64,000 nucleotides of DNA from Cryobacterium flavum (GTDB lineage: Bacteria; Actinomycetota; Actinomycetes; Actinomycetales; Microbacteriaceae). Within the stretch, counting starts at the first letter, position 1, and every line of letters begins with the position of its first letter. This document shows, piece after piece, positions 1-64,000 of this stretch. The position numbers and the translations under genes are program-made. The stretch spans positions 186,001 through 250,000 of the forward strand of contig NZ_FNIB01000005.1 in the NCBI RefSeq assembly GCF_900103805.1, read 5' to 3'. Under the pieces are notes generated by a model. The model ran no database searches and was not told the origin of the DNA. It saw nothing but the letters and a program-made list of their open reading frames with translations.

Positions 1-2
1 AC

Positions 3-617
3 GACCAGGGCGTCATGCTCAGCGACATTCTGCCGACCGGTTTTGAAATCGGCGTGCAGTACGGCCGGGTCAAGCCCGGCGATGTCGTCGCCGTGATCGG
101 CGCCGGCCCGGTGGGGCTGGCCGCCATCGCCACCGCCGGACTCTACGGGGCCGCGAGCATCATCGCCATCGACCTCGACGAAAACCGCCTCGAACGGGCC
201 CGAGACTTCGGCGCCACCGACACGGTCGTCTCCGGTGCGGCGGATTGGAAGGAACAAGTCCTCGCGCTCACCGACGGCGCCGGCGTCGACGTCGCCATCG
301 AGGCCGTCGGCATACCGCAGACCTTCACCATGGCCACCGAGATCGTGCGCCCCGGCGGCAACGTCGCCAACGTGGGCGTGCACGGCAAGCCCGTCGACCT
401 GCACCTGGAGAACCTGTGGATCCAGAACATCAACATCAGCATGGGCCTGGTCAACGCCAACACCACGAAGATGCTGCTGAAGCTCGTTGCGAGCAAGAAG
501 CTGGCGGCCGAGAAACTCGTCACGCACCACTTCAGTTTCGATCAGTTCCTCGAGGCCTACGACACCTTCGGCCGCGCGGCCGAAACCAAGGCCCTCAAGG
601 TCGTCCTTTCCCGCTAG
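3..617 (+). CDS. Zinc-dependent alcohol dehydrogenase, C-terminal part (5' end outside window)
   Basis: The reading frame is open from the first complete codon of the window, so the start and the zinc-binding N-terminal half lie upstream. The visible 204 residues hold the nucleotide-binding Rossmann fold: a GAGPVGLAA loop about 30 residues in and a conserved DVAIEAVG segment. These are typical of the medium-chain dehydrogenase superfamily, which interconverts alcohols and aldehydes or ketones with NAD(P)H. The exact substrate cannot be inferred without the N-terminus. A flavodoxin-like gene follows after 26 nt on the same strand, so the two may be cotranscribed. A tandem universal stress protein comes next, a grouping that fits a low-oxygen or redox-stress role, but that is inference. 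Confidence 0.85.
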   Translation, partial: DQGVMLSDILPTGFEIGVQYGRVKPGDVVAVIGAGPVGLAAIATAGLYGAASIIAIDLDENRLERARDFGATDTVVSGAADWKEQVLALTDGAGVDVAIEAVGIPQTFTMATEIVRPGGNVANVGVHGKPVDLHLENLWIQNINISMGLVNANTTKMLLKLVASKKLAAEKLVTHHFSFDQFLEAYDTFGRAAETKALKVVLSR

Positions 618-643
618 TTCCGCGCCCACTGCCTGGAGGTTTC

Positions 644-1204
644 ATGCGCGCCCTGATCGTCTACGAATCGATGTACGGCAACACTCGTCTCGTCGCCGAG
701 GCGATCGGGCGCGGCCTGGCCCCGGCCGAGGTGATCCTCGTGCCCACGAATCAGGCCGCGGGCGTTGACCTGTCGCAGGTCGACCTGCTCGTGGTCGGCG
801 GCCCCACCCACGTGCACGGCATGAGCCGACCGAGCACCCGTCAGGGCGCGATCGACGCCGCCATCACGCCCCAGCACACCCTGCACCTCGAAGCGGATGC
901 CGCCGGCTCCGGCGTGCGCGAATGGCTCGCGTCCCTGAACGGGCTGGCCTGCCGCGCTGCGGCGTTCGACACCCGGCAGGAGGGCCCGATCCTGCTGACC
1001 GGGCACGCCGCCAAGAGCATCAGCAAGAACCTGCTCGCCGCCGGCGCCGACGTCATCGCCGACGCGACGAGTTTTCTGGTGAACAAGAGCATTGCGCTGG
1101 TGCCGGGCGAGGTGCGGCGCGCCGAGGCGTGGGGCACCATGTTGCGGGAGCGGTCGGCGCCGGGCCCCCAGCATCCGTTTACGGGCGCAATCACCACCGC
1201 CTGA
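644..1204 (+). CDS. Flavodoxin-like domain protein
   Basis: A 186-residue protein with an N-terminal flavodoxin-like signature: a beta strand MRALIVYES followed by the loop MYGNTR, which in the family binds FMN phosphate. A second conserved stretch, VVGGPTHVHGMSRP (about residues 50-63), matches the flavin-side loop of flavodoxins. Such proteins carry electrons or act as small NAD(P)H:quinone-type reductases; which applies here is unknown. The ATG has a TGGAGG ribosome site about 7 nt upstream. It lies just behind the alcohol dehydrogenase fragment and probably shares its transcript. Confidence 0.8.
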   Translation: MRALIVYESMYGNTRLVAEAIGRGLAPAEVILVPTNQAAGVDLSQVDLLVVGGPTHVHGMSRPSTRQGAIDAAITPQHTLHLEADAAGSGVREWLASLNGLACRAAAFDTRQEGPILLTGHAAKSISKNLLAAGADVIADATSFLVNKSIALVPGEVRRAEAWGTMLRERSAPGPQHPFTGAITTA

Positions 1205-1216
1205 ATCACTCGGGAT

Positions 1217-1233
1217 GTGACTTAAGGCCCTAC
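1217..1233. promoter_or_regulatory. Possible DosR/DevR-type box upstream of the universal stress gene
   Basis: GTGACTTAAGGCCC differs at two positions from the idealised symmetric GGGACTTAAGTCCC form of the DosR (DevR) binding site. It lies about 100 bp before a tandem universal stress protein, a common DosR-regulon member in actinobacteria. No DosR regulator is in the window, so the call rests on motif and neighbour alone. Confidence 0.4.
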
Positions 1234-1330
1234 TCGGGGGTGCCGCCGATGGCTAACGTGAAGAACACTCGTTGGTGACGCTCACACGACATTCCCGCTC
1301 GTGGCCCGCCCCCGAAGAAGGGATTTTCTC

Positions 1331-2194
1331 ATGACACACACGCTCACACGGAGCCAGACGGTCGTCGCCTGGGACGGGTCGGAACCCGCCAGGGCAGCCC
1401 TCGATTGGTCGCTCGCCCGCAACAACGACGGCGAACTCAACCTGGTGCGCATCCTCGATCGCACCGTGTCATCGGCTGATTACTTCACCGAGGAATCCGC
1501 CACGGTGCGCGCCCGGGAGGTGCTCAAGGACGACGCCGACCGGGTGAGCGCAAAATTCCCGGATCTCACCGTGCATGCCGATCTGCGCTCCGGCGACCCG
1601 ATCACCGAACTGCGTGCCCTGAGCGGAGCCGATACCCTCGTCGTGGTCGGAACGCACCGCCGCCGCGGGTCGACCCTGCGCTACGAATGGTCGATGGGGG
1701 CCAGGCTGGCCGGTTCGGCCAACGGACCGATCGCGATCATCCCGGAGGGTGACAACAAACCTCACTCGGGCATCGTTGTCGGCGTCGACGGTTCGGCCGC
1801 GTCGAATGCCGCCGTGGACTTCGCCGCCGAGGAGGCCGACCGCACCGGTCAAGAACTGTACGCGATCCACGCCTGGCAGGAACCGCTGGTCTGGCGCGAC
1901 ACGACCGAACCCGACGCCTGGTTCCTCCAGACGCTCGAGACCTCCCATCGGCGCATCCTCGACGAATCGCTGCTGGCCGTGGCTCGCCGCTTTCCGTCGC
2001 TCGTTATTCGGGCCTCACTGGTGCGGGGAGCCCCGCAATCGGCGCTGCTCGATGCGGCCCGTGGGGCTGCGCTGCTCGTCGTCGGTGATCACGGGCAGAA
2101 GGGCATCTCGAAACTGCTGCTCGGGTCGGTGAGCCACTCGATCGTGCTCAACATCCAGTCGCCCATGGTGGTCATCCCCGCGCCGTCCGCGTGA
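1331..2194 (+). CDS. Tandem universal stress protein (two UspA domains)
   Basis: A 287-residue cytoplasmic protein made of two UspA folds, roughly residues 8-145 and 148-287. Each begins with a strand and acidic loop (VVAWDGSEPA and IVVGVDGSAA). The second domain carries the ATP-loop pattern G-x2-G-x9-G-S (GDHG followed by GS); in the first this loop is degenerate, suggesting that only one half binds nucleotide. Tandem Usp proteins in actinobacteria are linked to hypoxia, starvation and dormancy. The ATG at 1331 was chosen over an in-frame ATG at 1301 because GAAGAAGGG precedes it at good spacing and homology begins there. Confidence 0.9.
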   Translation: MTHTLTRSQTVVAWDGSEPARAALDWSLARNNDGELNLVRILDRTVSSADYFTEESATVRAREVLKDDADRVSAKFPDLTVHADLRSGDPITELRALSGADTLVVVGTHRRRGSTLRYEWSMGARLAGSANGPIAIIPEGDNKPHSGIVVGVDGSAASNAAVDFAAEEADRTGQELYAIHAWQEPLVWRDTTEPDAWFLQTLETSHRRILDESLLAVARRFPSLVIRASLVRGAPQSALLDAARGAALLVVGDHGQKGISKLLLGSVSHSIVLNIQSPMVVIPAPSA

Positions 2195-2220
2195 GCGGTC
2201 GCCGGGTTCTCCGGCTCGCT

Positions 2221-2304
2221 GCGCTGGACTTGCGCCGGTGCGCGGGAGTTGTGGCCTGGCCGGTACTCCCGCGCGTCGCGCCGCGCTGGACTTGCGCCAG
2301 TGCG
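2221..2304. repeat. Pair of 22-bp near-identical direct repeats in an intergenic gap
   Basis: Two copies of GCGCTGGACTTGCGCC(G/A)GTGCG start at 2221 and 2283, 62 bp apart, differing at one base. They sit in a non-coding GC-rich stretch between the convergent universal stress gene and the VOC gene. No function is known. It may be a short intergenic repeat of the genome or part of a terminator region. Confidence 0.6.
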
Positions 2305-2358
2305 CCCCAGTTGCGCCTCGCGCGCAGCGGCGCAGCTCCCGCGTAGGCAGAAACAGGG

Positions 2359-2715
2359 CTAATAGACCTCGCGAAAGTGCCCGATGAAGGTGATCGTGTT
2401 GCCCTCCGGGTCGACGATGGTGGAGAGCTGCACGCCCTTGTTCGCCTGCACGATCTCGCCCGGTTCCAGCCCGTGACCGTGCAGTTCGGCGGGGTGCGCT
2501 GGCAGGTCATCGACGGCGAAATTGAGCAGACCGGTGCCGGCGCGGGTCTCATCGTGAGTGAGCTGCAGCCATCCGTTGTCGGTCATCCGCCATTCCACGA
2601 GCAGACCGGCCATGGGAGCATTGTCGGCCCGGCGGCCGAGGAGTCGTTCGTACCAGCGGTGTGCGGCCTCAAAATCGGCCACCGGAACGACGGCGAGAAG
2701 ATGATTGATGGTCAT
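2359..2715 (-). CDS. VOC-family (glyoxalase/bleomycin-resistance fold) protein
   Basis: A 118-residue protein that fits one vicinal-oxygen-chelate module pair: MTINHLLAVVPVADFEAAHRWYERLLG at the N-terminus is given here only in outline (strand, then helix with WYERLLG), and the C-terminus has the typical STIVDPEGNTITFIG. VOC proteins include metal-dependent isomerases and dioxygenases as well as antibiotic-binding proteins. The short length and lack of partner genes do not define a reaction. The ATG at 2715 follows a GGAGG site; an upstream in-frame extension lacks family similarity. Confidence 0.85.
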   Translation of the reverse strand: MTINHLLAVVPVADFEAAHRWYERLLGRRADNAPMAGLLVEWRMTDNGWLQLTHDETRAGTGLLNFAVDDLPAHPAELHGHGLEPGEIVQANKGVQLSTIVDPEGNTITFIGHFREVY

Positions 2716-2923
2716 GGGGCCTCCTCGGTTCACGCTTGGTGTCGCCACCGCACCCCGACCGGCCGCGCATGGCCCGGGTCGCGTCGGTCGGAGCCGCCGG
2801 GCGAGCTCGCGGCACTCGTTGGAGATGGCGGCACCCGTAGGAGTGAGTGCCCGGTCCTCTGAGGAGTGCCACGACGAGCGGATGCCCGGCTCCCGCAAGT
2901 GCCACAAGCTTGCCGAGCCCGGT

Positions 2924-2929
2924 TAGGGT
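2924..2929 (+). promoter_or_regulatory. Extended -10 element (TAGGGT), likely leaderless start
   Basis: TAGGGT lies 6 nt before the ATG at 2936, and no ribosome-binding site is present. Transcription starting about 7 nt after the hexamer would begin at or next to the start codon, the hallmark of a leaderless mRNA, which is frequent in actinobacteria. Confidence 0.5.
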
Positions 2930-2935
2930 TTTGAT

Positions 2936-3889
2936 ATGAGCTCCTTTGCGCTGCCCCGCCGTTCCCTGCGCATTCTGGCGACCGGAGTGGCCCTCGTCGG
3001 GCTCGCGGCGACGCTCATCGCCAGCCCGGCCCCGCCAGCCACAGCCGCCGCTCCCGCTTCCACAGTCGCCCCAGCCGCCGCGGCCACCGCCCCGGACGCC
3101 TCCGACCCCACACCGATCGACCCCGCCACCTTCGACCCCGGCCTCATCATCAGCGACTACAACTTCTTCAACCCGGACGCCCTCCCCGAGAGCGGCATCC
3201 AGGATTTTCTCGAGGCTCGCTCCTGCCGGCCGAGCGACGGCGTGCCGTGCCTCTGGGAGTACCGCGAGACGACGACCAGCCAGCCAGCCAAGGGCGACGG
3301 GCACTGCCTGCCGTACACCGGCGCTGAGAACGAATCGGCCGCCCGCATCATCGCGAAGATCGCGGCGGCCTGCACGATCAGCCCAGAGGTCTTGCTGGTG
3401 CTGCTGCAGAAGGAGCAGTCGCTGCTGACCCGGCCCAGCGCATCCGGTTATCTGCGCGCCACCGGCTACGGCTGCCCGGACACCGCGGACTGCGACGCCC
3501 AGTACTTCGGCTTCTTCAACCAGGTCTACAACGCGGCCTGGCAGTTTCGGCAGTACACCCAGGAGCCCGACCGGGCGTTCCAGATCGGCAGCGTCGACGT
3601 GGGCTTCAACCCCAACGCCGAGTGCGGCGCCTCCACCGTCGCCATCAAAAATCAGGCCACCGCCAATCTCTACAACTACACGCCGTACCAGCCCAACCCG
3701 GTCGCCCTCGCGAAGGCCGGCGACGAGGGCGACGGATGCTCGACCTACGGCAACCTCAATTTCTGGCTGTTCTACAACGCCTGGTTCGGAGTCTCCACCC
3801 TCGAACCGTTCTCAGTGCTGTTCGACGACTGCCTCAACTATGTCGGCGGCCAGGGCTGCCGTGTTCCGACGCTGATCCCCACACCGTGA
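2936..3889 (+). CDS. Secreted protein of a conserved actinobacterial family, function unknown
   Basis: A 317-residue protein with a signal peptide (PRRSLRI, then a hydrophobic core and an Ala/Pro-rich end near residues 30-40). A low-complexity Ala/Pro/Thr linker runs to about residue 60. The mature domain has conserved stretches such as IISDYNFFN, IQDFLE, LLVLLQKEQSLL and YFGFFNQVYNAAWQF, ending with NFWLFYNAWFG, and several cysteines that may pair outside the cell. I recognise this as a family common in Arthrobacter and Microbacteriaceae; some members have been labelled hemagglutinin, without firm evidence. The glutamate in LLQKEQ is placed as in lysozyme-like folds, so a peptidoglycan role is possible. 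The stop overlaps the GTG of the next secreted protein. Confidence 0.75.
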   Translation: MSSFALPRRSLRILATGVALVGLAATLIASPAPPATAAAPASTVAPAAAATAPDASDPTPIDPATFDPGLIISDYNFFNPDALPESGIQDFLEARSCRPSDGVPCLWEYRETTTSQPAKGDGHCLPYTGAENESAARIIAKIAAACTISPEVLLVLLQKEQSLLTRPSASGYLRATGYGCPDTADCDAQYFGFFNQVYNAAWQFRQYTQEPDRAFQIGSVDVGFNPNAECGASTVAIKNQATANLYNYTPYQPNPVALAKAGDEGDGCSTYGNLNFWLFYNAWFGVSTLEPFSVLFDDCLNYVGGQGCRVPTLIPTP

Positions 3890-5082
3890 GTCAGTTCGCG
3901 CGCGGTCCAAGCCTGCGGCGATTGGCGCAAGTGACCTGCCTCGCCGTTGTCCTCGCGTCGATCGTTGCAGCAGCGCCCTCGGCGTCGGCAGCCGACGATT
4001 ACCCCACCTGGGCCGAGGTTGACGCCGCCCGGTCGAGCGAGACCGCCACGGCCGCCGAGGTGAAACGGATCGAGTCCGCGCTCGATGGCCTGCAGGCGCG
4101 CGCGGCCGCTCTCGGCGATACGGCCGTGACCGAGACCGCGCTCGCTGCGGTGGCTCAGGCTGAGCTCGAGAAGGCGACCACCCAGCAAACGGTGCTGACG
4201 GCCCGAGCGGATGCGGCATCCGCTCGGGCTGATGCGAGCGGTGAGCGCCTCGGCGTGCTCGGCGCCCAGCTCTACCGTTCCGGCGGCAGCAGCCTCGCCG
4301 TGGGCGCCCTCTTCGATGGCGGGAAGGCCAACGACCTGCTCTTTCAGCTCGGCGCCATGTCCCGGCTCACGGAGCAGGCGGGCCTGATCACCGAGCAGGC
4401 CGATACCGAGCGCAACGCGGCGGCAGCCCTCACCGCTCAGGCCGACATGAAGACACGGGAGCGCGATCGCCTGCACGACGAGACCCTGTCAGCTCTGGCG
4501 GCTACCGAGACGGCGCAGCAGTCAGCGGATGCCGAAGTTGCCCGCAAGCAGGCGTCCAGCGATGTTCTCTATGCCCAGCTGGCCTCCCTCAAGAACACGT
4601 CCGCGGAGGTGGAACGGCAGTACCGCACCGGCGTGACCGCGCAGCACGACTACGAAGAGCAACAGCGGCAGGCCGCAGAAAACGCCGGAGCCGGGGATGC
4701 GGGCGAGCAACCGACCGTTCCCAGTGTCCCGACCAGCCCGGTCGTTCCGGTCGTTCCCCCGACCGGCGGTACCGTCGACCGCCCCGGCGCCCAGCGCATT
4801 GCTGCGGCCCAGGTGGCAGCCAGGGGCTGGGGCGACGCCGAGCTGACCTGCCTGGTCTCCCTGTGGCAGCGCGAGTCCGGCTGGCGAGTGAACGCCTACA
4901 ACGCCAGCAGCGGCGCGTACGGAATTCCGCAGTCCCTGCCCGGAAGCAAGATGGCTTCGGCCGGCGATGACTGGCAGACCAACCCGGCCACTCAGATCAG
5001 CTGGGGCCTCGGCTACATCGCCTCACGCTACGGCACGCCCTGCGGCGCCTGGGAGCACTCCGAGACCAACAACTGGTACTGA
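3886..5082 (+). CDS. Secreted coiled-coil protein with C-terminal lysozyme/transglycosylase-like domain
   Basis: A 398-residue protein. The start is GTG at 3886, overlapping the previous stop as GTGA, which suggests translational coupling. A signal peptide covers about residues 1-35, ending in ASA. Residues 40-270 are Ala/Glu/Gln-rich with a heptad-like pattern, as in the coiled-coil regulatory regions of cell-wall hydrolases. A Pro/Val linker follows. The last 90 residues form a lysozyme-like domain: LVSLWQRESGW with the expected catalytic glutamate, then GAYGIPQSLPG and GLGYIASRYG. It probably cleaves peptidoglycan glycan strands in the cell wall. The open frame upstream of 3886 is only the shadow of the preceding gene. 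Confidence 0.85.
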   Translation: MSQFARGPSLRRLAQVTCLAVVLASIVAAAPSASAADDYPTWAEVDAARSSETATAAEVKRIESALDGLQARAAALGDTAVTETALAAVAQAELEKATTQQTVLTARADAASARADASGERLGVLGAQLYRSGGSSLAVGALFDGGKANDLLFQLGAMSRLTEQAGLITEQADTERNAAAALTAQADMKTRERDRLHDETLSALAATETAQQSADAEVARKQASSDVLYAQLASLKNTSAEVERQYRTGVTAQHDYEEQQRQAAENAGAGDAGEQPTVPSVPTSPVVPVVPPTGGTVDRPGAQRIAAAQVAARGWGDAELTCLVSLWQRESGWRVNAYNASSGAYGIPQSLPGSKMASAGDDWQTNPATQISWGLGYIASRYGTPCGAWEHSETNNWY

Positions 5083-5087
5083 GAAGG

Positions 5088-5846
5088 TCACTCCCGAACG
5101 CTGTACACCCACGGTACCTGGCCGATTTCGAGACGGTGCCGCCCGCCATCCCGCTCAGCGAGCGCGTCATCGGCGTAGGCGACGTCCCCCGCCCAGAACA
5201 GCGCCGGCCCGCGCTCGCTCGCACCAAGCCGGGTTTCGTAGTGCGCCAGTCCGCGCCGCCCGGCACTGGCCACGATTTCGGCCACCGTCCCGTACCCCTG
5301 CAGCCCGTGCAGGGTCACCCAGGTCGGCGCGACCAGGGTCATCACAGCGGATGCGTGCCGCTGAAGCGCCGCTTCCGGCCGCAGCCAGGCGTAGTCGATG
5401 ACTTCGTCTTCGGCGAGCGCGATGGAACCGGGCGGTGCCGTCGTGACGTAGAACCAGGTGCGCAGCCGCTTCGGGGCGCTCGACGGCGGAACCCACAGCG
5501 CCGTCGCCACGAGAGAGTCTGGCTCGACCTCGAGCCCGGTCTCCTCTCGCACCTCGCGCACGGCCGCCCGACGGGCGGCGAGTTGCTCGACGGTCTCGGC
5601 CCAAGCCGCCGAGCGGCGGTCGGGAGCCTGCACGGCGCGGCTGGCGCTGCCGGCCGGCGCTGCGGCATCCGCTTGCCGTCGATCGCCCGGGTCGACGCCG
5701 CCGCCCGGAAACACCCACGCCCCAGCGAAAGACCCGCGGTGACGGGGGCGTTCGAGCAGCAGCACTTCCGGCCCGGCGGAGCTGTCACGCAACAGAACGA
5801 CGGTCGCCGCGACCCCCAGGGGCACTGGTTCGGTATCGTGCGTCAT
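5088..5846 (-). CDS. NUDIX hydrolase, NUDT19-like with split Nudix box
   Basis: A 252-residue protein with the Nudix core: VFPGGGVDPGD, then after an insertion of about 30 residues (Ala-rich), REVREETGLEV, which supplies the metal-binding glutamates. A long insertion between the glycine and REXXEE halves of the box is characteristic of the NUDT19/RP2-type subfamily, whose characterised members hydrolyse CoA derivatives. That substrate is only inferred here. The ATG at 5846 is preceded by AAAGGA; an in-frame ATG 39 nt upstream has no such site. The gene converges with the secreted hydrolase gene, with only 5 nt between the two stops. Confidence 0.85.
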   Translation of the reverse strand: MTHDTEPVPLGVAATVVLLRDSSAGPEVLLLERPRHRGSFAGAWVFPGGGVDPGDRRQADAAAPAGSASRAVQAPDRRSAAWAETVEQLAARRAAVREVREETGLEVEPDSLVATALWVPPSSAPKRLRTWFYVTTAPPGSIALAEDEVIDYAWLRPEAALQRHASAVMTLVAPTWVTLHGLQGYGTVAEIVASAGRRGLAHYETRLGASERGPALFWAGDVAYADDALAERDGGRHRLEIGQVPWVYSVRE

Positions 5847-5998
5847 CGCCGGTCCTTTGGTGTCAGGTCGTGCAGTGTGATCCACCCTAACGCCCGGTAT
5901 CGGAACGACCCGGCCAGTAGGCTGAAAGTGAGCCGAAGCGTATCGCCGGTGCCACGAGGGTACCGTCGCTGTTTCGGTGCAAGGAGTAGTGAAGCATC

Positions 5999-7054
5999 AT
6001 GAAGGCAGCTCGTTTTCACGGCCCGGCAGACATTCGCATCGAGGACATTCCCGCACCCGAACTTCGACCGGGAGCCGTCGCCATCGACGTCGCCTGGTGC
6101 GGAATCTGCGGAACCGACCTGCACGAGTACCTCGAAGGGCCGATCTTCATTCCGGCCGAGGGACACCCCCACCCGCTCTCGCACGAAGAAGAACCGGTCA
6201 CGCTCGGGCACGAGTTCTCCGGCACCGTCACCGCGCTCGGCGAGGGTGTGACCGACCTCGCCGTCGGCGACAACGTCGTGGTCGAACCCTATTTCGTCTG
6301 CAACGAGTGTGCTCCCTGCCTGGCTGGCAACTACCACCTCTGCACGAAGATGGGCTTCATCGGCCTGGCCGGCGGAGGCGGCGGACTCAGCGAGAAGGTC
6401 GTCGTCGACCGCCGCTGGGTGCACGCGATCGGCGATATCCCGCTCGACGAAGCCGCGCTCATCGAACCGCTGTCCGTTGCCCACCACGCTTTCGTGCGCA
6501 GTGGAGCCAAGGCCGGCGATGTCGCCCTCATCGGCGGGGCCGGCCCGATCGGCCTGCTCGTCGCCGCAGTGCTCAAGGCCGAGGGCCTGACCGTGATCAT
6601 GTCCGAGCTCAGCGAGGCTCGCAAGGAGAAGGCGCGGGTCACCGGGGTGGCCGACCACGTGCTCGATCCCAGCAAGGAAGACGTCGTCGCCCGGGTGCGC
6701 GAACTCACCGGCGGCAACGGAGCTGACGTCTGCTTCGAGTGCACCAGCGTGAACGTTGTGCTGGGCCAGTTGTTCGACGCGGTTCGGCCCGCCGGCGTCA
6801 TCGTGAACGTGTCGATCTGGGGCAAGCCGGCCAGCATCGACATGCAGAAGCTCGTGCTCAAGGAGATCGACCTGCGCGGAACGATCGCGTACGTGCGCGA
6901 TCACCCGGCCACGATCAAGCTCGTGCAGGACGGCCGGGTCAAGCTGGCTCCCTTCATCACCGGGCGCATCGCCCTCGATGACCTGATCACACAGGGCTTC
7001 GACACGCTGATCAACCACAACGAGACCGCGGTCAAGATCATCGTGCACCCGTAA
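5999..7054 (+). CDS. Zinc-containing 2,3-butanediol-type dehydrogenase
   Basis: A 351-residue medium-chain dehydrogenase of full length. Catalytic zinc ligands appear in WCGICGTDLHEY and GHEFSG, followed by the four-cysteine structural zinc lobe C-x2-C-x2-C-x7-C (NECAPCLAGNYHLC). The NAD-binding loop is GGAGPIGLLVAA. The loop with EGPIFIP and the acidic HEEEPVTLGHE match (R,R)-butanediol dehydrogenase and related sugar-alcohol dehydrogenases, which reduce acetoin or oxidise butanediol. The sequence does not prove the substrate. AAGGAG lies somewhat far (about 14 nt) upstream of the ATG. The gene is divergent from the NUDIX gene. Confidence 0.88.
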   Translation: MKAARFHGPADIRIEDIPAPELRPGAVAIDVAWCGICGTDLHEYLEGPIFIPAEGHPHPLSHEEEPVTLGHEFSGTVTALGEGVTDLAVGDNVVVEPYFVCNECAPCLAGNYHLCTKMGFIGLAGGGGGLSEKVVVDRRWVHAIGDIPLDEAALIEPLSVAHHAFVRSGAKAGDVALIGGAGPIGLLVAAVLKAEGLTVIMSELSEARKEKARVTGVADHVLDPSKEDVVARVRELTGGNGADVCFECTSVNVVLGQLFDAVRPAGVIVNVSIWGKPASIDMQKLVLKEIDLRGTIAYVRDHPATIKLVQDGRVKLAPFITGRIALDDLITQGFDTLINHNETAVKIIVHP

Positions 7055-7105
7055 TCCGGGTTAACCGGCGGCGCCTCCAGTCGGGGACGCCGCCGATCGC
7101 GGCAG

Positions 7106-7111
7106 TAGGCT
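7106..7111 (+). promoter_or_regulatory. -10 element (TAGGCT) 7 nt before the ATG; likely leaderless
   Basis: TAGGCT ends 7 nt upstream of the ATG at 7119, with no Shine-Dalgarno sequence between. The layout is the same as upstream of the gene at 2936. Confidence 0.45.
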
Positions 7112-7118
7112 GCCTTCT

Positions 7119-7883
7119 ATGCCCGCCATCCTGCGCACGAGCCCGCTCACCCGCAGTCTGCTCGCGCCGAACGCCGGGCCGATGACGCTCGACGGCACCA
7201 ACAGTTATCTCATCGGAGCACCCGACTCGAGCGGCATCGTCGTAGTCGACCCGGGGCCGCTCGACGAGGGCCACCTCGCGGTCCTCGCCGCGGCCGGCCG
7301 GGTGGAACTCGTGCTGATCACGCACCGGCACGCCGACCACACCGCGGCGAGCGTTCGTTTCGCCGAGCTCACCGGAGCCCCGGTGCGGGCGTTCGATGCG
7401 GCCTTCTGCGTGAATGGTGACCCACTCAGCGACGGGGAGCTGCTCGCGGTCGCCAGCACCAGCATCCGCGTTCTCGCCACCCCCGGCCACACCGACGACT
7501 CGGTCTGCCTATACCTGCCGGGCGACGGCGAAGCCGGCTCTATACTCACCGGCGACACCATTCTCGGCCGCGGTACGTCCATCATCGACGACAGCCTCGC
7601 CGACTACCTGGCCTCGCTCGAGACCCTGCGCGCGCTCGGGTCTGCCACCGTTCTGCCCGCGCACGGCCCCGTATTGCCCGACCTCGCGGCCATCTGCACG
7701 GTCTACCTGGCGCACCGCCACGAGCGTCTCGATCAGGTGCGGGCCGCGCTTGGCGAACTCGGTTCCACAGCGACGGTGGCACAGGTCACCGATCTCGTTT
7801 ACGTCCAAACGGATGCCGCGGTGCGGTTCGCAGCCGAGGCCTCCGTCACAGCGCAGCTGGCCTACCTGCGCGCCGAGCGCTGA
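7119..7883 (+). CDS. MBL-fold metallo-hydrolase (LACTB2/glyoxalase II-like)
   Basis: A 254-residue protein with the metallo-beta-lactamase motif THRHADHT (about residues 68-75), further metal ligands in ATPGHTDDS and GDTILGRG, and a C-terminal histidine in AHGP. The N-terminus (NAGPMTLDGTNSYLIG) and the C-terminal helical extension with HRHERLDQV are those of the LACTB2-type branch. Members are metal-dependent thioesterases or nucleases. In actinobacteria this gene often sits near housekeeping genes. No SD sequence is visible; the mRNA looks leaderless. Confidence 0.88.
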   Translation: MPAILRTSPLTRSLLAPNAGPMTLDGTNSYLIGAPDSSGIVVVDPGPLDEGHLAVLAAAGRVELVLITHRHADHTAASVRFAELTGAPVRAFDAAFCVNGDPLSDGELLAVASTSIRVLATPGHTDDSVCLYLPGDGEAGSILTGDTILGRGTSIIDDSLADYLASLETLRALGSATVLPAHGPVLPDLAAICTVYLAHRHERLDQVRAALGELGSTATVAQVTDLVYVQTDAAVRFAAEASVTAQLAYLRAER

Positions 7884-7897
7884 CTGAGCTCGCGAGC

Positions 7898-8080
7898 CTA
7901 CTGGTCGGGCTTTTTGTCGTCAGTAGTCCGAGCCGCACGTGCCCGGGCCTCGAGGGTCCGGGCCGTCAGGGCGCGCGCCCGCGCAGCGGCAGTGTCCGCT
8001 GCAGCGCTAAATCGGGCATTTCTGCCCCCTGAGCTGGCTGCGCGGGCAACCTTGTTGCTCTGTTTGGGGTTTTGGGCCAT
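7898..8080 (-). CDS. Small basic Ala/Arg-rich protein
   Basis: A predicted 60-residue protein, rich in Ala, Arg and Thr with a Lys/Asp tail (DDKKPDQ) and no membrane segment. The start at 8080 (MAQNPKQSNK) has GGAG at good spacing, which supports real translation. It may bind nucleic acid or ribosomes because of its charge, but I recognise no family. It converges with the MBL hydrolase gene, with 14 nt between the stops. Confidence 0.6.
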   Translation of the reverse strand: MAQNPKQSNKVARAASSGGRNARFSAAADTAAARARALTARTLEARARAARTTDDKKPDQ

Positions 8081-8193
8081 GGTGCATTCTCCAATCACGT
8101 GAAAACGGGAGATGACTCCTGGTTGAACCCTATCCGCCCGACGTCGACGGCGCCTATGTGACGTTCGTCGGCGCCTCGCTCATCCCTCCACGT

Positions 8194-8283
8194 CATAACT
8201 CCTGCAATCTGTCTCGTCGGTTTTCAGTTCTCCCGTCATTACGCGGGTCTAATCGTCAAGGTCCAGAAATTGCAGGAGTTATG
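8194..8283. repeat. 15-bp perfect inverted repeat with a 60-nt loop, in a 413-bp non-coding gap
   Basis: CATAACTCCTGCAAT (8194-8208) is matched exactly by its reverse complement at 8269-8283. The loop contains a small CCCG...CGGG hairpin. The gap 8081-8493 has no convincing gene. Besides this element it holds the promoter region of the export cassette, which I could not assign firmly. It may be a miniature mobile or REP-like element, or a regulatory stem-loop. Confidence 0.6.
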
Positions 8284-8493
8284 CGGGAAGCCTCAGACGT
8301 CCCCCGCAATCTGCCGCTTCGAGGCGTTACCCAGGGCCGCCTTGCATCCGAAACAGACCGAACGGTATGGTTACTGTAGCGCTGCAACTTGGCGTTCACC
8401 CCTATTCGCCGTCGCGATGCGCTAGCTTATGGGGAGATCGGGGGCGGCGATCGATACCCGGCGCAGCCCAGACCATGCTCAAAGGGGAACTTC

Positions 8494-9447
8494 ATGCGCC
8501 ATCGCTCACTACTCACGACCATCGCCGCCGCCGCTCTGCTGTCGTTGACGCTCGCGGGCTGCAGCGCCGAGAAGTCCGCCGAGAAGCTCGACCCGGCCGA
8601 AGGCCCTCTGCAGAAGTACATGTCGGGAATCTACGAAGGCTTCGACGAAGACTCGGCGATCGCGGGGCAGAACGAGCAGGAAGAACTCGTAGCTGCCTGC
8701 ATGTCCGACGAGGGCTTCGACTACTCTCCCGTCGACGCCTCGCAGTACAGCAGCATGATGACCGACACCGACGAATACGGAACCGAGAAATGGGTGGCCG
8801 AAAACGGCTACGGCATGAGCCAGTCCCCGGAGCAGATCGCTGAGCAGGAGGCGCAGAGCGCGGAATTCGTCGACCCGAACCAAGACTACCTGGCGTCGCT
8901 GTCCGAGAGCGAGCAAACCGCGTACAGCGAAGCACTCTACGGTCCGCAGCCCACCGAAGAGGAGCTCGCCGACGGCTCCTACGTCGACAGCTACGAGATG
9001 GCGGGCTGCTACGGCTCCGCCAGTCAGGAAGTCAACGGCGACCAGCCATCGCAGGAAGAACACGCGGCGGTCTACGACGCGATGAGCCTCATGTATGAAG
9101 ACCTGCAGGCGTCCCCCGCGATCGTGAAGCTCGACGCCGAATGGGCGGCCTGCATGGCCGATGCCGGGTATGCGACCTTCGCGAAGAAGGCGGACGCCCA
9201 GGAGTCGATCATGAATGAGCAAAACGCGCTCTACGAAGACCAGACGGGCGCTGCCCCCGACGAGACGATCCTCGCTGATCTGCGAGAGAAGGAACTCGCA
9301 CTGGCCATGGCCGACTTCACCTGCGCGGAAGACCTTGGCTACACCGAAGCAACGACCAAGGTACAGTTCGAGTTGGAAGAGCAGTTCATCACCGATCACA
9401 AGTCCGAGCTCGACGCGCTCATCGCGGACTACGAGCAAGGCAAGTAG
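8494..9447 (+). CDS. Lipoprotein of unknown family, first gene of a MacAB-like cassette
   Basis: A 317-residue protein. The start at 8494 has AAAGGGG upstream. A lipoprotein signal peptide ends in the lipobox LTLAGC (Cys about residue 23). The mature protein is strongly acidic (Asp/Glu/Gln-rich), mostly helical in appearance, with spaced cysteines (AACMSDEGFDYSP, MAGCYG, AACMADAGY, FTCAEDLGY). The CMSDEGF/CMADAGY elements look like an internal repeat. It is followed without a gap by the HlyD-like, ATPase and permease genes, so it is probably the external partner of that exporter. I do not recognise a named function. Confidence 0.75.
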   Translation: MRHRSLLTTIAAAALLSLTLAGCSAEKSAEKLDPAEGPLQKYMSGIYEGFDEDSAIAGQNEQEELVAACMSDEGFDYSPVDASQYSSMMTDTDEYGTEKWVAENGYGMSQSPEQIAEQEAQSAEFVDPNQDYLASLSESEQTAYSEALYGPQPTEEELADGSYVDSYEMAGCYGSASQEVNGDQPSQEEHAAVYDAMSLMYEDLQASPAIVKLDAEWAACMADAGYATFAKKADAQESIMNEQNALYEDQTGAAPDETILADLREKELALAMADFTCAEDLGYTEATTKVQFELEEQFITDHKSELDALIADYEQGK

Positions 9448-11022
9448 GTGTCGCGCCTGTTCGGGCGACGAGCAGCTACAGAGCAAGACGCGACCGAGGT
9501 GATCGACGCGATCGACCCCGGCACCTCGCCGGCCCGGTCGCGCAGCCAGGGCTGGCGACGCCTGTTCGCCGGTAACCGGGTGATCTGGGTCATGGCCACG
9601 GTGGCCATCATCGCGCTTGTGGCCGGCCTCGGGCTCGGCCAGCTGATCGTCTCACCCGGGCAGGCGGCAGCGGATGCCGATGCTCCCGCCGGCGGTCTCA
9701 TCACCGTGCCCATCGAAAACCGCACACTGGCCAACGACGTCACCATGCGCGGCGACGCGACCTATGCCGATTCGGTGGAGGTCAGCATTGAAACCGGCGA
9801 ACTCGCCGGCGCGCCGATCGTCACCGGGCAGGTTCCGGAGGTCGCCGCCATATTCGATACCGCGTCGATCGCGCTCGAGGTCACCGGGCGCCCAGTGATC
9901 GTCTTGCCGGGCGACCTGCCGGTCTATCGCACCCTGCGGGTCGGCGTTTCCGGCCCCGACGTTCTGCAGTTCAAGCAGGGTTTGAACGCGGCCGGAATCG
10001 ATGCCGGCGCGCTCGACTCCGACGTGTTCGACGCGAAGACGGCGAGCGCGGTCACTGCCCTCTACGCCAAGGTCGGCTATCCGGCACCTACCGGCGGCGC
10101 CGACGTCGCGAGCGCGGTGAGCAGTGCCGAAGCCGGGGTGACGAGCGCGCAGGCATCCGTTGACAGTGCCAACGGCGCGCTGACCATCGTGCAGGGCACG
10201 AGCGCGAACGTTGACGTGGTCGAACAGGGCAACCTGGTGCGCAGCGCTCAGCGCGCCCTCGCCGACCTGCAGGCCGCGGGCACTCCGACCCAGATAGCGG
10301 ATGCCGAGGACGCCGTCACTCTGGCCCTCGCACGGCAGGCCCAGGCCCTCGCTCCCCGCGACGCGAGCGCCGAGAAGGCCGCCGTCACCGCGGCCAAGGC
10401 CGAGTTGACCCGCGCCGGCGAAACCCTGAGCGACGCCCGTGACGGCGCGCTCGCCTACCTGCCGGCCGGCGAAGTGCTCTACCTGCCCGGCCTGCCCCGC
10501 CGCGTCGACGAGATCAGCGTGAAACGCGGATCGAGCATCACCGGACCGGTCATGCGCGTCTCCGGCGCGACCCTGGTCATCTCCGGCTCGGCCACGGCGA
10601 GCGACGCCGCACTGCTCGAAGTCGGCGCCCCGGCCATGCTCGCCATGCCCGACGGCGACCAGACCGCCACGATCAGCTCGATCCTGCCGGCCGAACCGGC
10701 CAGCGGCGAGACGGCTAGCGGCCGGTTCACCGTGCTGTTCGCGCCCGACGCGCTCACCGACGAACAGATCCAGGCCGTGCAGGGCAGCAACGTGCGCGTG
10801 CGCATCCCGGTCAGCTCGACCGAGGGCGAAGTGCTCGCCGTTCCGCTCGCCGCGCTGACCGCCGGGCCTGGCGGCGAATCCCGGGTCGAGTTCGACCCCG
10901 GCGACAACGCCGAGACCGTGCTGGTCGAGGTGACGACCGGGCTCGCCGCCGAAGGGTTCGTCGAGATCACCGCCGTCGATGGCTCACTCAAGGCCGGCGA
11001 CCTCGTCGTGGTGGGCCGGTGA
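9448..11022 (+). CDS. MacA/HlyD-like periplasmic adaptor with peptidoglycan-binding domain
   Basis: A 524-residue protein. The GTG start at 9448 directly abuts the lipoprotein stop. A cytoplasmic N-terminus (about 45 residues) is followed by one membrane helix (IWVMATVAIIALVAGLGLG) and a long outer part. This contains a putative peptidoglycan-binding repeat (VSGPDVLQFKQGLNAAGID, about residues 170-190), an Ala-rich coiled coil (about 215-320) and a C-terminal beta-barrel region. Actinobacterial adaptors with this order pair with MacB-type ABC transporters and may anchor the pump to the wall. The substrate is unknown; peptide or antibiotic export is the usual guess. Confidence 0.82.
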   Translation: MSRLFGRRAATEQDATEVIDAIDPGTSPARSRSQGWRRLFAGNRVIWVMATVAIIALVAGLGLGQLIVSPGQAAADADAPAGGLITVPIENRTLANDVTMRGDATYADSVEVSIETGELAGAPIVTGQVPEVAAIFDTASIALEVTGRPVIVLPGDLPVYRTLRVGVSGPDVLQFKQGLNAAGIDAGALDSDVFDAKTASAVTALYAKVGYPAPTGGADVASAVSSAEAGVTSAQASVDSANGALTIVQGTSANVDVVEQGNLVRSAQRALADLQAAGTPTQIADAEDAVTLALARQAQALAPRDASAEKAAVTAAKAELTRAGETLSDARDGALAYLPAGEVLYLPGLPRRVDEISVKRGSSITGPVMRVSGATLVISGSATASDAALLEVGAPAMLAMPDGDQTATISSILPAEPASGETASGRFTVLFAPDALTDEQIQAVQGSNVRVRIPVSSTEGEVLAVPLAALTAGPGGESRVEFDPGDNAETVLVEVTTGLAAEGFVEITAVDGSLKAGDLVVVGR

Positions 11023-11029
11023 TGGGCCG

Positions 11030-11710
11030 GTGCTGACAGCCCCGGTCGTCGAACTGGTCAACGTCACGCGGTCGTTCCCCGGTCCGCCCGAGGTGCAGGC
11101 GCTCAAATCGGTCAACCTGCGGGTGGAGCGCGGCGACTACCTGTCGATCGTCGGCCCCAGCGGCTCGGGTAAGTCGACCATGCTCAACCTGCTCGGCCTG
11201 CTCGACCGGCCGAGCGTGGGCGAATACCACCTCGACGGCCGGGACACGAGCCTGCTCGACGAGAAGCAGCGCGCCATCGTGCGCGGCGGCACCATCGGCT
11301 TCGTCTTTCAGGCCTTTCACCTGCTGCCGCACCGCACCGTGCTCGACAACGTGCTGCTCGCCACCCTGTACAGCGGCGTGCCGCGCGCCGAACGCGAGGA
11401 CCGCGCCCGCGCCGCCCTTGACCGGGTGAAGCTCAACCACCGCCTCGACTTTCTGCCCGGCCCCCTCTCCGGCGGTGAACGCCAGCGCGTGGCGGTGGCC
11501 CGCGCCGTCGTCGCCTCGCCCGAGCTATTGCTCGCCGACGAACCCACCGGAAACCTCGACGAGACCACCGGCGGCGAGGTCATGGATCTCTTCGAGGAAC
11601 TGCACGCCGACGGCCTCACCCTCATCGTCATCACCCACGACCAGGCGGTGAGCGATCGGGCCGAGCGGCGCGTGCGCATCACCGACGGTCGCCTGAGCGA
11701 GTTGTCGTGA
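11030..11710 (+). CDS. ABC transporter ATP-binding protein, MacB/LolD-like
   Basis: A 226-residue ATPase with Walker A GPSGSGKST, Q-loop GFVFQAFHLLP, signature LSGGERQRVAVARA and Walker B LLLADEPTGNLDE, the set typical of the LolD/MacB family. The start is GTG at 11030, 7 nt after the adaptor gene; an upstream open frame inside the adaptor gene is a shadow. Its 3' end overlaps the permease start (GTGA). It should energise the permease encoded next. Confidence 0.92.
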   Translation: MLTAPVVELVNVTRSFPGPPEVQALKSVNLRVERGDYLSIVGPSGSGKSTMLNLLGLLDRPSVGEYHLDGRDTSLLDEKQRAIVRGGTIGFVFQAFHLLPHRTVLDNVLLATLYSGVPRAEREDRARAALDRVKLNHRLDFLPGPLSGGERQRVAVARAVVASPELLLADEPTGNLDETTGGEVMDLFEELHADGLTLIVITHDQAVSDRAERRVRITDGRLSELS

Positions 11711-13062
11711 CGTTTTCCTTCAAGCGGATGCTGCGCCGCCGTTCCCGCGCCGCCGCCGTCCCCGAGACTGTCTCGGGGGACGATCTGACGGCATCCACTG
11801 AACTGGCACCTGGCGCCGCCAGCATCGTTCCGGTCATTCGCCGTGCCGACCGGTTCTCGGTTCAGGACCTGCTGGTGGAGGCGAGCTACGGCGTCGGGGC
11901 ACGTCCCAGCCGACTCATCATGACAACCCTCGGAACCGTGCTCGGCATCGCCTCGCTCGTCGTCACGATCGGGTTCGCGCAGACCGCCGCCGGGCAGATT
12001 TCCAGCCAGTTCGACGCCGTTTCGGCGACCCAGGTCATGATCGAACCGGCCACGACCCGCAACTCGAGCGGCGCCGAGCAGGCCACCAGTCGGCTGCCGT
12101 GGGATGCCCCGGAGCGGCTCGATCGCCTGGCGGGGGTGGAACGCGCGGGTCTCGTGGCCGATATCGACGTGGCCGGCCAGCTCATCACGTCTGTTCCGGT
12201 GAACGATCCTTCGGCCGCGCAGACTCTGAGTCCCGCCGTCATCGCCACCTCGCCGGGCCTGCTCGCGGCAGTGCGCGGCAACATCGTCACCGGGCGCTAC
12301 TTCGATGCCGGCCATGACGAGCGTGCCGATCGGGTGGTCGTGCTCGGCGCGCGGGCGGCCGAGACGCTCGGCATAAACCGGGTCGACTCGCAGCCGTCGA
12401 TCTTCATCGGCGACGTTCCCTACACCGTCATCGGCATCATCGACGGCGTCGAACGCCGCGCCAACCTGCTCGACGCTGTGATTCTGCCGATGGGCACCGC
12501 CCGCGCCGACTTCGCCCTGACCGCTCCGGCCGAACTGCACGTGCAGATCGCTGTCGGCGCCGGCACACTCGTAGCGCGGCAGGCACCGATCGCGCTCGAC
12601 CCGAATGCTCCCGAGAACTTCACGGTGCAGGCACCAGCCACCGCCTCGTCACTGCAAGACAACATTCAGGCCGACATCAACGTTGTCTTTCTCACGCTCG
12701 GCATTCTCGCCCTGCTCGCTGGCGGTCTCGGCATCGCCAACGTCACCCTGCTCTCGGTGATGGAACGGGTCGGTGAGATCGGTCTGCGCCGGGCCCTCGG
12801 TGCTACCAAACGCGACATCGCCCGGCAGTTCATCGTGGAGTCGGCGGTGATCGGGCTGCTCGGCGGCCTGATCGGCTCGGCTCTCGGGGTGTTCGCGGTG
12901 GTCGTCGTGTCGCTGCTGCAGGGTTGGACGCCCATCCTCGATCCCGTAGTCGCCATCGGCGCGGCCCTGCTCGGAACCGTCGTCGGCCTCGCCGCCGGCG
13001 CTTACCCGGCGGTGCGCGCCTCCAACATCGAGCCGATCACGGCCCTGCGCGGCGGAACCTGA
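11707..13062 (+). CDS. MacB-like ABC permease (MacB periplasmic domain plus FtsX)
   Basis: A 451-residue membrane protein starting with GTG in a 4-nt overlap with the ATPase stop. After a 60-residue cytoplasmic arm comes the motif GARPSRLIMTTLGTVLGIASLV (first helix, abbreviated), then a large external domain (about residues 100-310) and three C-terminal helices of the FtsX type. The conserved VMERVGEIGLRRALGAT loop lies between the second and third helix. This is the mechanotransmission architecture of MacB, moving substrates from outside the membrane rather than across it. It completes the four-gene cassette 8494-13062. Confidence 0.9.
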   Translation: MTFSFKRMLRRRSRAAAVPETVSGDDLTASTELAPGAASIVPVIRRADRFSVQDLLVEASYGVGARPSRLIMTTLGTVLGIASLVVTIGFAQTAAGQISSQFDAVSATQVMIEPATTRNSSGAEQATSRLPWDAPERLDRLAGVERAGLVADIDVAGQLITSVPVNDPSAAQTLSPAVIATSPGLLAAVRGNIVTGRYFDAGHDERADRVVVLGARAAETLGINRVDSQPSIFIGDVPYTVIGIIDGVERRANLLDAVILPMGTARADFALTAPAELHVQIAVGAGTLVARQAPIALDPNAPENFTVQAPATASSLQDNIQADINVVFLTLGILALLAGGLGIANVTLLSVMERVGEIGLRRALGATKRDIARQFIVESAVIGLLGGLIGSALGVFAVVVVSLLQGWTPILDPVVAIGAALLGTVVGLAAGAYPAVRASNIEPITALRGGT

Positions 13063-13114
13063 GGGGTTCCGGCCGCCGCGCGTTGAACCGTTTTCTCACC
13101 GAGCCGGGCTACGG

Positions 13115-14437
13115 TTACGGCGTCCACCACGACCGCAACGGCAGTTCGCCGACACCGCCACGTTCGTCGGGCCTGGTCATCAGCACCTGGTGCAGTTGGA
13201 TCCCATTGCTCTCGAACCCGAGCCTCGAGCCCGCCATGTACAGCCCCCACACCTTTGCCGTGGGCAGCCCGACCTCCTCGACCGCCTCGTCCCAATGCTC
13301 GACCAGGTTGGCGCACCAATCGCGCAGCGTCAGCGCGTAGTGCTGGCGCAGGTTCTCCTCGTGCAGCACCTCCAGACCCACATCCTGCGCCTCGCTGATG
13401 ATCCGGCCCGAGCCGGTGAGCTCTCCGTCGGGAAAGACATAGCGATCGATGAAGCCTCGGGTCGCCGGCTCGGTGCGGTTCTCTGGCCGGGTGATGCAGT
13501 GGTTGAGCAACAAGCCTCCGGGGCGCAGTCTGTCCTGCAGAAAACGAAAGTACGACGAATAGTTGCGCACGCCGATGTGCTCGAGCAGCCCAATGGATGA
13601 CACGGCGTCAAAGCCGGTTTCGGTGATGTCGCGGTAGTCACCGAATCGAACCTCCGCCAGATCGCTCAGGCCCTCGTCGGCGATGGCCCGCTGCGCCCAC
13701 TCAGCCTGCTCTCTCGACAACGTCACACCGGTGGAGCGGATGCCGCGGCGGGCGGCGTAGCGCACCATACTGCCCCAGCCGCAGCCGACATCGAGCAACC
13801 GGTCGCCGGGGTTCAACCGCAACTTCTCGAACACGAGCCGGTACTTGTTCTCCTGCGCCTGGTCGAGGGGGGCGTCGCTGTCTGGGTAGCAGGCGCAGGT
13901 GTACGTCATCGATGGCCCGAGCACCCACTCGTAAAACCGGTTCGACACGTCGTAGTGGTGGTGGATCGCTTCGGCGTCACGTGTCTTGCTGTGCCGCAGC
14001 CCGCTGGCGACGCGGCGCCATCGAGCCTGCGCTTCTTCCGGCGGCGGACTGATCGGGCGCAACTGCCTCACACCGATAGAGCGGATGATGTCCACCATCA
14101 TCCGCGCGCGTGGCCGGGTGAACTCGAGGCTGTTGGCGAGCGCCTTGAGCAGCTCATAGGGGTCACCGGGGTGCACACCGTGGATGTCGAGGTCGCCGGC
14201 GATATAGGCGCGGGCCAGTCCGAGGTCACCGCGGCCGGTAGCGAGGTAGGTCGTGCCGCGCGGGGCCAGAAGGTCCAGCCCGAACGGCGCATCCGGTGGT
14301 CCCGCCGTGCTCCCGTCGTAAGCGGTGAAGCTCACCGGGAGGCGACCGCCGGCCAGAATCTCCAGAACCTGCGCGAGGGTGAACTTGCCCGCCGGGGCAT
14401 CCGTCGTCTGTATCGCCTGATCCTTGAACGTGGTCAC
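13115..14437 (-). CDS. SAM-dependent fatty-acid methyltransferase (cyclopropane/10-methyl type)
   Basis: A 440-residue member of the cyclopropane-fatty-acid synthase family: SAM loop LLDVGCGWGSM, SIGLLEHIGVRNY, and HHHYDVSNRFYEWVLGPSMTY near the active site (shown in part). GTG at 14437 overlaps the stop of the FAD oxidoreductase gene (GTGA). Pairing with a FAD-binding oxidoreductase is known from actinobacterial loci (tmsAB/bfaAB) that make 10-methyl branched fatty acids: the methyltransferase adds a methylene to oleate in phospholipids and the reductase saturates it. Classical cyclopropanation is the alternative. Because the partner gene carries a stop, the product here may be altered. Confidence 0.88.
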   Translation of the reverse strand: MTTFKDQAIQTTDAPAGKFTLAQVLEILAGGRLPVSFTAYDGSTAGPPDAPFGLDLLAPRGTTYLATGRGDLGLARAYIAGDLDIHGVHPGDPYELLKALANSLEFTRPRARMMVDIIRSIGVRQLRPISPPPEEAQARWRRVASGLRHSKTRDAEAIHHHYDVSNRFYEWVLGPSMTYTCACYPDSDAPLDQAQENKYRLVFEKLRLNPGDRLLDVGCGWGSMVRYAARRGIRSTGVTLSREQAEWAQRAIADEGLSDLAEVRFGDYRDITETGFDAVSSIGLLEHIGVRNYSSYFRFLQDRLRPGGLLLNHCITRPENRTEPATRGFIDRYVFPDGELTGSGRIISEAQDVGLEVLHEENLRQHYALTLRDWCANLVEHWDEAVEEVGLPTAKVWGLYMAGSRLGFESNGIQLHQVLMTRPDERGGVGELPLRSWWTP

Positions 14438-15813
14438 TGTCGTTGCACCGCCTTCGCATAGAGGTCGAGGAGGCGGGAATCGGGGTCGTACCGCTTCTTC
14501 GCGGCCCGATAGACGTCCCCGCCGTAGAGTTCGTCGAACTCCTCCCGTGAGTAGTAGGAGTCGGAGTAGAGCGATTTGTGCCCGTGAAGGTCGCCGATCT
14601 TGCGTTCGATCAGCCGGTTCGTCTCGCCCTCGACCTGCCCAACCGGCACCGTCGACCAGAACCCGACGTTCACGTAACTCTGTCGCGGTCGAATCGGGTA
14701 GAGCGGCCAGCGATCGTCGGCTCTCAAGCGCAGCGGGCACAGCCAAATCGGAGCGATCGGTACGGTCTCGAGGAACCAATCCAGAAATTCCGTGCACCGC
14801 TCCAGGGGCAGCTCGACGTCTTGCACCACCCGCTCACGGGGCGGCTTGCCGTGCAGTTTCTCAAGGCGATCGCCAAGGTGGAACCGCTGTTCGATCCGCA
14901 TCAGCGTGGCGTAGAAGCTGCTGCGGCGGTAGCGCGCGGGCCAGAACCGACGAATAAGCGGATGCTGCGCGCCAAACGCCTCAGAGCACCAGAACCAGTC
15001 CGTGTCTTAGCGCCACAGGTAGTCGTAGATCGTGAGGCGGTCGGTTGTCACGCCGCGCTCGTGCCGCATGGAGCGATAGTAGATCTGTTGGCCGGTGTAG
15101 TCGCTGACCGGGCCGGGCGCGCCAGTCTGTCTACCCACGCAGAGGTAGCTTTCGTCGGCGCTGAACACCACGCCGTCGAGATAGTCAACCGCGACGCCGT
15201 CGAGGCTGCCGGTGGCCATGATGCCGTCTATAGCGGCGACCAAATCGACGGGCGAGTGGAACCGCACGTGCGCGAGAGCGACGAAGGGTTTGACGGGTTC
15301 GAGTTCGATGCGCAGGCGCACCGCGTAGCCCAGAGTTCCGTAGGAGTTGGGGAAGGCGCGGTACAGCGCGGTGTTCTCGCTCGATGATACGGTCAGCACT
15401 TCTCCGGCGCCGGTCAGGACGTCCAGTTCGAGCACCGACTCGTGGGGCAGGCCGTTGCGGAACGACGTCGACTCGATTCCGAGGCCGGTGACCGCGCCGC
15501 CAAGGGTGATGGTCTTGAGCTGTGGCACGACCAACGGCACCAGCCCGTAGCGCAGCGTCTCGGCGACGAGGTCGTCGTAGGTGCACATGCCGGCCACGTC
15601 CGCCGTTTGCGCCGCAGCATCCACTGAGATGACGCCGGTCAGGCCGGACGTGTCGAGGCCTGTCGCCCCGGTCTTCGATCGGGTTCGGAACAGATTCGAG
15701 GTGCGCTTGGCCAGTCGAATCGGGGCCGTTGCCGGGACGGCCCGATATCGCTGCAGAAGGCGCTGCACGCCTGCGGCGTGAGCGCTCTGGGCGTTGACCA
15801 CAGCAGCGGGCAC
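14434..15813 (-). pseudogene. FAD-binding oxidoreductase of the 10-methyl fatty-acid pathway, interrupted by in-frame TAA
   Basis: One continuous frame of 460 codons with a single TAA at 15007-15009. The N-terminal 268 residues hold the FAD-binding-4 fold (TSNLFRTRSKTGA, ITLGGAVTGLGIES, SYGTLGYAVRLRI). Downstream, in the same frame, come DTDWFWCSEAFGAQHP, then RQSYVNVGFWSTVP and a C-terminal YDPDSRLLDLYAKAV. The break falls at YDYLWR-stop-DTDWFWCS, where I expect an aromatic residue in intact relatives. No frameshift is involved. GTG at 15813 is the likely start. The protein would reduce a methylene-fatty acyl chain for the methyltransferase gene downstream. Either the gene is dead, the stop is a sequence error, or a split protein is made; an ATG at 14901 could re-initiate. 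Confidence 0.75.
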
Positions 15814-15918
15814 ACCATCACGTTAGTCCCATGCGGCATCCGCCGCGACCGGTAATTCACATGGCGAGCAATAAGAGCGGTGGCCCAAGCCTCCGCCCTT
15901 CCCGCACCAGACGCTCCT

Positions 15919-19068
<3,150 letters not shown>

Positions 19069-19087
<19 letters not shown>

Positions 19088-19473
19088 AATTCTTCCAATC
19101 CGTCGTGAACGATGCGCACATCATCCGGTGTTCCAAATACTTCGAAGCGATAGAGGTGGGGCACCTTGCACTTGGCGGCGATGATGTCGCCAGCCAGGCA
19201 GTATGCCGTACCGAAATTCATGTTGCCGGCGCCGATGACGCCGCGAATCAACGACCGATTGGTCTCGTTGTTCAAAAACTTGATGACCTGCTTGGGCACC
19301 GCCCCGCCCACACTGCCACCACCATAGGTGGGCACGCAGAGCACGAACGGCTCCTGGGCGACGAGCGGCTCCTCACGCGCATGAAGCGGGATTCGCGCTG
19401 CCGTTCGACCAAGTTTCTCGACAAACCGGGCAGTGTTGCCTGAGGTGCTCGAGAAGTACACGATGTCAGTCAT
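19069..19473 (-). CDS. nrdI: Flavodoxin-like NrdI, activator of the R2F metal centre
   Basis: A 134-residue flavodoxin-like protein with the FMN loop [16 protein letters not shown] (residues 6-21), then VPTYGGG and [10 protein letters not shown], the typical NrdI segments. NrdI delivers oxidant to the dimanganese site of NrdF. Its 3' end overlaps the start of nrdE and it follows nrdH after 56 nt, so all four genes share one message. Confidence 0.95.
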
Positions 19474-19529
19474 CTAGTCTGGCGATTCTGATCGGGCGGC
19501 GCGTTGAGGCGGGGGTGTGCTGGTGGTGG

Positions 19530-19763
19530 CTACGCGAGGCGAGCAGCGAGTGCGTTGATCTTGTCTGGACGAAAGCCCGACCAGTGCTCTTCGTCGGTGA
19601 TCACGACGGGCGCCTGCAGGTAGCCCAATGCCTTGACAGCTTCGAGGGCGTTTTCGTCGACCGAGAGGTCGAGCACCTCATACTCGATGCCCTTGTTGTC
19701 GAGGGCACGGTAGGTGGCCGTGCACTGCACGCAGGAGGGCTTCGTGTAAACGGTGATTGCCAT
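19530..19763 (-). CDS. nrdH: Glutaredoxin-like NrdH redoxin
   Basis: A 77-residue redoxin with the redox motif CVQC (family form C-V/M-Q-C) after VYTKPS, and the NrdH C-terminal signature HWSGFRPDKI. It reduces NrdE using thioredoxin reductase. The ATG at 19763 follows a purine-rich GAAAGG. It is the first gene of nrdHIEF. Confidence 0.95.
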   Translation of the reverse strand: MAITVYTKPSCVQCTATYRALDNKGIEYEVLDLSVDENALEAVKALGYLQAPVVITDEEHWSGFRPDKINALAARLA

Positions 19764-19791
19764 GATTATGGCCTTTCTTCTTGGCAGGTCA

Positions 19792-19820
19792 AGTCTAAAA
19801 CTGTTCGATATACTTCGCAA
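19792..19820 (-). promoter_or_regulatory. Proximal promoter of nrdHIEF
   Basis: On the minus strand, TTGCGA (19815-19820) and TAGACT (19792-19797) are separated by 17 bp, about 30 nt before the nrdH start. The element overlaps an ATACTT-CGC-AAGTAT inverted repeat (19810-19824) flanked by two direct ATCGAACA copies on the minus strand, so another regulator may act here. Confidence 0.5.
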
Positions 19821-19924
19821 GTATGTTCGATGAAACTCTTCGATTTCCGGCGAGTATTCGTCAGAAATCGTCGTTCAAAGTGAGCAAGCGTACTGTCGGG
19901 CTGTAGTGCCTGACTAGAGTTTCA

Positions 19925-19972
19925 ATACTACATCTAGTGATCGCTACGCTCAATAGCCACTACATGCAGTAA
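19925..19972 (-). promoter_or_regulatory. Tandem NrdR boxes overlapping a distal nrd promoter
   Basis: Two 16-bp imperfect palindromes share the core ACTACAT: 19925-19940 (ACTACATCTAGT centre) and 19957-19972 (ACTACATGCAGT centre). Their starts are 32 bp apart, close to three helical turns, as is usual for NrdR boxes. A minus-strand promoter fits inside: TTGAGC (19948-19953), a 17-bp spacer, TAGTAT (19925-19930), so bound NrdR would cover the -10. NrdR senses ATP/dATP and represses nrd genes; its gene is not in this window. Confidence 0.75.
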
Positions 19973-19986
19973 TTACATTTGTGTAG

Positions 19987-20071
19987 TTATCCACCGACAT
20001 TCCACACGTTGCCCACAGTCCCCCGGCGCAAAACCGCCGACATTCCGCGGAACTGCACCGGGTTATCCACA
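19987..20071. promoter_or_regulatory. DnaA-box-like cluster upstream of nrdHIEF
   Basis: TTATCCACA (20063-20071) is a perfect DnaA box (TTATNCACA). TTATCCACC (19987-19995) and TTGCCCACA (20009-20017) are one- to two-base variants. All point the same way. They lie in the 432-bp gene-free gap 19764-20195, upstream of the NrdR boxes. DnaA regulates nrd genes in other bacteria; direct control here is inference. No dnaA, dnaN or AT-rich unwinding region is present, so this is not an origin. Confidence 0.5.
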
Positions 20072-20144
20072 GGCACCGCCCGGAACATTATTTTGCCTGT
20101 GGAATCTCGGGCGGCGTGTCGTATCGGCTGGCCCCAGGCACACG

Positions 20145-20177
20145 AGAGCCCCGACGTCCGAAGACAGTCGGGGCTCT
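20145..20177. terminator. Stem-loop terminator at the end of the sugar ABC operon
   Basis: AGAGCCCCGAC pairs perfectly with GTCGGGGCTCT across an 11-nt loop, 18 nt after the stop of the minus-strand permease gene. There is no strong T-tract, as is common in high-GC actinobacteria. Confidence 0.7.
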
Positions 20178-20195
20178 ATCGTGAGTCGAATTCGG

Positions 20196-21377
20196 TCAGT
20201 GACTGCCGGAACGACGCTTGTTGTAGACGTCGAAAGCCACGGCGCCCAACAGCACGAGCCCCTTGATGAGCTGTTGGAACTCTGTTCCCACACCGAGAAT
20301 CGACATACCGTTGTTCAGGATCCCAATGATCAGGCCACCGATGATGGCACCGGTCACCGTGCCGATACCGCCCGTAACCGCCGCGCCACCGATGAATACG
20401 GCCGCAATTGCATCAAGTTCGAAGCCATCACCGGCCTTGGGATTGGCGAGGTTCAGCTGTGCGGTGAAGACCAGGCCGGCGAGGGCCGCGATAACGCCCA
20501 TGTTAACGAAGAGCAAGAACGTGACCCGCTTGGTCTTTACACCCGAGAGGGCCGCCGCGAGCCTGTTCCCGCCAAGCGCGTACACATGTCGCCCGAAGAC
20601 GCTTCGAGACATCACTGCGGAATATCCCACGGTGAGAATGCCGAGCACGACGAGCACGATCGGAGTGCCACGGTAGCTGGCGAGCAGGAACGTTATCAAT
20701 AGGATCAGTCCAGCGGTGAACACGAGCTTGACCAGGAACCACGCTAGCGGTTCATCTTCCACGTCGTACTTCCTGCGCGCCATGCGAGATCTCACGCCCT
20801 GAGCCACCAGCAGGACGGTTGCGAGTAATCCCAGCCCCACTGTCAGCGGTTCCAGCAGACTCGTTCCGCCCCCGAGGTCCGGCAGGAACCCACTGCCAAG
20901 CGCACGGAACTCGTCAGGGAACGGCGAGATTTGCTGGTTTTGCAGAGCGATCTGAGTGAGACCACGGAATGTGAGCATGCCGGCCAAGGTGACGATGAAG
21001 GCCGGTATGCCAAAGTAGGCGATCCAGAACCCCTGCCACATTCCCACGAGCGCACCCAGGATCAGGCAGAGAATGATGGCCCCCCACCACGGAATATGCC
21101 ATTGGGTGATCATGACCCCCGACATCGCGCCAACGAAGGCCACAACCGAGCCCACCGACAAATCGATATGGCCCGCGATGATCACCATGACCATACCGAC
21201 CGCGAGGATAAGGATGTAGCTGTTCTGCACGATCAGGTTCGACACGTTGATCGGCTTCAGCGTAATTCCTGAAGTCGCCACTTGGAAGAAAATGATGATG
21301 GCAATCAGAGCGATGAACAGGCCGATCTGGCGGAGCTGTCCGGCGAGATAGTCGAGTGAGGATCTGAAGACAGTCAT
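20196..21377 (-). CDS. Sugar ABC transporter permease (GguB/XylH-like)
   Basis: A 393-residue polytopic protein of the ribose/xylose-type permease family (BPD-transp-2), with about ten hydrophobic segments. Conserved motifs are AGHIDLSVGSVVAFVG, IPAFIVTLAGMLTFRG, YALGGN-AAALSGV (residues around 270) and FIGGAAVTGGIGTVTGA. The long internal loop with charged residues (about 190-225) is typical of the GguB/MmsB subgroup for arabinose, galactose or xylose. Its ATG overlaps the ATPase stop (TGATG). Position next to araBDA suggests L-arabinose import. The DNA of this transporter block looks less GC-rich than its surroundings. Confidence 0.9.
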   Translation of the reverse strand: MTVFRSSLDYLAGQLRQIGLFIALIAIIIFFQVATSGITLKPINVSNLIVQNSYILILAVGMVMVIIAGHIDLSVGSVVAFVGAMSGVMITQWHIPWWGAIILCLILGALVGMWQGFWIAYFGIPAFIVTLAGMLTFRGLTQIALQNQQISPFPDEFRALGSGFLPDLGGGTSLLEPLTVGLGLLATVLLVAQGVRSRMARRKYDVEDEPLAWFLVKLVFTAGLILLITFLLASYRGTPIVLVVLGILTVGYSAVMSRSVFGRHVYALGGNRLAAALSGVKTKRVTFLLFVNMGVIAALAGLVFTAQLNLANPKAGDGFELDAIAAVFIGGAAVTGGIGTVTGAIIGGLIIGILNNGMSILGVGTEFQQLIKGLVLLGAVAFDVYNKRRSGSH

Positions 21378-22915
21378 CAGCTTTCCTTGTCCCTTTCCTG
21401 GGTCATTCGTTGCATGAGATATTCGGCTGTGGCCTGGCTGCGTGGCACATCCGCGGTGATACGCCCCTCCGCCAGAGTGTAAATACGATCGCAGATACCG
21501 AGTAGCTCCGGCAGCTCGGAAGAAATGACGATGACCCCCTTCCCCTCATCGGCGAGCCGATTGATGATTCCATAGATTTCGTACTTAGCACCCACGTCGA
21601 TACCACGGGTGGGCTCGTCCAGGATGAGCACGTCGGGGTCTGAGAACATCCACTTCGAGAGCACGACCTTTTGCTGATTCCCGCCAGAGAGCTTGCCGGT
21701 AATTGCTTCCACGCTCGGTGCCTTGATGTTCATACTTTTGAGAAAGCCTTCCGCGACGGTGGACTCGCGGTTCGCATCGACCCAGCCGCTCCGTGCCAGC
21801 TTCTGCAGCGCGGCCAGCGAGATATTGCGCTGGATGTTTTCGATCAGGTTGAGACCGAAGTGTTTGCGGTCCTCAGTGGCATAGGCAAGGCCGTGGCCGA
21901 TGGCCGCCGAGACCGTGTTGGTCTTGATCAGCACCCCATTCTTGAACACTCTCCCCGAGATTTTGGCCCCGTAACTGTGGCCGAAGACGCTCATCGCCAG
22001 CTCGGTGCGCCCGGCCCCCATGAGGCCAGCGATGCCTACAATCTCGCCCGCTTTCACGTGGATATTGGCGTCCTTGACGACCATACGATCATGGTGCAGT
22101 GGATGGTAGACAGTCCAGTCCTCTACGCGCAGGATCTCTTCGCCGATGTGCGGCGTGTGGTCCGGATACCGACTCCCCAGGTCTCGGCCAACCATCCCCT
22201 TGATGATGCGCTCCTCCGAAATCTCATCCTTGTGCATGTCGAGGGTCTCAATGGTCTTGCCATCTCGGATGATCGTGACCTTGTCGGCGATTGCCTTAAT
22301 CTCATTCAGCTTGTGGCTGATCATGATCGAGGTGATCCCTTGGCCTTTCAGGTGCTTGATCAGATCAAGCAGGTGCGCTGAGTCCTCGTCATTGAGAGCG
22401 GCGGTCGGCTCATCCAGGATGAGCAGCTTCACCTCCTTGGAGAGCGCCTTCGCGATCTCCACGAGTTGCTGCTTGCCGACGCCGATGTCGGTTACTTTCG
22501 TGATGGGGTTGTCTTTCAGCCCCACTCTGGCGAGGAGTTTGGCCGCCTCGCGGTTGGTCTTATTCCAGTCGATCCAGCCATTCGTCTGCTGCTCGTTGCC
22601 GAGGTAGATGTTCTCGGCGATCGACAGGTAGGGACTCAGCGCGAGCTCCTGGTGGATGATAACGATGCCCGTGGCCTCGGACTCGTTGATGGTCTTGAAC
22701 TCGACGGTCTCGTTCTCGAAAACGATCTCGCCGTCGTAACTGCCGTGCGCGTAAACGCCACTCAGCACCTTCATCAAGGTGGACTTTCCCGCACCGTTCT
22801 CACCACAAATAGCATGAATCTGGCCGCGTTCGACCGCGAGGGAGACATCCTGGAGTGCCTTGACACCTGGGAAGGTCTTCGTGATGCCGCGCATCTCGAG
22901 AATGTTGGTTGTCAC
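21377..22915 (-). CDS. Sugar ABC transporter ATP-binding protein (GguA/XylG-like), two ABC domains
   Basis: A 512-residue fused double ATPase. Domain 1 (about residues 5-245) has Walker [10 protein letters not shown], signature [13 protein letters not shown] and Walker [12 protein letters not shown]. Domain 2 (about 260-505) has a degenerate Walker A (GLMGAGRTE) but an intact [14 protein letters not shown] and [11 protein letters not shown], the usual asymmetry of monosaccharide importers. GTG at 22915 is chosen because AAGGAG lies 7 nt upstream. It works with the permease downstream and the binding protein upstream. Confidence 0.93.
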
Positions 22916-22992
22916 CGTTGCTCCTTCTTTCATGCCTGAGGGGTAGTCGTGGCGGCGGTTCCCCACCGCCACGACCTGTTGGGGAGGGGGAC

Positions 22993-24117
22993 TTACTTCA
23001 GGTCGGCTTCGGTGTAGTACCCGCTATCGACGAGAACCTCCTTGTAGTTGTCGATGGTGACCACGGTGGGCTGGAACAGGAAGGTCGGGACGTCCTTGAC
23101 CTTGTTGTTATAACTCTTCGTGTCGTTGACCTCCGGGATCTTGCCGTTCAGGATGTCATCGGCCATCTTCACGGCTTCCTTGCCCAGTTGGCGAGTGTCC
23201 TTGTAGATCGTTGAATACTGCTGGCCCGAGATGATCGACTTGACCGACGCAGCTTCAGCGTCCTGGCCGGTGATGACCGGCAGGGCGTCCGCGGAGTAAC
23301 CCGAGCTTGTCAGCGCCGAGATGATGCCGATGGAGAGGCCGTCATACGGGGACAGCACACCGTCAACCTTGCTGCCGTCCGAGTATGTGCTGGCGATGAG
23401 GTTCTGCATCCGTTTCTGTGCTGTCGAGGGGTCCCAACGCAACGTGGCGACCTGCGTGAAACCAGTCTGGCCACTCTTGACGTTGAGAACGCCCTTGTCG
23501 ATGTAAGGCTGCAGGGTCTCCATCGCGCCGTTGAAGAAGAACGTCGCGTTGTTGTCGTCGGGGCTTCCGGCGAACAGCTCAACATTGAACGGGCCGGCCT
23601 CGCTGGTGTCCTTACCGGAAGCATCGAGGATGCCCAGGCCGGTGAGCAGGCTGGATGCCTGGTCGACACCAACCTTGAAGTTGTCGAACGTGGTGTAGTA
23701 GTCGACGTTTTTGTTGCCGTTAATCAGGCGGTCGTATGCGATGACCTTGACGCCCGACTTGCCGGCCTGGTCAAGCTGGTCGCTCAGCGCTGTTCCATCG
23801 ATTGAGGCGATAATGAGGATCTTCGCGCCCTTAGTGAGCATGTTGCTGATCTGCTGCACCTGCGTGGGGATCTTGTCATCCGCGTACTCAAGGTCGACCT
23901 TGTAACCGAGCGCCTCCAGGTCGGCTTTGACGGCGTCGCCGTCTTTGATCCACCGCTCGGAGGTCTTGGTTGGCATGGCCACCCCGATGAGCGCACCCTT
24001 GTTGGCTCCCGCAGCGTCAGTCGTGGTGGTCGAACCACCACGGGTTCCCGAGCAGGCCGCGAGCGTGAGTGCGAGTCCAATGGCAGCAATGCCGATAAGG
24101 ACCTTTCGTGTCTTCAC
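22993..24117 (-). CDS. Sugar-binding lipoprotein (ChvE-like) of the ABC importer
   Basis: A 374-residue periplasmic-binding-protein-type lipoprotein. The signal peptide ends in LTLAACSG (lipid Cys near residue 22), then a Thr-rich linker and the two-lobed type I fold: [50 protein letters not shown], and [15 protein letters not shown]. These match ChvE/multiple-sugar binding proteins that bind arabinose, galactose or xylose. It is encoded just after araA, so L-arabinose is the best guess. Confidence 0.9.
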
Positions 24118-24197
24118 TGTGTTTCCCTTCGAATTTCTATATTTTCGACGATGATGTCAAGGCGGTGATTGAGATATTGCTGGTAGTGCTGGTCCCG

Positions 24198-25715
24198 CTA
24201 CAGGCCTTGCGCCAGTCGGTAGTAGGCTTGGTTCCAACGCACCTCACGCGTGAAATCCCGCTGGGTGGTGGTCTTATCGATCACAAGAAGCTCGGTTCGA
24301 GCTATCTCGGCGAAATCGTGGAAAACCTCGATGCCGACGGCGGTCGACATCACGGTGTGGTGGGCGGCGCCGGCGGTGAGCCAGGCAGCGGCCGAGGTTG
24401 CGAAGTCGGGTTCGGGGCGCCAGACGGCGCGTCCCACCGGCAGGTTCGGCAGCGCGGCTGTCGGCTCGACAACCTCGACCACATTCGCCACCAGGCGGAA
24501 CCGATCGCGCATGTCGCTCATCGCCACAACCACGGCGGGGCCGGGGTCGGTGTTGAAGACCAGGCGCACGGGGTCTTCGCGGCCGCCGATACCGAGCGGA
24601 TGGATCTCGAGCGTCGGCCGTTCGCTGGTGAGCGAGGGGCTCACCTCGAGCATGTGAGCACCGAGAATCAACTCGGCGCCGGGGGTGAGGTCGTAGGTGT
24701 AGTCCTCCATCAGGCTCGCGCCGCCCGGAAGGCCGGAACCCATCACATTGGCAACACGCACCAAAACGGATGTCTTCCAGTCGCCCTCTGCGCCGAAGCC
24801 GTAGCCCTGGGCCATCAGGCGCTGAACGGCAAGGCCGGGCAGTTGGCGCAGGGCGCCTAAGTCTTCGAAACTCGTGGTGAACGCGGCGAAGTCGCCAGCC
24901 TCGAGGAAGCTCTTCAGCCCCAGCTCGATCGCGGCGCCGTAGCGCAGCGACTCGTGCCGTTCGCCGCCCTTGCGCAGTTCGGGAACCACGTCGTACAGGT
25001 CGTCATATTCGGCGACCAAGACGTCGATGGCGGCATCCGTTGCGGAGTGCACGGCCTCGGCCAACTCGTTCACAGGCCAGGTGTTGACCTGCACGCCGAA
25101 GCGCAGTTCGGCCTCGGTTTTGTCGCCCTCGGTCACGGCCACGTAGCGCATGTTGTCTCCGAAGCGGGCGAGCTTCATGCTGCGGCTGGCTGCCCAGCCA
25201 GCCGCGGCGCGGGTCCAAGAGCCGATGCTGCCGGACACGGCCGGGTTGGACACGTGGCCGACCACGGTCTTGCGGGTCACGCCGAGACGAGTCTGGATGT
25301 AGCCGAACTCACGGTCGCCGTGCGCGGCCTGGTTGAGGTTCATGAAATCAAAATCGATCTCGGCCCAGGGCAACTCGACATTCGCCTGCGTGTGCAGGTG
25401 CAGCAGGGGCTTGGTGAGCGCGTCGAGGCCGGCGATCCACATCTTGGCCGGGGAAAACGTATGCATCCAGGCGATCAGGCCGATAACGCGGTCGTCGGCA
25501 TTGGCATCAAGGGCGGCACGGCGGATGGACTCGGAGTCTTTTAGCACCGGCTTCCAGACCACATTGACCGGGACGGCGGTCGATGAGTGGAGCGCCCGAG
25601 CGATTTGCTGGGATTGCTCGGCCACCTGGCGTAGGGTCTCTTCGCCGTACAGGTTCTGGCTTCCGGTGAGGAACCAAACCTCGTATTGGTCGAGGGTCGT
25701 GGTGAGAGATGCCAT
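24198..25715 (-). CDS. araA: L-arabinose isomerase
   Basis: A 505-residue enzyme of the expected length that converts L-arabinose to L-ribulose. Family marks: [17 protein letters not shown] at the N-terminus, [25 protein letters not shown], a metal/active-site region in [15 protein letters not shown], and [12 protein letters not shown]. It follows araD immediately (the stop and start share one base) and is cotranscribed with araB, and probably with the ABC transporter. Confidence 0.97.
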
Positions 25716-26425
25716 TACTTCAGTGCTCCCTGCGGTGCTTGTCCGTAGACGTTCTGGTATCGGGCAAATAGGGAATCGATGGAATCCTGCGAAATGGGAA
25801 CGAGGTCGCCGCCCGCTCGGGCGAGCTGCACCGTGCGGGCCACGTCTTCCACCATCACGGCGGCCTTCACTGCGTCCCGGGCGTCCTTACCAATCGTGAA
25901 CGGCCCGTGGTTAGCCATCAACACGGCCCGCGAACGGTGGCCGGCGAGGGTCTCCACGATGCCGCGGCCGATCGAATCATCACCGATAATCGCGAACGGT
26001 CCCACCGGAATCGGGCCACCGAATTCATCGGCCATGGCCGTGATCACACACGGGATGGCTTCGTTACGGGCGGCCCAGGCCGTGGCGTAAGTGGAATGCG
26101 TGTGCACGACGCCCCCAACGTCAGGCATGTTCCGATAGACGTACGCGTGCGCCGCGGTGTCACTCGACGGCGAACGGTCGGCGCCGGGCGTGCCCGGTAT
26201 GACATTTCCCTGGAGGTCGCAGAGAATCATGTTCTCGGGAGCCAGGTCGGCATAGTCGACTCCGCTGGGCTTGATCACGAAGAGCTCCGCGCCCGGCACA
26301 CGGCCGGAAACGTTGCCACCGGTCCAGACCACGAGTCCATTGCGGAACAGCTCGGCGTGCAGGCGGGTGATCTCGGCGCGAACGCGGGCGATCGCTACTT
26401 CGATCTGGGGTCCGTAGGTACTCAT
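25715..26425 (-). CDS. araD: L-ribulose-5-phosphate 4-epimerase
   Basis: A 236-residue class-II-aldolase-fold enzyme making D-xylulose 5-phosphate. Zinc ligands are seen in [13 protein letters not shown] and [10 protein letters not shown]; phosphate-binding residues occur in [11 protein letters not shown] and IKPSGVDY. It overlaps the ribulokinase stop (ATGA-type) and abuts araA. It is the third step of the arabinose pathway encoded here. Confidence 0.96.
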
Positions 26426-28173
26426 ACCGACACCAACGCTTCCCGTGCGGTGACCGCAGCCCGACGTTTGAGGGCCTTGAGGCGGTGCATAACGTCGTTT
26501 TCGCCGCGACCAAAATAATCGTGCAGCCGCGTGTATTCCGCGAATAGCTCGTCATACGCCGCCGAAGACGCCTCGTTGGGCACATAGACGTTTTTGTTGA
26601 GCTTGCCCATCTTCTCGCCGGCCGCGCGCACGTCGGGGTAAGCGCCGGCAGCAACGGCGGCGTGAATAGCCGCGCCAAGCGCGGGGCCCTGATCGCTCGC
26701 GATAGTGCTGATGGGCATGCGAAGGATATCGCTGTAAATCTGCATTAGGAACGCGTTTTTCAACAGGCCGCCGGCCACGATGAACTCGGTCACCGGCACG
26801 TGGCTGTCGTTGAATGTTTCCACGATGGCGCGGGTGCCAAAGGCCGTTGCTTCCAGCAGTGCACGATAGATCTCTTCGGGCCGGGTAGTGAGGGTCATGC
26901 CGATGACTAGCCCGGAGAGTTCGTGGTCGACGAGTACTGAGCGGTTGCCGCTGTGCCAGTCGAGCGCCACGAGCCCGTGCCCGCCAACGGGTTGGTCTTT
27001 GATGAGCTCGGTGAGGTACTCATGCACGCTGCGGCCGAGCGCGCGGGCCTCTTCCACGTATGCCGCCGGTACCTGGTTATTGACGTACCATGCGAAAATG
27101 TCGCCAACGCCGGATTGGCCGGCCTCGTAGCCGTAAAGCCCGGAGATGATGCCGCCGTCGACGACGCCGCACATCCCCGGCACCTCGGCGAGACGGTCGG
27201 AGTTCATCACTTGACAGGTGCTGGTACCCATGATGGCCACCATTTGGCCGGGATTCACAGCCTGCGCGGCCGGGGCTGTCACGTGGGCGTCCACGTTGCC
27301 GACTGCCACGTGAATGCCTTCGGGGAGCCCCGTCCAGGCTGCGGCCTCGGCCGACAGCGAGCCAGCGGATGCGCCGAGCTGACCGATCTCGTGCGCCACT
27401 TTGTCGAGGGCAAAGCGGGAAAAGGCCGGATTGAGCGTGCCGAGGAAGGCCTCGCTCGGGTACTCGCCGTCCTGCAGGATGCCTTTGTAGCCAGCAGTGC
27501 AGGCATTGCGCAGGTAACGCCCGGTCAGCTGCCAGACGATCCAGTCGGCGGCCTCGACCCAGTGGTCCATACGGTTGTAGAGCTCGGGGTCTTCCTCGAG
27601 AAGCTGGAGTCCCTTGGCGAATTCCCATTCGCTCGAGATCAGCCCGCCGTAACGCGGCAGCCAGCTCTCACCGCGCGAGGTCGCGAGGTCATTGATGCGG
27701 TCGGCCTGGCCCTGTGCCGCGTGGTGGCGCCAGAGCTTCACATACGCGTGCGGGCGGCCCGCGTATTCGGCGAGCTCGTTGAGCGGCGTACCGTCGGCGA
27801 GTACGGGAACCATCGTGCATGCAGTGAAGTCGGTCCCGATTCCGATGACGCGAGATGGGTCAATGCCAGCGCTTGCGACGGCGGCCGGAACCGCACTCTG
27901 CAACACGGCCACGTAGTCCGCGGGTACTTGAAGTGCCCACTCGGGCGGAAGCGCCTCACCAGTCGCGGCGAGGGTCGTGTCCATGACCGCGTGGGGATAA
28001 TCCAGGACGGCGGAGCCAATCTCGACGCCATCGGAGACGCGTACGACCACGGCCCGGCCGGAGAGAGTTCCGAAGTCGACGCCGATGACGTAAGACTCGG
28101 CGTCAGCCACCGCCGCAGCGCTTGCTGCAGGGTTGACCGATTCTCCGGCAGATGGGCGGGGCGCGGTGGTCAC
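26422..28173 (-). CDS. araB: L-ribulokinase
   Basis: A 583-residue FGGY-family kinase that phosphorylates L-ribulose. It shows the N-terminal phosphate loop VIGVDFGTLSGRAVVV, GIGTDFTACTMVPV, and the C-terminal VAGGLLKNAFLMQIYSDIL, with GPALGAAIHAAVAAG, as in AraB. GTG at 28173 follows AAAGGAG. About 30 residues of Ala/Ser-rich sequence precede the kinase fold, longer than usual, so a later start is possible though none has a better site. A LacI-type operator lies 80 bp upstream. Confidence 0.95.
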   Translation of the reverse strand: MTTAPRPSAGESVNPAASAAAVADAESYVIGVDFGTLSGRAVVVRVSDGVEIGSAVLDYPHAVMDTTLAATGEALPPEWALQVPADYVAVLQSAVPAAVASAGIDPSRVIGIGTDFTACTMVPVLADGTPLNELAEYAGRPHAYVKLWRHHAAQGQADRINDLATSRGESWLPRYGGLISSEWEFAKGLQLLEEDPELYNRMDHWVEAADWIVWQLTGRYLRNACTAGYKGILQDGEYPSEAFLGTLNPAFSRFALDKVAHEIGQLGASAGSLSAEAAAWTGLPEGIHVAVGNVDAHVTAPAAQAVNPGQMVAIMGTSTCQVMNSDRLAEVPGMCGVVDGGIISGLYGYEAGQSGVGDIFAWYVNNQVPAAYVEEARALGRSVHEYLTELIKDQPVGGHGLVALDWHSGNRSVLVDHELSGLVIGMTLTTRPEEIYRALLEATAFGTRAIVETFNDSHVPVTEFIVAGGLLKNAFLMQIYSDILRMPISTIASDQGPALGAAIHAAVAAGAYPDVRAAGEKMGKLNKNVYVPNEASSAAYDELFAEYTRLHDYFGRGENDVMHRLKALKRRAAVTAREALVSV

Positions 28174-28253
28174 GAAATTGACTCCTTTGTCGATTCTGGT
28201 GCGAACGCAAGGCGACGTCCCGTCGCGATGGATTGCCACAGGTCATCATCAAA

Positions 28254-28309
28254 ATGTGAACGGTCACATTGATGAGTTCACTTTGGCCCAGACTCGATTC
28301 GCCTGTCAA
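28254..28309 (-). promoter_or_regulatory. araBDA promoter and LacI-type operator
   Basis: The operator ATGTGAACGGTCACAT (28254-28269) has two 6-bp arms around ACGG. Upstream on the minus strand lies a perfect -35 (TTGACA, complement of 28304-28309) with a weak -10 (CAAAGT) 18 bp on, so the repressor would sit just after the transcription start. Related sites flank the regulator gene itself at 29419 and 29471. Confidence 0.65.
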
Positions 28310-28379
28310 TGCCCTTTTATCTCGTTTGGATAACGACGCCGAAACGAGGCTGGTTAGCGCAGGGAAGTCCGACTGGCCG

Positions 28380-29405
28380 CTACCACGCGGGCGGGGCCGT
28401 AGACGACCGCACCACGAGCTCGGGGATGAGCGGGCTCGACGAAGCTTCGTTCGCGCCACCGGTGATGTTGGCCAGGAGCAGGGCGATGCAGCGACGTCCG
28501 AGCTCGGCGAAGTCCTGGCGCACGGTGGTCAGTGGCGGCCAGAAGTGTGCGGCCTCAGGAATGTCGTCGAATCCGACGATGCTGACGTCGCGCGGAATAT
28601 CGAGCCCGGCGTCGCGGATAGCGTGCATGAGCCCGAGCGCCATCTGGTCGTTGGACGAGAAAATGGCAGTGAAATCGCGCACCCGGAGCAGCTCGCGCCC
28701 GGCATGGTATCCGAAGCCGGCGGTCCAGTCGCCCAGGATTGGCGCGGTGGTTGGGACGTCATTCGCCCCCATTTCCTCGAGGAATCCGCGCATGCGCGCC
28801 TCCGCCTCGATCCAGTCCTGCGGTCCAGCGAGGTGATAGATGTTGCGGTGTCCGAGGTCGATGAGATGTCGAGTGGCGAGGCGGGCGCCAGCTATCTGGT
28901 CAACAGAGAGGGCGTGCTTGTCTGCAACACCGGTGGACTGCAGCGTCACATACGGCACGGCGATGGACAGCTTTTCGATGGCTTCAATGACCCGTACCTG
29001 GGGTGCGATGACGACGATGCCCTCCACCGACTGGTCCATCAGGTGGTCAACGGCAGCCTGGATCGACGAGGGTTCCCCTCGAGAGATATTGGCTGTGTTC
29101 ACGAAATATCCAGCTTCCCTGGCAGCATCCTGGATCGCCGCAATACTGCTCGCCGGACCGTATTCCGCGCTCATTGCCGACAGCACGCCGATCGTGCGGG
29201 ACTGCCCCTTGACCAGAGCCCGTGCGGCGCTGTTCGGTCGGTATTGCAGGTCGTCGATGACCTGCTGAACGCGCAGTTTGGTCGATTCCCGGATGCTGGG
29301 GTGGGCGTTGAGTACGCGTGACACAGTCTGGTGCGAGACCCCGGCTAGGCGTGCCACGTCGCGAATGCTCGGGGCGCGTCCCGTGGGCGGGTTCTCGGAC
29401 ACCAT
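28380..29405 (-). CDS. LacI-family repressor of the arabinose genes (AraR-like role)
   Basis: A 341-residue regulator. The N-terminal helix-turn-helix and hinge are clear: SIRDVARLAGVSHQTVSRVL, then YRPNSAARALVKG. The sugar-binding domain has TIGVLSAM, IFSSNDQMALGLM and VSIVGFDDIPEAAHF. The start at 29405 sits behind a G-rich stretch (AACGGGGG). It is on the same strand as araBDA and directly upstream, and identical-type operators occur before both units, so autoregulation and control of araBDA by L-arabinose are likely but untested. Confidence 0.92.
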   Translation of the reverse strand: MVSENPPTGRAPSIRDVARLAGVSHQTVSRVLNAHPSIRESTKLRVQQVIDDLQYRPNSAARALVKGQSRTIGVLSAMSAEYGPASSIAAIQDAAREAGYFVNTANISRGEPSSIQAAVDHLMDQSVEGIVVIAPQVRVIEAIEKLSIAVPYVTLQSTGVADKHALSVDQIAGARLATRHLIDLGHRNIYHLAGPQDWIEAEARMRGFLEEMGANDVPTTAPILGDWTAGFGYHAGRELLRVRDFTAIFSSNDQMALGLMHAIRDAGLDIPRDVSIVGFDDIPEAAHFWPPLTTVRQDFAELGRRCIALLLANITGGANEASSSPLIPELVVRSSTAPPAW

Positions 29406-29418
29406 CACCCCCGTTGGA

Positions 29419-29485
29419 ATGTGCACGGTCACAATTGCGACCCACCCTATTATGCCCCGGCGCACGACAGATGTGACAGTCACAT
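29419..29485 (-). promoter_or_regulatory. Promoter of the LacI gene with two flanking operators
   Basis: ATGTGCACGGTCACAA (29419-29434) and ATGTGACAGTCACAT (29471-29485) bracket a minus-strand -10 CATAAT (29449-29454). A -35-like GTCACA 17 bp upstream lies inside the second operator. Repressor bound at both sites would block its own promoter. Confidence 0.65.
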
Positions 29486-29538
29486 GCTGGCCAGCTGGCG
29501 GCCGACGTCTCTATCCGGAAGGTGGCTCGATCCGCCAG

Positions 29539-30699
29539 CTACTCCACTTTGTGCGCTCCATCCGCTGCCCGAACCACGAACATGACCGGGGCGACGTAGC
29601 CCCGCGCGGTGAACGCGGCGCCGACCGCGGCTTCGATGACGGGGCGCAGTCCGCTGGGAATGAGCGCGATCGCGGCCCCGCCAAACCCGCCGCCGGTCAT
29701 TCGGGCGCCGATCGCACCGGCCGCGCGCGCGGTCTCCACTGCGAGGTCGAGTTCGGGAACCGAGATTTCAAAGTCGTCCCGCATCGACAAGTGCGAGGCA
29801 TCCAGCAACGCACCGATCGCGGTCGGCCCCTGCTCACGGAGCGTCTGCACTGTTTCCAGAACGCGCTGATTCTCGGTCACGATGTGACGCACCCGGCGAA
29901 AGGTCTCGTCATCGAGCAACTCGGCCGCCCTGGCGAGGTCACTGACCCCCAAATCACGAAGGGCCGGCACGCCCATCAGTCGCGCGCCCAGCTCGCAGGA
30001 TGCTCGGCGTGAGGCATAGCCGCCGGTTGAGTGGGCGTGGCTCACCTGGCTGTCGATGATCAGCAGGTCGAGACCGGCCGGGTCACAACCCAACGGAATG
30101 ACCTCGGCGTGCAGACTCCGACAGTCCAAAAACACGACGGCGTCGACGCGGCCGAGCAGCGACGCAGACTGGTCCATGATGCCCGTGGGTGCGCCAACTA
30201 CCTGGTTTTCGGCAAGCTGCCCGGCCAGTGCGAGGGTGCGCAGCTCGAGACCGAGCTGCCAGAGGTCATTCAGGGCAACCGCCACGGCACACTCGATCGC
30301 GGCGGACGATGACAGGCCGGCACCGACCGGTACGTCGGAGACGATGTACGCGTCGAAGCCGGTCACCGCGCCGAGATCGGCGCCGAATTGCCCGAGCGCC
30401 CAGGCGATGCCGAGCGGGTACGCCGACCAGTCGGCCAGATTCTCCGGGATGAGGTCGTCCAGTCCAAGCTCGACGGTCCGTTCAGCGAAGGAACTTGCGA
30501 CTCGCATCAGCCGGTCGTCGCGCGGAGCGAGAGCAACAATCGTGCGCCGGTCGATCGCAAGAGGCAGCACGAATCCCTCGTTGTAGTCGGTGTGCTCGCC
30601 GATCAGGTTGACCCGACCGGGGGCCGACCAGAGTCCATCAGGCGCACGCCCGAACCGGGCTGCAAATCCTGCTCTCGCACTGCTGCACAGGTTAGTCAT
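29539..30699 (-). CDS. galK: Galactokinase
   Basis: A 386-residue GHMP kinase that makes galactose 1-phosphate. Signatures: GRVNLIGEHTDYNEGFVLP near residue 30, the ATP loop PVGAGLSSSAAIE, and GGGFGGAAIAL near the C-terminus. ATG 30699 lies within the last codons of galT (8-nt overlap), so the two are translationally coupled. It feeds the Leloir pathway together with galT. Confidence 0.95.
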   Translation of the reverse strand: MTNLCSSARAGFAARFGRAPDGLWSAPGRVNLIGEHTDYNEGFVLPLAIDRRTIVALAPRDDRLMRVASSFAERTVELGLDDLIPENLADWSAYPLGIAWALGQFGADLGAVTGFDAYIVSDVPVGAGLSSSAAIECAVAVALNDLWQLGLELRTLALAGQLAENQVVGAPTGIMDQSASLLGRVDAVVFLDCRSLHAEVIPLGCDPAGLDLLIIDSQVSHAHSTGGYASRRASCELGARLMGVPALRDLGVSDLARAAELLDDETFRRVRHIVTENQRVLETVQTLREQGPTAIGALLDASHLSMRDDFEISVPELDLAVETARAAGAIGARMTGGGFGGAAIALIPSGLRPVIEAAVGAAFTARGYVAPVMFVVRAADGAHKVE

Positions 30700-31897
30700 G
30701 GTGGGGCTTCTCCGGGGTCGCTGTGCGGGCGGGCGGAGTAGCGGCAGCGGATGCCGCGGCATCCGCTGCGTCGGCCCGCTCGATCGCCTCGCGAATCGTG
30801 GTCGCGGCCTGTTCGGGGGTGACGTCGCCGATCCAGGCCCCCATCGCGGCTTCCGACCCGGCGAGGTACTTGAGCTTGTCCTCGGCTCGACGCGGGCTCG
30901 TCACCTGCAGCATCAGTCGAATCTCCGAGCGTCGGACGTGCACGGGTGCCTGGTGCCAGGCCCCGATGTACGGGGTCGGCGTCGAGTAGATGGCGTCGAT
31001 TCCACGCAGGAGGCGCCGGTAGAGCACCGCCAGTTCGTCGCGCTCTGCGAGGGTGGTGGCGGCGAAGTCAGGCACGTGCCGGTTCGGGAGCATATGCACT
31101 TCGATCGGCCAACGAGCCGCGAAGGGAACAAAAGCAGTCCAATACGCCCCCTGCAGAACGACACGGTCACCGGCCTGCTCAAGAGTCAGGATATCCGCGA
31201 ACAACGTCGGCCCATAGACGTCGAGCGACTCGATCAGCTGCCGCGTGCGCGGGGTCACGTAGGGATATGCATAGATCTGGCCGTGCGGATGCCGTAGCGT
31301 CACGCCGATCGCCTCGCCGCGATTCTCGAACGGAAAGACCTGCTCGATGCCGGGCAGGCTCGACAGTGCATACGTGCGCTCAGCCCACGCCTCAATCACC
31401 GTGCGAGCACGAGTGGCCGAGAGGCTCGCGAACGATCCCTCGTTTTCCGGGCTGAAGCAGACGACCTCACAGCGTCCAACGGACGTGCGGGTGCGCCCCA
31501 GACCGATCGTGGCGAGATCCGCGAGACCGGCCGGGGCGTCGGCATCCGTTAGTAGCGGGCCGAAAGACGGGGTCTTGTTCTCGAAGACTGCCACGTCATA
31601 GTTGCTCGGCACCTCGGACGGATTGTCCGGGGTTGACGGTGCCAGCGGATCAAGGTGCGCCGGCGGCAGGAACACCCGGTTTTGCCGGGCGGCAGCGATC
31701 GACACCCATTCCGCGCTCAGTGGGTCCTGCCGCATGTTGGCAGTGGCGGGGCGCTGATCAAGTTCGCGCACATCGGCGGCCCGATCCGGCGACAGCGTGG
31801 TGTCAGGATCGTCGAAGTAGAAGAGGTCTCGACCGTCGGCCAGGGTGTGCTGCTGTCGAGCGATGCCGGCGTCGGCGATGAAGTCTGCGTGTCTCAT
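30692..31897 (-). CDS. galT: Galactose-1-phosphate uridylyltransferase
   Basis: A 401-residue enzyme exchanging UMP between UDP-glucose and galactose 1-phosphate. The active-site motif is TLRHPHGQIYAYPYV; also seen are NRVFLPPAHLDPL, CFSPENEGSF and the C-terminal GAWHQAPVH. ATG 31897 is preceded by GTGGAAA at acceptable spacing. The tail after about residue 375 is Ala-rich and poorly conserved. It is divergent from a DeoR regulator that probably controls it. No galE or galM is nearby. Confidence 0.93.
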   Translation of the reverse strand: MRHADFIADAGIARQQHTLADGRDLFYFDDPDTTLSPDRAADVRELDQRPATANMRQDPLSAEWVSIAAARQNRVFLPPAHLDPLAPSTPDNPSEVPSNYDVAVFENKTPSFGPLLTDADAPAGLADLATIGLGRTRTSVGRCEVVCFSPENEGSFASLSATRARTVIEAWAERTYALSSLPGIEQVFPFENRGEAIGVTLRHPHGQIYAYPYVTPRTRQLIESLDVYGPTLFADILTLEQAGDRVVLQGAYWTAFVPFAARWPIEVHMLPNRHVPDFAATTLAERDELAVLYRRLLRGIDAIYSTPTPYIGAWHQAPVHVRRSEIRLMLQVTSPRRAEDKLKYLAGSEAAMGAWIGDVTPEQAATTIREAIERADAADAAASAAATPPARTATPEKPHHD

Positions 31898-31922
31898 AGC
31901 AGTTTCCACAGTATCTGATTTT

Positions 31923-31968
31923 ACTTTCCGAAACCAGAGACTTTCGAATTGAAAGAAATGACGAAGTA
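31923..31968. promoter_or_regulatory. Candidate DeoR operator between galT and its regulator
   Basis: The 86-bp divergent gap holds two direct ACTTTC copies (31923-31928 and 31940-31945), the inverted CTTTC-GAATT-GAAAG (31941-31955), and further AAGTAA/TTACTT matches. Such repeated short boxes suit a multimeric DeoR-type repressor. Confidence 0.45.
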
Positions 31969-31983
31969 AGTAAAGATGGAGGC

Positions 31984-32850
31984 ATGGCTTCCCTCGACCC
32001 CTTGCAGAGCCCGACGACCGCACCGTCGACGTCACCCGACCGCGACGGGCTACCGGGGCCCGTCAGGCGCGAGCAGATCCACAGGCTCATCGACGAACGC
32101 GGTTTCGTGCAGGTTCGCGAATTGCGGGAGACCTTTGGCGTGTCCGGTGTCACGGCCAGAGCGGATCTCGATGCGCTCGAAACTGCAGGAGCGGTCCAAC
32201 GCGTACACGGCGGGGCAGTGCTCGCCCGAGGCTCTTCCGGGCAGCCAATGATCGAGTCCTCCTTCGAACAGGCGCTCGCTTCGTCCGTCATACCCAAACA
32301 ACAAATTGGCTCGCTCGCGGCCGGCCTCGTCTCAACCGGGCAGAGCGTCATCCTCGACGTTGGCTCGACCACCCTCGCGATCGCCCGTGCCCTCGTGGCC
32401 CGCCAAGAATTGACCGACGTAGTGATTATCACGAACGGGCTGAGCATCGCACTCGAGCTGGAGCCAGCCATCCCCCGCTTCACCGTGATCGTGACCGGCG
32501 GTTCCTTGCGCCCGCGTCAGCACTCGCTCGTGGAACCACTCGCCTCCTCCGTGCTCAGCCAGGTACACGCCGACCTAGCCTTCATCGGCTGCAACGGTGT
32601 AGATGCCGAGCACGGCGTCACGAACATCAACCTGCCCGAGGCGGGCACCAAGAAGCTCATGCTCGCGGCGACGACCCGCTCCATCATCGTGGCCGACGCG
32701 TCCAAGCTCGGCCAGGTACACCTCGGCCAGGTCGGGCCACTTCGTTCCTTTGACACCCTGATCACGGATACCGCGGCGGACAGCGCTGCGCTCGCGCCTT
32801 TTCGTGAGGCCGGCCTCGCCGTGTTGCAACCGCAACACACACTTTCCTGA
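31984..32850 (+). CDS. DeoR-family transcriptional regulator (galactose genes)
   Basis: A 288-residue regulator. The helix-turn-helix region is RREQIHRLIDERGFVQVREL (about residues 28-47), with SGVTARADLDAL and RVHGGAV, the DeoR N-terminal hallmarks. The sensor domain has VILDVGSTTLAIARAL, TNGLSIALEL and a C-terminal KKLMLAA-R-IIVADASKLG pattern that binds sugar phosphates. Its divergent placement next to galTK suggests it represses them until galactose is present. The start ATG has GGAGG very close (about 3 nt), so initiation may be weak or leaderless. Confidence 0.9.
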   Translation: MASLDPLQSPTTAPSTSPDRDGLPGPVRREQIHRLIDERGFVQVRELRETFGVSGVTARADLDALETAGAVQRVHGGAVLARGSSGQPMIESSFEQALASSVIPKQQIGSLAAGLVSTGQSVILDVGSTTLAIARALVARQELTDVVIITNGLSIALELEPAIPRFTVIVTGGSLRPRQHSLVEPLASSVLSQVHADLAFIGCNGVDAEHGVTNINLPEAGTKKLMLAATTRSIIVADASKLGQVHLGQVGPLRSFDTLITDTAADSAALAPFREAGLAVLQPQHTLS

Positions 32851-33008
32851 CGTGGTTGCGCCCAGCGGGGAGTTTTCTCACGGGGCCGGCTTCTGCTGAC
32901 GCCCGCCCTTTAAGTAGCCCCTGAAGCCTGGCTGCCAGGCCGTTGGATTGTTGCGACCGGGCAAGGACACCGATCCGGCGCGGTCCGCAAACAGGTCACA
33001 CTGGAGTC

Positions 33009-33827
33009 ATGCCAATTCTGAACAAGGACACGACCCTGTGCATCTCGCTGTCGGCCCGGCCGAGCAACCTGGGCACCCGGTTTCACAACTACCTCTATGA
33101 GGAGCTGGGCCTGAACTTCATCTACAAGGCCTTCGCTCCAACCAACCTGGCCGATGCTATCGCTGGTGTGCGGGGGCTCGGCATTCGGGGCTGTGCGGTG
33201 TCGATGCCCTACAAGGAAGACGTCATCGCCCTCGTCGACGACATGGATGCCTCGGCGTCAGCCATCAACTCGGTCAACACCATCGTGAACGATGGCGGCC
33301 ACCTGACCGCATACAACACCGACTATTCCGCCGTGCAGCGGCTGCTGGCCGAGCACGAGGTGCCGCGCGAATACTCCGTCATTCTGCGCGGAAGCGGCGG
33401 CATGGCGAAGGCCGTCGCAGCGGCATTGCACGATGCCGGCTTCGACCGGGGAACCATCGTGGCGCGCAACGAGGTCACCGGCCGCGCCCTAGCCGCGCTG
33501 TACAGCTATGAGTGGGCATCCGAGGTGGGCGCGCTCACCGCCGACCTGATCGTCAATGTGACGCCGGTCGGTATGGCCGGCGGCGCCGACGCCGATCACA
33601 CGTCCTTCCCAGCCGCGGCGATCGACGCGGCGAGCGTGGTCTTCGACGTGGTGGCCTCCCCCGCTGAAACGCCACTCATCGTGGGGGCGCGAAAGCTCGG
33701 CAAACCGGTCATCACCGGCGCCGAGGTGGTGGCGTTGCAGGCCGAGGAGCAGTTTTACCTATACACCGGCATCCGCCCCACCCCCGACCAGGTGCGTCAA
33801 GCCTCCGCCTTCTCCCGCCAACCCTGA
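33009..33827 (+). CDS. Shikimate dehydrogenase-like protein (SdhL/HI0607 type)
   Basis: A 272-residue member of the shikimate/quinate dehydrogenase family. It differs from AroE in the substrate loop: SLSARPSNLGTRFHNYLYEE replaces the usual S-x-S-P-x-I-H-N form. I recognise this as the SdhL (HI0607-like) subgroup. The catalytic lysine lies in SMPYKEDV, the partner aspartate in AYNTDYSAV, and the nucleotide loop is RGSGGMAKAV. SdhL enzymes show weak shikimate activity and their true substrate is unknown. GGAG precedes ATG 33009. A near-perfect palindrome follows the stop. Confidence 0.88.
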   Translation: MPILNKDTTLCISLSARPSNLGTRFHNYLYEELGLNFIYKAFAPTNLADAIAGVRGLGIRGCAVSMPYKEDVIALVDDMDASASAINSVNTIVNDGGHLTAYNTDYSAVQRLLAEHEVPREYSVILRGSGGMAKAVAAALHDAGFDRGTIVARNEVTGRALAALYSYEWASEVGALTADLIVNVTPVGMAGGADADHTSFPAAAIDAASVVFDVVASPAETPLIVGARKLGKPVITGAEVVALQAEEQFYLYTGIRPTPDQVRQASAFSRQP

Positions 33828-33838
33828 CCCCCGTTTTC

Positions 33839-33861
33839 GGGACGGGCCCGGGCCCCGTCCC
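33839..33861. terminator. GC-rich palindromic terminator (short member of the dispersed palindrome family)
   Basis: GGGACGGGCCCG and its near-complement CGGGCCCCGTCCC form an almost perfect hairpin between two convergent genes, flanked by TTTT and AAAA that can extend the stem. The GACGGG...CCCGTC core is shared with the elements at 38140 and 56993. Confidence 0.7.
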
Positions 33862-33875
33862 AAAAGCAGGCGGGG

Positions 33876-35015
33876 TCAGGCGCGCGGCAGGGCGGCCTCG
33901 AGGTCGGCGATGAGGTCGGCGACGTCCTCGATGCCGACCGAGAGGCGCACGATGTTGTCGGGCACCTCCAGCTCGGTGCCGCGCACCGAGGCGTGCGTCA
34001 TTTCCGAGGGATAGTTCACGAGGGACTCGACGCCGCCGAGCGACTCGGCCAGCTGGAACAGCTGCATCGACTCGGCGAACAGGCGCGCGGCGGCCGCGCC
34101 ACCAACGAATGCGACGGAGATCATGCCGCCGAAGCCGGACATCTGCTTCTTGGCCAGGTCGTGGCCGGGGTGGCCGGGCAGTCCCGGGTAATAGACGGCA
34201 GCGATCGCGGGGTGGCCGTCGAGGTATTCGGCGATGGTCTGGGCGTTCTTGCAGTGCCGTTCCATGCGCACCGAGAGCGTCTTGATGCCGCGCACGGTGA
34301 GCCAGGAGTCGAGCGGTGCTGAGACGGGACCGGCCGCGAACTGCAGAAACTGGGCTTTCGCGTAGAGCTCGTCGTCGTTGATGATGAGGGCGCCGCCGAG
34401 CACGTCGGAGTGACCGCCGAGATATTTCGTGGTCGAGTGCACCACCACGTCAGCGCCGAATTCAAGCGGATGCTGCAGCGCCGGTGACGCAAAGGTGTTG
34501 TCGACGATCGCGACCACGCCGTGTCGGTGCGCGATCTCGGCGAGCGCCGCAATGTCGCTGATCTTCATGAGCGGGTTGCTCGGCGTCTCCACCCAGAGGA
34601 TCTTTGTTTCGGGGCGGATGGCCGCCTCGACCGCCGCGAGGTCGCTCATCTCGACGGTGGTGTTGAGCACCCCCCAGGCACCGTGCACCTTGCTGATGAG
34701 GCGGTGGGTTCCGCCGTAGACATCATTGCCGAGCACGACGTGGTCGCCAGGTGCCAGGATGGCGCGCAGGATGGTGTCTTCGGCGGCGAGTCCGCTGGCA
34801 AAGGACAGTCCGTGCTTGCCGCCTTCCAGCGCTGCGAGGAGCGATTCGAGCACGGTGCGCGTGGGGTTGCCGCCGCGGCTGTACTCGTAGCCGCCGCGCA
34901 GGTTGCCGATGCCGTCCTGCACGTAGGTGGAGGTCTGGTAGATCGGCGGAATGACGGCGCCGGTGGTCGGGTCGAATTCCTGACCGGCGTGGATGGCGAT
35001 CGTGTCGAAGTTCAT
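33876..35015 (-). CDS. metB: Cystathionine gamma-synthase (Cys/Met metabolism PLP enzyme)
   Basis: A 379-residue PLP enzyme. The Schiff-base lysine is in VVHSTTKYLGGHSD, with TSTYVQDGIG, YSRGGNPTR, VETPSNPL and a C-terminal SLGGVESLVNYPSEMTHAS that match MetB/MetC-type enzymes. A gamma-lyase activity (MetC/Cgl) cannot be excluded by sequence; next to cbs, the pair could run reverse transsulfuration (homocysteine to cysteine). AGAGGGAG precedes ATG 35015. It lies 20 nt after cbs on the same transcript. Confidence 0.92.
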   Translation of the reverse strand: MNFDTIAIHAGQEFDPTTGAVIPPIYQTSTYVQDGIGNLRGGYEYSRGGNPTRTVLESLLAALEGGKHGLSFASGLAAEDTILRAILAPGDHVVLGNDVYGGTHRLISKVHGAWGVLNTTVEMSDLAAVEAAIRPETKILWVETPSNPLMKISDIAALAEIAHRHGVVAIVDNTFASPALQHPLEFGADVVVHSTTKYLGGHSDVLGGALIINDDELYAKAQFLQFAAGPVSAPLDSWLTVRGIKTLSVRMERHCKNAQTIAEYLDGHPAIAAVYYPGLPGHPGHDLAKKQMSGFGGMISVAFVGGAAAARLFAESMQLFQLAESLGGVESLVNYPSEMTHASVRGTELEVPDNIVRLSVGIEDVADLIADLEAALPRA

Positions 35016-35035
35016 GATTACTCCCTCTGTAGAAA

Positions 35036-36400
35036 TTAGACGCTCAGGTAGCTGAGCAGGTCGTGCCGGGTGATGACGCCGAGCGGCTTGCCGCCGTCGG
35101 TGACGAGCAGCGCATCGTGCTCGGCGAAGGCGGCGCGCGCGGCGGCGACCGGCTCGTTGACGCCGATCAGCGGCAGCGCGTCGCCGACGATGGAGCCAAC
35201 CCGATCGGTGAGTTTCGCGTCGCCGGAGAAGACCAGGCCCATCAGGGCGCGTTCGTCGACCGCTCCGAGTACCTCGCCCATCACGACGGGCGGCTTGGCG
35301 CTCAGCACGAGCAGCTGCGACACACCCTGACTGGTCATGGTTTCGATCGCATCGTGCACGGTGTCGCTCGGGTGCACATAGACCAGGTCCGGCAGGCTCC
35401 CGGTCTTCGATTCGAGCAAATTGGCGACGGTGTGACCGGCGGGGGCGTTGCTGAAACCGTAGCTGCGCATCCACCCATCGTTGAAGATTTTGCCGAGGTA
35501 GCCGCGACCGCCGTCGGGCAGCAGCACCACGATCGTGTCGCCTTGGCCGAGCTTCTCGGCGGCGCGTAGGGCGGCCACGACGGCCATGCCGCTTGAACCG
35601 CCGACGAGGATTCCCTCTTCGAGGGCGAGCCTGCGGGTCATGGCGAAGGAGTCGGCGTCGGAGACGGCGATCACCTCATGCACGACCGTGGGGTCGTAGG
35701 CGCCCGGCCAGAAGTCTTCACCGACACCCTCGACCAGGTAGGGGCGGCCGGTGCCGCCGGAGTAAACCGAGCCCTCAGGGTCGGCGCCGATGATGCGTAC
35801 GGCGTCATTCGACACCTCGCGCAGGTAGCGACCGGTTCCGGTGATGGTGCCGCCGGTGCCGACGCCGGCAACGAAGTGGGTGACCGTGCCGTCGGTGTCA
35901 CGCCAGATCTCAGGGCCGGTCTTCTCGTAGTGACTGAGCGGGCCGTTCGGGTTGAAGTACTGATTGGGCTTGAACGCGCCCGGAATATCCCGGGCCAGCC
36001 GGTCGGAGACGCTGTAGTACGACTCGGGGTCTTCGGGGGCAACGGATGTCGGCGTCACCACGATCTCGGCGCCGTACGCCGTGAGCACGTTGCGTTTGTC
36101 CTCGCCGACCTTGTCGGGCAGCACGAACACGCACTTGTAGCCGCGCTGCTGAGCCACCAGGGCCAGGCCCACTCCGGTGTTGCCCGACGTGGGTTCGACG
36201 ATCGTGCCGCCGGGTTTCAGAAGGCCCTCGCGCTCGGCGGCGTCGATGATGCGCACGGCGATGCGGTCTTTGGCCGAGCCGCCCGGGTTCAGGTATTCGA
36301 GTTTCACGAGCACCGTCGCGGTCAGTCCGGCGGTGACCTTGTGGAGTTTAACCAACGGGGTGTCACCGATGAGGTCAAGGACGGTGTCTGCGATTTTCAT
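35036..36400 (-). CDS. cbs: Cystathionine beta-synthase
   Basis: A 454-residue enzyme. The catalytic PLP domain (about residues 1-310) shows NPGGSAKDRIA with the PLP lysine, EPTSGNTGVGLAL and GVGTGGTITG. Two C-terminal CBS domains (about 335-454) carry VHPSDTVHDAIETM and GVITRHDLLSYL. It condenses serine and homocysteine to cystathionine. The presence of CBS domains, absent from cysteine synthase, supports this assignment. The upstream gap 36401-36670 (270 bp) shows no riboswitch I can recognise and no convincing gene. Confidence 0.94.
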   Translation of the reverse strand: MKIADTVLDLIGDTPLVKLHKVTAGLTATVLVKLEYLNPGGSAKDRIAVRIIDAAEREGLLKPGGTIVEPTSGNTGVGLALVAQQRGYKCVFVLPDKVGEDKRNVLTAYGAEIVVTPTSVAPEDPESYYSVSDRLARDIPGAFKPNQYFNPNGPLSHYEKTGPEIWRDTDGTVTHFVAGVGTGGTITGTGRYLREVSNDAVRIIGADPEGSVYSGGTGRPYLVEGVGEDFWPGAYDPTVVHEVIAVSDADSFAMTRRLALEEGILVGGSSGMAVVAALRAAEKLGQGDTIVVLLPDGGRGYLGKIFNDGWMRSYGFSNAPAGHTVANLLESKTGSLPDLVYVHPSDTVHDAIETMTSQGVSQLLVLSAKPPVVMGEVLGAVDERALMGLVFSGDAKLTDRVGSIVGDALPLIGVNEPVAAARAAFAEHDALLVTDGGKPLGVITRHDLLSYLSV

Positions 36401-36670
36401 GGGGAATTCCTTTGGTCAAGCAGCAGGGTCGAGCCGCGCGCGTTCAAACAGGCGCGGCCTCGGGGATGCACACCGAACGGCGGCCGAACGGGTTCGTGGA
36501 GGGTCGGCTAGCGACAGCAGCAACACGGCGAATGAACGGGCACCCTCCCAGTCTATCGGGCGCCGAGAGCCGCCGACCAGCCTGACAAAGAACTGTGAGA
36601 GCGGCATCGGGGGAAGCCACAGGGGCGACTGTTACGTTCGAATGGAAGTAGCTCCAACAGAGAGGCCCTC

Positions 36671-37351
36671 GTGACCCCCCAGCCCGGTTCCCCCGTAAAC
36701 CAAGCGTCGCTCAAGCAGGAACGCGCCGCAAAGCGCACGAAAAAGCTGGAGGAGTATCACCGCCAGCAAAAGCGCGGCAAGCGTAACCGTCTGATTGGCA
36801 TCGTCGGCGGCGCGGTGGCCGTGGTCGCGATCATCGCACTCATCGTCACGGCCTTCGTGCTCACCCCGAAAGCGGCCAACTATGCGGGCGGCGGCGCCGG
36901 CGATGCGTCGACGATCGAGGGCGTTGAAACCTTCACCAACACGGCCGGTCACGTGGAAACTGCCGTCACCTACGAGCAGACACCCCCCGCCGGCGGCGAG
37001 CACGCCTCGGCCTGGCTCAACTGCGGAGTCTACGATCAGGTCGTTCCCAACGAGAACGCCGTGCACTCGCTCGAGCACGGCGCCATTTGGGTCACCTACG
37101 ACCCGTCGATCTCCGATGCCGAGCTCGCCACGCTGAAGGCCGAACTGCCCTCGACCTACGTCGTGCTCTCTCCCTTCGAAGGAATTCCGGCACCGATCGT
37201 GCTCAGCGGCTGGAACGCGCAGCTTCAGGTGGACAGCGCCGGCGATGCCCGTATTGCCGACTTCTTCAGCGAATTCTGGAAGAGCGTCAACGTGCCCGAA
37301 GACGGCGCTCCGTGCTCGGGCGCGATCGACGCCCCCGGCAAGGTCTCCTAG
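36671..37351 (+). CDS. DUF3105 membrane-anchored protein
   Basis: A 226-residue protein starting with GTG. The cytoplasmic basic N-terminus (KRTKKLEEYHRQQKRGKRNR, residues 21-40) is followed by one membrane helix (IGIVGGAVAVVAIIALIVTAF) and an external DUF3105 domain with CGVYDQVVPNENAVHSLEHGA, here shortened, where Cys, Asn, His and Glu/His are conserved and could bind metal. A second Cys lies near the C-terminus (APCSGAID). It is followed by a DUF305 protein 13 nt on, a frequent pairing in actinobacteria that suggests a joint extracytoplasmic role, possibly in metal handling. Confidence 0.88.
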   Translation: MTPQPGSPVNQASLKQERAAKRTKKLEEYHRQQKRGKRNRLIGIVGGAVAVVAIIALIVTAFVLTPKAANYAGGGAGDASTIEGVETFTNTAGHVETAVTYEQTPPAGGEHASAWLNCGVYDQVVPNENAVHSLEHGAIWVTYDPSISDAELATLKAELPSTYVVLSPFEGIPAPIVLSGWNAQLQVDSAGDARIADFFSEFWKSVNVPEDGAPCSGAIDAPGKVS

Positions 37352-37364
37352 AACGCACGACCCC

Positions 37365-38069
37365 GTGACCGCTGACAATCCGCCGTCCGCCAGCACAGCG
37401 GATGTTCATCCCTCACGCCGGCGTCGCACACTTTTCATGGTCGTCACGGTGGTCGTCACAGCGCTCGTCGTGGGCGCCGCAGCCTTCTCGGCGGGGCGGC
37501 TCAGCACAATCGCGGACGCCACGCCGGACACGACGAGCGCCGAGGCGGGCTTCGCCCGGGACATGCAGGTGCATCACGACCAGGGCGTCGAACTCGCCCT
37601 GATCATTCGCGATCGCACCGAGGATGCACCGGTGCGGCTGCTCGCCTACGACATCGCCACGACGCAGGCCAAGCAGAGCGGGCAGATGGCCGGGTGGCTC
37701 GCTGTCTGGGGCCTGCCGCAGTTCTCCCCCGAACCCTCGATGACCTGGATGACACGGCCGACCCTGGCTGGGGAGTCGCACGACGGATCCCATACTGCTG
37801 GATCCGACGCCGCGCACGTGGCGGGAGAACCGATGCCGGGGCTGGCGACGCCGGCGCAGATTGCGGCGCTCACCGCGGCATCCGGTGTGGAAGCGGAACG
37901 ACAGTTTCTGGTCATCATGATCGCTCACCACCGTGGTGCCATCGAGATGGCCGACGCGGTGCTCGACCGAAGCACCAACGCGACCGTGCGGGCCTTCGCG
38001 ACCGCCGTCGTGCTGAGCCAGAAGTTCGAGATCGACCTCATGACCAGCATGCTCGCCGCCCGCTCGTAG
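37365..38069 (+). CDS. DUF305 protein, membrane-anchored, ferritin-like helices
   Basis: A 234-residue protein. GTG at 37365 is the likely start, 13 nt after the DUF3105 gene. One N-terminal helix (TLFMVVTVVVTALVVGAAAF) anchors it. The DUF305 domain shows the two conserved histidine pairs: DMQVHHDQGVELA (about residue 70) and MIAHHRGAIEMAD (about 187), with MAGWLAVWGLP between. The fold resembles a four-helix bundle, and members are tied to copper or other metal stress by context. Function is unproven. Confidence 0.88.
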   Translation: MTADNPPSASTADVHPSRRRRTLFMVVTVVVTALVVGAAAFSAGRLSTIADATPDTTSAEAGFARDMQVHHDQGVELALIIRDRTEDAPVRLLAYDIATTQAKQSGQMAGWLAVWGLPQFSPEPSMTWMTRPTLAGESHDGSHTAGSDAAHVAGEPMPGLATPAQIAALTAASGVEAERQFLVIMIAHHRGAIEMADAVLDRSTNATVRAFATAVVLSQKFEIDLMTSMLAARS

Positions 38070-38110
38070 CCTGTCCGCTGGGCATTTTCGCGCCGGGCCC
38101 ACCCTATGGC

Positions 38111-38161
38111 CACGGGCCCAGTTTATAAACTGGGCCCGTGGACGGGGCCTGGGCCCCGTCC
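38111..38161. repeat. Two adjacent long palindromes between convergent genes
   Basis: 38111-38140 is a 30-bp perfect palindrome centred on TTTATAAA with outer arms CACGGGCCCAG/CTGGGCCCGTG. 38140-38161 has 10-bp perfect arms GGACGGGGCC/GGCCCCGTCC around TG. A second copy of the composite lies at 56993-57067. It may terminate transcription from both sides; the double structure is more than a plain terminator needs. Confidence 0.8.
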
Positions 38162-38163
38162 GG

Positions 38164-40071
38164 TTAGAGGACGGGGCTCGACGTGATTTGGCGGGCGTAG
38201 AGGGAGGCGTAGACCGCGCCTTGGGCGAGCAGTTCGGCGTGGGTGCCGCGCTCCACGATGCGGCCGGCATCGACGACGAAGATCACGTCGGCATCGACGA
38301 TGGTCGACAGGCGGTGGGCGATCGCGATGGTCGTGCGGCCGTGGCTGGCCGTGTCGAGGGCAGCCTGCACCACGCTCTCGGAGATGGAGTCGAGCGCGCT
38401 CGTGGCCTCGTCGAGGATGAGCACGGGCGGGTCCTTCAGCAGCACCCGGGCAATAGCGATGCGCTGTTTCTCACCGCCGGACAGTCGGTAGCCGCGCTCC
38501 CCCACCATGGTGTCGTACTTCTCGGGGAACGAGTCGATCGTGTCGTGGATGTTCGCGGCGCGCGCGGCCGCGACCAGCTCGGCATCCGTCGCCTCCGGCT
38601 TGGCGTAGCGCAGGTTCTCGGCGATCGTCGCGTGGAACAGGTAGGTCTCCTGGCTCACGATGCCGATGTGCGAGACGAGCGATTGCTGCTGCAGGTCACG
38701 CACGTCGAGGCCGGAGAACAGCACTCGGCCGGCCGACACCTCATAGAAGCGCGGAATTAGGTAGGACACCGTGGTCTTGCCGGCGCCGGACGGTCCGACG
38801 AAGGCGGCGAACTGCCCCGGCTCGATCGTGAGGGACACGTCGTCGAGGGTCGGGCGGGCGTCACGACCGGCATCCGGATAGTTGAAGCGCACCCGGTCGA
38901 ACTCGACCCGCCCGCGCTCAGAACCGACAGACGGCACCAGTGCTGCATCCGGCTTGTCGCTGATCGCCGGCTTCAGGTCGAGGTATTCAAAGATGCGCGC
39001 GAACAGCGCCGACGAGGTCTGCAGGTCGAGCGCAACGCGCATCAGGCCGAGTAGCGGAAAAATGAGCCGAGCCTGCACGGTGGTGAACGCCACGATCGTG
39101 CCCGGCGTGACGTCCGTGGTGCCGTTGAACATGAGGGCACCGGCCACAAGGTACACGATCGCCGGAATAGCCGACAGGAACACGCTCACCGTGGCGAAGA
39201 ACCACTGGCCGCTCATCTGCTGGCTCACCTGCAGCCGCACCTGGTTGCGGTTCTCTTCGGCATACCGATCGATCTCGTTCTGCTGCCGGGTGAAACTTTT
39301 CGACAGCAAAATGCCCGACACGCTCAGGGTCTCCTGCGTGATGGCGGTCATGTCCGACAGCGATTCCTGCGTCTTGCCGGCGATGCGCGCGCGCACCTGG
39401 CCGACGCGGCGCTGGGCGAATACCAGAATCGGCATGAGCACGACGGCCACGATGGTCAGCTGCCAGTTGAGCAGCAGCATCGCCACGAAGGCCGCGATAA
39501 CCGTGACTGTGTTACCCAGGATGCTGGAAATTGTGTTGGTCAGTACCGTCGCGACACCGCCGACATCGTTCTGCAGCCGAGACTGAATCACGCCGGTCTT
39601 GGTCTTCGTGAAGAAGCTCAGCTCCATCGCCTGCAGGTGCGTGAACAGCCGCACGCGCAGGGCGCCCATGACCTTGTTGCCGACGCTCGCGGTGAGCCAG
39701 GTCTGCCAGACGCCAAGCAGCGCATTGACCAGAAAAACACCGAGCATGAGGGCCACGAGAACCCCGAGCACCGATAGGTTGGGGGGGGCGGCGGGCGGAA
39801 ACAGCCCGTCGTCGAAGGCGCGCTGCGTGAGCAGCGGCGGCACGACCGACAGCGCGGCACTGACCAGAACCAGCACGACGGTGACGATGAGCGTGCTGCG
39901 GTGCGGGGCGAACAGTGCGCCGATTCGAGCGAGCAGGTGCGGGATGCGCGGGGCGAGCGCGTTCTCTGCGCGCTGCGCCGCAGCATCCGCTCCGCTGACC
40001 CGTTTGCGCGGGCGTTCGACGCCCGCCTGCTGCCGCGGGCCGTGGCCAGGGGCGCCGTGCATTCCACTCAT
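38164..40071 (-). CDS. ABC exporter, fused membrane and ATPase domains
   Basis: A 635-residue half-transporter. Six membrane helices (about residues 58-345) form the type IV exporter domain with TGVIQSRLQNDVGGV and TQETLSVSGILLSKSF. The ATPase domain (about 385-625) has GPSGAGKTT, SQETYLFHATIAENL, LSGGEKQRIAIARVLL and LILDEATSALDS. Full length suggests a homodimer exporting lipids or drugs; the substrate is unknown. It begins with ATG 40071, with a weak ribosome site. It converges with the DUF305 gene. Confidence 0.93.
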   Translation of the reverse strand: MSGMHGAPGHGPRQQAGVERPRKRVSGADAAAQRAENALAPRIPHLLARIGALFAPHRSTLIVTVVLVLVSAALSVVPPLLTQRAFDDGLFPPAAPPNLSVLGVLVALMLGVFLVNALLGVWQTWLTASVGNKVMGALRVRLFTHLQAMELSFFTKTKTGVIQSRLQNDVGGVATVLTNTISSILGNTVTVIAAFVAMLLLNWQLTIVAVVLMPILVFAQRRVGQVRARIAGKTQESLSDMTAITQETLSVSGILLSKSFTRQQNEIDRYAEENRNQVRLQVSQQMSGQWFFATVSVFLSAIPAIVYLVAGALMFNGTTDVTPGTIVAFTTVQARLIFPLLGLMRVALDLQTSSALFARIFEYLDLKPAISDKPDAALVPSVGSERGRVEFDRVRFNYPDAGRDARPTLDDVSLTIEPGQFAAFVGPSGAGKTTVSYLIPRFYEVSAGRVLFSGLDVRDLQQQSLVSHIGIVSQETYLFHATIAENLRYAKPEATDAELVAAARAANIHDTIDSFPEKYDTMVGERGYRLSGGEKQRIAIARVLLKDPPVLILDEATSALDSISESVVQAALDTASHGRTTIAIAHRLSTIVDADVIFVVDAGRIVERGTHAELLAQGAVYASLYARQITSSPVL

Positions 40072-40162
40072 GCATTCACTCTAAACGTCGCCGCTGACCC
40101 GGCAGAACGGATGCCCGTGGTCGGGCCGGCCACGAGCATCCGTTCTCTCGAAAATCCGCCTG

Positions 40163-41137
40163 CTAACCCTTGGTAGAACCGGCGAGCAGGCCGCGCACGA
40201 AGAAGCGTTGCAGCGAGAAGAACACGATCAGCGGCACCAGAATCGAGAGGAACGCGCCGGCCGTGAGCAGATGCCAGTCCTGCCCGCGGGCACCGGAGAG
40301 TTCGGCGAGCAGCTTGGTCATGGGAGCGACCGCGCCGTCGGCGAAGATCAGCGCCACCAGGAGGTCGTTCCAGACCCAGAGAAACTGGAAGATGGCGATC
40401 GACGCGATGGCGGGCATGGTCAGCGGCAACACGATGCGAAAGAAGATCTGCCCGTGGCCGGCGCCGTCAACCCTGGCCGCTTCAATGACCTCGCTCGGTA
40501 TCTCCGAGACGAAGTTGTGCAGCAGGTAGATGGCCAGGGGAAGAGCGAACATGGTGTGCGCGATCCATACCTGCGAATAGCCGCTGCCGGGGTTGAGTGC
40601 CGCGACGACCGGGAAGCCAAAAACAGTGCCGCCGGAGAAGAATTGCAGCAGCGGCACGAGGGCCATCTGAATCGGCACGATCTGCAACGCAAAAACACCA
40701 ATGAACATGGCATTCTTGCCCCGAAAGTCAATCCAGGCGAAGGCGTAGGCGGCGAGGCTGGCAATCATCAACGGGATGAGCGTGGCCGGCAGGGTGATCG
40801 CGATCGAGTTAATGAATGCCCCGGCCAGGTTCAGCTGGCTGTTGCCCGCGGCCAGAGCCGTCGTGTAGTTGTCGAAGGTGACCCCGGTGTTGGTGAAAAT
40901 GGTCCACCAACCGGTGGTGCGCACCTGCTGCGCCGGCCGGAAGGACGACACCAGCAGGCCCAGGGTGGGGATCGACCACAGCACCGCGATGATGAGCGCC
41001 CCAATGGTCGCTCCGCGGCTGGTCAGCCGTTTCTTGGTGTTGCGGGCGATGGGCGACTCCATCCGGCGAACGCCGCGTCGGAGTCGCCGTGTGGTCTGGG
41101 CGTCTACGGGAAGTCTTACGGGCATGACGGAGCTCAT
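40163..41137 (-). CDS. Carbohydrate ABC permease, MalG/AglG-like (importer 1)
   Basis: A 324-residue polytopic permease of the MalG group with six expected helices. The EAA loop that contacts the ATPase is EVIEAARVDGAGHGQIFFRIVLPL (residues around 215-238; quoted in outline), and the N-terminal helix carries PTLGLLVSSFRP. It overlaps the MalF-like gene by ATGA. The genes 43739 to 40163 form a binding protein-permease-permease operon. The ATPase is missing, as is common in actinobacteria, where a shared MsiK-type ATPase serves many sugar importers. Paralogous to the gene at 45165-46046. Confidence 0.9.
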   Translation of the reverse strand: MSSVMPVRLPVDAQTTRRLRRGVRRMESPIARNTKKRLTSRGATIGALIIAVLWSIPTLGLLVSSFRPAQQVRTTGWWTIFTNTGVTFDNYTTALAAGNSQLNLAGAFINSIAITLPATLIPLMIASLAAYAFAWIDFRGKNAMFIGVFALQIVPIQMALVPLLQFFSGGTVFGFPVVAALNPGSGYSQVWIAHTMFALPLAIYLLHNFVSEIPSEVIEAARVDGAGHGQIFFRIVLPLTMPAIASIAIFQFLWVWNDLLVALIFADGAVAPMTKLLAELSGARGQDWHLLTAGAFLSILVPLIVFFSLQRFFVRGLLAGSTKG

Positions 41138-42267
41138 CGGATTTCCCTCTGCTTCTTGATCTGGCGGGCGTTGTAGACGACGATCGGCAGTACCAGCAGG
41201 AACAGCACCAGGGCGAAGGCGGCTGAGCGGCCCTGCTCGAAATTCTTGAACTGGGTGTACATTTCGTTGGCGACGACGCTGGTCTCGTTGGACCCGGCGG
41301 TGGTGGTGCGCACAATGTCGAAGACCTTGAGCGACACGATGGAGATAGTCGTCAGAACGACCACGAGGGCGCTGCGGATGCCGGGGACGGTCACGTTCAC
41401 GAACTGCTCCCAGGCGTTGGTGCCGTCGAGTTCGGCCGCCTCCATCTGCTCGGTCGGCACGCCTTTGATGGCGGCAGACAGCACCACCATGGCGAACCCG
41501 GTCTGCACCCAGATCAGAATCACGATGAGAAACAGGGTATTGAACGGGGATACCGAGAGAAAGTCGACCGGCTGCCCGCCGAACATGACCACGAGCTGGT
41601 TCAGCAGGCCGATCTGCTCCTGGTCGGCCGGGCGGGCCGTGTAGACGAAACGCCAAATAATGGATGCTCCCACCAGGGAGATGGCCATCGGCATGAAGAC
41701 CAGAATCTTGAAGTACTTCTCACCGCGGCTCTTGTCGATGAACACCGCGTACGCGAGGCCGGCGATGGTCGAGATGGTCGGAACGATCAACACCCAGACA
41801 ATGGTGTTGAGCACGATGCGCACGTTCTCGGGCTGGGTGAAGATCCAGGCGAAGTTGTCGAGGCCAACAAACCGGTCACCGCGAGCGCTCATGAAGGCCT
41901 GCACCGTGGTCTGAATGGTCGGAATGACCAGGCCGATGCCGAGCAGGATAACGGCCGGGGCGAGAAAACCGACCAGCTGAAACAGGTAGCCAGCACCCTT
42001 GCGCGCGCGGTAGTCGATGTAGAAGAAGCCGAGGCCGAGCACACCGGCGCCGATGATCGCCCAGGTATACGAGTTGGCAATGAGCAGGATCAGCAATGGT
42101 GCGAGCACGCAGACGGCGAGGCGGATGATCGTGTACAGGCGGCCGGAGCGTGGGGCAATCTCGACGAAGAAGAGGATGGCGCCGACCACGACGCTGAAAG
42201 CCAGGATGACGATGGGGACTTGCGCCAGTGCGGGTAACTGCGCCAGCCAGGAGAAGAAAGCGGACAT
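41134..42267 (-). CDS. Carbohydrate ABC permease, MalF/AglF-like (importer 1)
   Basis: A 377-residue permease. Three extra hydrophobic segments at the N-terminus (about residues 1-90) precede the standard six-helix MalF part, which carries the EAA loop EQMEAAELDGTNAWEQFVNV (in outline). ATG 42267 follows GAAAGG. It pairs with the MalG-like partner. Its own binding-protein gene upstream is broken, so the import system may rely on another binding protein or be inactive. Confidence 0.9.
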   Translation of the reverse strand: MSAFFSWLAQLPALAQVPIVILAFSVVVGAILFFVEIAPRSGRLYTIIRLAVCVLAPLLILLIANSYTWAIIGAGVLGLGFFYIDYRARKGAGYLFQLVGFLAPAVILLGIGLVIPTIQTTVQAFMSARGDRFVGLDNFAWIFTQPENVRIVLNTIVWVLIVPTISTIAGLAYAVFIDKSRGEKYFKILVFMPMAISLVGASIIWRFVYTARPADQEQIGLLNQLVVMFGGQPVDFLSVSPFNTLFLIVILIWVQTGFAMVVLSAAIKGVPTEQMEAAELDGTNAWEQFVNVTVPGIRSALVVVLTTISIVSLKVFDIVRTTTAGSNETSVVANEMYTQFKNFEQGRSAAFALVLFLLVLPIVVYNARQIKKQREIR

Positions 42268-42418
42268 CTGAAACCTTTCGAGTACGACAGTAAACCCTGG
42301 TATTCGCTGGCAACCGATGAAAACGTATCGATAACGCACACCTGCCACGCACGATGTGCCGCCCGGTATTCGAAGCGGACGGCACACCGTTTTCATGCCT
42401 GAGTGATGGCTGCCTCAG

Positions 42419-43739
42419 TTATTTAGACGGCCAGCCCGCTTCGATGCTCGTGAGCACCTCGTCGGTCGGTGTGCCGTTGATCCAACTGACTATGCCCTTC
42501 CAGAAGGTTCCCGATCCCACAGCGCCCGGCATCAGGTCGGAACCGTCGAAGCGGAAGGTGGTTTTCGGGTCCTGCAGGATAGTGATGGCTTCTTGCAGAA
42601 TGGGGCTCGTTGCCTTGGAAGCGTCGAGGCCCTTGTTCGCGCTGATCACGCCGCCGAGACCGACCCGGCTGTTAGCCCAGTCAGCGCTCGAGAGGTATTC
42701 CAGCACCTTCTGAGTGTCAGCGTCATCCGAGAAAGCGCCGACAATCTCGCCGCCACCGGTGACTGCCTGGCCACCGGCCTTGACCGAGGGAGTGATGAAG
42801 GCCCAGACGTCGGCGTCCGGTCCGACTGTTCCGCCGGCATCCTTGATGAATCCATCGAAGAAAGAGGCCTGGTGGGTCAGTGCACAGGTGCCGTTGGAGA
42901 TGGGGGTGGCCACATCTCCGAACGGGGTGCTGTTGATCGACTTGACGTCGCCAAAGGCGGCGTTGACGTACTTGGGGTTGAGCAGAATTTCACCGACGGA
43001 GTCAAAGGCCTTTTTTGATGGCCGGGTCGGTGAAGGGGATCTTGTTGGCGACCCATTTGTCGTAGGTCTCGGCGCCGGCCTGGCGCAGCACGAGGTCTTC
43101 GACCCAGTCGGTGCCGGGCCAGCCGGTGGCGTCACCGGAGCCGAAGCCGGCGCACCAGGGAGTCGTACCGGTCTTTTCCTGGATGGTCTTGGTGAGAGCG
43201 AGCAGTTCGTCCCAGGTGGTGGGAACTTCAACGCCCCACTCCTTGAATTTCGCCGGTGAATACCAGATGAAGCCCTTGACGCTCGCCATGAGCGGAGCCC
43301 CATAGAGGGTGCCGTCCGACGTGCCGTAGGCCTTCCAGTCAGCGGACCAGTTCTTGTCAACGTTGGCCGCAACCGCGTCGGGTGCCGCCTTGAGGAATTT
43401 GCGCGACGCGAGGTCTTTCATGAGCCCGGGCTGCGGGAAGATCGCAATGTCGGGAGCGTTACCGCCCTGGGCGCGAATGGAGATCTGCGATTCGAATTCC
43501 TTCGACGATTCGTATTGAATGTCGATGTTATTGTCTTTCTCCCACCCGGCCCAGGACTTTTCCAGGAGCTAAGCTTCGGTGTCGGCGATCGTGCCGTAGA
43601 CGGTGACGACGCCATCGCCCTTAGCTCCCGACGTGGAGGCGGTAGTACCGGGACCGCCGGAACAACCGGCCAGGGCTAGACCAGCAATCGCCGCCATGGC
43701 GATCGGTGCTGTAAATCGACGGTGCAGGGAAGGCCGCAT
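42419..43739 (-). pseudogene. Sugar-binding lipoprotein of importer 1, broken by a nonsense codon and a frameshift
   Basis: Three open pieces make one solute-binding protein of about 440 residues. Piece 1 starts at ATG 43739 (GAGGAG upstream), has a lipobox ALAGCSGG and ends at an in-frame TAG (43569-43571) after VYGTIADTEA. Piece 2, in the same frame, continues LLEKSWAGWE to PFTDPAIKKGL. At an A6 tract (43011-43016 on the minus strand) the frame shifts by one, and piece 3 goes on AFDSVGEILLNPKY to the end, GWPSK. Two independent lesions make a true pseudogene more likely than one error. The binding fold shows AQGGNAPDIAIFPQPG, WDELLALT, and FRFDGSDLMPG, as in alpha-glucoside-binding proteins. 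Confidence 0.85.
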
Positions 43740-43837
43740 CTTGTTTCTCCTCATTGAGTGGTGCCGGGTCGTGTGGTGCTAAACGGTGGTGAACTCGGTG
43801 GATCAGCTACCCGTAACGTTCCCGTAGCCACAGATCG

Positions 43838-43885
43838 GGAACCGGTTCCAGACCATAAAGTACGTCACCCGTTTGGGGATAGCAA
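43838..43885 (-). promoter_or_regulatory. Importer-1 promoter with palindromic LacI operator
   Basis: Minus-strand -35 TTGCTA (43880-43885) and -10 TACTTT (43857-43862) are 17 bp apart. The 12-bp perfect palindrome GGAACCGGTTCC (43838-43849) lies just after the -10, about at the transcription start. The 309-bp gap 43740-44048 carries this and the site below. Confidence 0.75.
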
Positions 43886-43978
43886 GCCCGCAAATGTAAC
43901 GGAATGGCAAAGATATCGAAGCCTCCGTCACCGGGTACGAGATTCTAATGACGAATTGACCACAAAATCAAGAGGCTT

Positions 43979-44018
43979 CATGGAACCGGTTCCATGTTGC
44001 TCCAGAGCAGGCTAGTCT
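43979..44018 (+). promoter_or_regulatory. LacI operator and promoter of the regulator gene
   Basis: CATGGAACCGGTTCCATG (43979-43996) is a perfect 18-bp palindrome sharing its core with the site at 43838. A plus-strand -10 TAGTCT (44013-44018) has TTCCAT 17 bp upstream as a weak -35 inside the operator, suggesting autorepression. Confidence 0.75.
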
Positions 44019-44048
44019 GAACGCATAGTCCCCAAGGATGGAGGCCCC

Positions 44049-45131
44049 ATGAGTGCAATCGGCGATGTAGCGCGCCTCGCCGGCGTGGCCAAAGCCACGG
44101 CCAGCCGAGCGCTCAGCGGCCGGGGTTACGTGTCGACCGAGACCCGCGCCAAGGTCGTTGCGGCCGCGCAGGAGATTGGTTACGTCGCTTCACCCAACGC
44201 GGCCAGCCTGGTAACCGGCCGCACTCAAAGCGTCGGCGTGATCATCCCCTTCATCAGCCGGTGGTTCTTCGGCGAGGTGCTCGAAAGCGTGGAGCAGGCT
44301 CTGCTCGACCAGGGCTACGACATGACGCTGTACAACCTGCCGCCCGAGTCCCTCGAGCGCGACCGAGTATTCGACTTCTTTCTGGCCCGCAAGCGCTTCG
44401 ATGGCATCATCTCGGTCGGCGTCGCCCTCAGCGAGCGCGAGGTTGAGCACCTGCACCGGCTCGGCCGGCCGCTGGTCGGCATCGGCGGGCCGATCCGCGG
44501 CACCACCACGATCGAGATCGACGACGTTGCGGCTGCCCGTCTGGCCACCGAACACCTGCTCAGCCTGGGCCACCGTGACATCGTGCACGTGGGCGGCAGC
44601 CAGGTCGATGAGATGGACTTTCACGTGCACAGCAATCGCCTGCGCGGATTCCAGGCGGCGATGATGGCCGCCGGGCTATCGGTGAGCGGATGCTTCTACT
44701 CGGCCGAGTTCACCATGCCGGGCGGCTACGAGCGCGGCCTGGCCATTCTCGGCGATCCGCGCCGTCGCCCCACCGCGATCTTCGCGGCGAGTGACGAGAT
44801 TGCGTTCGGGCTCATTCTGGCGGCGCGCGAGTTGGGCATCCGGGTGCCCACCGAGCTCAGCGTCATCGGGATCGACGGCCACCCGTATGCCGAGATGTTC
44901 CGCCTGACCACCCTCGCGCAGCATCCGCGCGCCCAGGGTGGACTCGCCGTGCGCACCCTCCTCGCCGAACTCGCCACCAAGGACGGCACGAAACTCCATA
45001 CCCGCCGAGAGAGCACAGCCCCCGACCAGACTGACACCGACGGTACGAGCGACTCCATCGTTCTGGCGACCAACCTGGTGATTCGATCCAGCACGAGCGC
45101 GCCGCGGGCCAGGGTGACGCACGGGTCCTAG
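44049..45131 (+). CDS. LacI-family repressor between two sugar importers
   Basis: A 360-residue regulator with helix-turn-helix IGDVARLAGVAKATASRALS and the hinge NAASLVTGRT. The ligand domain has VGVIIPFISRWFFGEVL, VVGIGG-like LVGIGGPIRG, AIFAASDEIAFGLI and ELSVIGIDGHPYAEMF, close to maltose/alpha-glucoside repressors (AglR/MalR type). Its own promoter and that of importer 1 carry the same AACCGGTT palindrome. I did not find this palindrome upstream of importer 2. The C-terminus has a Thr/Asp-rich insertion (about residues 315-335). Confidence 0.92.
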   Translation: MSAIGDVARLAGVAKATASRALSGRGYVSTETRAKVVAAAQEIGYVASPNAASLVTGRTQSVGVIIPFISRWFFGEVLESVEQALLDQGYDMTLYNLPPESLERDRVFDFFLARKRFDGIISVGVALSEREVEHLHRLGRPLVGIGGPIRGTTTIEIDDVAAARLATEHLLSLGHRDIVHVGGSQVDEMDFHVHSNRLRGFQAAMMAAGLSVSGCFYSAEFTMPGGYERGLAILGDPRRRPTAIFAASDEIAFGLILAARELGIRVPTELSVIGIDGHPYAEMFRLTTLAQHPRAQGGLAVRTLLAELATKDGTKLHTRRESTAPDQTDTDGTSDSIVLATNLVIRSSTSAPRARVTHGS

Positions 45132-45155
45132 GCCGGGCGGCGGCATCCACCCGGC
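45132..45155. terminator. Stem-loop after the LacI gene
   Basis: GCCGGG and CCCGGC pair across a 12-nt loop directly after the stop codon and before the convergent permease gene. There is no T-tract. Confidence 0.45.
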
Positions 45156-45164
45156 GGTGGAGTA

Positions 45165-46046
45165 TTACTTTTGCGAGCCGGCCAGAAGGGCCTGCACGAA
45201 GAAGCGCTGGAACGCGAAGAACACAATGAGCGGCACGATCATCGATAGAAAGGCTCCGGCCGACAGCACGTCGATGTTCGATCCGAACTGGCGCAATTGA
45301 CTCTGAATCGCCACGGTCAGAGGTTGCGATCCGGAGTCAGTGAAAATGAGGGCTACGAGCATGTCGTTCCAGGTCCACAGAAACTGGAAGATGGCCAGCG
45401 AGGCGATAGCCGGGCCGCCGAGCGGCAGAATGACCTGCACGAAGATTCGCCAGTCACTCGCACCGTCGATGCGAGCGGCTTCGAGCAGTTCGGCCGGAAT
45501 CTGGGTGAAGAAGTTGCGCAACAGAAAAATGGCGAACGGCAGCCCGAAGGCCACGTGGAACAGGATCACGCCAAAGATAGAACCGAAAATTCCCAGGGTT
45601 CCGAACATGCGGGCCAACGGAATCAGCGCGACCTGCAGGGGCACGGCGAGCAGCACGATCACCACGATGAGCAGCCAGTCCCGGCCCGGAAACGTGAGCC
45701 AGGCGAAAGCGTAGCCGGCCAGGGCACCGAAGATGACCACGAAGATCGTCGTGGGAACGGCGATCAAAATGGTGTTCCAGAACGACCCGGTGATGGTCGG
45801 GTTGGCGAGCAGGTTCGCGTAGTTCTCAATGGTCAGCTGCGCCGGGGTGGTGAATATTGTCCACCAGCCGCTCGACGCGCTGTCGCCGACCGTGCGCAGG
45901 CTCGACAGGAACAGGCCGAGGGTCGGCACCAGCCAGAAAATCGCGACGATCACGAGAACAGCGTTGACCACGCCCTTGTCGACAAAGCCGAGGATGGTGC
46001 GGGCGAGGGTTTTCTTGCCGCGCACGTGCGTTGCGGCGCCGCTCAC
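45165..46046 (-). CDS. Carbohydrate ABC permease, MalG/AglG-like (importer 2)
   Basis: A 293-residue permease with six helices. The EAA loop is in ELLEAARIDGASDWRIFVQV (outline), and the first helix is followed by VPTLGLFLSSLRT, then SGWWTIFT, a signature shared with the paralogue at 40163. GTG 46046 overlaps the MalF stop (GTGA). It completes importer 2 with the genes at 46043 and 47446. Confidence 0.9.
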   Translation of the reverse strand: MSGAATHVRGKKTLARTILGFVDKGVVNAVLVIVAIFWLVPTLGLFLSSLRTVGDSASSGWWTIFTTPAQLTIENYANLLANPTITGSFWNTILIAVPTTIFVVIFGALAGYAFAWLTFPGRDWLLIVVIVLLAVPLQVALIPLARMFGTLGIFGSIFGVILFHVAFGLPFAIFLLRNFFTQIPAELLEAARIDGASDWRIFVQVILPLGGPAIASLAIFQFLWTWNDMLVALIFTDSGSQPLTVAIQSQLRQFGSNIDVLSAGAFLSMIVPLIVFFAFQRFFVQALLAGSQK

Positions 46047-47404
46047 GATTTTCTCTCCTGACGGAACTTGCGCACGTTGATGATCATCGAGGGCAGCACG
46101 AGGATCAGCAGCAGAATGGCCAGAGCGCTGCCGAGGCCCTGATTGCTGCCGCCGCCAAACGACACGGTCCACATCTCCACCGCGATCACGTTCGCCGCGG
46201 GCTTCGAGGCGCCGGGCGGAATCACGTAGACCAGGTCGAAGATCTTCAGCACGTTGATGATGAGGGTGACGAACACGACGATCAGCACCGGAGCCAACAG
46301 GGGCGCCGTGATGCGGGAGAACACCTTCCACTCGTTGGCGCCGTCCATCCGGGCGGCTTCCTGCAGGGAGCGGTCGATCGCGCTCAGACCGGAGGCGATC
46401 ATGACCATGGCGAAGCCGGCCCAGATCCAGATATAGGAGAGGATGATCACGGCGGTGATCAGGCCCGAGCTCAGCCACGACACCCCCTGGTAGCCCTCGT
46501 CGAAGTTCGACGCCGGCAGGGCTATGCGGTAGGTCTCGGTGCCGAGGCCGGCGAGAACGTAGCGGCCGGCGGCATCCGTTTCGGTCGTGGCGGCGATCGT
46601 GCCGGAGGCGTCGACCGCGTCGACACGGATGCCGGGGAGCCCCGTTTTGCCGTCGTCTATCTGCCCGTTCGTACCACCGCCGCCGATGACCACGTCGAGC
46701 CAGACCGTGCCGGTGATCTGGTCGGCAGACGCGGTGTCGGCGCTCTCGGCCTGCGCGGCACTGGCCGGAACGTTGTCGGCGCGCACGCCGACGAGGGGGA
46801 AGTTCACCTCGGTGCCGGCCCCAACGGCGGCTTCGCTCGCGATGACACCGCCGTCGTTGATCAGACCGACGTCGGTGCGCGGATTCGCTCCCGGATAGGC
46901 CGCGTCACCGCCGCCGAACGCGCTGTTCACAGCCACAACGGCCGCGTTCACAACCCCGAGGTTCGGGCTCTCCTGGAACATGCCGCGAAAGATGACGCCT
47001 GCGGCGAGCATCGAGATGGCCATGGGCATGAAGATGATGAGCTTGAACGCCGTTGACCACTTGATTTTTTCGAGCAGCACCGCGAACAACAGGCCGAGCA
47101 CGGTGCAGGCGACCGGGGCCACGAGTACCCAGATGACGTTGTTGCGAATCGCCGTGAAGGTTGAGTCGTTCGTGAACATGGTGACGTAGTTGTCCCAGCC
47201 CACGAACGCCCCGCCGTCGGCGCTGAAGAACGAGCGCACCACCGTGTACAGAATGGGGTAGAGCACCAGCCCGGCCAGCAGCACGAGCGCCGGCGCGAGA
47301 AAACCGAGGGCGATCAGGAACATGCGTCGGCGGCTCGCACCCATCCGGGGACGGCGACTCCCGGATGGTGCGTTACGGCGTGCGGGTACGGCCTTGGAAC
47401 TCAT
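46043..47404 (-). CDS. Carbohydrate ABC permease, MalF-like, with inserted beta-sandwich-like domain (importer 2)
   Basis: A permease of about 453 residues (ATG 47404; GTG 47416 would add four). The usual MalF helices are present at both ends, with EAA loop QEAARMDGANEWKVFSRI. Between the third and fourth helix lies an insertion of about 150 residues predicted to face outwards. Its second half (GTVWLDVV, DDGKTGLPGIRVDAVDASG, TDAAGRYVLAGL, TYRIALP) reads like an SdrD-B/Cna-B or carboxypeptidase-regulatory-like beta-sandwich. E. coli MalF also has a large P2 loop here that binds MalE, so this domain could dock the binding protein. The paralogue at 41134 lacks it. Confidence 0.88.
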   Translation of the reverse strand: MSSKAVPARRNAPSGSRRPRMGASRRRMFLIALGFLAPALVLLAGLVLYPILYTVVRSFFSADGGAFVGWDNYVTMFTNDSTFTAIRNNVIWVLVAPVACTVLGLLFAVLLEKIKWSTAFKLIIFMPMAISMLAAGVIFRGMFQESPNLGVVNAAVVAVNSAFGGGDAAYPGANPRTDVGLINDGGVIASEAAVGAGTEVNFPLVGVRADNVPASAAQAESADTASADQITGTVWLDVVIGGGGTNGQIDDGKTGLPGIRVDAVDASGTIAATTETDAAGRYVLAGLGTETYRIALPASNFDEGYQGVSWLSSGLITAVIILSYIWIWAGFAMVMIASGLSAIDRSLQEAARMDGANEWKVFSRITAPLLAPVLIVVFVTLIINVLKIFDLVYVIPPGASKPAANVIAVEMWTVSFGGGSNQGLGSALAILLLILVLPSMIINVRKFRQERKS

Positions 47405-47445
47405 GGTGCTGGTCACGGTGACGGTGGTGATTCGACTTATTGGGG

Positions 47446-48753
47446 TTAGTCGACGTAGGCCGCGGCGGCGGCGTCCTCGAGGGCCTGCTGGGTACCGGCG
47501 ACGTCGCTCGGGTCCTGCAGGAATTGGATCATGATCTGCCAGAAGCCCTGGCCGGGAGTGCCGCCGAATGCACTCGGGGTGAGGTCGGACATGTCGAAGC
47601 GGAACGTTTCAGCACCGGTGAGGGCTTCGGCGATCTGACGGCTGGTCTCGTCGGGATAGAGCGCGGTGTCGACGTTGTTGTTCGGCGATGTGAGGCCGCC
47701 CTCTGGCACCCAAACCTCGGCCGCTTCGGGCGAGGCGAGGAACTGCATGAGAGCGTCGGTGGCGGCGTCATCGGTGAAGGAGACGGCCACGTCGCCGCCG
47801 CCGACGACGGCGGGTGCCGAGCCGTTCACGGAGGGGAAGTCGAAGAACAGGGCGTTCTCGCCGACGACCGAGTTGCCGTCATCGGTGATGTTGCCGGCCA
47901 CGAAGTCACCCTCGTAGATGGTGGCGGCCTGCGGGGCGGCACCGAAGACCTCGGTGACCGACTCCGGGAAGGTGCGCTGCGCGGCTCCGGACTGCACGAG
48001 TGCGTCGTTGCCCCACAGGGTCGCGAGGGCGTCCAGCGCCACTGTGACGGAGGGGTCGGTCCAGGGAATTTCGTGGTTGGTGAGCTGGTCGTACATCTCG
48101 CCGCCGGCGGTCTGCAGGTAGACGTTCTCGAACCAGTCGGTCAACGGCCAGCCGACATCCGCTCCGATGGAGATTCCGGCATAGCCGGAGTCGGCCACGA
48201 GCTGCAGTTGCGCCAGAAAGTCGTCCCAGTCTGCGGGAGCGGCCGCTCCGGCGGAGTCATAGAGATCGGCGTTGTACCACATGGTCGATTTGTTCGAGGC
48301 CTTGAACCAGACGCCGTACTGGGTGCCGTCGCTCGTGCCGAGGTCGACCCAGCTCTGGGAGTAGTTCTCGGCGACGGCGGCACTGGCCGCCTCGGACAGC
48401 GGCTGCAGGTTGCCATCGGCGGCGAGCTGGTCCATCAGGGCGGGCTGCGCGAGCATCGCGACGTTGGGCGGGCTGCCACCCTCGATCTGGGTGCCGAGCG
48501 TGGTCGCGGCATTGTCGCCGAAGCTGGTGTAGTTCACCGTGGCACCGGACTGCTCCTCGAAGGCGGCCAGGACGGCCTCGAAGTTGGCCTGCTCGGCGCC
48601 GGACCAGGCAGCGGAGACCTCAAGGGTGTCGCCGGTGAATTCGCCGGAACCGGCGGCATCCGTTGTGCCTGACGAGCACCCGGCGAGGGTCAGAGCCAGG
48701 ATTCCGGCGCCGGCCAGCGGCGTGAACAGTCTGTGGTGTGTGGTGGAGCGCAA
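47446..48753 (-). CDS. Sugar-binding lipoprotein of importer 2
   Basis: A 435-residue solute-binding protein of the MalE-like group. The start is TTG at 48753 with AGAGG upstream. The signal peptide ends in the lipobox LTLAGCSSG. Mature segments: IEGGSPPNVAMLAQPALMDQL, KASNKSTMWYNADLY, ADWDDFLAQL, GADVGWPLTDWFENVYLQ and TPGQGFWQIMIQFLQD. It presents an oligosaccharide or alpha-glucoside to the two permeases that follow. No ATPase gene is nearby. Confidence 0.9.
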   Translation of the reverse strand: MRSTTHHRLFTPLAGAGILALTLAGCSSGTTDAAGSGEFTGDTLEVSAAWSGAEQANFEAVLAAFEEQSGATVNYTSFGDNAATTLGTQIEGGSPPNVAMLAQPALMDQLAADGNLQPLSEAASAAVAENYSQSWVDLGTSDGTQYGVWFKASNKSTMWYNADLYDSAGAAAPADWDDFLAQLQLVADSGYAGISIGADVGWPLTDWFENVYLQTAGGEMYDQLTNHEIPWTDPSVTVALDALATLWGNDALVQSGAAQRTFPESVTEVFGAAPQAATIYEGDFVAGNITDDGNSVVGENALFFDFPSVNGSAPAVVGGGDVAVSFTDDAATDALMQFLASPEAAEVWVPEGGLTSPNNNVDTALYPDETSRQIAEALTGAETFRFDMSDLTPSAFGGTPGQGFWQIMIQFLQDPSDVAGTQQALEDAAAAAYVD

Positions 48754-48893
48754 GAGAGCCTCTTCGTCGAGTCAGGGGTCGCGCTCCCGAAAAATCGGCC
48801 GGTTAAGTGGTCTGGGTCAGCACTTCCTCTTTCAAACCTAGAGTCGCTCTTCGTTCACACCAAATTCACGACAAAGCTTCAGCTTTGCGAAGG

Positions 48894-48907
48894 CCCCAGT
48901 ACTGGGG
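48894..48907. repeat. 14-bp perfect palindrome CCCCAGTACTGGGG
   Basis: A short perfect palindrome with a CCCAGT...ACTGGG core that resembles the outer core of the long palindromes at 38111 and 57021. It lies in the 276-bp gap between rplL and importer 2, beside a CAAAGC-TTCA-GCTTTG hairpin (48872-48887). Confidence 0.55.
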
Positions 48908-48932
48908 TTGTACACGTGCGGGCACGACAATA

Positions 48933-48964
48933 GGGGCGCCGTCTCCTTACGGAAACGACGCCCC
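48933..48964 (-). terminator. Terminator of the rplJ-rplL operon
   Basis: GGGGCG-cc-GTC pairs with GACGCCCC around an 18-nt loop with a two-base bulge, about 65 nt after the rplL stop on the minus strand. Confidence 0.55.
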
Positions 48965-49029
48965 TTGCGCAGGATGAGTTTGAAAACCGCATCGGCTACG
49001 CCTCAATCAGATCCCCTTGCGGGGAGAGA

Positions 49030-49413
49030 CTACTTGAGGGTAACGGTTGCGCCGGCCTCTTCGAGGGAAGCCTTGGCCTTCTCGGCAGCGTCCTTGGCAA
49101 CGCCCTCGAGGACGGCCTTCGGCGCGCCATCGACAACGGCCTTGGCCTCGCCGAGGCCCAGGCTGGTGAGCTCGCGCACGACCTTGATGACCTGGATCTT
49201 CTTGTCGCCAACGGCGTCAAGGATGACGTCGAACGCGGTCTGCTCTTCGACCTCTTCAGCAGCAGCGGCGGGGCCAGCGGCTCCGGCAGCGGCGACGGGA
49301 GCGGCTGCGGTGACCTCGAAGGTCTCCTCGAACGCCTTGACGAACTCGGAGAGCTCGATGAGGGTCAGGCCCTTGAACTGCTCAAGCAGGTCTTCAGTGG
49401 AAAGCTTTGCCAT
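49030..49413 (-). CDS. rplL: 50S ribosomal protein L7/L12
   Basis: A 127-residue protein of standard form: N-terminal dimerisation part ([19 protein letters not shown]), an Ala/Gly/Pro hinge around residues 35-50, and the factor-binding domain with [11 protein letters not shown] and [14 protein letters not shown]. It forms the ribosomal stalk with L10. It lies 52 nt after rplJ. Confidence 0.98.
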
Positions 49414-49465
49414 GATGTACTCCTATAGTTTCTAAAAAATCGTGAACCGTGAATCAGGCAGGTGC

Positions 49466-49981
49466 CTAGTTCGCGGACTCCTGCTTCTCACGCAGCGCGT
49501 CGATGGTGCGAACAGCCTTCGACAGCGGTGCCTGGAAGAGATAAGCGGCTCCGAACAGCGATGCCTTGAAGGCGCCGGCCAGCTTGGCCAGCAGCACCTC
49601 GCGGGACTCGAGGTCGGCAAGCTTGCCAACCTCCGCTGCGGTGAGCGGGTTACCGTCAAAGTAACCGCCCTTTACCACCAGGAGAGGGTTTGCCTTGGTA
49701 AAGGCACGCAGGGTCTTCGCGACGGCGACGGGGTCTCCGTGCACGAAGGCGATAGCGGACGGACCGACAAGTTCCTCGTCGAACGAGGTGATGCCGGCCT
49801 TGTTGGCCGCAATCTTGGTGAGCGTGTTCTTTACCACGGCGTACGTGGCGTCCTCACTGATGGACTTACGCAGGCTCTTGAGCTGCGCAACAGTGAGACC
49901 GCGGTACTCGGTGAGCAGAACGGCGGTCGAGCTTTCGAATTTCTCCGTAAGCTCGGCGACCGTTGCTTCCTTGTTCGCCAT
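49466..49981 (-). CDS. rplJ: 50S ribosomal protein L10
   Basis: A 171-residue protein ([15 protein letters not shown] start; [23 protein letters not shown] in outline; [13 protein letters not shown]). ATG 49981 follows GAGGAG. L10 binds 23S rRNA and L12 dimers and, with L12, regulates its own operon via the leader annotated upstream. Confidence 0.97.
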
Positions 49982-50031
49982 GGTGCTCCTCATTAATAAT
50001 CATGTGCCGGGTAGCCCGGGGCGCAGACATG

Positions 50032-50061
50032 AAAAAAGCTCCAGCGCAGGGCGCCGGAGCT
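50032..50061 (-). terminator. Attenuator in the L10 leader
   Basis: On the minus strand AGCTCCgGCGC-cct-GCGCtGGAGCT is followed by six T (50032-50037), a textbook intrinsic terminator about 50 nt before rplJ and 130 nt after the promoter. It is expected to be modulated by L10/L12 binding to the leader RNA. Confidence 0.8.
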
Positions 50062-50189
50062 CGGGGAACAATCCAAAAGACTGTAACAAAACTACGAACA
50101 CCTGCGCGGGCCGTTCACGTGAATGAACCTTCGTCTGCACTTGTGTCTTTCGACATAGCGCAGCAACCGGCGGTCTGTGGCTGAAATGT

Positions 50190-50218
50190 ACTGTACGGCA
50201 CGATTCGGGCGCGTGCAA
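50190..50218 (-). promoter_or_regulatory. Promoter of rplJ-rplL
   Basis: Minus-strand TTGCAC (50213-50218), a 17-bp spacer and TACAGT (50190-50195) lie about 210 nt upstream of rplJ, giving a long leader that holds the attenuator. Confidence 0.65.
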
Positions 50219-50252
50219 ATCGACGGCGGAGCGACATCCGCTGATCGAGATG

Positions 50253-50295
50253 GTTGACATCCGTCAACTACCCACCTATCGTTGATAGCTGTCAA
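50253..50295 (+). promoter_or_regulatory. Promoter and MarR operators of the MFS exporter
   Basis: -35 TTGACA (50254-50259), a 17-bp spacer and -10 TATCGT (50277-50282). Two TTGA-N6-TCAA sites, GTTGACATCCGTCAAC (50253-50268) and TTGATAGCTGTCAA (50282-50295), overlap the -35 and the end of the -10, about 28 bp apart. They are likely targets of the MarR protein encoded at 52041. Confidence 0.7.
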
Positions 50296-50311
50296 TCACT
50301 TAGGGAGTCGC

Positions 50312-52048
50312 ATGGGCCGCGCCAGCCGCACCGTTTCCGAACCGGTCACCGAGGGTTCAATGAGCCACCGCCAGGTACTCGAAGCGCTGTCGGGACTACT
50401 GCTGGGCATGTTCGTGTCGATCCTGGCCAACACCGTGGTGAGCACGTCGCTGCCACTCATTCTCAGCGACCTCAAGGGCTCGCAATCGGCCTACACCTGG
50501 GTGGTCACGGCCACACTGCTGGCGACCACGGTGAGTACGCCGATCTGGGGCAAATTCGCCGACCTGTTCAATCGCAAACTGCTCATTCAGCTCGCCCTGG
50601 CCGTGTTCGTGATCGGCAGCGCGCTCGCCGGGTTCTCGCAGGACGCGGGAACGCTCATCGCCTTCCGGGTGCTGCAGGGCCTCGGCGCCGGCGGCCTGGT
50701 CGCCCTCAGCCAGATCATCATGGCCGACATCATCAGCCCGCGTGAGCGCGGCCGCTACGCCGGCCTGTTCGGCGCGGTCATGGCCCTCGGCACGATCGGC
50801 GGCCCGCTGCTCGGCGGTGTCGTGACGGATGCCTTCGGCTGGCGCTGGAATTTCTTCATCGCGCTTCCGGTGGCAATCGTGGCCATCGTGCTGCTGCAGC
50901 GCACCCTGCACCTGCCGGCACGGGTGAAGCGGGTCGTGCGCATCGACTACCTCGGGGCCGCGCTGATCACGTGCGGCGTCTCGCTGCTGCTGATCTGGGT
51001 AACCCTGGCCGGCACCCAGTTCGAGTGGCTGTCACTGACCTCGTGGGCCATGGTGATAGGTGCCGTCGTTTTGCTGGCTCTGGCGATCATCGTGGAATTT
51101 CGCGCCGCCGAACCGATAATTCCGCTCAGCCTGTTTCGCAACCGCACCTTCGGCCTCGGGGCGATTGCGAGCCTCGCGGTGGGTGTCTCCCTGTTTGGCA
51201 CCTCGGTCTTTCTCAGCCAGTACATGCAGCTCGCCCGCGGCGCCACGCCCACCCAGTCGGGCCTGCTGACCATCCCGATGATGGGCGGCCTGCTCATCTC
51301 GTCGACCCTGTTCGGAACAGTAATCAGCCGGCGCGGCACGTGGAAGTCCATCATGGTCTCCGGCTCCGTGCTCATGCTCGTCGGCACCACACTGCTCGGT
51401 ACCCTCGATGTGCACACGAGCCTCGTCTTCGTCGGCGTCTACATGTTCATCCTCGGCGCCGGCGTGGGCATGGTCATGCAGAACCTCGTTCTGGTCGTGC
51501 AGAACACCGTTGAGGTGCGGCACCTCGGCGTCGCCACGAGCTCGGTGACCTTCTTCCGCAGCCTCGGCGGCGCGGTCGGGGTCTCGGTGATGGGGTCCAT
51601 CCTGGGCAGTGTTGTCGCGGCCCAAATCACCACCGGCGTGGGCAGGCTCAGCCCGACCAATCAAGCGGATGCCGGCCGCCTGCTCGGTGACGGCGTCATT
51701 CCGCAGGTCAACCAACTGCCCGACGTGCTGCGCATCATCGTCGAAGCCGCCTACGGTTCCGGTGTCGGCACGATCTTTCTGATCAGCGCGCCGCTGGCCC
51801 TTGTGACCCTGCTCACGGTGTCGCTGCTGCCGAATTATCCGCTCGGCACGGAGACCGGAATCGACCGGGCCCGCGATACGGCCCTGGTGCCGGCAGCTGT
51901 GCCGGCTATCGTTGCGGCAGACTTGGCCTTTCACCGGGAGGGGGACGACGTGCAGGAGATTCTCGTGGAGGTGAGTGCGGCATCCGCTGGCCTGCCGCCG
52001 GCCGGGCTGGCCCAAACACCCGCAACCCGCGGACCTCGTGATGAATGA
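50312..52048 (+). CDS. MFS multidrug exporter, DHA2 (14-helix) family
   Basis: A 578-residue membrane protein with about 14 hydrophobic segments. Motif A-like GKFADLFNRKLLI follows helix 2 and motif C-like MALGTIGGPLLGG marks an antiporter of the EmrB/QacA type. LQGLGAGGLVALSQIIMADI is also typical (in outline). A long hydrophilic C-terminal tail (about 80 residues) is unusual and its end overlaps the MarR gene by 8 nt. ATG 50312 follows AGGGAG. It probably exports a toxic compound using proton force. Confidence 0.92.
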   Translation: MGRASRTVSEPVTEGSMSHRQVLEALSGLLLGMFVSILANTVVSTSLPLILSDLKGSQSAYTWVVTATLLATTVSTPIWGKFADLFNRKLLIQLALAVFVIGSALAGFSQDAGTLIAFRVLQGLGAGGLVALSQIIMADIISPRERGRYAGLFGAVMALGTIGGPLLGGVVTDAFGWRWNFFIALPVAIVAIVLLQRTLHLPARVKRVVRIDYLGAALITCGVSLLLIWVTLAGTQFEWLSLTSWAMVIGAVVLLALAIIVEFRAAEPIIPLSLFRNRTFGLGAIASLAVGVSLFGTSVFLSQYMQLARGATPTQSGLLTIPMMGGLLISSTLFGTVISRRGTWKSIMVSGSVLMLVGTTLLGTLDVHTSLVFVGVYMFILGAGVGMVMQNLVLVVQNTVEVRHLGVATSSVTFFRSLGGAVGVSVMGSILGSVVAAQITTGVGRLSPTNQADAGRLLGDGVIPQVNQLPDVLRIIVEAAYGSGVGTIFLISAPLALVTLLTVSLLPNYPLGTETGIDRARDTALVPAAVPAIVAADLAFHREGDDVQEILVEVSAASAGLPPAGLAQTPATRGPRDE

Positions 52049-52502
52049 GCTGGTCGAACGACCCAGCGTGGATGGCGACACCCTCGAGCTCGCCCGCGTC
52101 GAGGCGCAGATGGCCATGCTGGCCGCCAATATTCGAGCCAGCACACGGTCGACCGCGGCCGTGATCGATCCGACCCTCGAACCGTTCGGACTCGCGCTCT
52201 TGCGCGTACTCGCGCGGCGGGGCGAATCCCATGCCAGCGTTGTCGCGGATGTGCTCGCGGTGGACCGCAGCATGATCAGCCGCCAGGCCAAGCTGCTCTG
52301 CTCGCTTGGGCTCGTGGAGACCCGGGTTGACCCGCTCGATGGGAGGGCACGATTTCTGGCCCTGACGCCTCTCGCCACGGAGAAACTGGCCGAGGTGCGC
52401 CGCAACCGCACGGCCCTGGTGCATCGGCGACTCAGCCGGTGGACTCCCGCCGAACTCGACCAGTTCGCCACCCTGCTGGAACGGCTGAACGAGCCCGAAT
52501 AG
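52041..52502 (+). CDS. MarR-family regulator of the MFS exporter
   Basis: A 153-residue regulator with a winged helix: PFGLALLRVLARRGESHASVVADVLAVDRSMISRQAKLL holds the recognition helix (SMISRQAKLL), then the wing GLVETRVDPLDGRARFLALT. ATG 52041 lies within the end of the exporter gene, so the two are coupled. It likely represses the shared promoter at 50253 until a ligand binds. The gap 52503-52683 has no gene. Confidence 0.9.
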   Translation: MNELVERPSVDGDTLELARVEAQMAMLAANIRASTRSTAAVIDPTLEPFGLALLRVLARRGESHASVVADVLAVDRSMISRQAKLLCSLGLVETRVDPLDGRARFLALTPLATEKLAEVRRNRTALVHRRLSRWTPAELDQFATLLERLNEPE

Positions 52503-52683
52503 GTCTACCGCTTCTGACCCCGCGCCGAGCCGCGAGTTTCGTCCCCGGCTCATCGTCGTGCCGTGAGTTTCACCCCCATTTTCACCCTGGAACGAGTCGA
52601 TACTCACAGCTCGGCGAACAGAAATCACGGCTCGATGGATGAGGGGGCGCGAGGTCGATCCGGCGCCGCCCTGGCCGATACTC

Positions 52684-54216
52684 CTAGCCCGTGGCGAGGG
52701 GCAGTTCGACCCGAAACTGGGTGCGGCCGGGGACGCTCTCGACCGACACAGCGCCGTGGTGCGCGGCGACGACCGCGGCCACGATCGCCAGCCCCAGGCC
52801 GGTGCTGCCGGTTCCGCGAAAGCGTGAGCTGTCGCCGCGGGCGAACCGTTCGAACAGGGTGCTGGTGAGGTCTTCCGGGACGCCCGGACCGTTGTCGGTG
52901 ACGGTGATGACGGCCCGGTCGCCGACGGCGGCGAGGGCGACGACCACCGTGGTGCCGGCATCCGTGTGCAGTCGCGCGTTGGCGAGCAGGTTGGTGATGA
53001 CCTGGCGCAGACGCGGTTCGTCGCCGATCGCCTCGATCGGTACCTCGGGCAGGTCGAGGTCCCAAATATGATCACGGCCGGCCGCGTGGGCATCACTCAC
53101 GGCGTCGACGAGCAGCATGGTGAGGTCGACCGGTTCCATTTCGAGTTCGCGGCCCTCGTCGAGACGGGCGAGCAGCAGCAGGTCTTCCACCAGCCCGGTC
53201 ATGCGCACGGACTCGCTTTCAATGCGGCCAAGCGCGTGGATGGCGTCGGGCGGCAGCTGCTGGCCGCTGCGCCGGGTGAGTTCGGAGTAGCCCCGGATGG
53301 ACGCGAGCGGCGTGCGCAGCTCGTGGCTCGCGTCGGCGACGAACTGGCGCACCTTGCGTTCGCTTTGCTGTCGCGCTTCGAGGGCGAGGTCGACGTGGTC
53401 GAGCATGCGGTTAAGCGCCGCACCGACCCGGCCTACCTCGGTGCGCGGGTCGGCATCCCCGGTCGGAACCCGATCGTCGAGGGAGACTTCGCCCTGGTCG
53501 AGGGGAAGTTGCGCAACCCGGGTGGCGGTCGCGGTCACGCGTTGCAGCGGGCGTAGGGCGAGGCGAACTACCCAGGCCGCGATAATGGCCACCACAATGA
53601 GCCCGGCGAGTGAGACGAACGTGATGATCAGGGCCAGCTGAGCCGCCGTGGCCTCGACGCCCGACAGCGGCAATCCGACCAGATACAGGGTGCCGCTGCC
53701 AGACGTTTCGGCTTGCACTCGGTATTCGCCGAGTTCGCCACCGAGGTTTACCGTGACGGCGGCCGACTGGTTGACGTGGTCGGCGAGCTGCTGCACCTGC
53801 TGCGCGGAGAGTTCTTCGATGGCGCCGCTCTGGTCGTCGGTGTAGCCGGTGGTGATGCTCGATCCGTCATAGACCAGGGCGAGCAGCCCGGGTGGTTGGG
53901 CAGGGCCGCTGAGAATGCTGTTGGCGGTGGGGGTGCCGAAATAGGTGCTGCCGGGGGTATCGCCGAGGCGGTCCCCGTCGTTGTCTCCGCCGCCGCCGAG
54001 CACGGCGCCGGAGCGGTCGGCGGCGGATGCGAGTTGCACGTCCAGGCGATCGAGCAGCGAGGCGCGTAGGATGACCACGCTCACCACGCCGATCGTGATG
54101 CTGACGAGGGCGAGAAGCCCGACCACGGTGAGCACGAGGCGCCGCTGCAGGGTCCAGGGCGAGCGGGGTCGGCCGCGGCGGCGCGGCATCCGTTCGCGCT
54201 TCTTGAGATGCGCCAT
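52684..54216 (-). CDS. Sensor histidine kinase of a two-component system
   Basis: A 510-residue kinase. The first helix (LVLTVVGLLALVSITIGVV) and a second near residue 200 frame an external sensor region of about 145 residues. HAMP follows, then HisKA with FVADASHELRTPLASIRGY carrying the phospho-His, and HATPase with NLLANARLHT, DNGPGVP and GTGSTGLGLAIV. The layout resembles actinobacterial TcrY/TrcS-type kinases. It overlaps the regulator gene stop by one base. The signal is unknown. Confidence 0.93.
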   Translation of the reverse strand: MAHLKKRERMPRRRGRPRSPWTLQRRLVLTVVGLLALVSITIGVVSVVILRASLLDRLDVQLASAADRSGAVLGGGGDNDGDRLGDTPGSTYFGTPTANSILSGPAQPPGLLALVYDGSSITTGYTDDQSGAIEELSAQQVQQLADHVNQSAAVTVNLGGELGEYRVQAETSGSGTLYLVGLPLSGVEATAAQLALIITFVSLAGLIVVAIIAAWVVRLALRPLQRVTATATRVAQLPLDQGEVSLDDRVPTGDADPRTEVGRVGAALNRMLDHVDLALEARQQSERKVRQFVADASHELRTPLASIRGYSELTRRSGQQLPPDAIHALGRIESESVRMTGLVEDLLLLARLDEGRELEMEPVDLTMLLVDAVSDAHAAGRDHIWDLDLPEVPIEAIGDEPRLRQVITNLLANARLHTDAGTTVVVALAAVGDRAVITVTDNGPGVPEDLTSTLFERFARGDSSRFRGTGSTGLGLAIVAAVVAAHHGAVSVESVPGRTQFRVELPLATG

Positions 54217-54962
54217 CAGGCAGTTTTCAGCATGTAGCCGGCGCCGCGCACCGTGTGAATCATAGGCTCCCGGCCAGCGTCGATCTTCTTGCGCAGGTAG
54301 GAGATGTAGATCTCGACAACGCTCGACTTGCCGCCGAAGTCGTAGCTCCAGACCCGGTCGAGGATCTGCGCTTTGCTGAGCACGCGGCGCGGGTTGCGCA
54401 TGAGAAAGCGCAGCAGCTCGAACTCGGTGGCGGTCAGTTCGATGGCCGTTCCGTCGCGGAAGACCTCGTAGCTGTCTTCGTCGAGGGTAAGGTCTCCCAC
54501 TGTGATGCGCGGGTCGATCGAGTCGGCCACGGCGAGGGTGGAGCGGCGGATAAGGCCGCGGAGGCGCGCGACGACCTCCTCGAGGCTGAACGGCTTGGTG
54601 ACGTAGTCGTCGCCGCCCGCGGTGAGCCCGGCGATGCGGTCGTCCAGCGAGTCCTTGGCGGTGAGAAAGAGCACGGGTGTCTCGTAGCCGTCGGCGCGCA
54701 CCCGCTGCAACACCTGCAGGCCGTCGATGTCGGGCAGCATGATGTCGAGCACGATGGCGTCCGGCCGAAATTCGCGGGCGATGGTGAGCGCCTGGCGGCC
54801 TTCACCGGCGGTGCGCACCTCCCAGCCCTCGTAGCGCAGGGCCATGGAGAGCAGATCGGTGAGGGTGGGTTCGTCGTCGACGACCAGAACCCTAATGGCG
54901 CTGCCGTCGGCCTTGGTCAGGCGCGGGCCATGGCCGGTGCGGGTGCTCTCACGTGTGCTCAT
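54216..54962 (-). CDS. OmpR-family response regulator
   Basis: A 248-residue regulator. The receiver domain shows VLVVDDEPTLTDLL and the phospho-acceptor in IVLDIMLPDIDGL, with FLTAKDS and the lysine in YVTKPFSLEEVV. The winged-helix output domain has LTATEFELLRFLMRNPRRVL and VWSYDFGGKSSVVEIYISYLRKK in outline. Cotranscribed with the kinase downstream. Confidence 0.95.
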   Translation of the reverse strand: MSTRESTRTGHGPRLTKADGSAIRVLVVDDEPTLTDLLSMALRYEGWEVRTAGEGRQALTIAREFRPDAIVLDIMLPDIDGLQVLQRVRADGYETPVLFLTAKDSLDDRIAGLTAGGDDYVTKPFSLEEVVARLRGLIRRSTLAVADSIDPRITVGDLTLDEDSYEVFRDGTAIELTATEFELLRFLMRNPRRVLSKAQILDRVWSYDFGGKSSVVEIYISYLRKKIDAGREPMIHTVRGAGYMLKTA

Positions 54963-55030
54963 TCTGATGAGTATCCGGCAGTTGTCTATGAACGCCCTAT
55001 GAGTGCGCCCTCGAATGCCTGTGGCCGGCC

Positions 55031-56143
55031 TTAGCCGATCAGGGCAGCCAGTAGGGCCGGCGCGGGCACGAGCGGGTTGCTGGCCGGAACGAAGAGTCGC
55101 TGGCAGCCGTTCAGTTCGACCTGGATCGGGGTGTCGAGCCCGGTGCCAGCCCGCTCGGGCCAGAGCACCGCGAACCGGGTGGGCTCAATCGCGCACGCGG
55201 GCGCTTGCAGAGCGGATGCTGCGGAGGGCAGCAGCGCTGCGGCATCCGCTTCAAGGGTGGTCGCGCTGGTGAAGGTGCCCGACCTGAGGGTCAGCATCGA
55301 GCCGAGCATGTCGTCGTCGAAACCCTCGATGGCTTCGAGTTCGCTGAGGTCGGGTTCGGTGACCGGGTCAACCGTGTAGATACAGACGCTCGCGCCATCG
55401 ACGCCGGCGTAGGAGGGGATTTCGGCGGGCGGCACCGGAATCGGTTCAGGGTCCTGCCCGATCTGGGTGGTGTAGGTCTGCAGGCCGGTCGTGCCGAACA
55501 GCAGCGACTGTTCGGGGGTTCCGGTGCTCATGGCGCAGCCGGCGTCGAGAGCGGGTCGGGCGATCTGCAGCACGAGCGGCAGTTTCACCGTGTCGGTCAG
55601 CTCGAGTTTCTCGAGCGCTTTGCTCGTGGCCGGCTTAGTTTTGCCGCAGGAGGTGCGCGGCCAGGCTGCCCGCATGGCTTCGCCTGCGGCGTTTTCGAGC
55701 CAGAGTTCGGGCACGATCTCCATGTCGGCGGTGCAGGCCTGGTTGAGCCCGGGTTGGTCGTTGGGTTGGGCGAGCGCAGCGAGCAGGGCGCTGAAGTCGC
55801 CCTCGCGGGTCTCGATCGTCACGGCCGACCAACGGCCCTCGTCGTCGTCGATGCTGCCGGAGAAGGTACAGAGGGAGGCGACGACGGGTTCGAAGCCGTC
55901 GGGGACCATGCCAGGCGCCGGGGCGTCCGGGTGGGTTGCAGTCAGATCCGTTTGGGCTGGGACGCCGTCCTGAACGGGGATCCAGTTGTTGAGTTTGGGC
56001 GCCTGGCAGTCGACACCGGCGACAAACTGTGCCATCGGCGTGTCGGTGGCGGCCGGGTAGCCGGGTAAGCCGGCGCATCCGCTGAGCAGCAGGGCCAGCG
56101 TGGCGGCCCCGGCGAGCGCGAATCGAGCTGGGTACTGCTTCAT
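55031..56143 (-). CDS. Lipoprotein of unknown family
   Basis: A 370-residue protein with a lipoprotein signal: LALLLSGCAG (lipid Cys about residue 23). The mature part has many Ala/Leu/Glu residues and seven or more cysteines, some in pairs (VDCQAP, SLCTFSG, QACTADME, RTSCGKT, AGCAMSTG, SVCIYTVD, APACAIEP, NGCQRLF), likely disulphides outside the cell. No family was recognised. It is encoded after the two-component system on the same strand but 68 nt upstream of it, so cotranscription is unclear. Confidence 0.75.
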   Translation of the reverse strand: MKQYPARFALAGAATLALLLSGCAGLPGYPAATDTPMAQFVAGVDCQAPKLNNWIPVQDGVPAQTDLTATHPDAPAPGMVPDGFEPVVASLCTFSGSIDDDEGRWSAVTIETREGDFSALLAALAQPNDQPGLNQACTADMEIVPELWLENAAGEAMRAAWPRTSCGKTKPATSKALEKLELTDTVKLPLVLQIARPALDAGCAMSTGTPEQSLLFGTTGLQTYTTQIGQDPEPIPVPPAEIPSYAGVDGASVCIYTVDPVTEPDLSELEAIEGFDDDMLGSMLTLRSGTFTSATTLEADAAALLPSAASALQAPACAIEPTRFAVLWPERAGTGLDTPIQVELNGCQRLFVPASNPLVPAPALLAALIG

Positions 56144-56321
56144 GCGTTCCCCCGATTGGTTGACGTTCCTTCAGGCTAGCGAAGCCAGGTCTCTTCGCGA
56201 TAACGATTCTCACAGCGAGCGGATGCGCGACCTCGGCCCGGCAGGCGAGTGGCGGCCTCCAATCCCGCGGCTCCCCGTGGCGGTGGCGCGCCGACCGGGC
56301 GCGCGGGCACACAATAGAGGA

Positions 56322-56978
56322 GTGCCGAATTCCACGCTGTCCCTCTTCGATCTGGACCAGCCTTCGGCGCACCCCGCGGCATCCGCTCTGGTACCGCCTC
56401 CCGCACCGCACACGCTGCGCATCGTCGCCGACTCGAACGACCGCGTCGCGTGGCTGCGGGCCCGCAACCAGGGCATCACCGCAACGGATGTCGCCAAACT
56501 GTCGACCCCCAAGTCGATCCTGAACGCGGCGCACGACAAAATGCACGGCACGAGCTTCTCCGGCAACAGCTACACCGACCATGGACGGGCCCGGGAACCG
56601 GTCATTGCCGCGTGGGTGCTGGAGAACTACGGCATCGAACCGAGTACGAACTTGTTTCGGTCGCTCGGGCATCCGCGGCATCTGGCCACGCCCGACGGGG
56701 TGGGCGTGATCGGTGCAGATTTGCACCTGGCCGAGATCAAGACCACGAGCAAGCCGTGGCGCAGCGTTCCGCGCAGCTACCTGCGGCAGGTGTGGTGGCA
56801 GCAGTACGTGCTCGGCGCCGATCGCACGCTGCTGGTCTGGGAAGAGCACCTCGATTTCGTGCCGGTCGCCGCGGTGCCCGAATGTCGCTGGATCGAACGT
56901 GACGAAGACCAGATCGCGATTCTGGTGGGCCTGGCCAATGCCCTGATCGACAATCTCGACCAGCAGGCCCGCCGCTAG
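56322..56978 (+). CDS. YqaJ-type PD-(D/E)XK nuclease domain protein, not in a prophage
   Basis: A 218-residue protein from GTG 56322. Core signatures: TATDVAKL near residue 50, HGRAREPVIAAW (catalytic Glu), ATPDGVG (Asp), LAEIKTT (E-x-K) and QVWWQQYVLGAD. These are the active-site series of the YqaJ/lambda-exonuclease fold. Such proteins usually serve phage recombination; here no phage genes lie nearby. A TATA-like CAATAG lies just upstream with no spaced SD, so the mRNA may be leaderless. Exact start uncertain. Confidence 0.75.
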   Translation: MPNSTLSLFDLDQPSAHPAASALVPPPAPHTLRIVADSNDRVAWLRARNQGITATDVAKLSTPKSILNAAHDKMHGTSFSGNSYTDHGRAREPVIAAWVLENYGIEPSTNLFRSLGHPRHLATPDGVGVIGADLHLAEIKTTSKPWRSVPRSYLRQVWWQQYVLGADRTLLVWEEHLDFVPVAAVPECRWIERDEDQIAILVGLANALIDNLDQQARR

Positions 56979-56992
56979 CCTGCTCTCGCTTC

Positions 56993-57067
56993 GTGGACGG
57001 GGCCCAGGCCCCGTCCACGCGCCCAGTTTATAAACTGGGCCCACGGCTCGGGCCCAGGCCCCGTCCG
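56993..57067. repeat. Second copy of the long composite palindrome
   Basis: 56993-57018 has 12-bp perfect arms GTGGACGGGGCC/GGCCCCGTCCAC around CA. 57021-57040 is a 20-bp perfect palindrome centred on TTTATAAA, with the same core as 38111-38140. A third partial unit (CGGGCCCAGGCCCCGTCC) ends at 57067. The order of units is reversed relative to the 38-kb copy. Confidence 0.8.
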
Positions 57068-57102
57068 CAATGCACCGAGGCGGGATGCATCAGAATGAGG
57101 AC

Positions 57103-58080
57103 ATGGCTCCTGACTTCGAACTTCCGCTGACCATGCGCGCCCTCGTCATCGACCAGACCGGCGACCCCGACGTCTTGCACCTGGCCGAGAGGCCACTACC
57201 ACGCCAGATTTCCGACGAGGTTCTCGTGAAGGTCGTCGCCGCCGGGCTGAACCCGATCGACGCCAAGACGCGCTCCGGCAAGGGCGTCGCCGCCGCGATC
57301 GAAAGCTACCCGGCCATCCTCGGCAACGATTTCAGCGGCATGGTTGTGCGCGCGGCGTTCGAGGCCTCTCCGCTGCAGCCCGGGGATGCTGTCTACGGCA
57401 TGGGCCGCGTGCCGCGCACCGGCGGCAGCTTCGCCGAGTACGTCTCGGTGTCGAGCATGAGCGTCGCGCACAAGCCGGCCAGGCTCAGCCATGCCGAGGC
57501 TGCCGCAGTGCCGGTCGCCGCCCTCACCGCGTGGGGAATGGTCAAGCTCGCCGGGGCGGCCCCCGGGCAGCGGATGCTCGTGCACGCCGCCAGCGGCGGC
57601 GTCGGTCACTTCGCGGTACAGTTCGCCCGCCTTCTGGGCGCCCACGTCATCGCCACCGGATCCACCCGCAACCTCGACTTTCTGCGCGAGCTTGGTGCCG
57701 ACGAGGTCATCGACTACACGACCACGCGCTTCGAAGACGAGGCCCACGACCTCGACTCGGTCATCGACCTCATCGGCAATGTGCACGATGACACCGGCAC
57801 CCGTTCCCTCGCCGCGCTGCGCCCAGGCGGCCTGCTCGTGAACGCGCCGACCGGCAGCTGGCCCTCCATGGCAGCGGATGCCGCTGCCGCCGGCCGCCGC
57901 GCGACCGGTTTCAAGGTGTCCCCCGACGCCCGAGCCCTCGACGAGATTTCGAAGCTCCTCGACGCGGGTACCGTGCGCGTGCACGTCGACGCCGTGTTCG
58001 AACTCGCCGACGGTGCTGCGGCACACCGAGCGATCGAAGAGGGTCACACTCGCGGCAAGATCGTGCTGCGCGTCTCGTAG
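57103..58080 (+). CDS. Quinone-oxidoreductase-like NADP-dependent enzyme (zinc-free MDR)
   Basis: A 325-residue medium-chain reductase without zinc ligands. Segments: MRALVIDQTGDPDVLHL, VAAGLNPIDAKTRSG, LGNDFSGMV, and the nucleotide loop VHAASGGVGHFAVQFARLLG (in outline). Matches the quinone oxidoreductase/crotonyl-type subgroup. It reduces a quinone or enone with NADPH; the substrate is unknown. ATG 57103 was chosen over an in-frame ATG at 57070, which lies beside the repeat. Confidence 0.88.
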   Translation: MAPDFELPLTMRALVIDQTGDPDVLHLAERPLPRQISDEVLVKVVAAGLNPIDAKTRSGKGVAAAIESYPAILGNDFSGMVVRAAFEASPLQPGDAVYGMGRVPRTGGSFAEYVSVSSMSVAHKPARLSHAEAAAVPVAALTAWGMVKLAGAAPGQRMLVHAASGGVGHFAVQFARLLGAHVIATGSTRNLDFLRELGADEVIDYTTTRFEDEAHDLDSVIDLIGNVHDDTGTRSLAALRPGGLLVNAPTGSWPSMAADAAAAGRRATGFKVSPDARALDEISKLLDAGTVRVHVDAVFELADGAAAHRAIEEGHTRGKIVLRVS

Positions 58081-58099
58081 CGGGCATCGGCATCCGCTG

Positions 58100-58120
58100 C
58101 CCGCCGGCAGTGCCGGTGGG
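58100..58120. terminator. Stem-loop between convergent genes
   Basis: CCCGCCGGCA pairs with TGCCGGTGGG (9 of 10 positions) across one base, between the oxidoreductase stop and the end of the anchored-protein gene. Confidence 0.5.
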
Positions 58121-58122
58121 TT

Positions 58123-58931
58123 CTAGTTCTCGTTCCGTTCGCGGCGACGGCGGAACGTCAACAGCACGCCGAGGCCCAGCAGAAGAACGCCCCCGACGAT
58201 GGCGGGAACGGGCAGGTCAACCCCGGTGCGGGATAGGGCGGCCGGCCGCGCCGCCGCTGACGAAGCCCCCAGAACTGCGACGAACACACCCGTGTCGGCG
58301 CAGGCCGACGACGAAAACGGCCCAGCGACCGCGTCGCGCAGGGACACCACGAGGCCCAGATTCGCCGTCTCATTCTGCCCGGTCAGCCCGGTCACGTTCC
58401 TCATGTCGATCCTGACCTCGGCTCTCAGCGTCGCGCCGGTGGCGAGCGGCTGAACCGGCGCAAGCACCGCACAATCTGCGTCGCCCGCGAACGTCACGGT
58501 GGGCGCGGTGGGGTCGGCAGGGGTCGTGACGCCCAGGGTGAGGTACTGATCAGCCCAGCGGATGCCCCCTCCGCACTACGCAGACTCACCCGCACGACCG
58601 CGGGCTGGTCGCTCGGGTTGTGGATCCACAGGGACGCCCGCATCGACCCATTCGGAATCAACGTCCCATACGCGTCAAACAAATCGGTCGGCAGACTGCT
58701 CGCGAAGTGCACACCGTCCAAGCTGACCTGCACGTCGCCGAGCCGAGCGTTGCTGGCCTGGGCAGCACTGGACAGAGATTTGGGTGCCGCAGCCGATGCC
58801 GGCCCGGCCGCACCGGCAAGTATCGGGAGCGCCAGCAACAGCGCCGAGGCCACGGCACCGAGCAGGCGCCCGCGACGAAGGGCACGTGCGCGGAATTCGC
58901 AAATAGGGGGCTGGGTGTAATGCGGCTGCAT
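58123..58931 (-). pseudogene. LPXTG-like wall-anchored surface protein, frameshifted
   Basis: Two frames form one protein of about 270 residues. The first (58494-58931) has a signal peptide (ASALLLALPILAGAAGPASAAAP) and reads into VRVSLRSAEGASAG before drifting out of frame. The second (58123-58497) resumes with TVTFAGDADCAVLAP and ends with a sortase-like signal: SRTGVDLPVPAIVGG, a hydrophobic stretch and RRRRERNEN. One G missing from a five-G tract (58565-58569) would restore one open frame reading SAEGGIRWADQYLTLGV. So it is either an assembly error in a homopolymer, phase variation or decay. The anchored protein would end the SipW operon. Confidence 0.8.
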
Positions 58932-58934
58932 CGA

Positions 58935-59513
58935 TCAGACCACCGAGTGGCTATGGGCGCCGCGAGGACGACGGCGGCCGGCACGGACTCCAGCGACGAG
59001 CATCACAGCCGAGTATCCGAGCAGGGCCACGGCCACTGCCGGAATGATCAGCGCTCGGCTCGCCCCGTTGACGAAGTTATTGGCATAGCCGATCAGCGGA
59101 ACGGAATACCACAGTCGCCCCTGAATCTGGGCGGAGAGCACGAGGTCGGGATCGGGAAGACTGTTGTTGTCTCCCTGAAACTGAAAACTCCGGGTACCGT
59201 CCGTGGAGGAGCTGATCGCGGTGATGCGGTGGGTGATCACTGCCGGCTCGCCCGAGTGAATCTGATAGGTCGCGATATCCCCGATTACGAGGTCGTCGGT
59301 GTTGACCGGGCCGACCACGATCAGGGTGCCGGGCGGCAGGTGTGGCTCCATCGAGCTGGTCAGCACCGTCAGTGGGGTCGCGCCCGTGATCTTGGGCACG
59401 ATGACCAGCAGAGCGAACAGCATGAGCACCAGCAGGAGCAACGCACCGCTGATGACCAGGCCCAGGGCGTGCAGCAGTCCAGTCGGCCTGGCCCCCTTCG
59501 AACCGTGCCCCAT
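58935..59513 (-). CDS. sipW: SipW-type signal peptidase I
   Basis: A 192-residue membrane protease. An N-terminal helix (about residues 16-40) is followed by the catalytic Ser in LTSSMEPHLPPGTL, then GDIATYQ and the catalytic-dyad His in VITHRITAI; a His instead of the usual Lys marks the SipW/archaeal type. GDNNSLPDP and a C-terminal helix complete it. It probably removes the alternate-type signal peptides of the three exported proteins upstream in the operon. The start ATG overlaps the preceding stop (TAATG). Confidence 0.9.
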   Translation of the reverse strand: MGHGSKGARPTGLLHALGLVISGALLLLVLMLFALLVIVPKITGATPLTVLTSSMEPHLPPGTLIVVGPVNTDDLVIGDIATYQIHSGEPAVITHRITAISSSTDGTRSFQFQGDNNSLPDPDLVLSAQIQGRLWYSVPLIGYANNFVNGASRALIIPAVAVALLGYSAVMLVAGVRAGRRRPRGAHSHSVV

Positions 59514-60814
59514 TAGTTCGCCGCCGTCAATGTGAACTGCTGGGCGCTGCCGGCGCTGCAGCTTTGCGTCTGTAGCGCGGTTCCGGCTGTGTGACTCGGC
59601 ACCGTGATGCATTCCGTTTTGTTCTTGTTCACTTGGATGACGAACTGGTACAGACCGTTTCCCGACAGTGTGCCGCCCCACTGCTGGCTGGAGTCACTCA
59701 CGTTGCGTGTCGCCATCACCACAGCTGCCGTGGTGGTGCGCTGCCAAGCCAGCCCAGCCGCTGCCTGCGAGTTGATGAGGTAGTCGCTCTGGTTGACCAA
59801 GTCAAATTGCCAGAGCTGAGTGGTCAGCGACTCGTTGCATACCTGCACTGTCACGGGTCCGTTCGCGTTGGTGGAACCCGTGACACACAGGCCCCCACTC
59901 TTGACTCGGTACCAGCTGGTCGACGACGGTGACTGGCTGGTGGTCGCAGTGGCGGCCGATGACATGGTCGAGAAGTTGCCGGCCGCGTCGACAGCGTCGA
60001 CCGTGTAGACGTAGGTCGTGCCGACATTGAGTCCGGTATCGGTGTAGGTTCTGCCGGTGATGTCCGGCCCGACCCGCTCCCCGTCGCGATAGAGGCGGTA
60101 GATGGCGACACCGACGTTGTCGCTGGCGGCCGTCCAGGTGAGTGTGGCGGCGGCATCCGTTGTCGATGTGGCGGTCAGATTAGTCGGTGAGGTCGGCCGG
60201 GAGACATCGGGAATAGTCTGTGTCACGGTTACCGACTCGGCCTGGGCGTTCCAGTTGGTACCGACGGCGGCGCTCGGATCGAGTCGAACCGCGACCTGGC
60301 CTCCGGCGTAGGTCGACATCGACGTGGACGACATCGCAGTGCGTACGCAGAGCACGACGAACCCATTCGCGGCCAGGGACCCGGTCATCGGCGTTGCGCT
60401 CGCCCAGGTAAAGACGGTCTGGTTTCCGGGCAGGGTCGTGCTCGCGGTGCAATTGGCGGCGGCGGCGACCGGCCACGTCGTGACGGTGACAGCTCCGGCG
60501 AGCGCCGCGGGCGACGACACGGCGCTGAACGTCAATGTGTACGTTGACGGCACGGATCCGCTGGTGAGCGTGATGGGCTTGGTCGTGGTGGAGCTGCCCG
60601 TCGTGTAATCGAATTTCAGCTGGTCGTAGCCGGATTGTGTGATGCTGACCTTGCCCGAAGTCACGGATCCGGTGGCTGGGGATGCCGCGGTGGTCCAGGC
60701 GGCATGGGCGGCGCCGGAGGCTGCGAGCACGAGAAAGAGAACGGTGCCGAGCAGGGCGGCGGTGTGGCGCTGCCGGCGAGGTCGAGCGACAGCCTGGCGG
60801 CGTGAACGGGTCAT
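59513..60814 (-). CDS. Secreted fibronectin-III and ricin-type lectin protein, likely SipW substrate
   Basis: A 433-residue protein. A basic N-terminus and hydrophobic stretch end at GAAHAAW, followed by TTAASPATGSVTSGKVSI, an alternate-signal-like region. Residues 45-195 show little similarity; about 205-295 is a fibronectin type III domain (PTSPTNLTATSTTDAAATLTW in outline, YTVDAVDAAGNFS). About 300-433 looks like a ricin-B beta-trefoil: WYRVKSGGLCVTGS, TQLWQFDLVN, QFVIQVNKNKTECITVPS and QTQSCSAGSAQQF. It may bind glycans at the surface. The stop overlaps the sipW start. Confidence 0.82.
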   Translation of the reverse strand: MTRSRRQAVARPRRQRHTAALLGTVLFLVLAASGAAHAAWTTAASPATGSVTSGKVSITQSGYDQLKFDYTTGSSTTTKPITLTSGSVPSTYTLTFSAVSSPAALAGAVTVTTWPVAAAANCTASTTLPGNQTVFTWASATPMTGSLAANGFVVLCVRTAMSSTSMSTYAGGQVAVRLDPSAAVGTNWNAQAESVTVTQTIPDVSRPTSPTNLTATSTTDAAATLTWTAASDNVGVAIYRLYRDGERVGPDITGRTYTDTGLNVGTTYVYTVDAVDAAGNFSTMSSAATATTSQSPSSTSWYRVKSGGLCVTGSTNANGPVTVQVCNESLTTQLWQFDLVNQSDYLINSQAAAGLAWQRTTTAAVVMATRNVSDSSQQWGGTLSGNGLYQFVIQVNKNKTECITVPSHTAGTALQTQSCSAGSAQQFTLTAAN

Positions 60815-60817
60815 GGC

Positions 60818-61426
60818 TTAGGCCTGCACTCCGGTGAGAACGACGGAAAAGTTGGCAGCAGACGACGACTGGCTCACACTCGGGGCGCCCGCGGGCAGCG
60901 CGATCAGCACGCAGACTGTTCGGGACTGGGCCTTAGCGAGCGTCAGGCCCACCGCCGTCGACGGCGCACTGGCAAATGTTCCGCTGGTGCTGGGGATGAC
61001 CGCGCTCGTGCACGCAGCCGAGCTGTCGACGACGGCGAGACCGATGGTGAGCGAATCGGACAGGGTCGAAGTAACAGCCGGCGCGAGGAGCGAGGAGCGG
61101 GTCACGGCCAGTGGCACGTCACCGGTGTTCGTGACGGTGACCGGGGCGGCAATAACCAGTCCCGGGTACAGGGGCACGGCGGGAAGGGCGAGGGCCGAGA
61201 CCGTCATCGTGGCCGTTCCCGACGCTATCGTGGCCGAGGAGGTGGCGGCACTCGAGTTCAGGAGGGCGTAGGTGCCGCTGGCAGCGGTCGTGGCCAGCAC
61301 GACTGCCATAAGAGTGGATGCTGCGGCCAAGACCAGGGCCCGCGCGCGTAGCCGCAGGGTCGGCACAGCACGGTGGCGACGACGCTCGGCAGGCGAAGCG
61401 GTGTGGCGGCCACGGGTTGTTTTCAT
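60818..61426 (-). CDS. SipW-dependent-type exported protein
   Basis: A 202-residue protein. A long N-terminus (Arg-rich, RARALVLAAASTLMAVVLATTAASG) leads into TYALLNSSAATSSATIASGT, the characteristic post-cleavage motif of SipW-dependent exported proteins (camelysin/TasA relatives). The mature part is Ser/Thr/Val-rich beta sequence with few charges, possibly fibre-forming or surface-coating. ATG 61426 chosen; ribosome site weak. Lies 3 nt before the Fn3/lectin gene. Confidence 0.82.
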   Translation of the reverse strand: MKTTRGRHTASPAERRRHRAVPTLRLRARALVLAAASTLMAVVLATTAASGTYALLNSSAATSSATIASGTATMTVSALALPAVPLYPGLVIAAPVTVTNTGDVPLAVTRSSLLAPAVTSTLSDSLTIGLAVVDSSAACTSAVIPSTSGTFASAPSTAVGLTLAKAQSRTVCVLIALPAGAPSVSQSSSAANFSVVLTGVQA

Positions 61427-61539
61427 GTGATCACCGCGCTTTCTGGTCGAACGGAGGAGCTGGAGGGAGAATCGCACCGCCCGGGGTGCCCATCGTCGGG
61501 TGATGGGCACGCCAGGGACAGTGCAGGAGGTGGTGAAGA

Positions 61540-62112
61540 CTAAGTGGTCTGCGTCAGGGTCACGGCGAGGGCGCCGAGGTTGACCGAGCCGAGCATGGCG
61601 TCGTTCTCGGCTCCTGCACTGCTGCTCTTGGGGAACGTCAGGATGACGGTGACCACGGCAGCGCGAGAGATAACGCCGGTCCCGGTCGGTGTGATCGTGT
61701 AGGTCGGGCCGGCACCGCTGATGCCTACGCCACTGATCGACACCTGGGCGCTCTTCGTGATGTAGCCCGCGAGCTTCCCATCAGGTGTGCTGGTTGCGCT
61801 CGTGGCGGTGATGCTCGCTGAAGCAACGGCCAGAGTCGCGACCATGTTGTCGCCGGTCGCCGTGATGTCAACCTTCTTCGTGTAGGTGAGGACGTCACCG
61901 GGCACGATCTTGTACGTGCTCAGGATGATTTCGGTGGCACCGCTCTTCCAAACACCGGCGGCGGCATTGTCGACCACTGTCAGGGCGCCGGCGGTGATCG
62001 TTCCGCCGGCAATCGATGTACTCGAATTCCAGAGCGCGAACGTTCCCGCGCCGCCGAGCAGCAGGGTCAGTCCGGCGGCACCGGCGATAGCGCTAACGAG
62101 AAGCTTGTTCAT
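61540..62112 (-). CDS. Alternate signal-mediated exported protein (RER_14450-like)
   Basis: A 190-residue protein with a short signal (NKLLVSAIAGAAGLTLLLGG), followed by GTFALWNSSTSIAGGTITAG, the alternate-signal motif named for RER_14450-type proteins in actinobacteria. The mature region is Thr/Ala/Ile-rich and beta-strand-like (VVDNAAAGVWK, YTKKVDITATGDN, VILTFPKSSSAG). GAAAGGTC precedes ATG 62112. It is the first gene of the operon, the position often held by the major matrix or coat protein. Confidence 0.85.
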   Translation of the reverse strand: MNKLLVSAIAGAAGLTLLLGGAGTFALWNSSTSIAGGTITAGALTVVDNAAAGVWKSGATEIILSTYKIVPGDVLTYTKKVDITATGDNMVATLAVASASITATSATSTPDGKLAGYITKSAQVSISGVGISGAGPTYTITPTGTGVISRAAVVTVILTFPKSSSAGAENDAMLGSVNLGALAVTLTQTT

Positions 62113-62166
62113 AGTGGAGACCTTTCGGAAGATCGACTCAGGGGCGAGTGATACACACACTATGTG

Positions 62167-62188
62167 GGACAGACAGATTTGTCTGTCC
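62167..62188. promoter_or_regulatory. Inverted repeat upstream of the SipW operon
   Basis: GGACAGACA and TGTCTGTCC form perfect 9-bp arms around GATT, 55 bp before the first SipW-operon gene. The half-site GACAGAC recurs on the photolyase side (62342). The 306-bp divergent gap 62113-62418 contains both. Confidence 0.6.
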
Positions 62189-62331
62189 GTCGGTAACCCC
62201 CAGAATGAGGTTTAGGATAAATGTCCATTCGGTACTGAATTAGTTGAAATCAACAGACAAATCAGAGTATTTCGTGATCAATCAGGAGGAAAGCAACGAA
62301 AAAGCGACATACGGGCGGGGAGACGAGTTCG

Positions 62332-62383
62332 TTGTCGATCAGACGGGACAGACCGTTATACCTCCGAATTGGTCTGGCCCGTC
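62332..62383 (+). promoter_or_regulatory. Photolyase promoter with long-spacer operator
   Basis: TTGTCG (62332-62337), a 19-bp spacer and TATACC (62357-62362) precede the photolyase gene. A 13-bp inverted repeat GACGGGACAGACC/GGTCTGGCCCGTC (12 of 13 matched) spans 62342-62383, its left arm inside the spacer. A 19-bp spacer with an internal dyad is typical of promoters activated by MerR-type regulators, a group that includes light-sensing LitR/CarH proteins. No such regulator is in the window. Confidence 0.5.
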
Positions 62384-62418
62384 GCATGGTCCAGACTGGA
62401 GTTTCACGAGGAGACCGC

Positions 62419-63840
62419 ATGACTTCAGATCAGATAGCCGACCACGTCGGGCCCGTCATAGTGTGGTTTCGCGACGATCTGCGGGTTGCCGACCATCCAG
62501 CCCTGCACGCGGCGATCAAGCAGGGGCAGCCGATTGTGGCCCTCTACCTGCTTGACGAGCAATCCGACGGAGTCCGCCCGCTCGGCGGCGCGGCCCGTTG
62601 GTGGCTGCACCAGAGTCTGCGATCCCTCGCCGGCTCCATCGCCGCCCTCGGTGGCCGGTTGATTCTGCGCCGCGGTGCGGCCGGCCCGATCATCGCCCGC
62701 CTGGTGCACGAGACGGATGCCTCCGCCGTGTTCTGGAACCGCCGCTACGGCCTCGCCGAACGCACGATCGACACCGCGATCAAGAGCGACCTGCGTGAGC
62801 GCGGAATCGACGCCCATAGTTTCGCCGGTTCGCTTCTGTTCGAACCCTGGACGATTCAGACCGGGCAGGGCGGCTCCTACTCCGTCTTCACCCCGTTCTG
62901 GCGGGCCTGCACCGCGGGTGCGCCGCCCCGCGTGCCCTATCCCGCACCCTCCGCTATTCCCGGCTGGGCGGGCGACCCCACCACGGCAGCCCTCGTCTCC
63001 GACGACCTCGACGACTGGGGACTCGCACCGTCGAGCCCCGATTGGGCGGGTGGGCTGCGCGCCGCGTGGACGCCGGGCGAAGCATCCGCTCACGCCCTGC
63101 TCACCACCTTTCTGGCCGAGTCACTCGCCCTCTACGCCACCGAACGCGACGAACCGGCCCAGAACGCGACATCGCGCCTGTCTCCGCACCTGCGCTGGGG
63201 CGAGATCAGCCCCCACCAGGTGTGGGCGGCGACAAACAATGCCCGGCGCGGGCTCAGCGGTAGCGAGTCGGCCAGCGCGACCCGTTTTCTGACCGAGGTC
63301 GGCTGGCGGGAGTTCGCGTACCACGTGCTTTATCATGCGCCAGATATCGCGACCGCGAACCTACGCCCCGCCTTCGACGCTTTTCCGTGGCCGCCACTCG
63401 ATCGGGATGCCCTGGCGGCCTGGCAGCAGGGTCGCACTGGCTTTGCCCTGGTCGACGCCGGCATGCGTGAACTGTGGCGCACCGGAAGCATGCACAATCG
63501 GGTACGCATGGTGACGGCATCATTCCTGATCAAGAATATGTTGGTCGATTGGCGTGAGGGCGAGCGCTGGTTTTGGGACACCCTGGTGGACGCCGACGCG
63601 GCGAGCAACCCGTTCGGCTGGCAATGGGTGGCCGGTTCCGGAGCGGATGCGGCACCGTATTTTCGTATTTTCAATCCCGACCTGCAGGCAGCCAAGTTCG
63701 ACCCGCACCAGCAATACATTCGGCAAAACGTTCCCGAATACGGCACGGATGCCTATCCGGCGCCGCTCGTCGACCTCGGCGAGACGCGTCGCGCCGCCCT
63801 GGCCGCCTACGAACGGGTCAAGGCGCAACCGGCAGGCTAG
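62419..63840 (+). CDS. phrB: Deoxyribodipyrimidine photolyase
   Basis: A 473-residue photolyase/cryptochrome. N-terminal alpha/beta domain: VIVWFRDDLRVADHPAL. FAD-binding C-terminal domain: LSPHLRWGEISPHQVW, VGWREFAYHVL, RTGFALVDAGMRELWRTGSMHNRVRM (outline), NPFGWQWVAGSGADAAPYFRIFNP. These fit class I CPD photolyases, which repair UV-damaged DNA with blue light. ATG 62419 follows GAGGAG. Its promoter shares sequence motifs with the SipW operon next door. Confidence 0.95.
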   Translation: MTSDQIADHVGPVIVWFRDDLRVADHPALHAAIKQGQPIVALYLLDEQSDGVRPLGGAARWWLHQSLRSLAGSIAALGGRLILRRGAAGPIIARLVHETDASAVFWNRRYGLAERTIDTAIKSDLRERGIDAHSFAGSLLFEPWTIQTGQGGSYSVFTPFWRACTAGAPPRVPYPAPSAIPGWAGDPTTAALVSDDLDDWGLAPSSPDWAGGLRAAWTPGEASAHALLTTFLAESLALYATERDEPAQNATSRLSPHLRWGEISPHQVWAATNNARRGLSGSESASATRFLTEVGWREFAYHVLYHAPDIATANLRPAFDAFPWPPLDRDALAAWQQGRTGFALVDAGMRELWRTGSMHNRVRMVTASFLIKNMLVDWREGERWFWDTLVDADAASNPFGWQWVAGSGADAAPYFRIFNPDLQAAKFDPHQQYIRQNVPEYGTDAYPAPLVDLGETRRAALAAYERVKAQPAG

Positions 63841-63998
63841 GCAGCGCGAACGGAGATTCGGGTCTTTCCCGCTGACTCTTTCGTCGACCTCGCACCGGGC
63901 CCGGCTTCGGACGACCCGGCGTACCAGATGCTCAGTACGCACATGATGAGGGAGCCTACGGCGAGCGGGTTTTGCAAGTACACAACGAGATAGCCAAG
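63837..63998 (-). CDS. 3' end of a membrane-protein gene (start outside window)
   Basis: Fifty-three codons are open to the window edge and end at TAG, complement of 63837-63839, overlapping the photolyase stop. They contain a hydrophobic stretch (NPLAVGSLIMCVLSIWY) and a polar tail ending VRAA. The family cannot be assigned from this fragment. Confidence 0.45.
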   Translation of the reverse strand, partial: LGYLVVYLQNPLAVGSLIMCVLSIWYAGSSEAGPGARSTKESAGKTRISVRAA

Positions 63999-64000
63999 GT

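What the first reader, a model, noticed from the sequence alone, without database searches (positions are those of the whole stretch)
58123..62112. Compact SipW-type surface export operon with an actinobacterial set of substrates and an anchor
Five minus-strand genes sit together: an RER_14450-like exported protein, a second alternate-signal protein, a fibronectin-III/ricin-lectin protein with a similar signal, a SipW-type (Ser-His) signal peptidase, and an LPXTG-like wall-anchored protein. Stops and starts overlap or nearly touch for the last four. In Bacillus, SipW with TasA/TapA builds biofilm fibres; here the substrates differ and a lectin and an anchor are added, suggesting a matrix or cell-coat system. 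The combination is inference; the signals and peptidase motif are seen directly.
Basis: partly seen in the sequence, partly recalled or inferred. Interest (0 to 1): 0.75.

Follow-up and report, generated by a model that had tools for sequence, protein, structure and literature searches.

The report
Wall-anchored lectin-tipped SipW fibre operon
A five-gene set shared by many relatives of this bacterium looks like the kit for a surface fibre with a sugar-binding tip and a cell-wall base, a variant of the Bacillus biofilm fibre; the wall-anchor gene is broken in this particular genome.

Summary
The genes are real and the cluster is conserved. On the minus strand of a Cryobacterium-like contig lie g1 (SipW substrate, TIGR04089), g2 (weakly TasA/AbpX/BsaA-like), g3 (SipW-type signal by eye, g2-like body, Fn3, ricin lectin), a SipW peptidase, and g5 (sortase-signal protein). 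g5 is split by a frame break here; intact copies exist in relatives. g1 and g3 accompany SipW in 27 of 28 strong loci of the genus; in 20 of 20 loci from 15 other Microbacteriaceae genera g1 comes first and g5-SipW last. Profile comparison relates the g5 core to the g2 body (96-97%; 0 of 60 shuffles above 50%), but g5 has a standard signal and no recognisable donor-like N-terminus. In 7 of 18 g3 proteins of other genera the body gave no match while signal and donor-like segment remain. One relative has g2 naturally fused to g3 at that segment. I propose a strand-exchange fibre: g3 lectin tip (donor), g2 adaptor, g1 shaft, g5 wall anchor (acceptor), with SipW freeing the donor strands and class E sortase fixing the base. 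Genes and neighbourhood are firm; polymerisation and subunit order are inference. New variant of the TasA/SipW kind.

The parts
61540..62112 (-). g1, probable major fibre subunit: SipW-type signal, TIGR04089 (RER_14450) family
   Evidence: AF2 model; best PDB fold match TasA fibre 8aur
61987..62034 (-). donor-like N-terminal segment of mature g1 (residues about 27-42), no regular structure in the model
   Evidence: cleavage site inferred from alignment A2
61480..61516 (-). GC-rich hairpin between g1 and g2
   Evidence: control
60818..61426 (-). g2, proposed adaptor subunit: SipW-type signal by alignment, weakly TasA-like body
59513..60814 (-). g3: SipW-type signal by alignment, g2-like body, Fn3, ricin B lectin; proposed tip adhesin
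58935..59513 (-). SipW-type (Ser-His) signal peptidase, TIGR02228
58123..58931 (-). g5: g2-related Ig-type core plus sortase signal (LSRTG, hydrophobic stretch, RRRR); proposed wall anchor; frame broken near 58551, read as ORFs 58494-58931 and 58123-58497
62167..62188 (.). perfect palindrome GGACAGACA-N4-TGTCTGTCC upstream of g1, candidate operator

Best explanation
The operon builds a non-covalent surface fibre by N-terminal strand exchange, as TasA does. SipW cleaves g1, g2 and g3 and frees a short N-terminal strand on each. Each subunit's strand fills the groove of the next. g3 starts the fibre: its strand goes into g2 and its lectin is the exposed tip. g2 is the adaptor, g1 the repeated shaft. 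g5 has a g2-related body but not the SipW-type N-terminus: it accepts the strand of the last subunit and is fixed to the wall by class E sortase, so it ends and anchors the fibre. Shown: gene content, conserved neighbourhood, SipW with its Ser and His, g1 as a SipW-substrate family member, the g5-g2 and g2-g3 relations, sortase in the genome. Inferred: polymerisation, subunit order, lectin at the tip, g5 as acceptor, sortase acting on g5. In this genome the anchor is broken or misread.
For: g1 is over the cut-off of a curated SipW-substrate family. The best of 350,542 PDB chains for the g1 model is the TasA fibre 8aur (prob 0.95, E 8e-3); its residues 1-42 have no regular structure. The deeper g2 profile's top four PDB matches are TasA (E 0.045, 0.051) and AbpX (0.17, 0.25). 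hhalign: g2 body to g3 body 96.8%, g2 body to g5 core 96.1% (whole families 96.7% and 96.6%); reversed copies 0-19%, Fn3/ricin/SipW 0-3%; 0 of 60 column shuffles over 50%. The first core strand of the g5 model is confidently folded (pLDDT block 96), unlike the g1 N-terminus. 7 of 18 g3 proteins of other genera keep signal and donor-like segment (by eye) but give no match to the body profile. Natural g2-g3 fusion in L062 with the join at the donor-like segment. SipW Ser and His in 32 of 32 copies examined. Class E sortase 236 bits, cut-off 160. g1 first and g5-SipW last in 20 of 20 loci of other genera. TasA strand exchange, and TapA residues 44-57 being enough for biofilm: PMC9674648 and PMC10151520 (passages).
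Against: Fold evidence is weak: TM-score of g1 to TasA 0.34, no match under E 0.001; g1 gives no PDB sequence match; PF12389 is under its cut-off (15.0 against 22.5). Without signal and first 22 mature residues g1 and g2 bodies do not match (0.4%). g5 core against g1 0.8%, against g3 body only 43%; g1 against g3 body 0.4%. Length does not show a missing strand in g5: g2 has a median of 33 residues before the shared P-G turn, g5 a median of 24 from its first core strand plus a spacer of median 4 (last AxA site) to 13 (first AxA site). Fold matches of g5 are generic (best an enzyme, AvmM). g5 is absent in 8 of 28 loci of the genus and broken here. No complex was modelled. No sortase gene was seen in the operon.
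Confidence: 0.45

Rival explanations
1. Unanchored matrix fibre as in Bacillus or Clostridium perfringens: g1 (with g2) polymerises and is shed into a biofilm matrix; g3 is a matrix lectin; g5 is a TapA-like or CapP-like starter that stays at the cell and donates a strand or acts as chaperone.
For: g5 is missing in 8 of 28 loci of the genus and broken here while the rest stays; BsaA polymers form without the neighbouring sortase (PMC7395162 passages); CapP sits at the wall through its C-domain and acts chaperone-like (PMC13082335 abstract and passages); the weak fold matches of g5 include pilus chaperones; the N-terminal length of g5 does not exclude a strand.
Against: g5 has no recognisable donor-like motif and its first strand is folded in its own model; it carries a sortase signal and a SipW gene is beside it in 31 of 31 loci looked at.
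Confidence: 0.3
2. No polymer: a coat of separate exported proteins (g1-g3) held at the surface, g3 binding sugars for attachment or nutrient capture; SipW is only their dedicated peptidase.
For: Signals and ricin/Fn3 domains are directly seen; there is no direct evidence of a polymer here, and the TasA resemblance is weak.
Against: Shared donor-like N-termini, body-less g3 copies, g2-g3 fusion, TasA as best fold match.
Confidence: 0.15
3. The locus is decaying in this genome and no longer makes a working surface structure.
For: g5 frame break; the neighbouring second SipW has Pro where the other 8 of 9 copies have the catalytic Ser.
Against: g1, g2, g3 and SipW are open frames close to those of relatives; a single-base break in a 42-contig draft may be a sequencing error.
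Confidence: 0.1

Closest known systems
Bacillus subtilis tapA-sipW-tasA biofilm fibre (PMC9674648, PMC10151520; passages)
   Same: SipW peptidase in the operon; substrate with SipW-type signal; TasA fibre is the best fold match of g1; N-terminal segment in the place of the TasA donor strand
   Different: No TapA match among the five proteins; several substrates; a lectin/Fn3 protein and a sortase-signal protein in the operon; g1 under the cut-off of the camelysin Pfam model
Clostridium perfringens sipW-bsaABCRSD (PMC7395162; passages)
   Same: SipW with a filament protein; 13 of 28 g2 relatives match the BsaA-family model TIGR04090 at E up to 1
   Different: The paper reports no LPXTG motif in BsaA, no need of the neighbouring sortase, and the word lectin does not occur in its main text; here a sortase-signal gene is part of the operon
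Bacillus cereus CapP-TasA-CalY (PMC13082335; abstract and passages)
   Same: Two fibre subunits plus a wall-located helper
   Different: Described as sortase-independent; here the helper-like g5 carries a sortase signal
Chaperone-usher pili (recalled)
   Same: Works-like comparison: strand exchange, major subunit, adaptor, tip lectin
   Different: No chaperone or usher among the five genes; Gram-positive; a SipW peptidase instead

Membership tests
SipW-type signal peptidase (TIGR02228) | profile match over cut-off; Ser and His residues | tested here: met
   77.2 bits, cut-off 51.85; S-M-x-P and T-H-R motifs in 32 of 32 copies examined, of 36 found by profile
RER_14450 family of SipW substrates (TIGR04089) | profile match of g1 over cut-off | tested here: met
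   125.6 bits, cut-off 60
TasA/camelysin (PF12389) | Pfam match of g1 over cut-off | tested here: not met
   15.0 bits, cut-off 22.5
TasA-like strand-exchange fibre | jelly-roll/Ig-like subunit fold | tested here: inconclusive
   g1 best PDB match 8aur, prob 0.95, TM 0.34; g2 weak sequence match
TasA-like strand-exchange fibre | free N-terminal strand that fills the neighbour's groove | tested here: inconclusive
   segment unstructured in the g1 model, similar by eye in g1-g3; no complex modelled
TasA-like strand-exchange fibre | fibres seen | not testable with these tools
   needs microscopy
tapA-sipW-tasA system | TapA homologue in the operon | tested here: not met
   no TapA/YqxM model among NCBIfam or Pfam matches of the five proteins; the rest of the genome was not searched for it
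Sortase-anchored surface protein | C-terminal LPXTG-like signal | tested here: met
   TIGR01167: 18.3 bits for window ORF 58123-58497, 16.4 for the intact L045 copy, cut-off 15.9; the L126 copy shows only NF058582 under its cut-off
Sortase-anchored surface protein | sortase in the genome | tested here: met
   class E sortase 236.2 bits, cut-off 160; not next to the operon
BsaA family (TIGR04090) | profile match of window g2 | tested here: not met
   no match for window g2; relatives 13 of 28 at E up to 1, best 1.6e-4
Chaperone-usher pili | usher and chaperone genes | not tested
   none among family matches of the five proteins; genome not searched for them

The most novel reading that the evidence does not exclude
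A Gram-positive strand-exchange pilus in which the two ends are marked by which half of the joint they keep: tip adhesins keep the donor strand and may swap everything else, the base keeps the acceptor body, has no donor strand and gains a sortase signal. It would be a modular, wall-anchored, lectin-tipped TasA-type pilus found across Microbacteriaceae.
Probability: 0.35. Interest if true: 0.8.

Novelty: new variant of a known kind. Interest (0 to 1): 0.6.

Why it matters
How TasA-type fibres are tipped and fixed to cells is, as far as I know, not settled. Here a conserved operon offers named candidates for tip, adaptor, shaft and base, and natural domain swaps and a fusion that suggest a testable order. 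In the listings of nine searches of an open-licence library I saw no paper that describes such an actinobacterial system; subscription papers and preprints are mostly not held there.

Tried and rejected
g5 as a GroEL-like protein: the PDB profile hits to GroEL (E about 0.004) were gone with the deeper alignment A6; rejected. g1 in the camelysin Pfam family: under cut-off. g1-g2 body homology: not supported once signal and first 22 mature residues are removed (0.4%); mature chains with the donor-like segment give 80.7%, whole chains 96.6%, so the match leans on the N-terminus. For these mature sets 35 of 36 g1 and 35 of 39 g2 sequences were used; the others were dropped because my cleavage pattern did not fit. 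g5 as phylum-wide: 69 of 396 genomes match A6, but apart from this genome and G134 the listed matches begin at profile position 124 or later, that is, they cover the anchor end and at most the last part of the core; likewise 121 of 249 family genomes include anchor-end matches. The hairpin after g1 as a special mark: 21 of 26 g1-g2 gaps tested have one that at most 1 of 40 shuffles reaches (the 26 were taken by hand from 47 loci), but 24 of 64 other gaps have one that 0 of 20 shuffles reach (26 of 66, of which the 91-base gaps of L059 and L070 are g1-g2 gaps that slipped through my filter), so it is enriched, not unique. Chance clustering: rejected.

Full report
What is there. The window is part of contig C22 of genome G000 (4.04 Mb, 42 contigs). 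Its nearest named relatives at this locus are Cryobacterium. On the minus strand lie g1 61540-62112, g2 60818-61426, g3 59513-60814, SipW 58935-59513 and g5 58123-58931. g1 is over the cut-offs of TIGR04089 and TIGR04088, SipW over that of TIGR02228, g3 has fn3 and ricin B lectin domains, and the end of g5 is over the cut-off of LPXTG_anchor. Window g2 has no family match.

The fifth gene is broken here. It reads as two ORFs (58494-58931 and 58123-58497). Aligned with the closest relative (L045) it is identical in 0.907 of all columns, end gaps included, with one internal single-base gap near 58551; the relative has one open frame (243 aa as called). A real mutation and a draft error cannot be told apart here. 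Three near relatives (L047, L049, L050) gave no g5 match at all.

Neighbourhood in the genus. Of 57 genomes of the genus (this one included), 39 match the SipW protein at E 0.001 or better; 28 of these score over 160 bits. I took the region of all 28, and of two weak ones (L072, L073) that are left out of the counts below. g1 and g3 accompany SipW in 27 of 28 (in the exception, L063, my callers found only a SipW frame), g2 in 27 (one as a fusion, three found only as ORFs by profile), g5 in 20 (broken in this genome, two copies in L060); it is missing in 8: L047, L049, L050, L061, L063, L065, L067, L071. Nearly all lie beside the photolyase and quinone-oxidoreductase genes. In 16 of the 20 with g5 it precedes SipW; in this genome, L045, L046 and L048 it follows SipW.

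Neighbourhood beyond the genus. A g5 profile (A1) over 249 genomes of the family matched 121, many by the anchor end only; by my count of the printed rows 65 (this one included) match over the core, and one more (G070) over part of it. In a sample of 396 genomes over the phylum, core matches were only this genome and G134, of the same family. A Propionibacteriales MAG (L008) has a g5-like gene too. A SipW match lies beside g5 in 31 of 31 loci examined: the 30 returned loci, this genome and its closest relative included, and one. I then took longer regions from 20 of the other 64 core-bearing genomes, chosen by me among the better matches, 15 genera in all. All 20 have g1 first and g5-SipW last. 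13 have exactly g1-g2-g3-g5-SipW. In L137, L140 and L141 no g3 was called (an ORF matching the g3 profile was seen in the first two genomes), in L142 and L143 no g2, L138 has an unclassified gene in the place of g2, L139 an extra gene.

Folds. The g1 model (mean pLDDT 77) has as best match among 350,542 PDB chains the TasA fibre 8aur (E 8e-3, prob 0.95, TM 0.34): first in rank, weak in score. Residues 1-42 have no regular structure. The g1 profile finds no PDB sequence. The g2 profile's best four are TasA (5of1, 8aur) and archaeal AbpX, at E 0.047 to 0.66 for the 28-sequence alignment and 0.045 to 0.25 for the 39-sequence one. The g5 model (mean pLDDT 77) is a beta sandwich with a C-terminal helix; 6 matches have E up to 0.001, the best an enzyme (AvmM, 9.9e-5), and the list is of mixed Ig-like domains, pilus chaperones and WxLIP among them.

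Relations between the parts. hhalign on family alignments: g2 with g3 body 96.7%, with g5 core 96.6% (114 columns), with g1 96.6%, with the neighbouring Tas2 95.0%; g5 with Tas2 50%, with g3 body 43%, with g1 0.8%; g1 with g3 body 0.4%. Controls: reversed copies 0-19%; Fn3, ricin and SipW 0-3%; 60 column shuffles of g2 against g5 at most 0.4%, 40 against g1 at most 1.0%. Without signal and first 22 mature residues, g2-g3 (96.8%) and g2-g5 (96.1%) stand; g1-g2 does not (0.4%). So g2, g3 and g5 share a body through g2; g1 is tied to g2 by its N-terminus and to TasA, weakly, by fold. In the own genome the g2 profile finds only g2, g3 and g1, and the SipW signal model is passed only by g1.

Donor and acceptor. 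In TasA the first residues of the mature chain form a strand that fills the next subunit (PMC9674648, passages); for TapA residues 44-57 were enough for biofilm (PMC10151520, passages). g1, g2 and g3 begin, right after the predicted cut, with a Trp- or Leu-containing start and a segment rich in small residues, Thr and Val (by eye). g5 has a standard AxA signal instead, no such motif, and a first core strand that the model folds with confidence. Its spacer before that strand is 3-31 residues taking the first AxA site (36 of 42 members, median 13, 13 of 36 at most 8) or 1-13 taking the last (39 of 42, median 4, 32 of 39 at most 8). The total length before the shared turn is however close to that of g2 (median 33 in g2; 24 plus spacer in g5), so length alone does not show a lost strand. 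In 7 of 18 g3 proteins of other genera (L127, L128, two of L130, L131, L133, L136) the body profile finds nothing and, in the six of these seven that I scanned, DUF11, Fn3, ricin or unassigned stretches follow the segment; an eighth (L144) gave no body match either but looks body-like by eye. In L062 g2 runs into the g3 segment without a g3 signal peptide. These are what one expects if tips must give a strand and bases must take one.

Control elements. A perfect palindrome GGACAGACA-N4-TGTCTGTCC lies at 62167-62188. With up to 2 mismatches it occurs at one place in the whole genome. The core ACAGAC-N6-GTCTGT with up to 2 mismatches is within 250 bases upstream of g1 in 18 of 27 loci of the genus, L050 and L069 being poor (for L044-L046 the pattern column shows a shifted overlapping match, the palindrome itself is in the first column), and within 350 bases in 6 of 20 other loci, mostly as ATAGAC. 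A GC-rich hairpin follows g1 in 21 of 26 gaps tested, against 24 of 64 other gaps; it may raise g1 over the rest, as the predicted terminator after bsaA does (PMC7395162, passages).

Judgement. Cluster and conservation: firm. SipW export of g1: well supported; of g2 and g3: likely. Strand-exchange fibre with lectin tip and sortase base: best reading, a little under even odds. It is not filed as camelysin (Pfam cut-off not met) nor as a tapA operon (no TapA match). It works like TasA and BsaA systems, with an added base and tip. In the listings of nine literature searches of an open library I saw no description of it.

Noticed in passing
window 63837-64000 and beyond (L044 6838-7347): A second SipW (TIGR02228, 58.6 bits) begins at the window end, with a gene of the same neighbourhood, here called Tas2, behind it (L044 7386-8045; no NCBIfam match). 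Its catalytic Ser is Pro here, while the other 8 of 9 copies have Ser.
   Followed up: partly
window 62167-62188: Palindrome found at one place in the genome and recurring upstream of g1 in relatives and some other genera: possible site of a dedicated regulator.
   Followed up: partly
L062 6283-7992: Natural fusion of g2 and g3 without the g3 signal peptide.
   Followed up: partly
L051 7030-9645: g3 with a long run of Fn3-like repeats, as if the stalk were lengthened.
   Followed up: no
L057, L058, L059, L070: Extra g1-SipW units on the other side of the photolyase gene in some relatives (two g1 genes in L057-L059; L070 is cut by its contig end).
   Followed up: no
L130: Two g1-g2-g3-g5 clusters in tandem in one genome, with SipW called only between them.
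   Followed up: no
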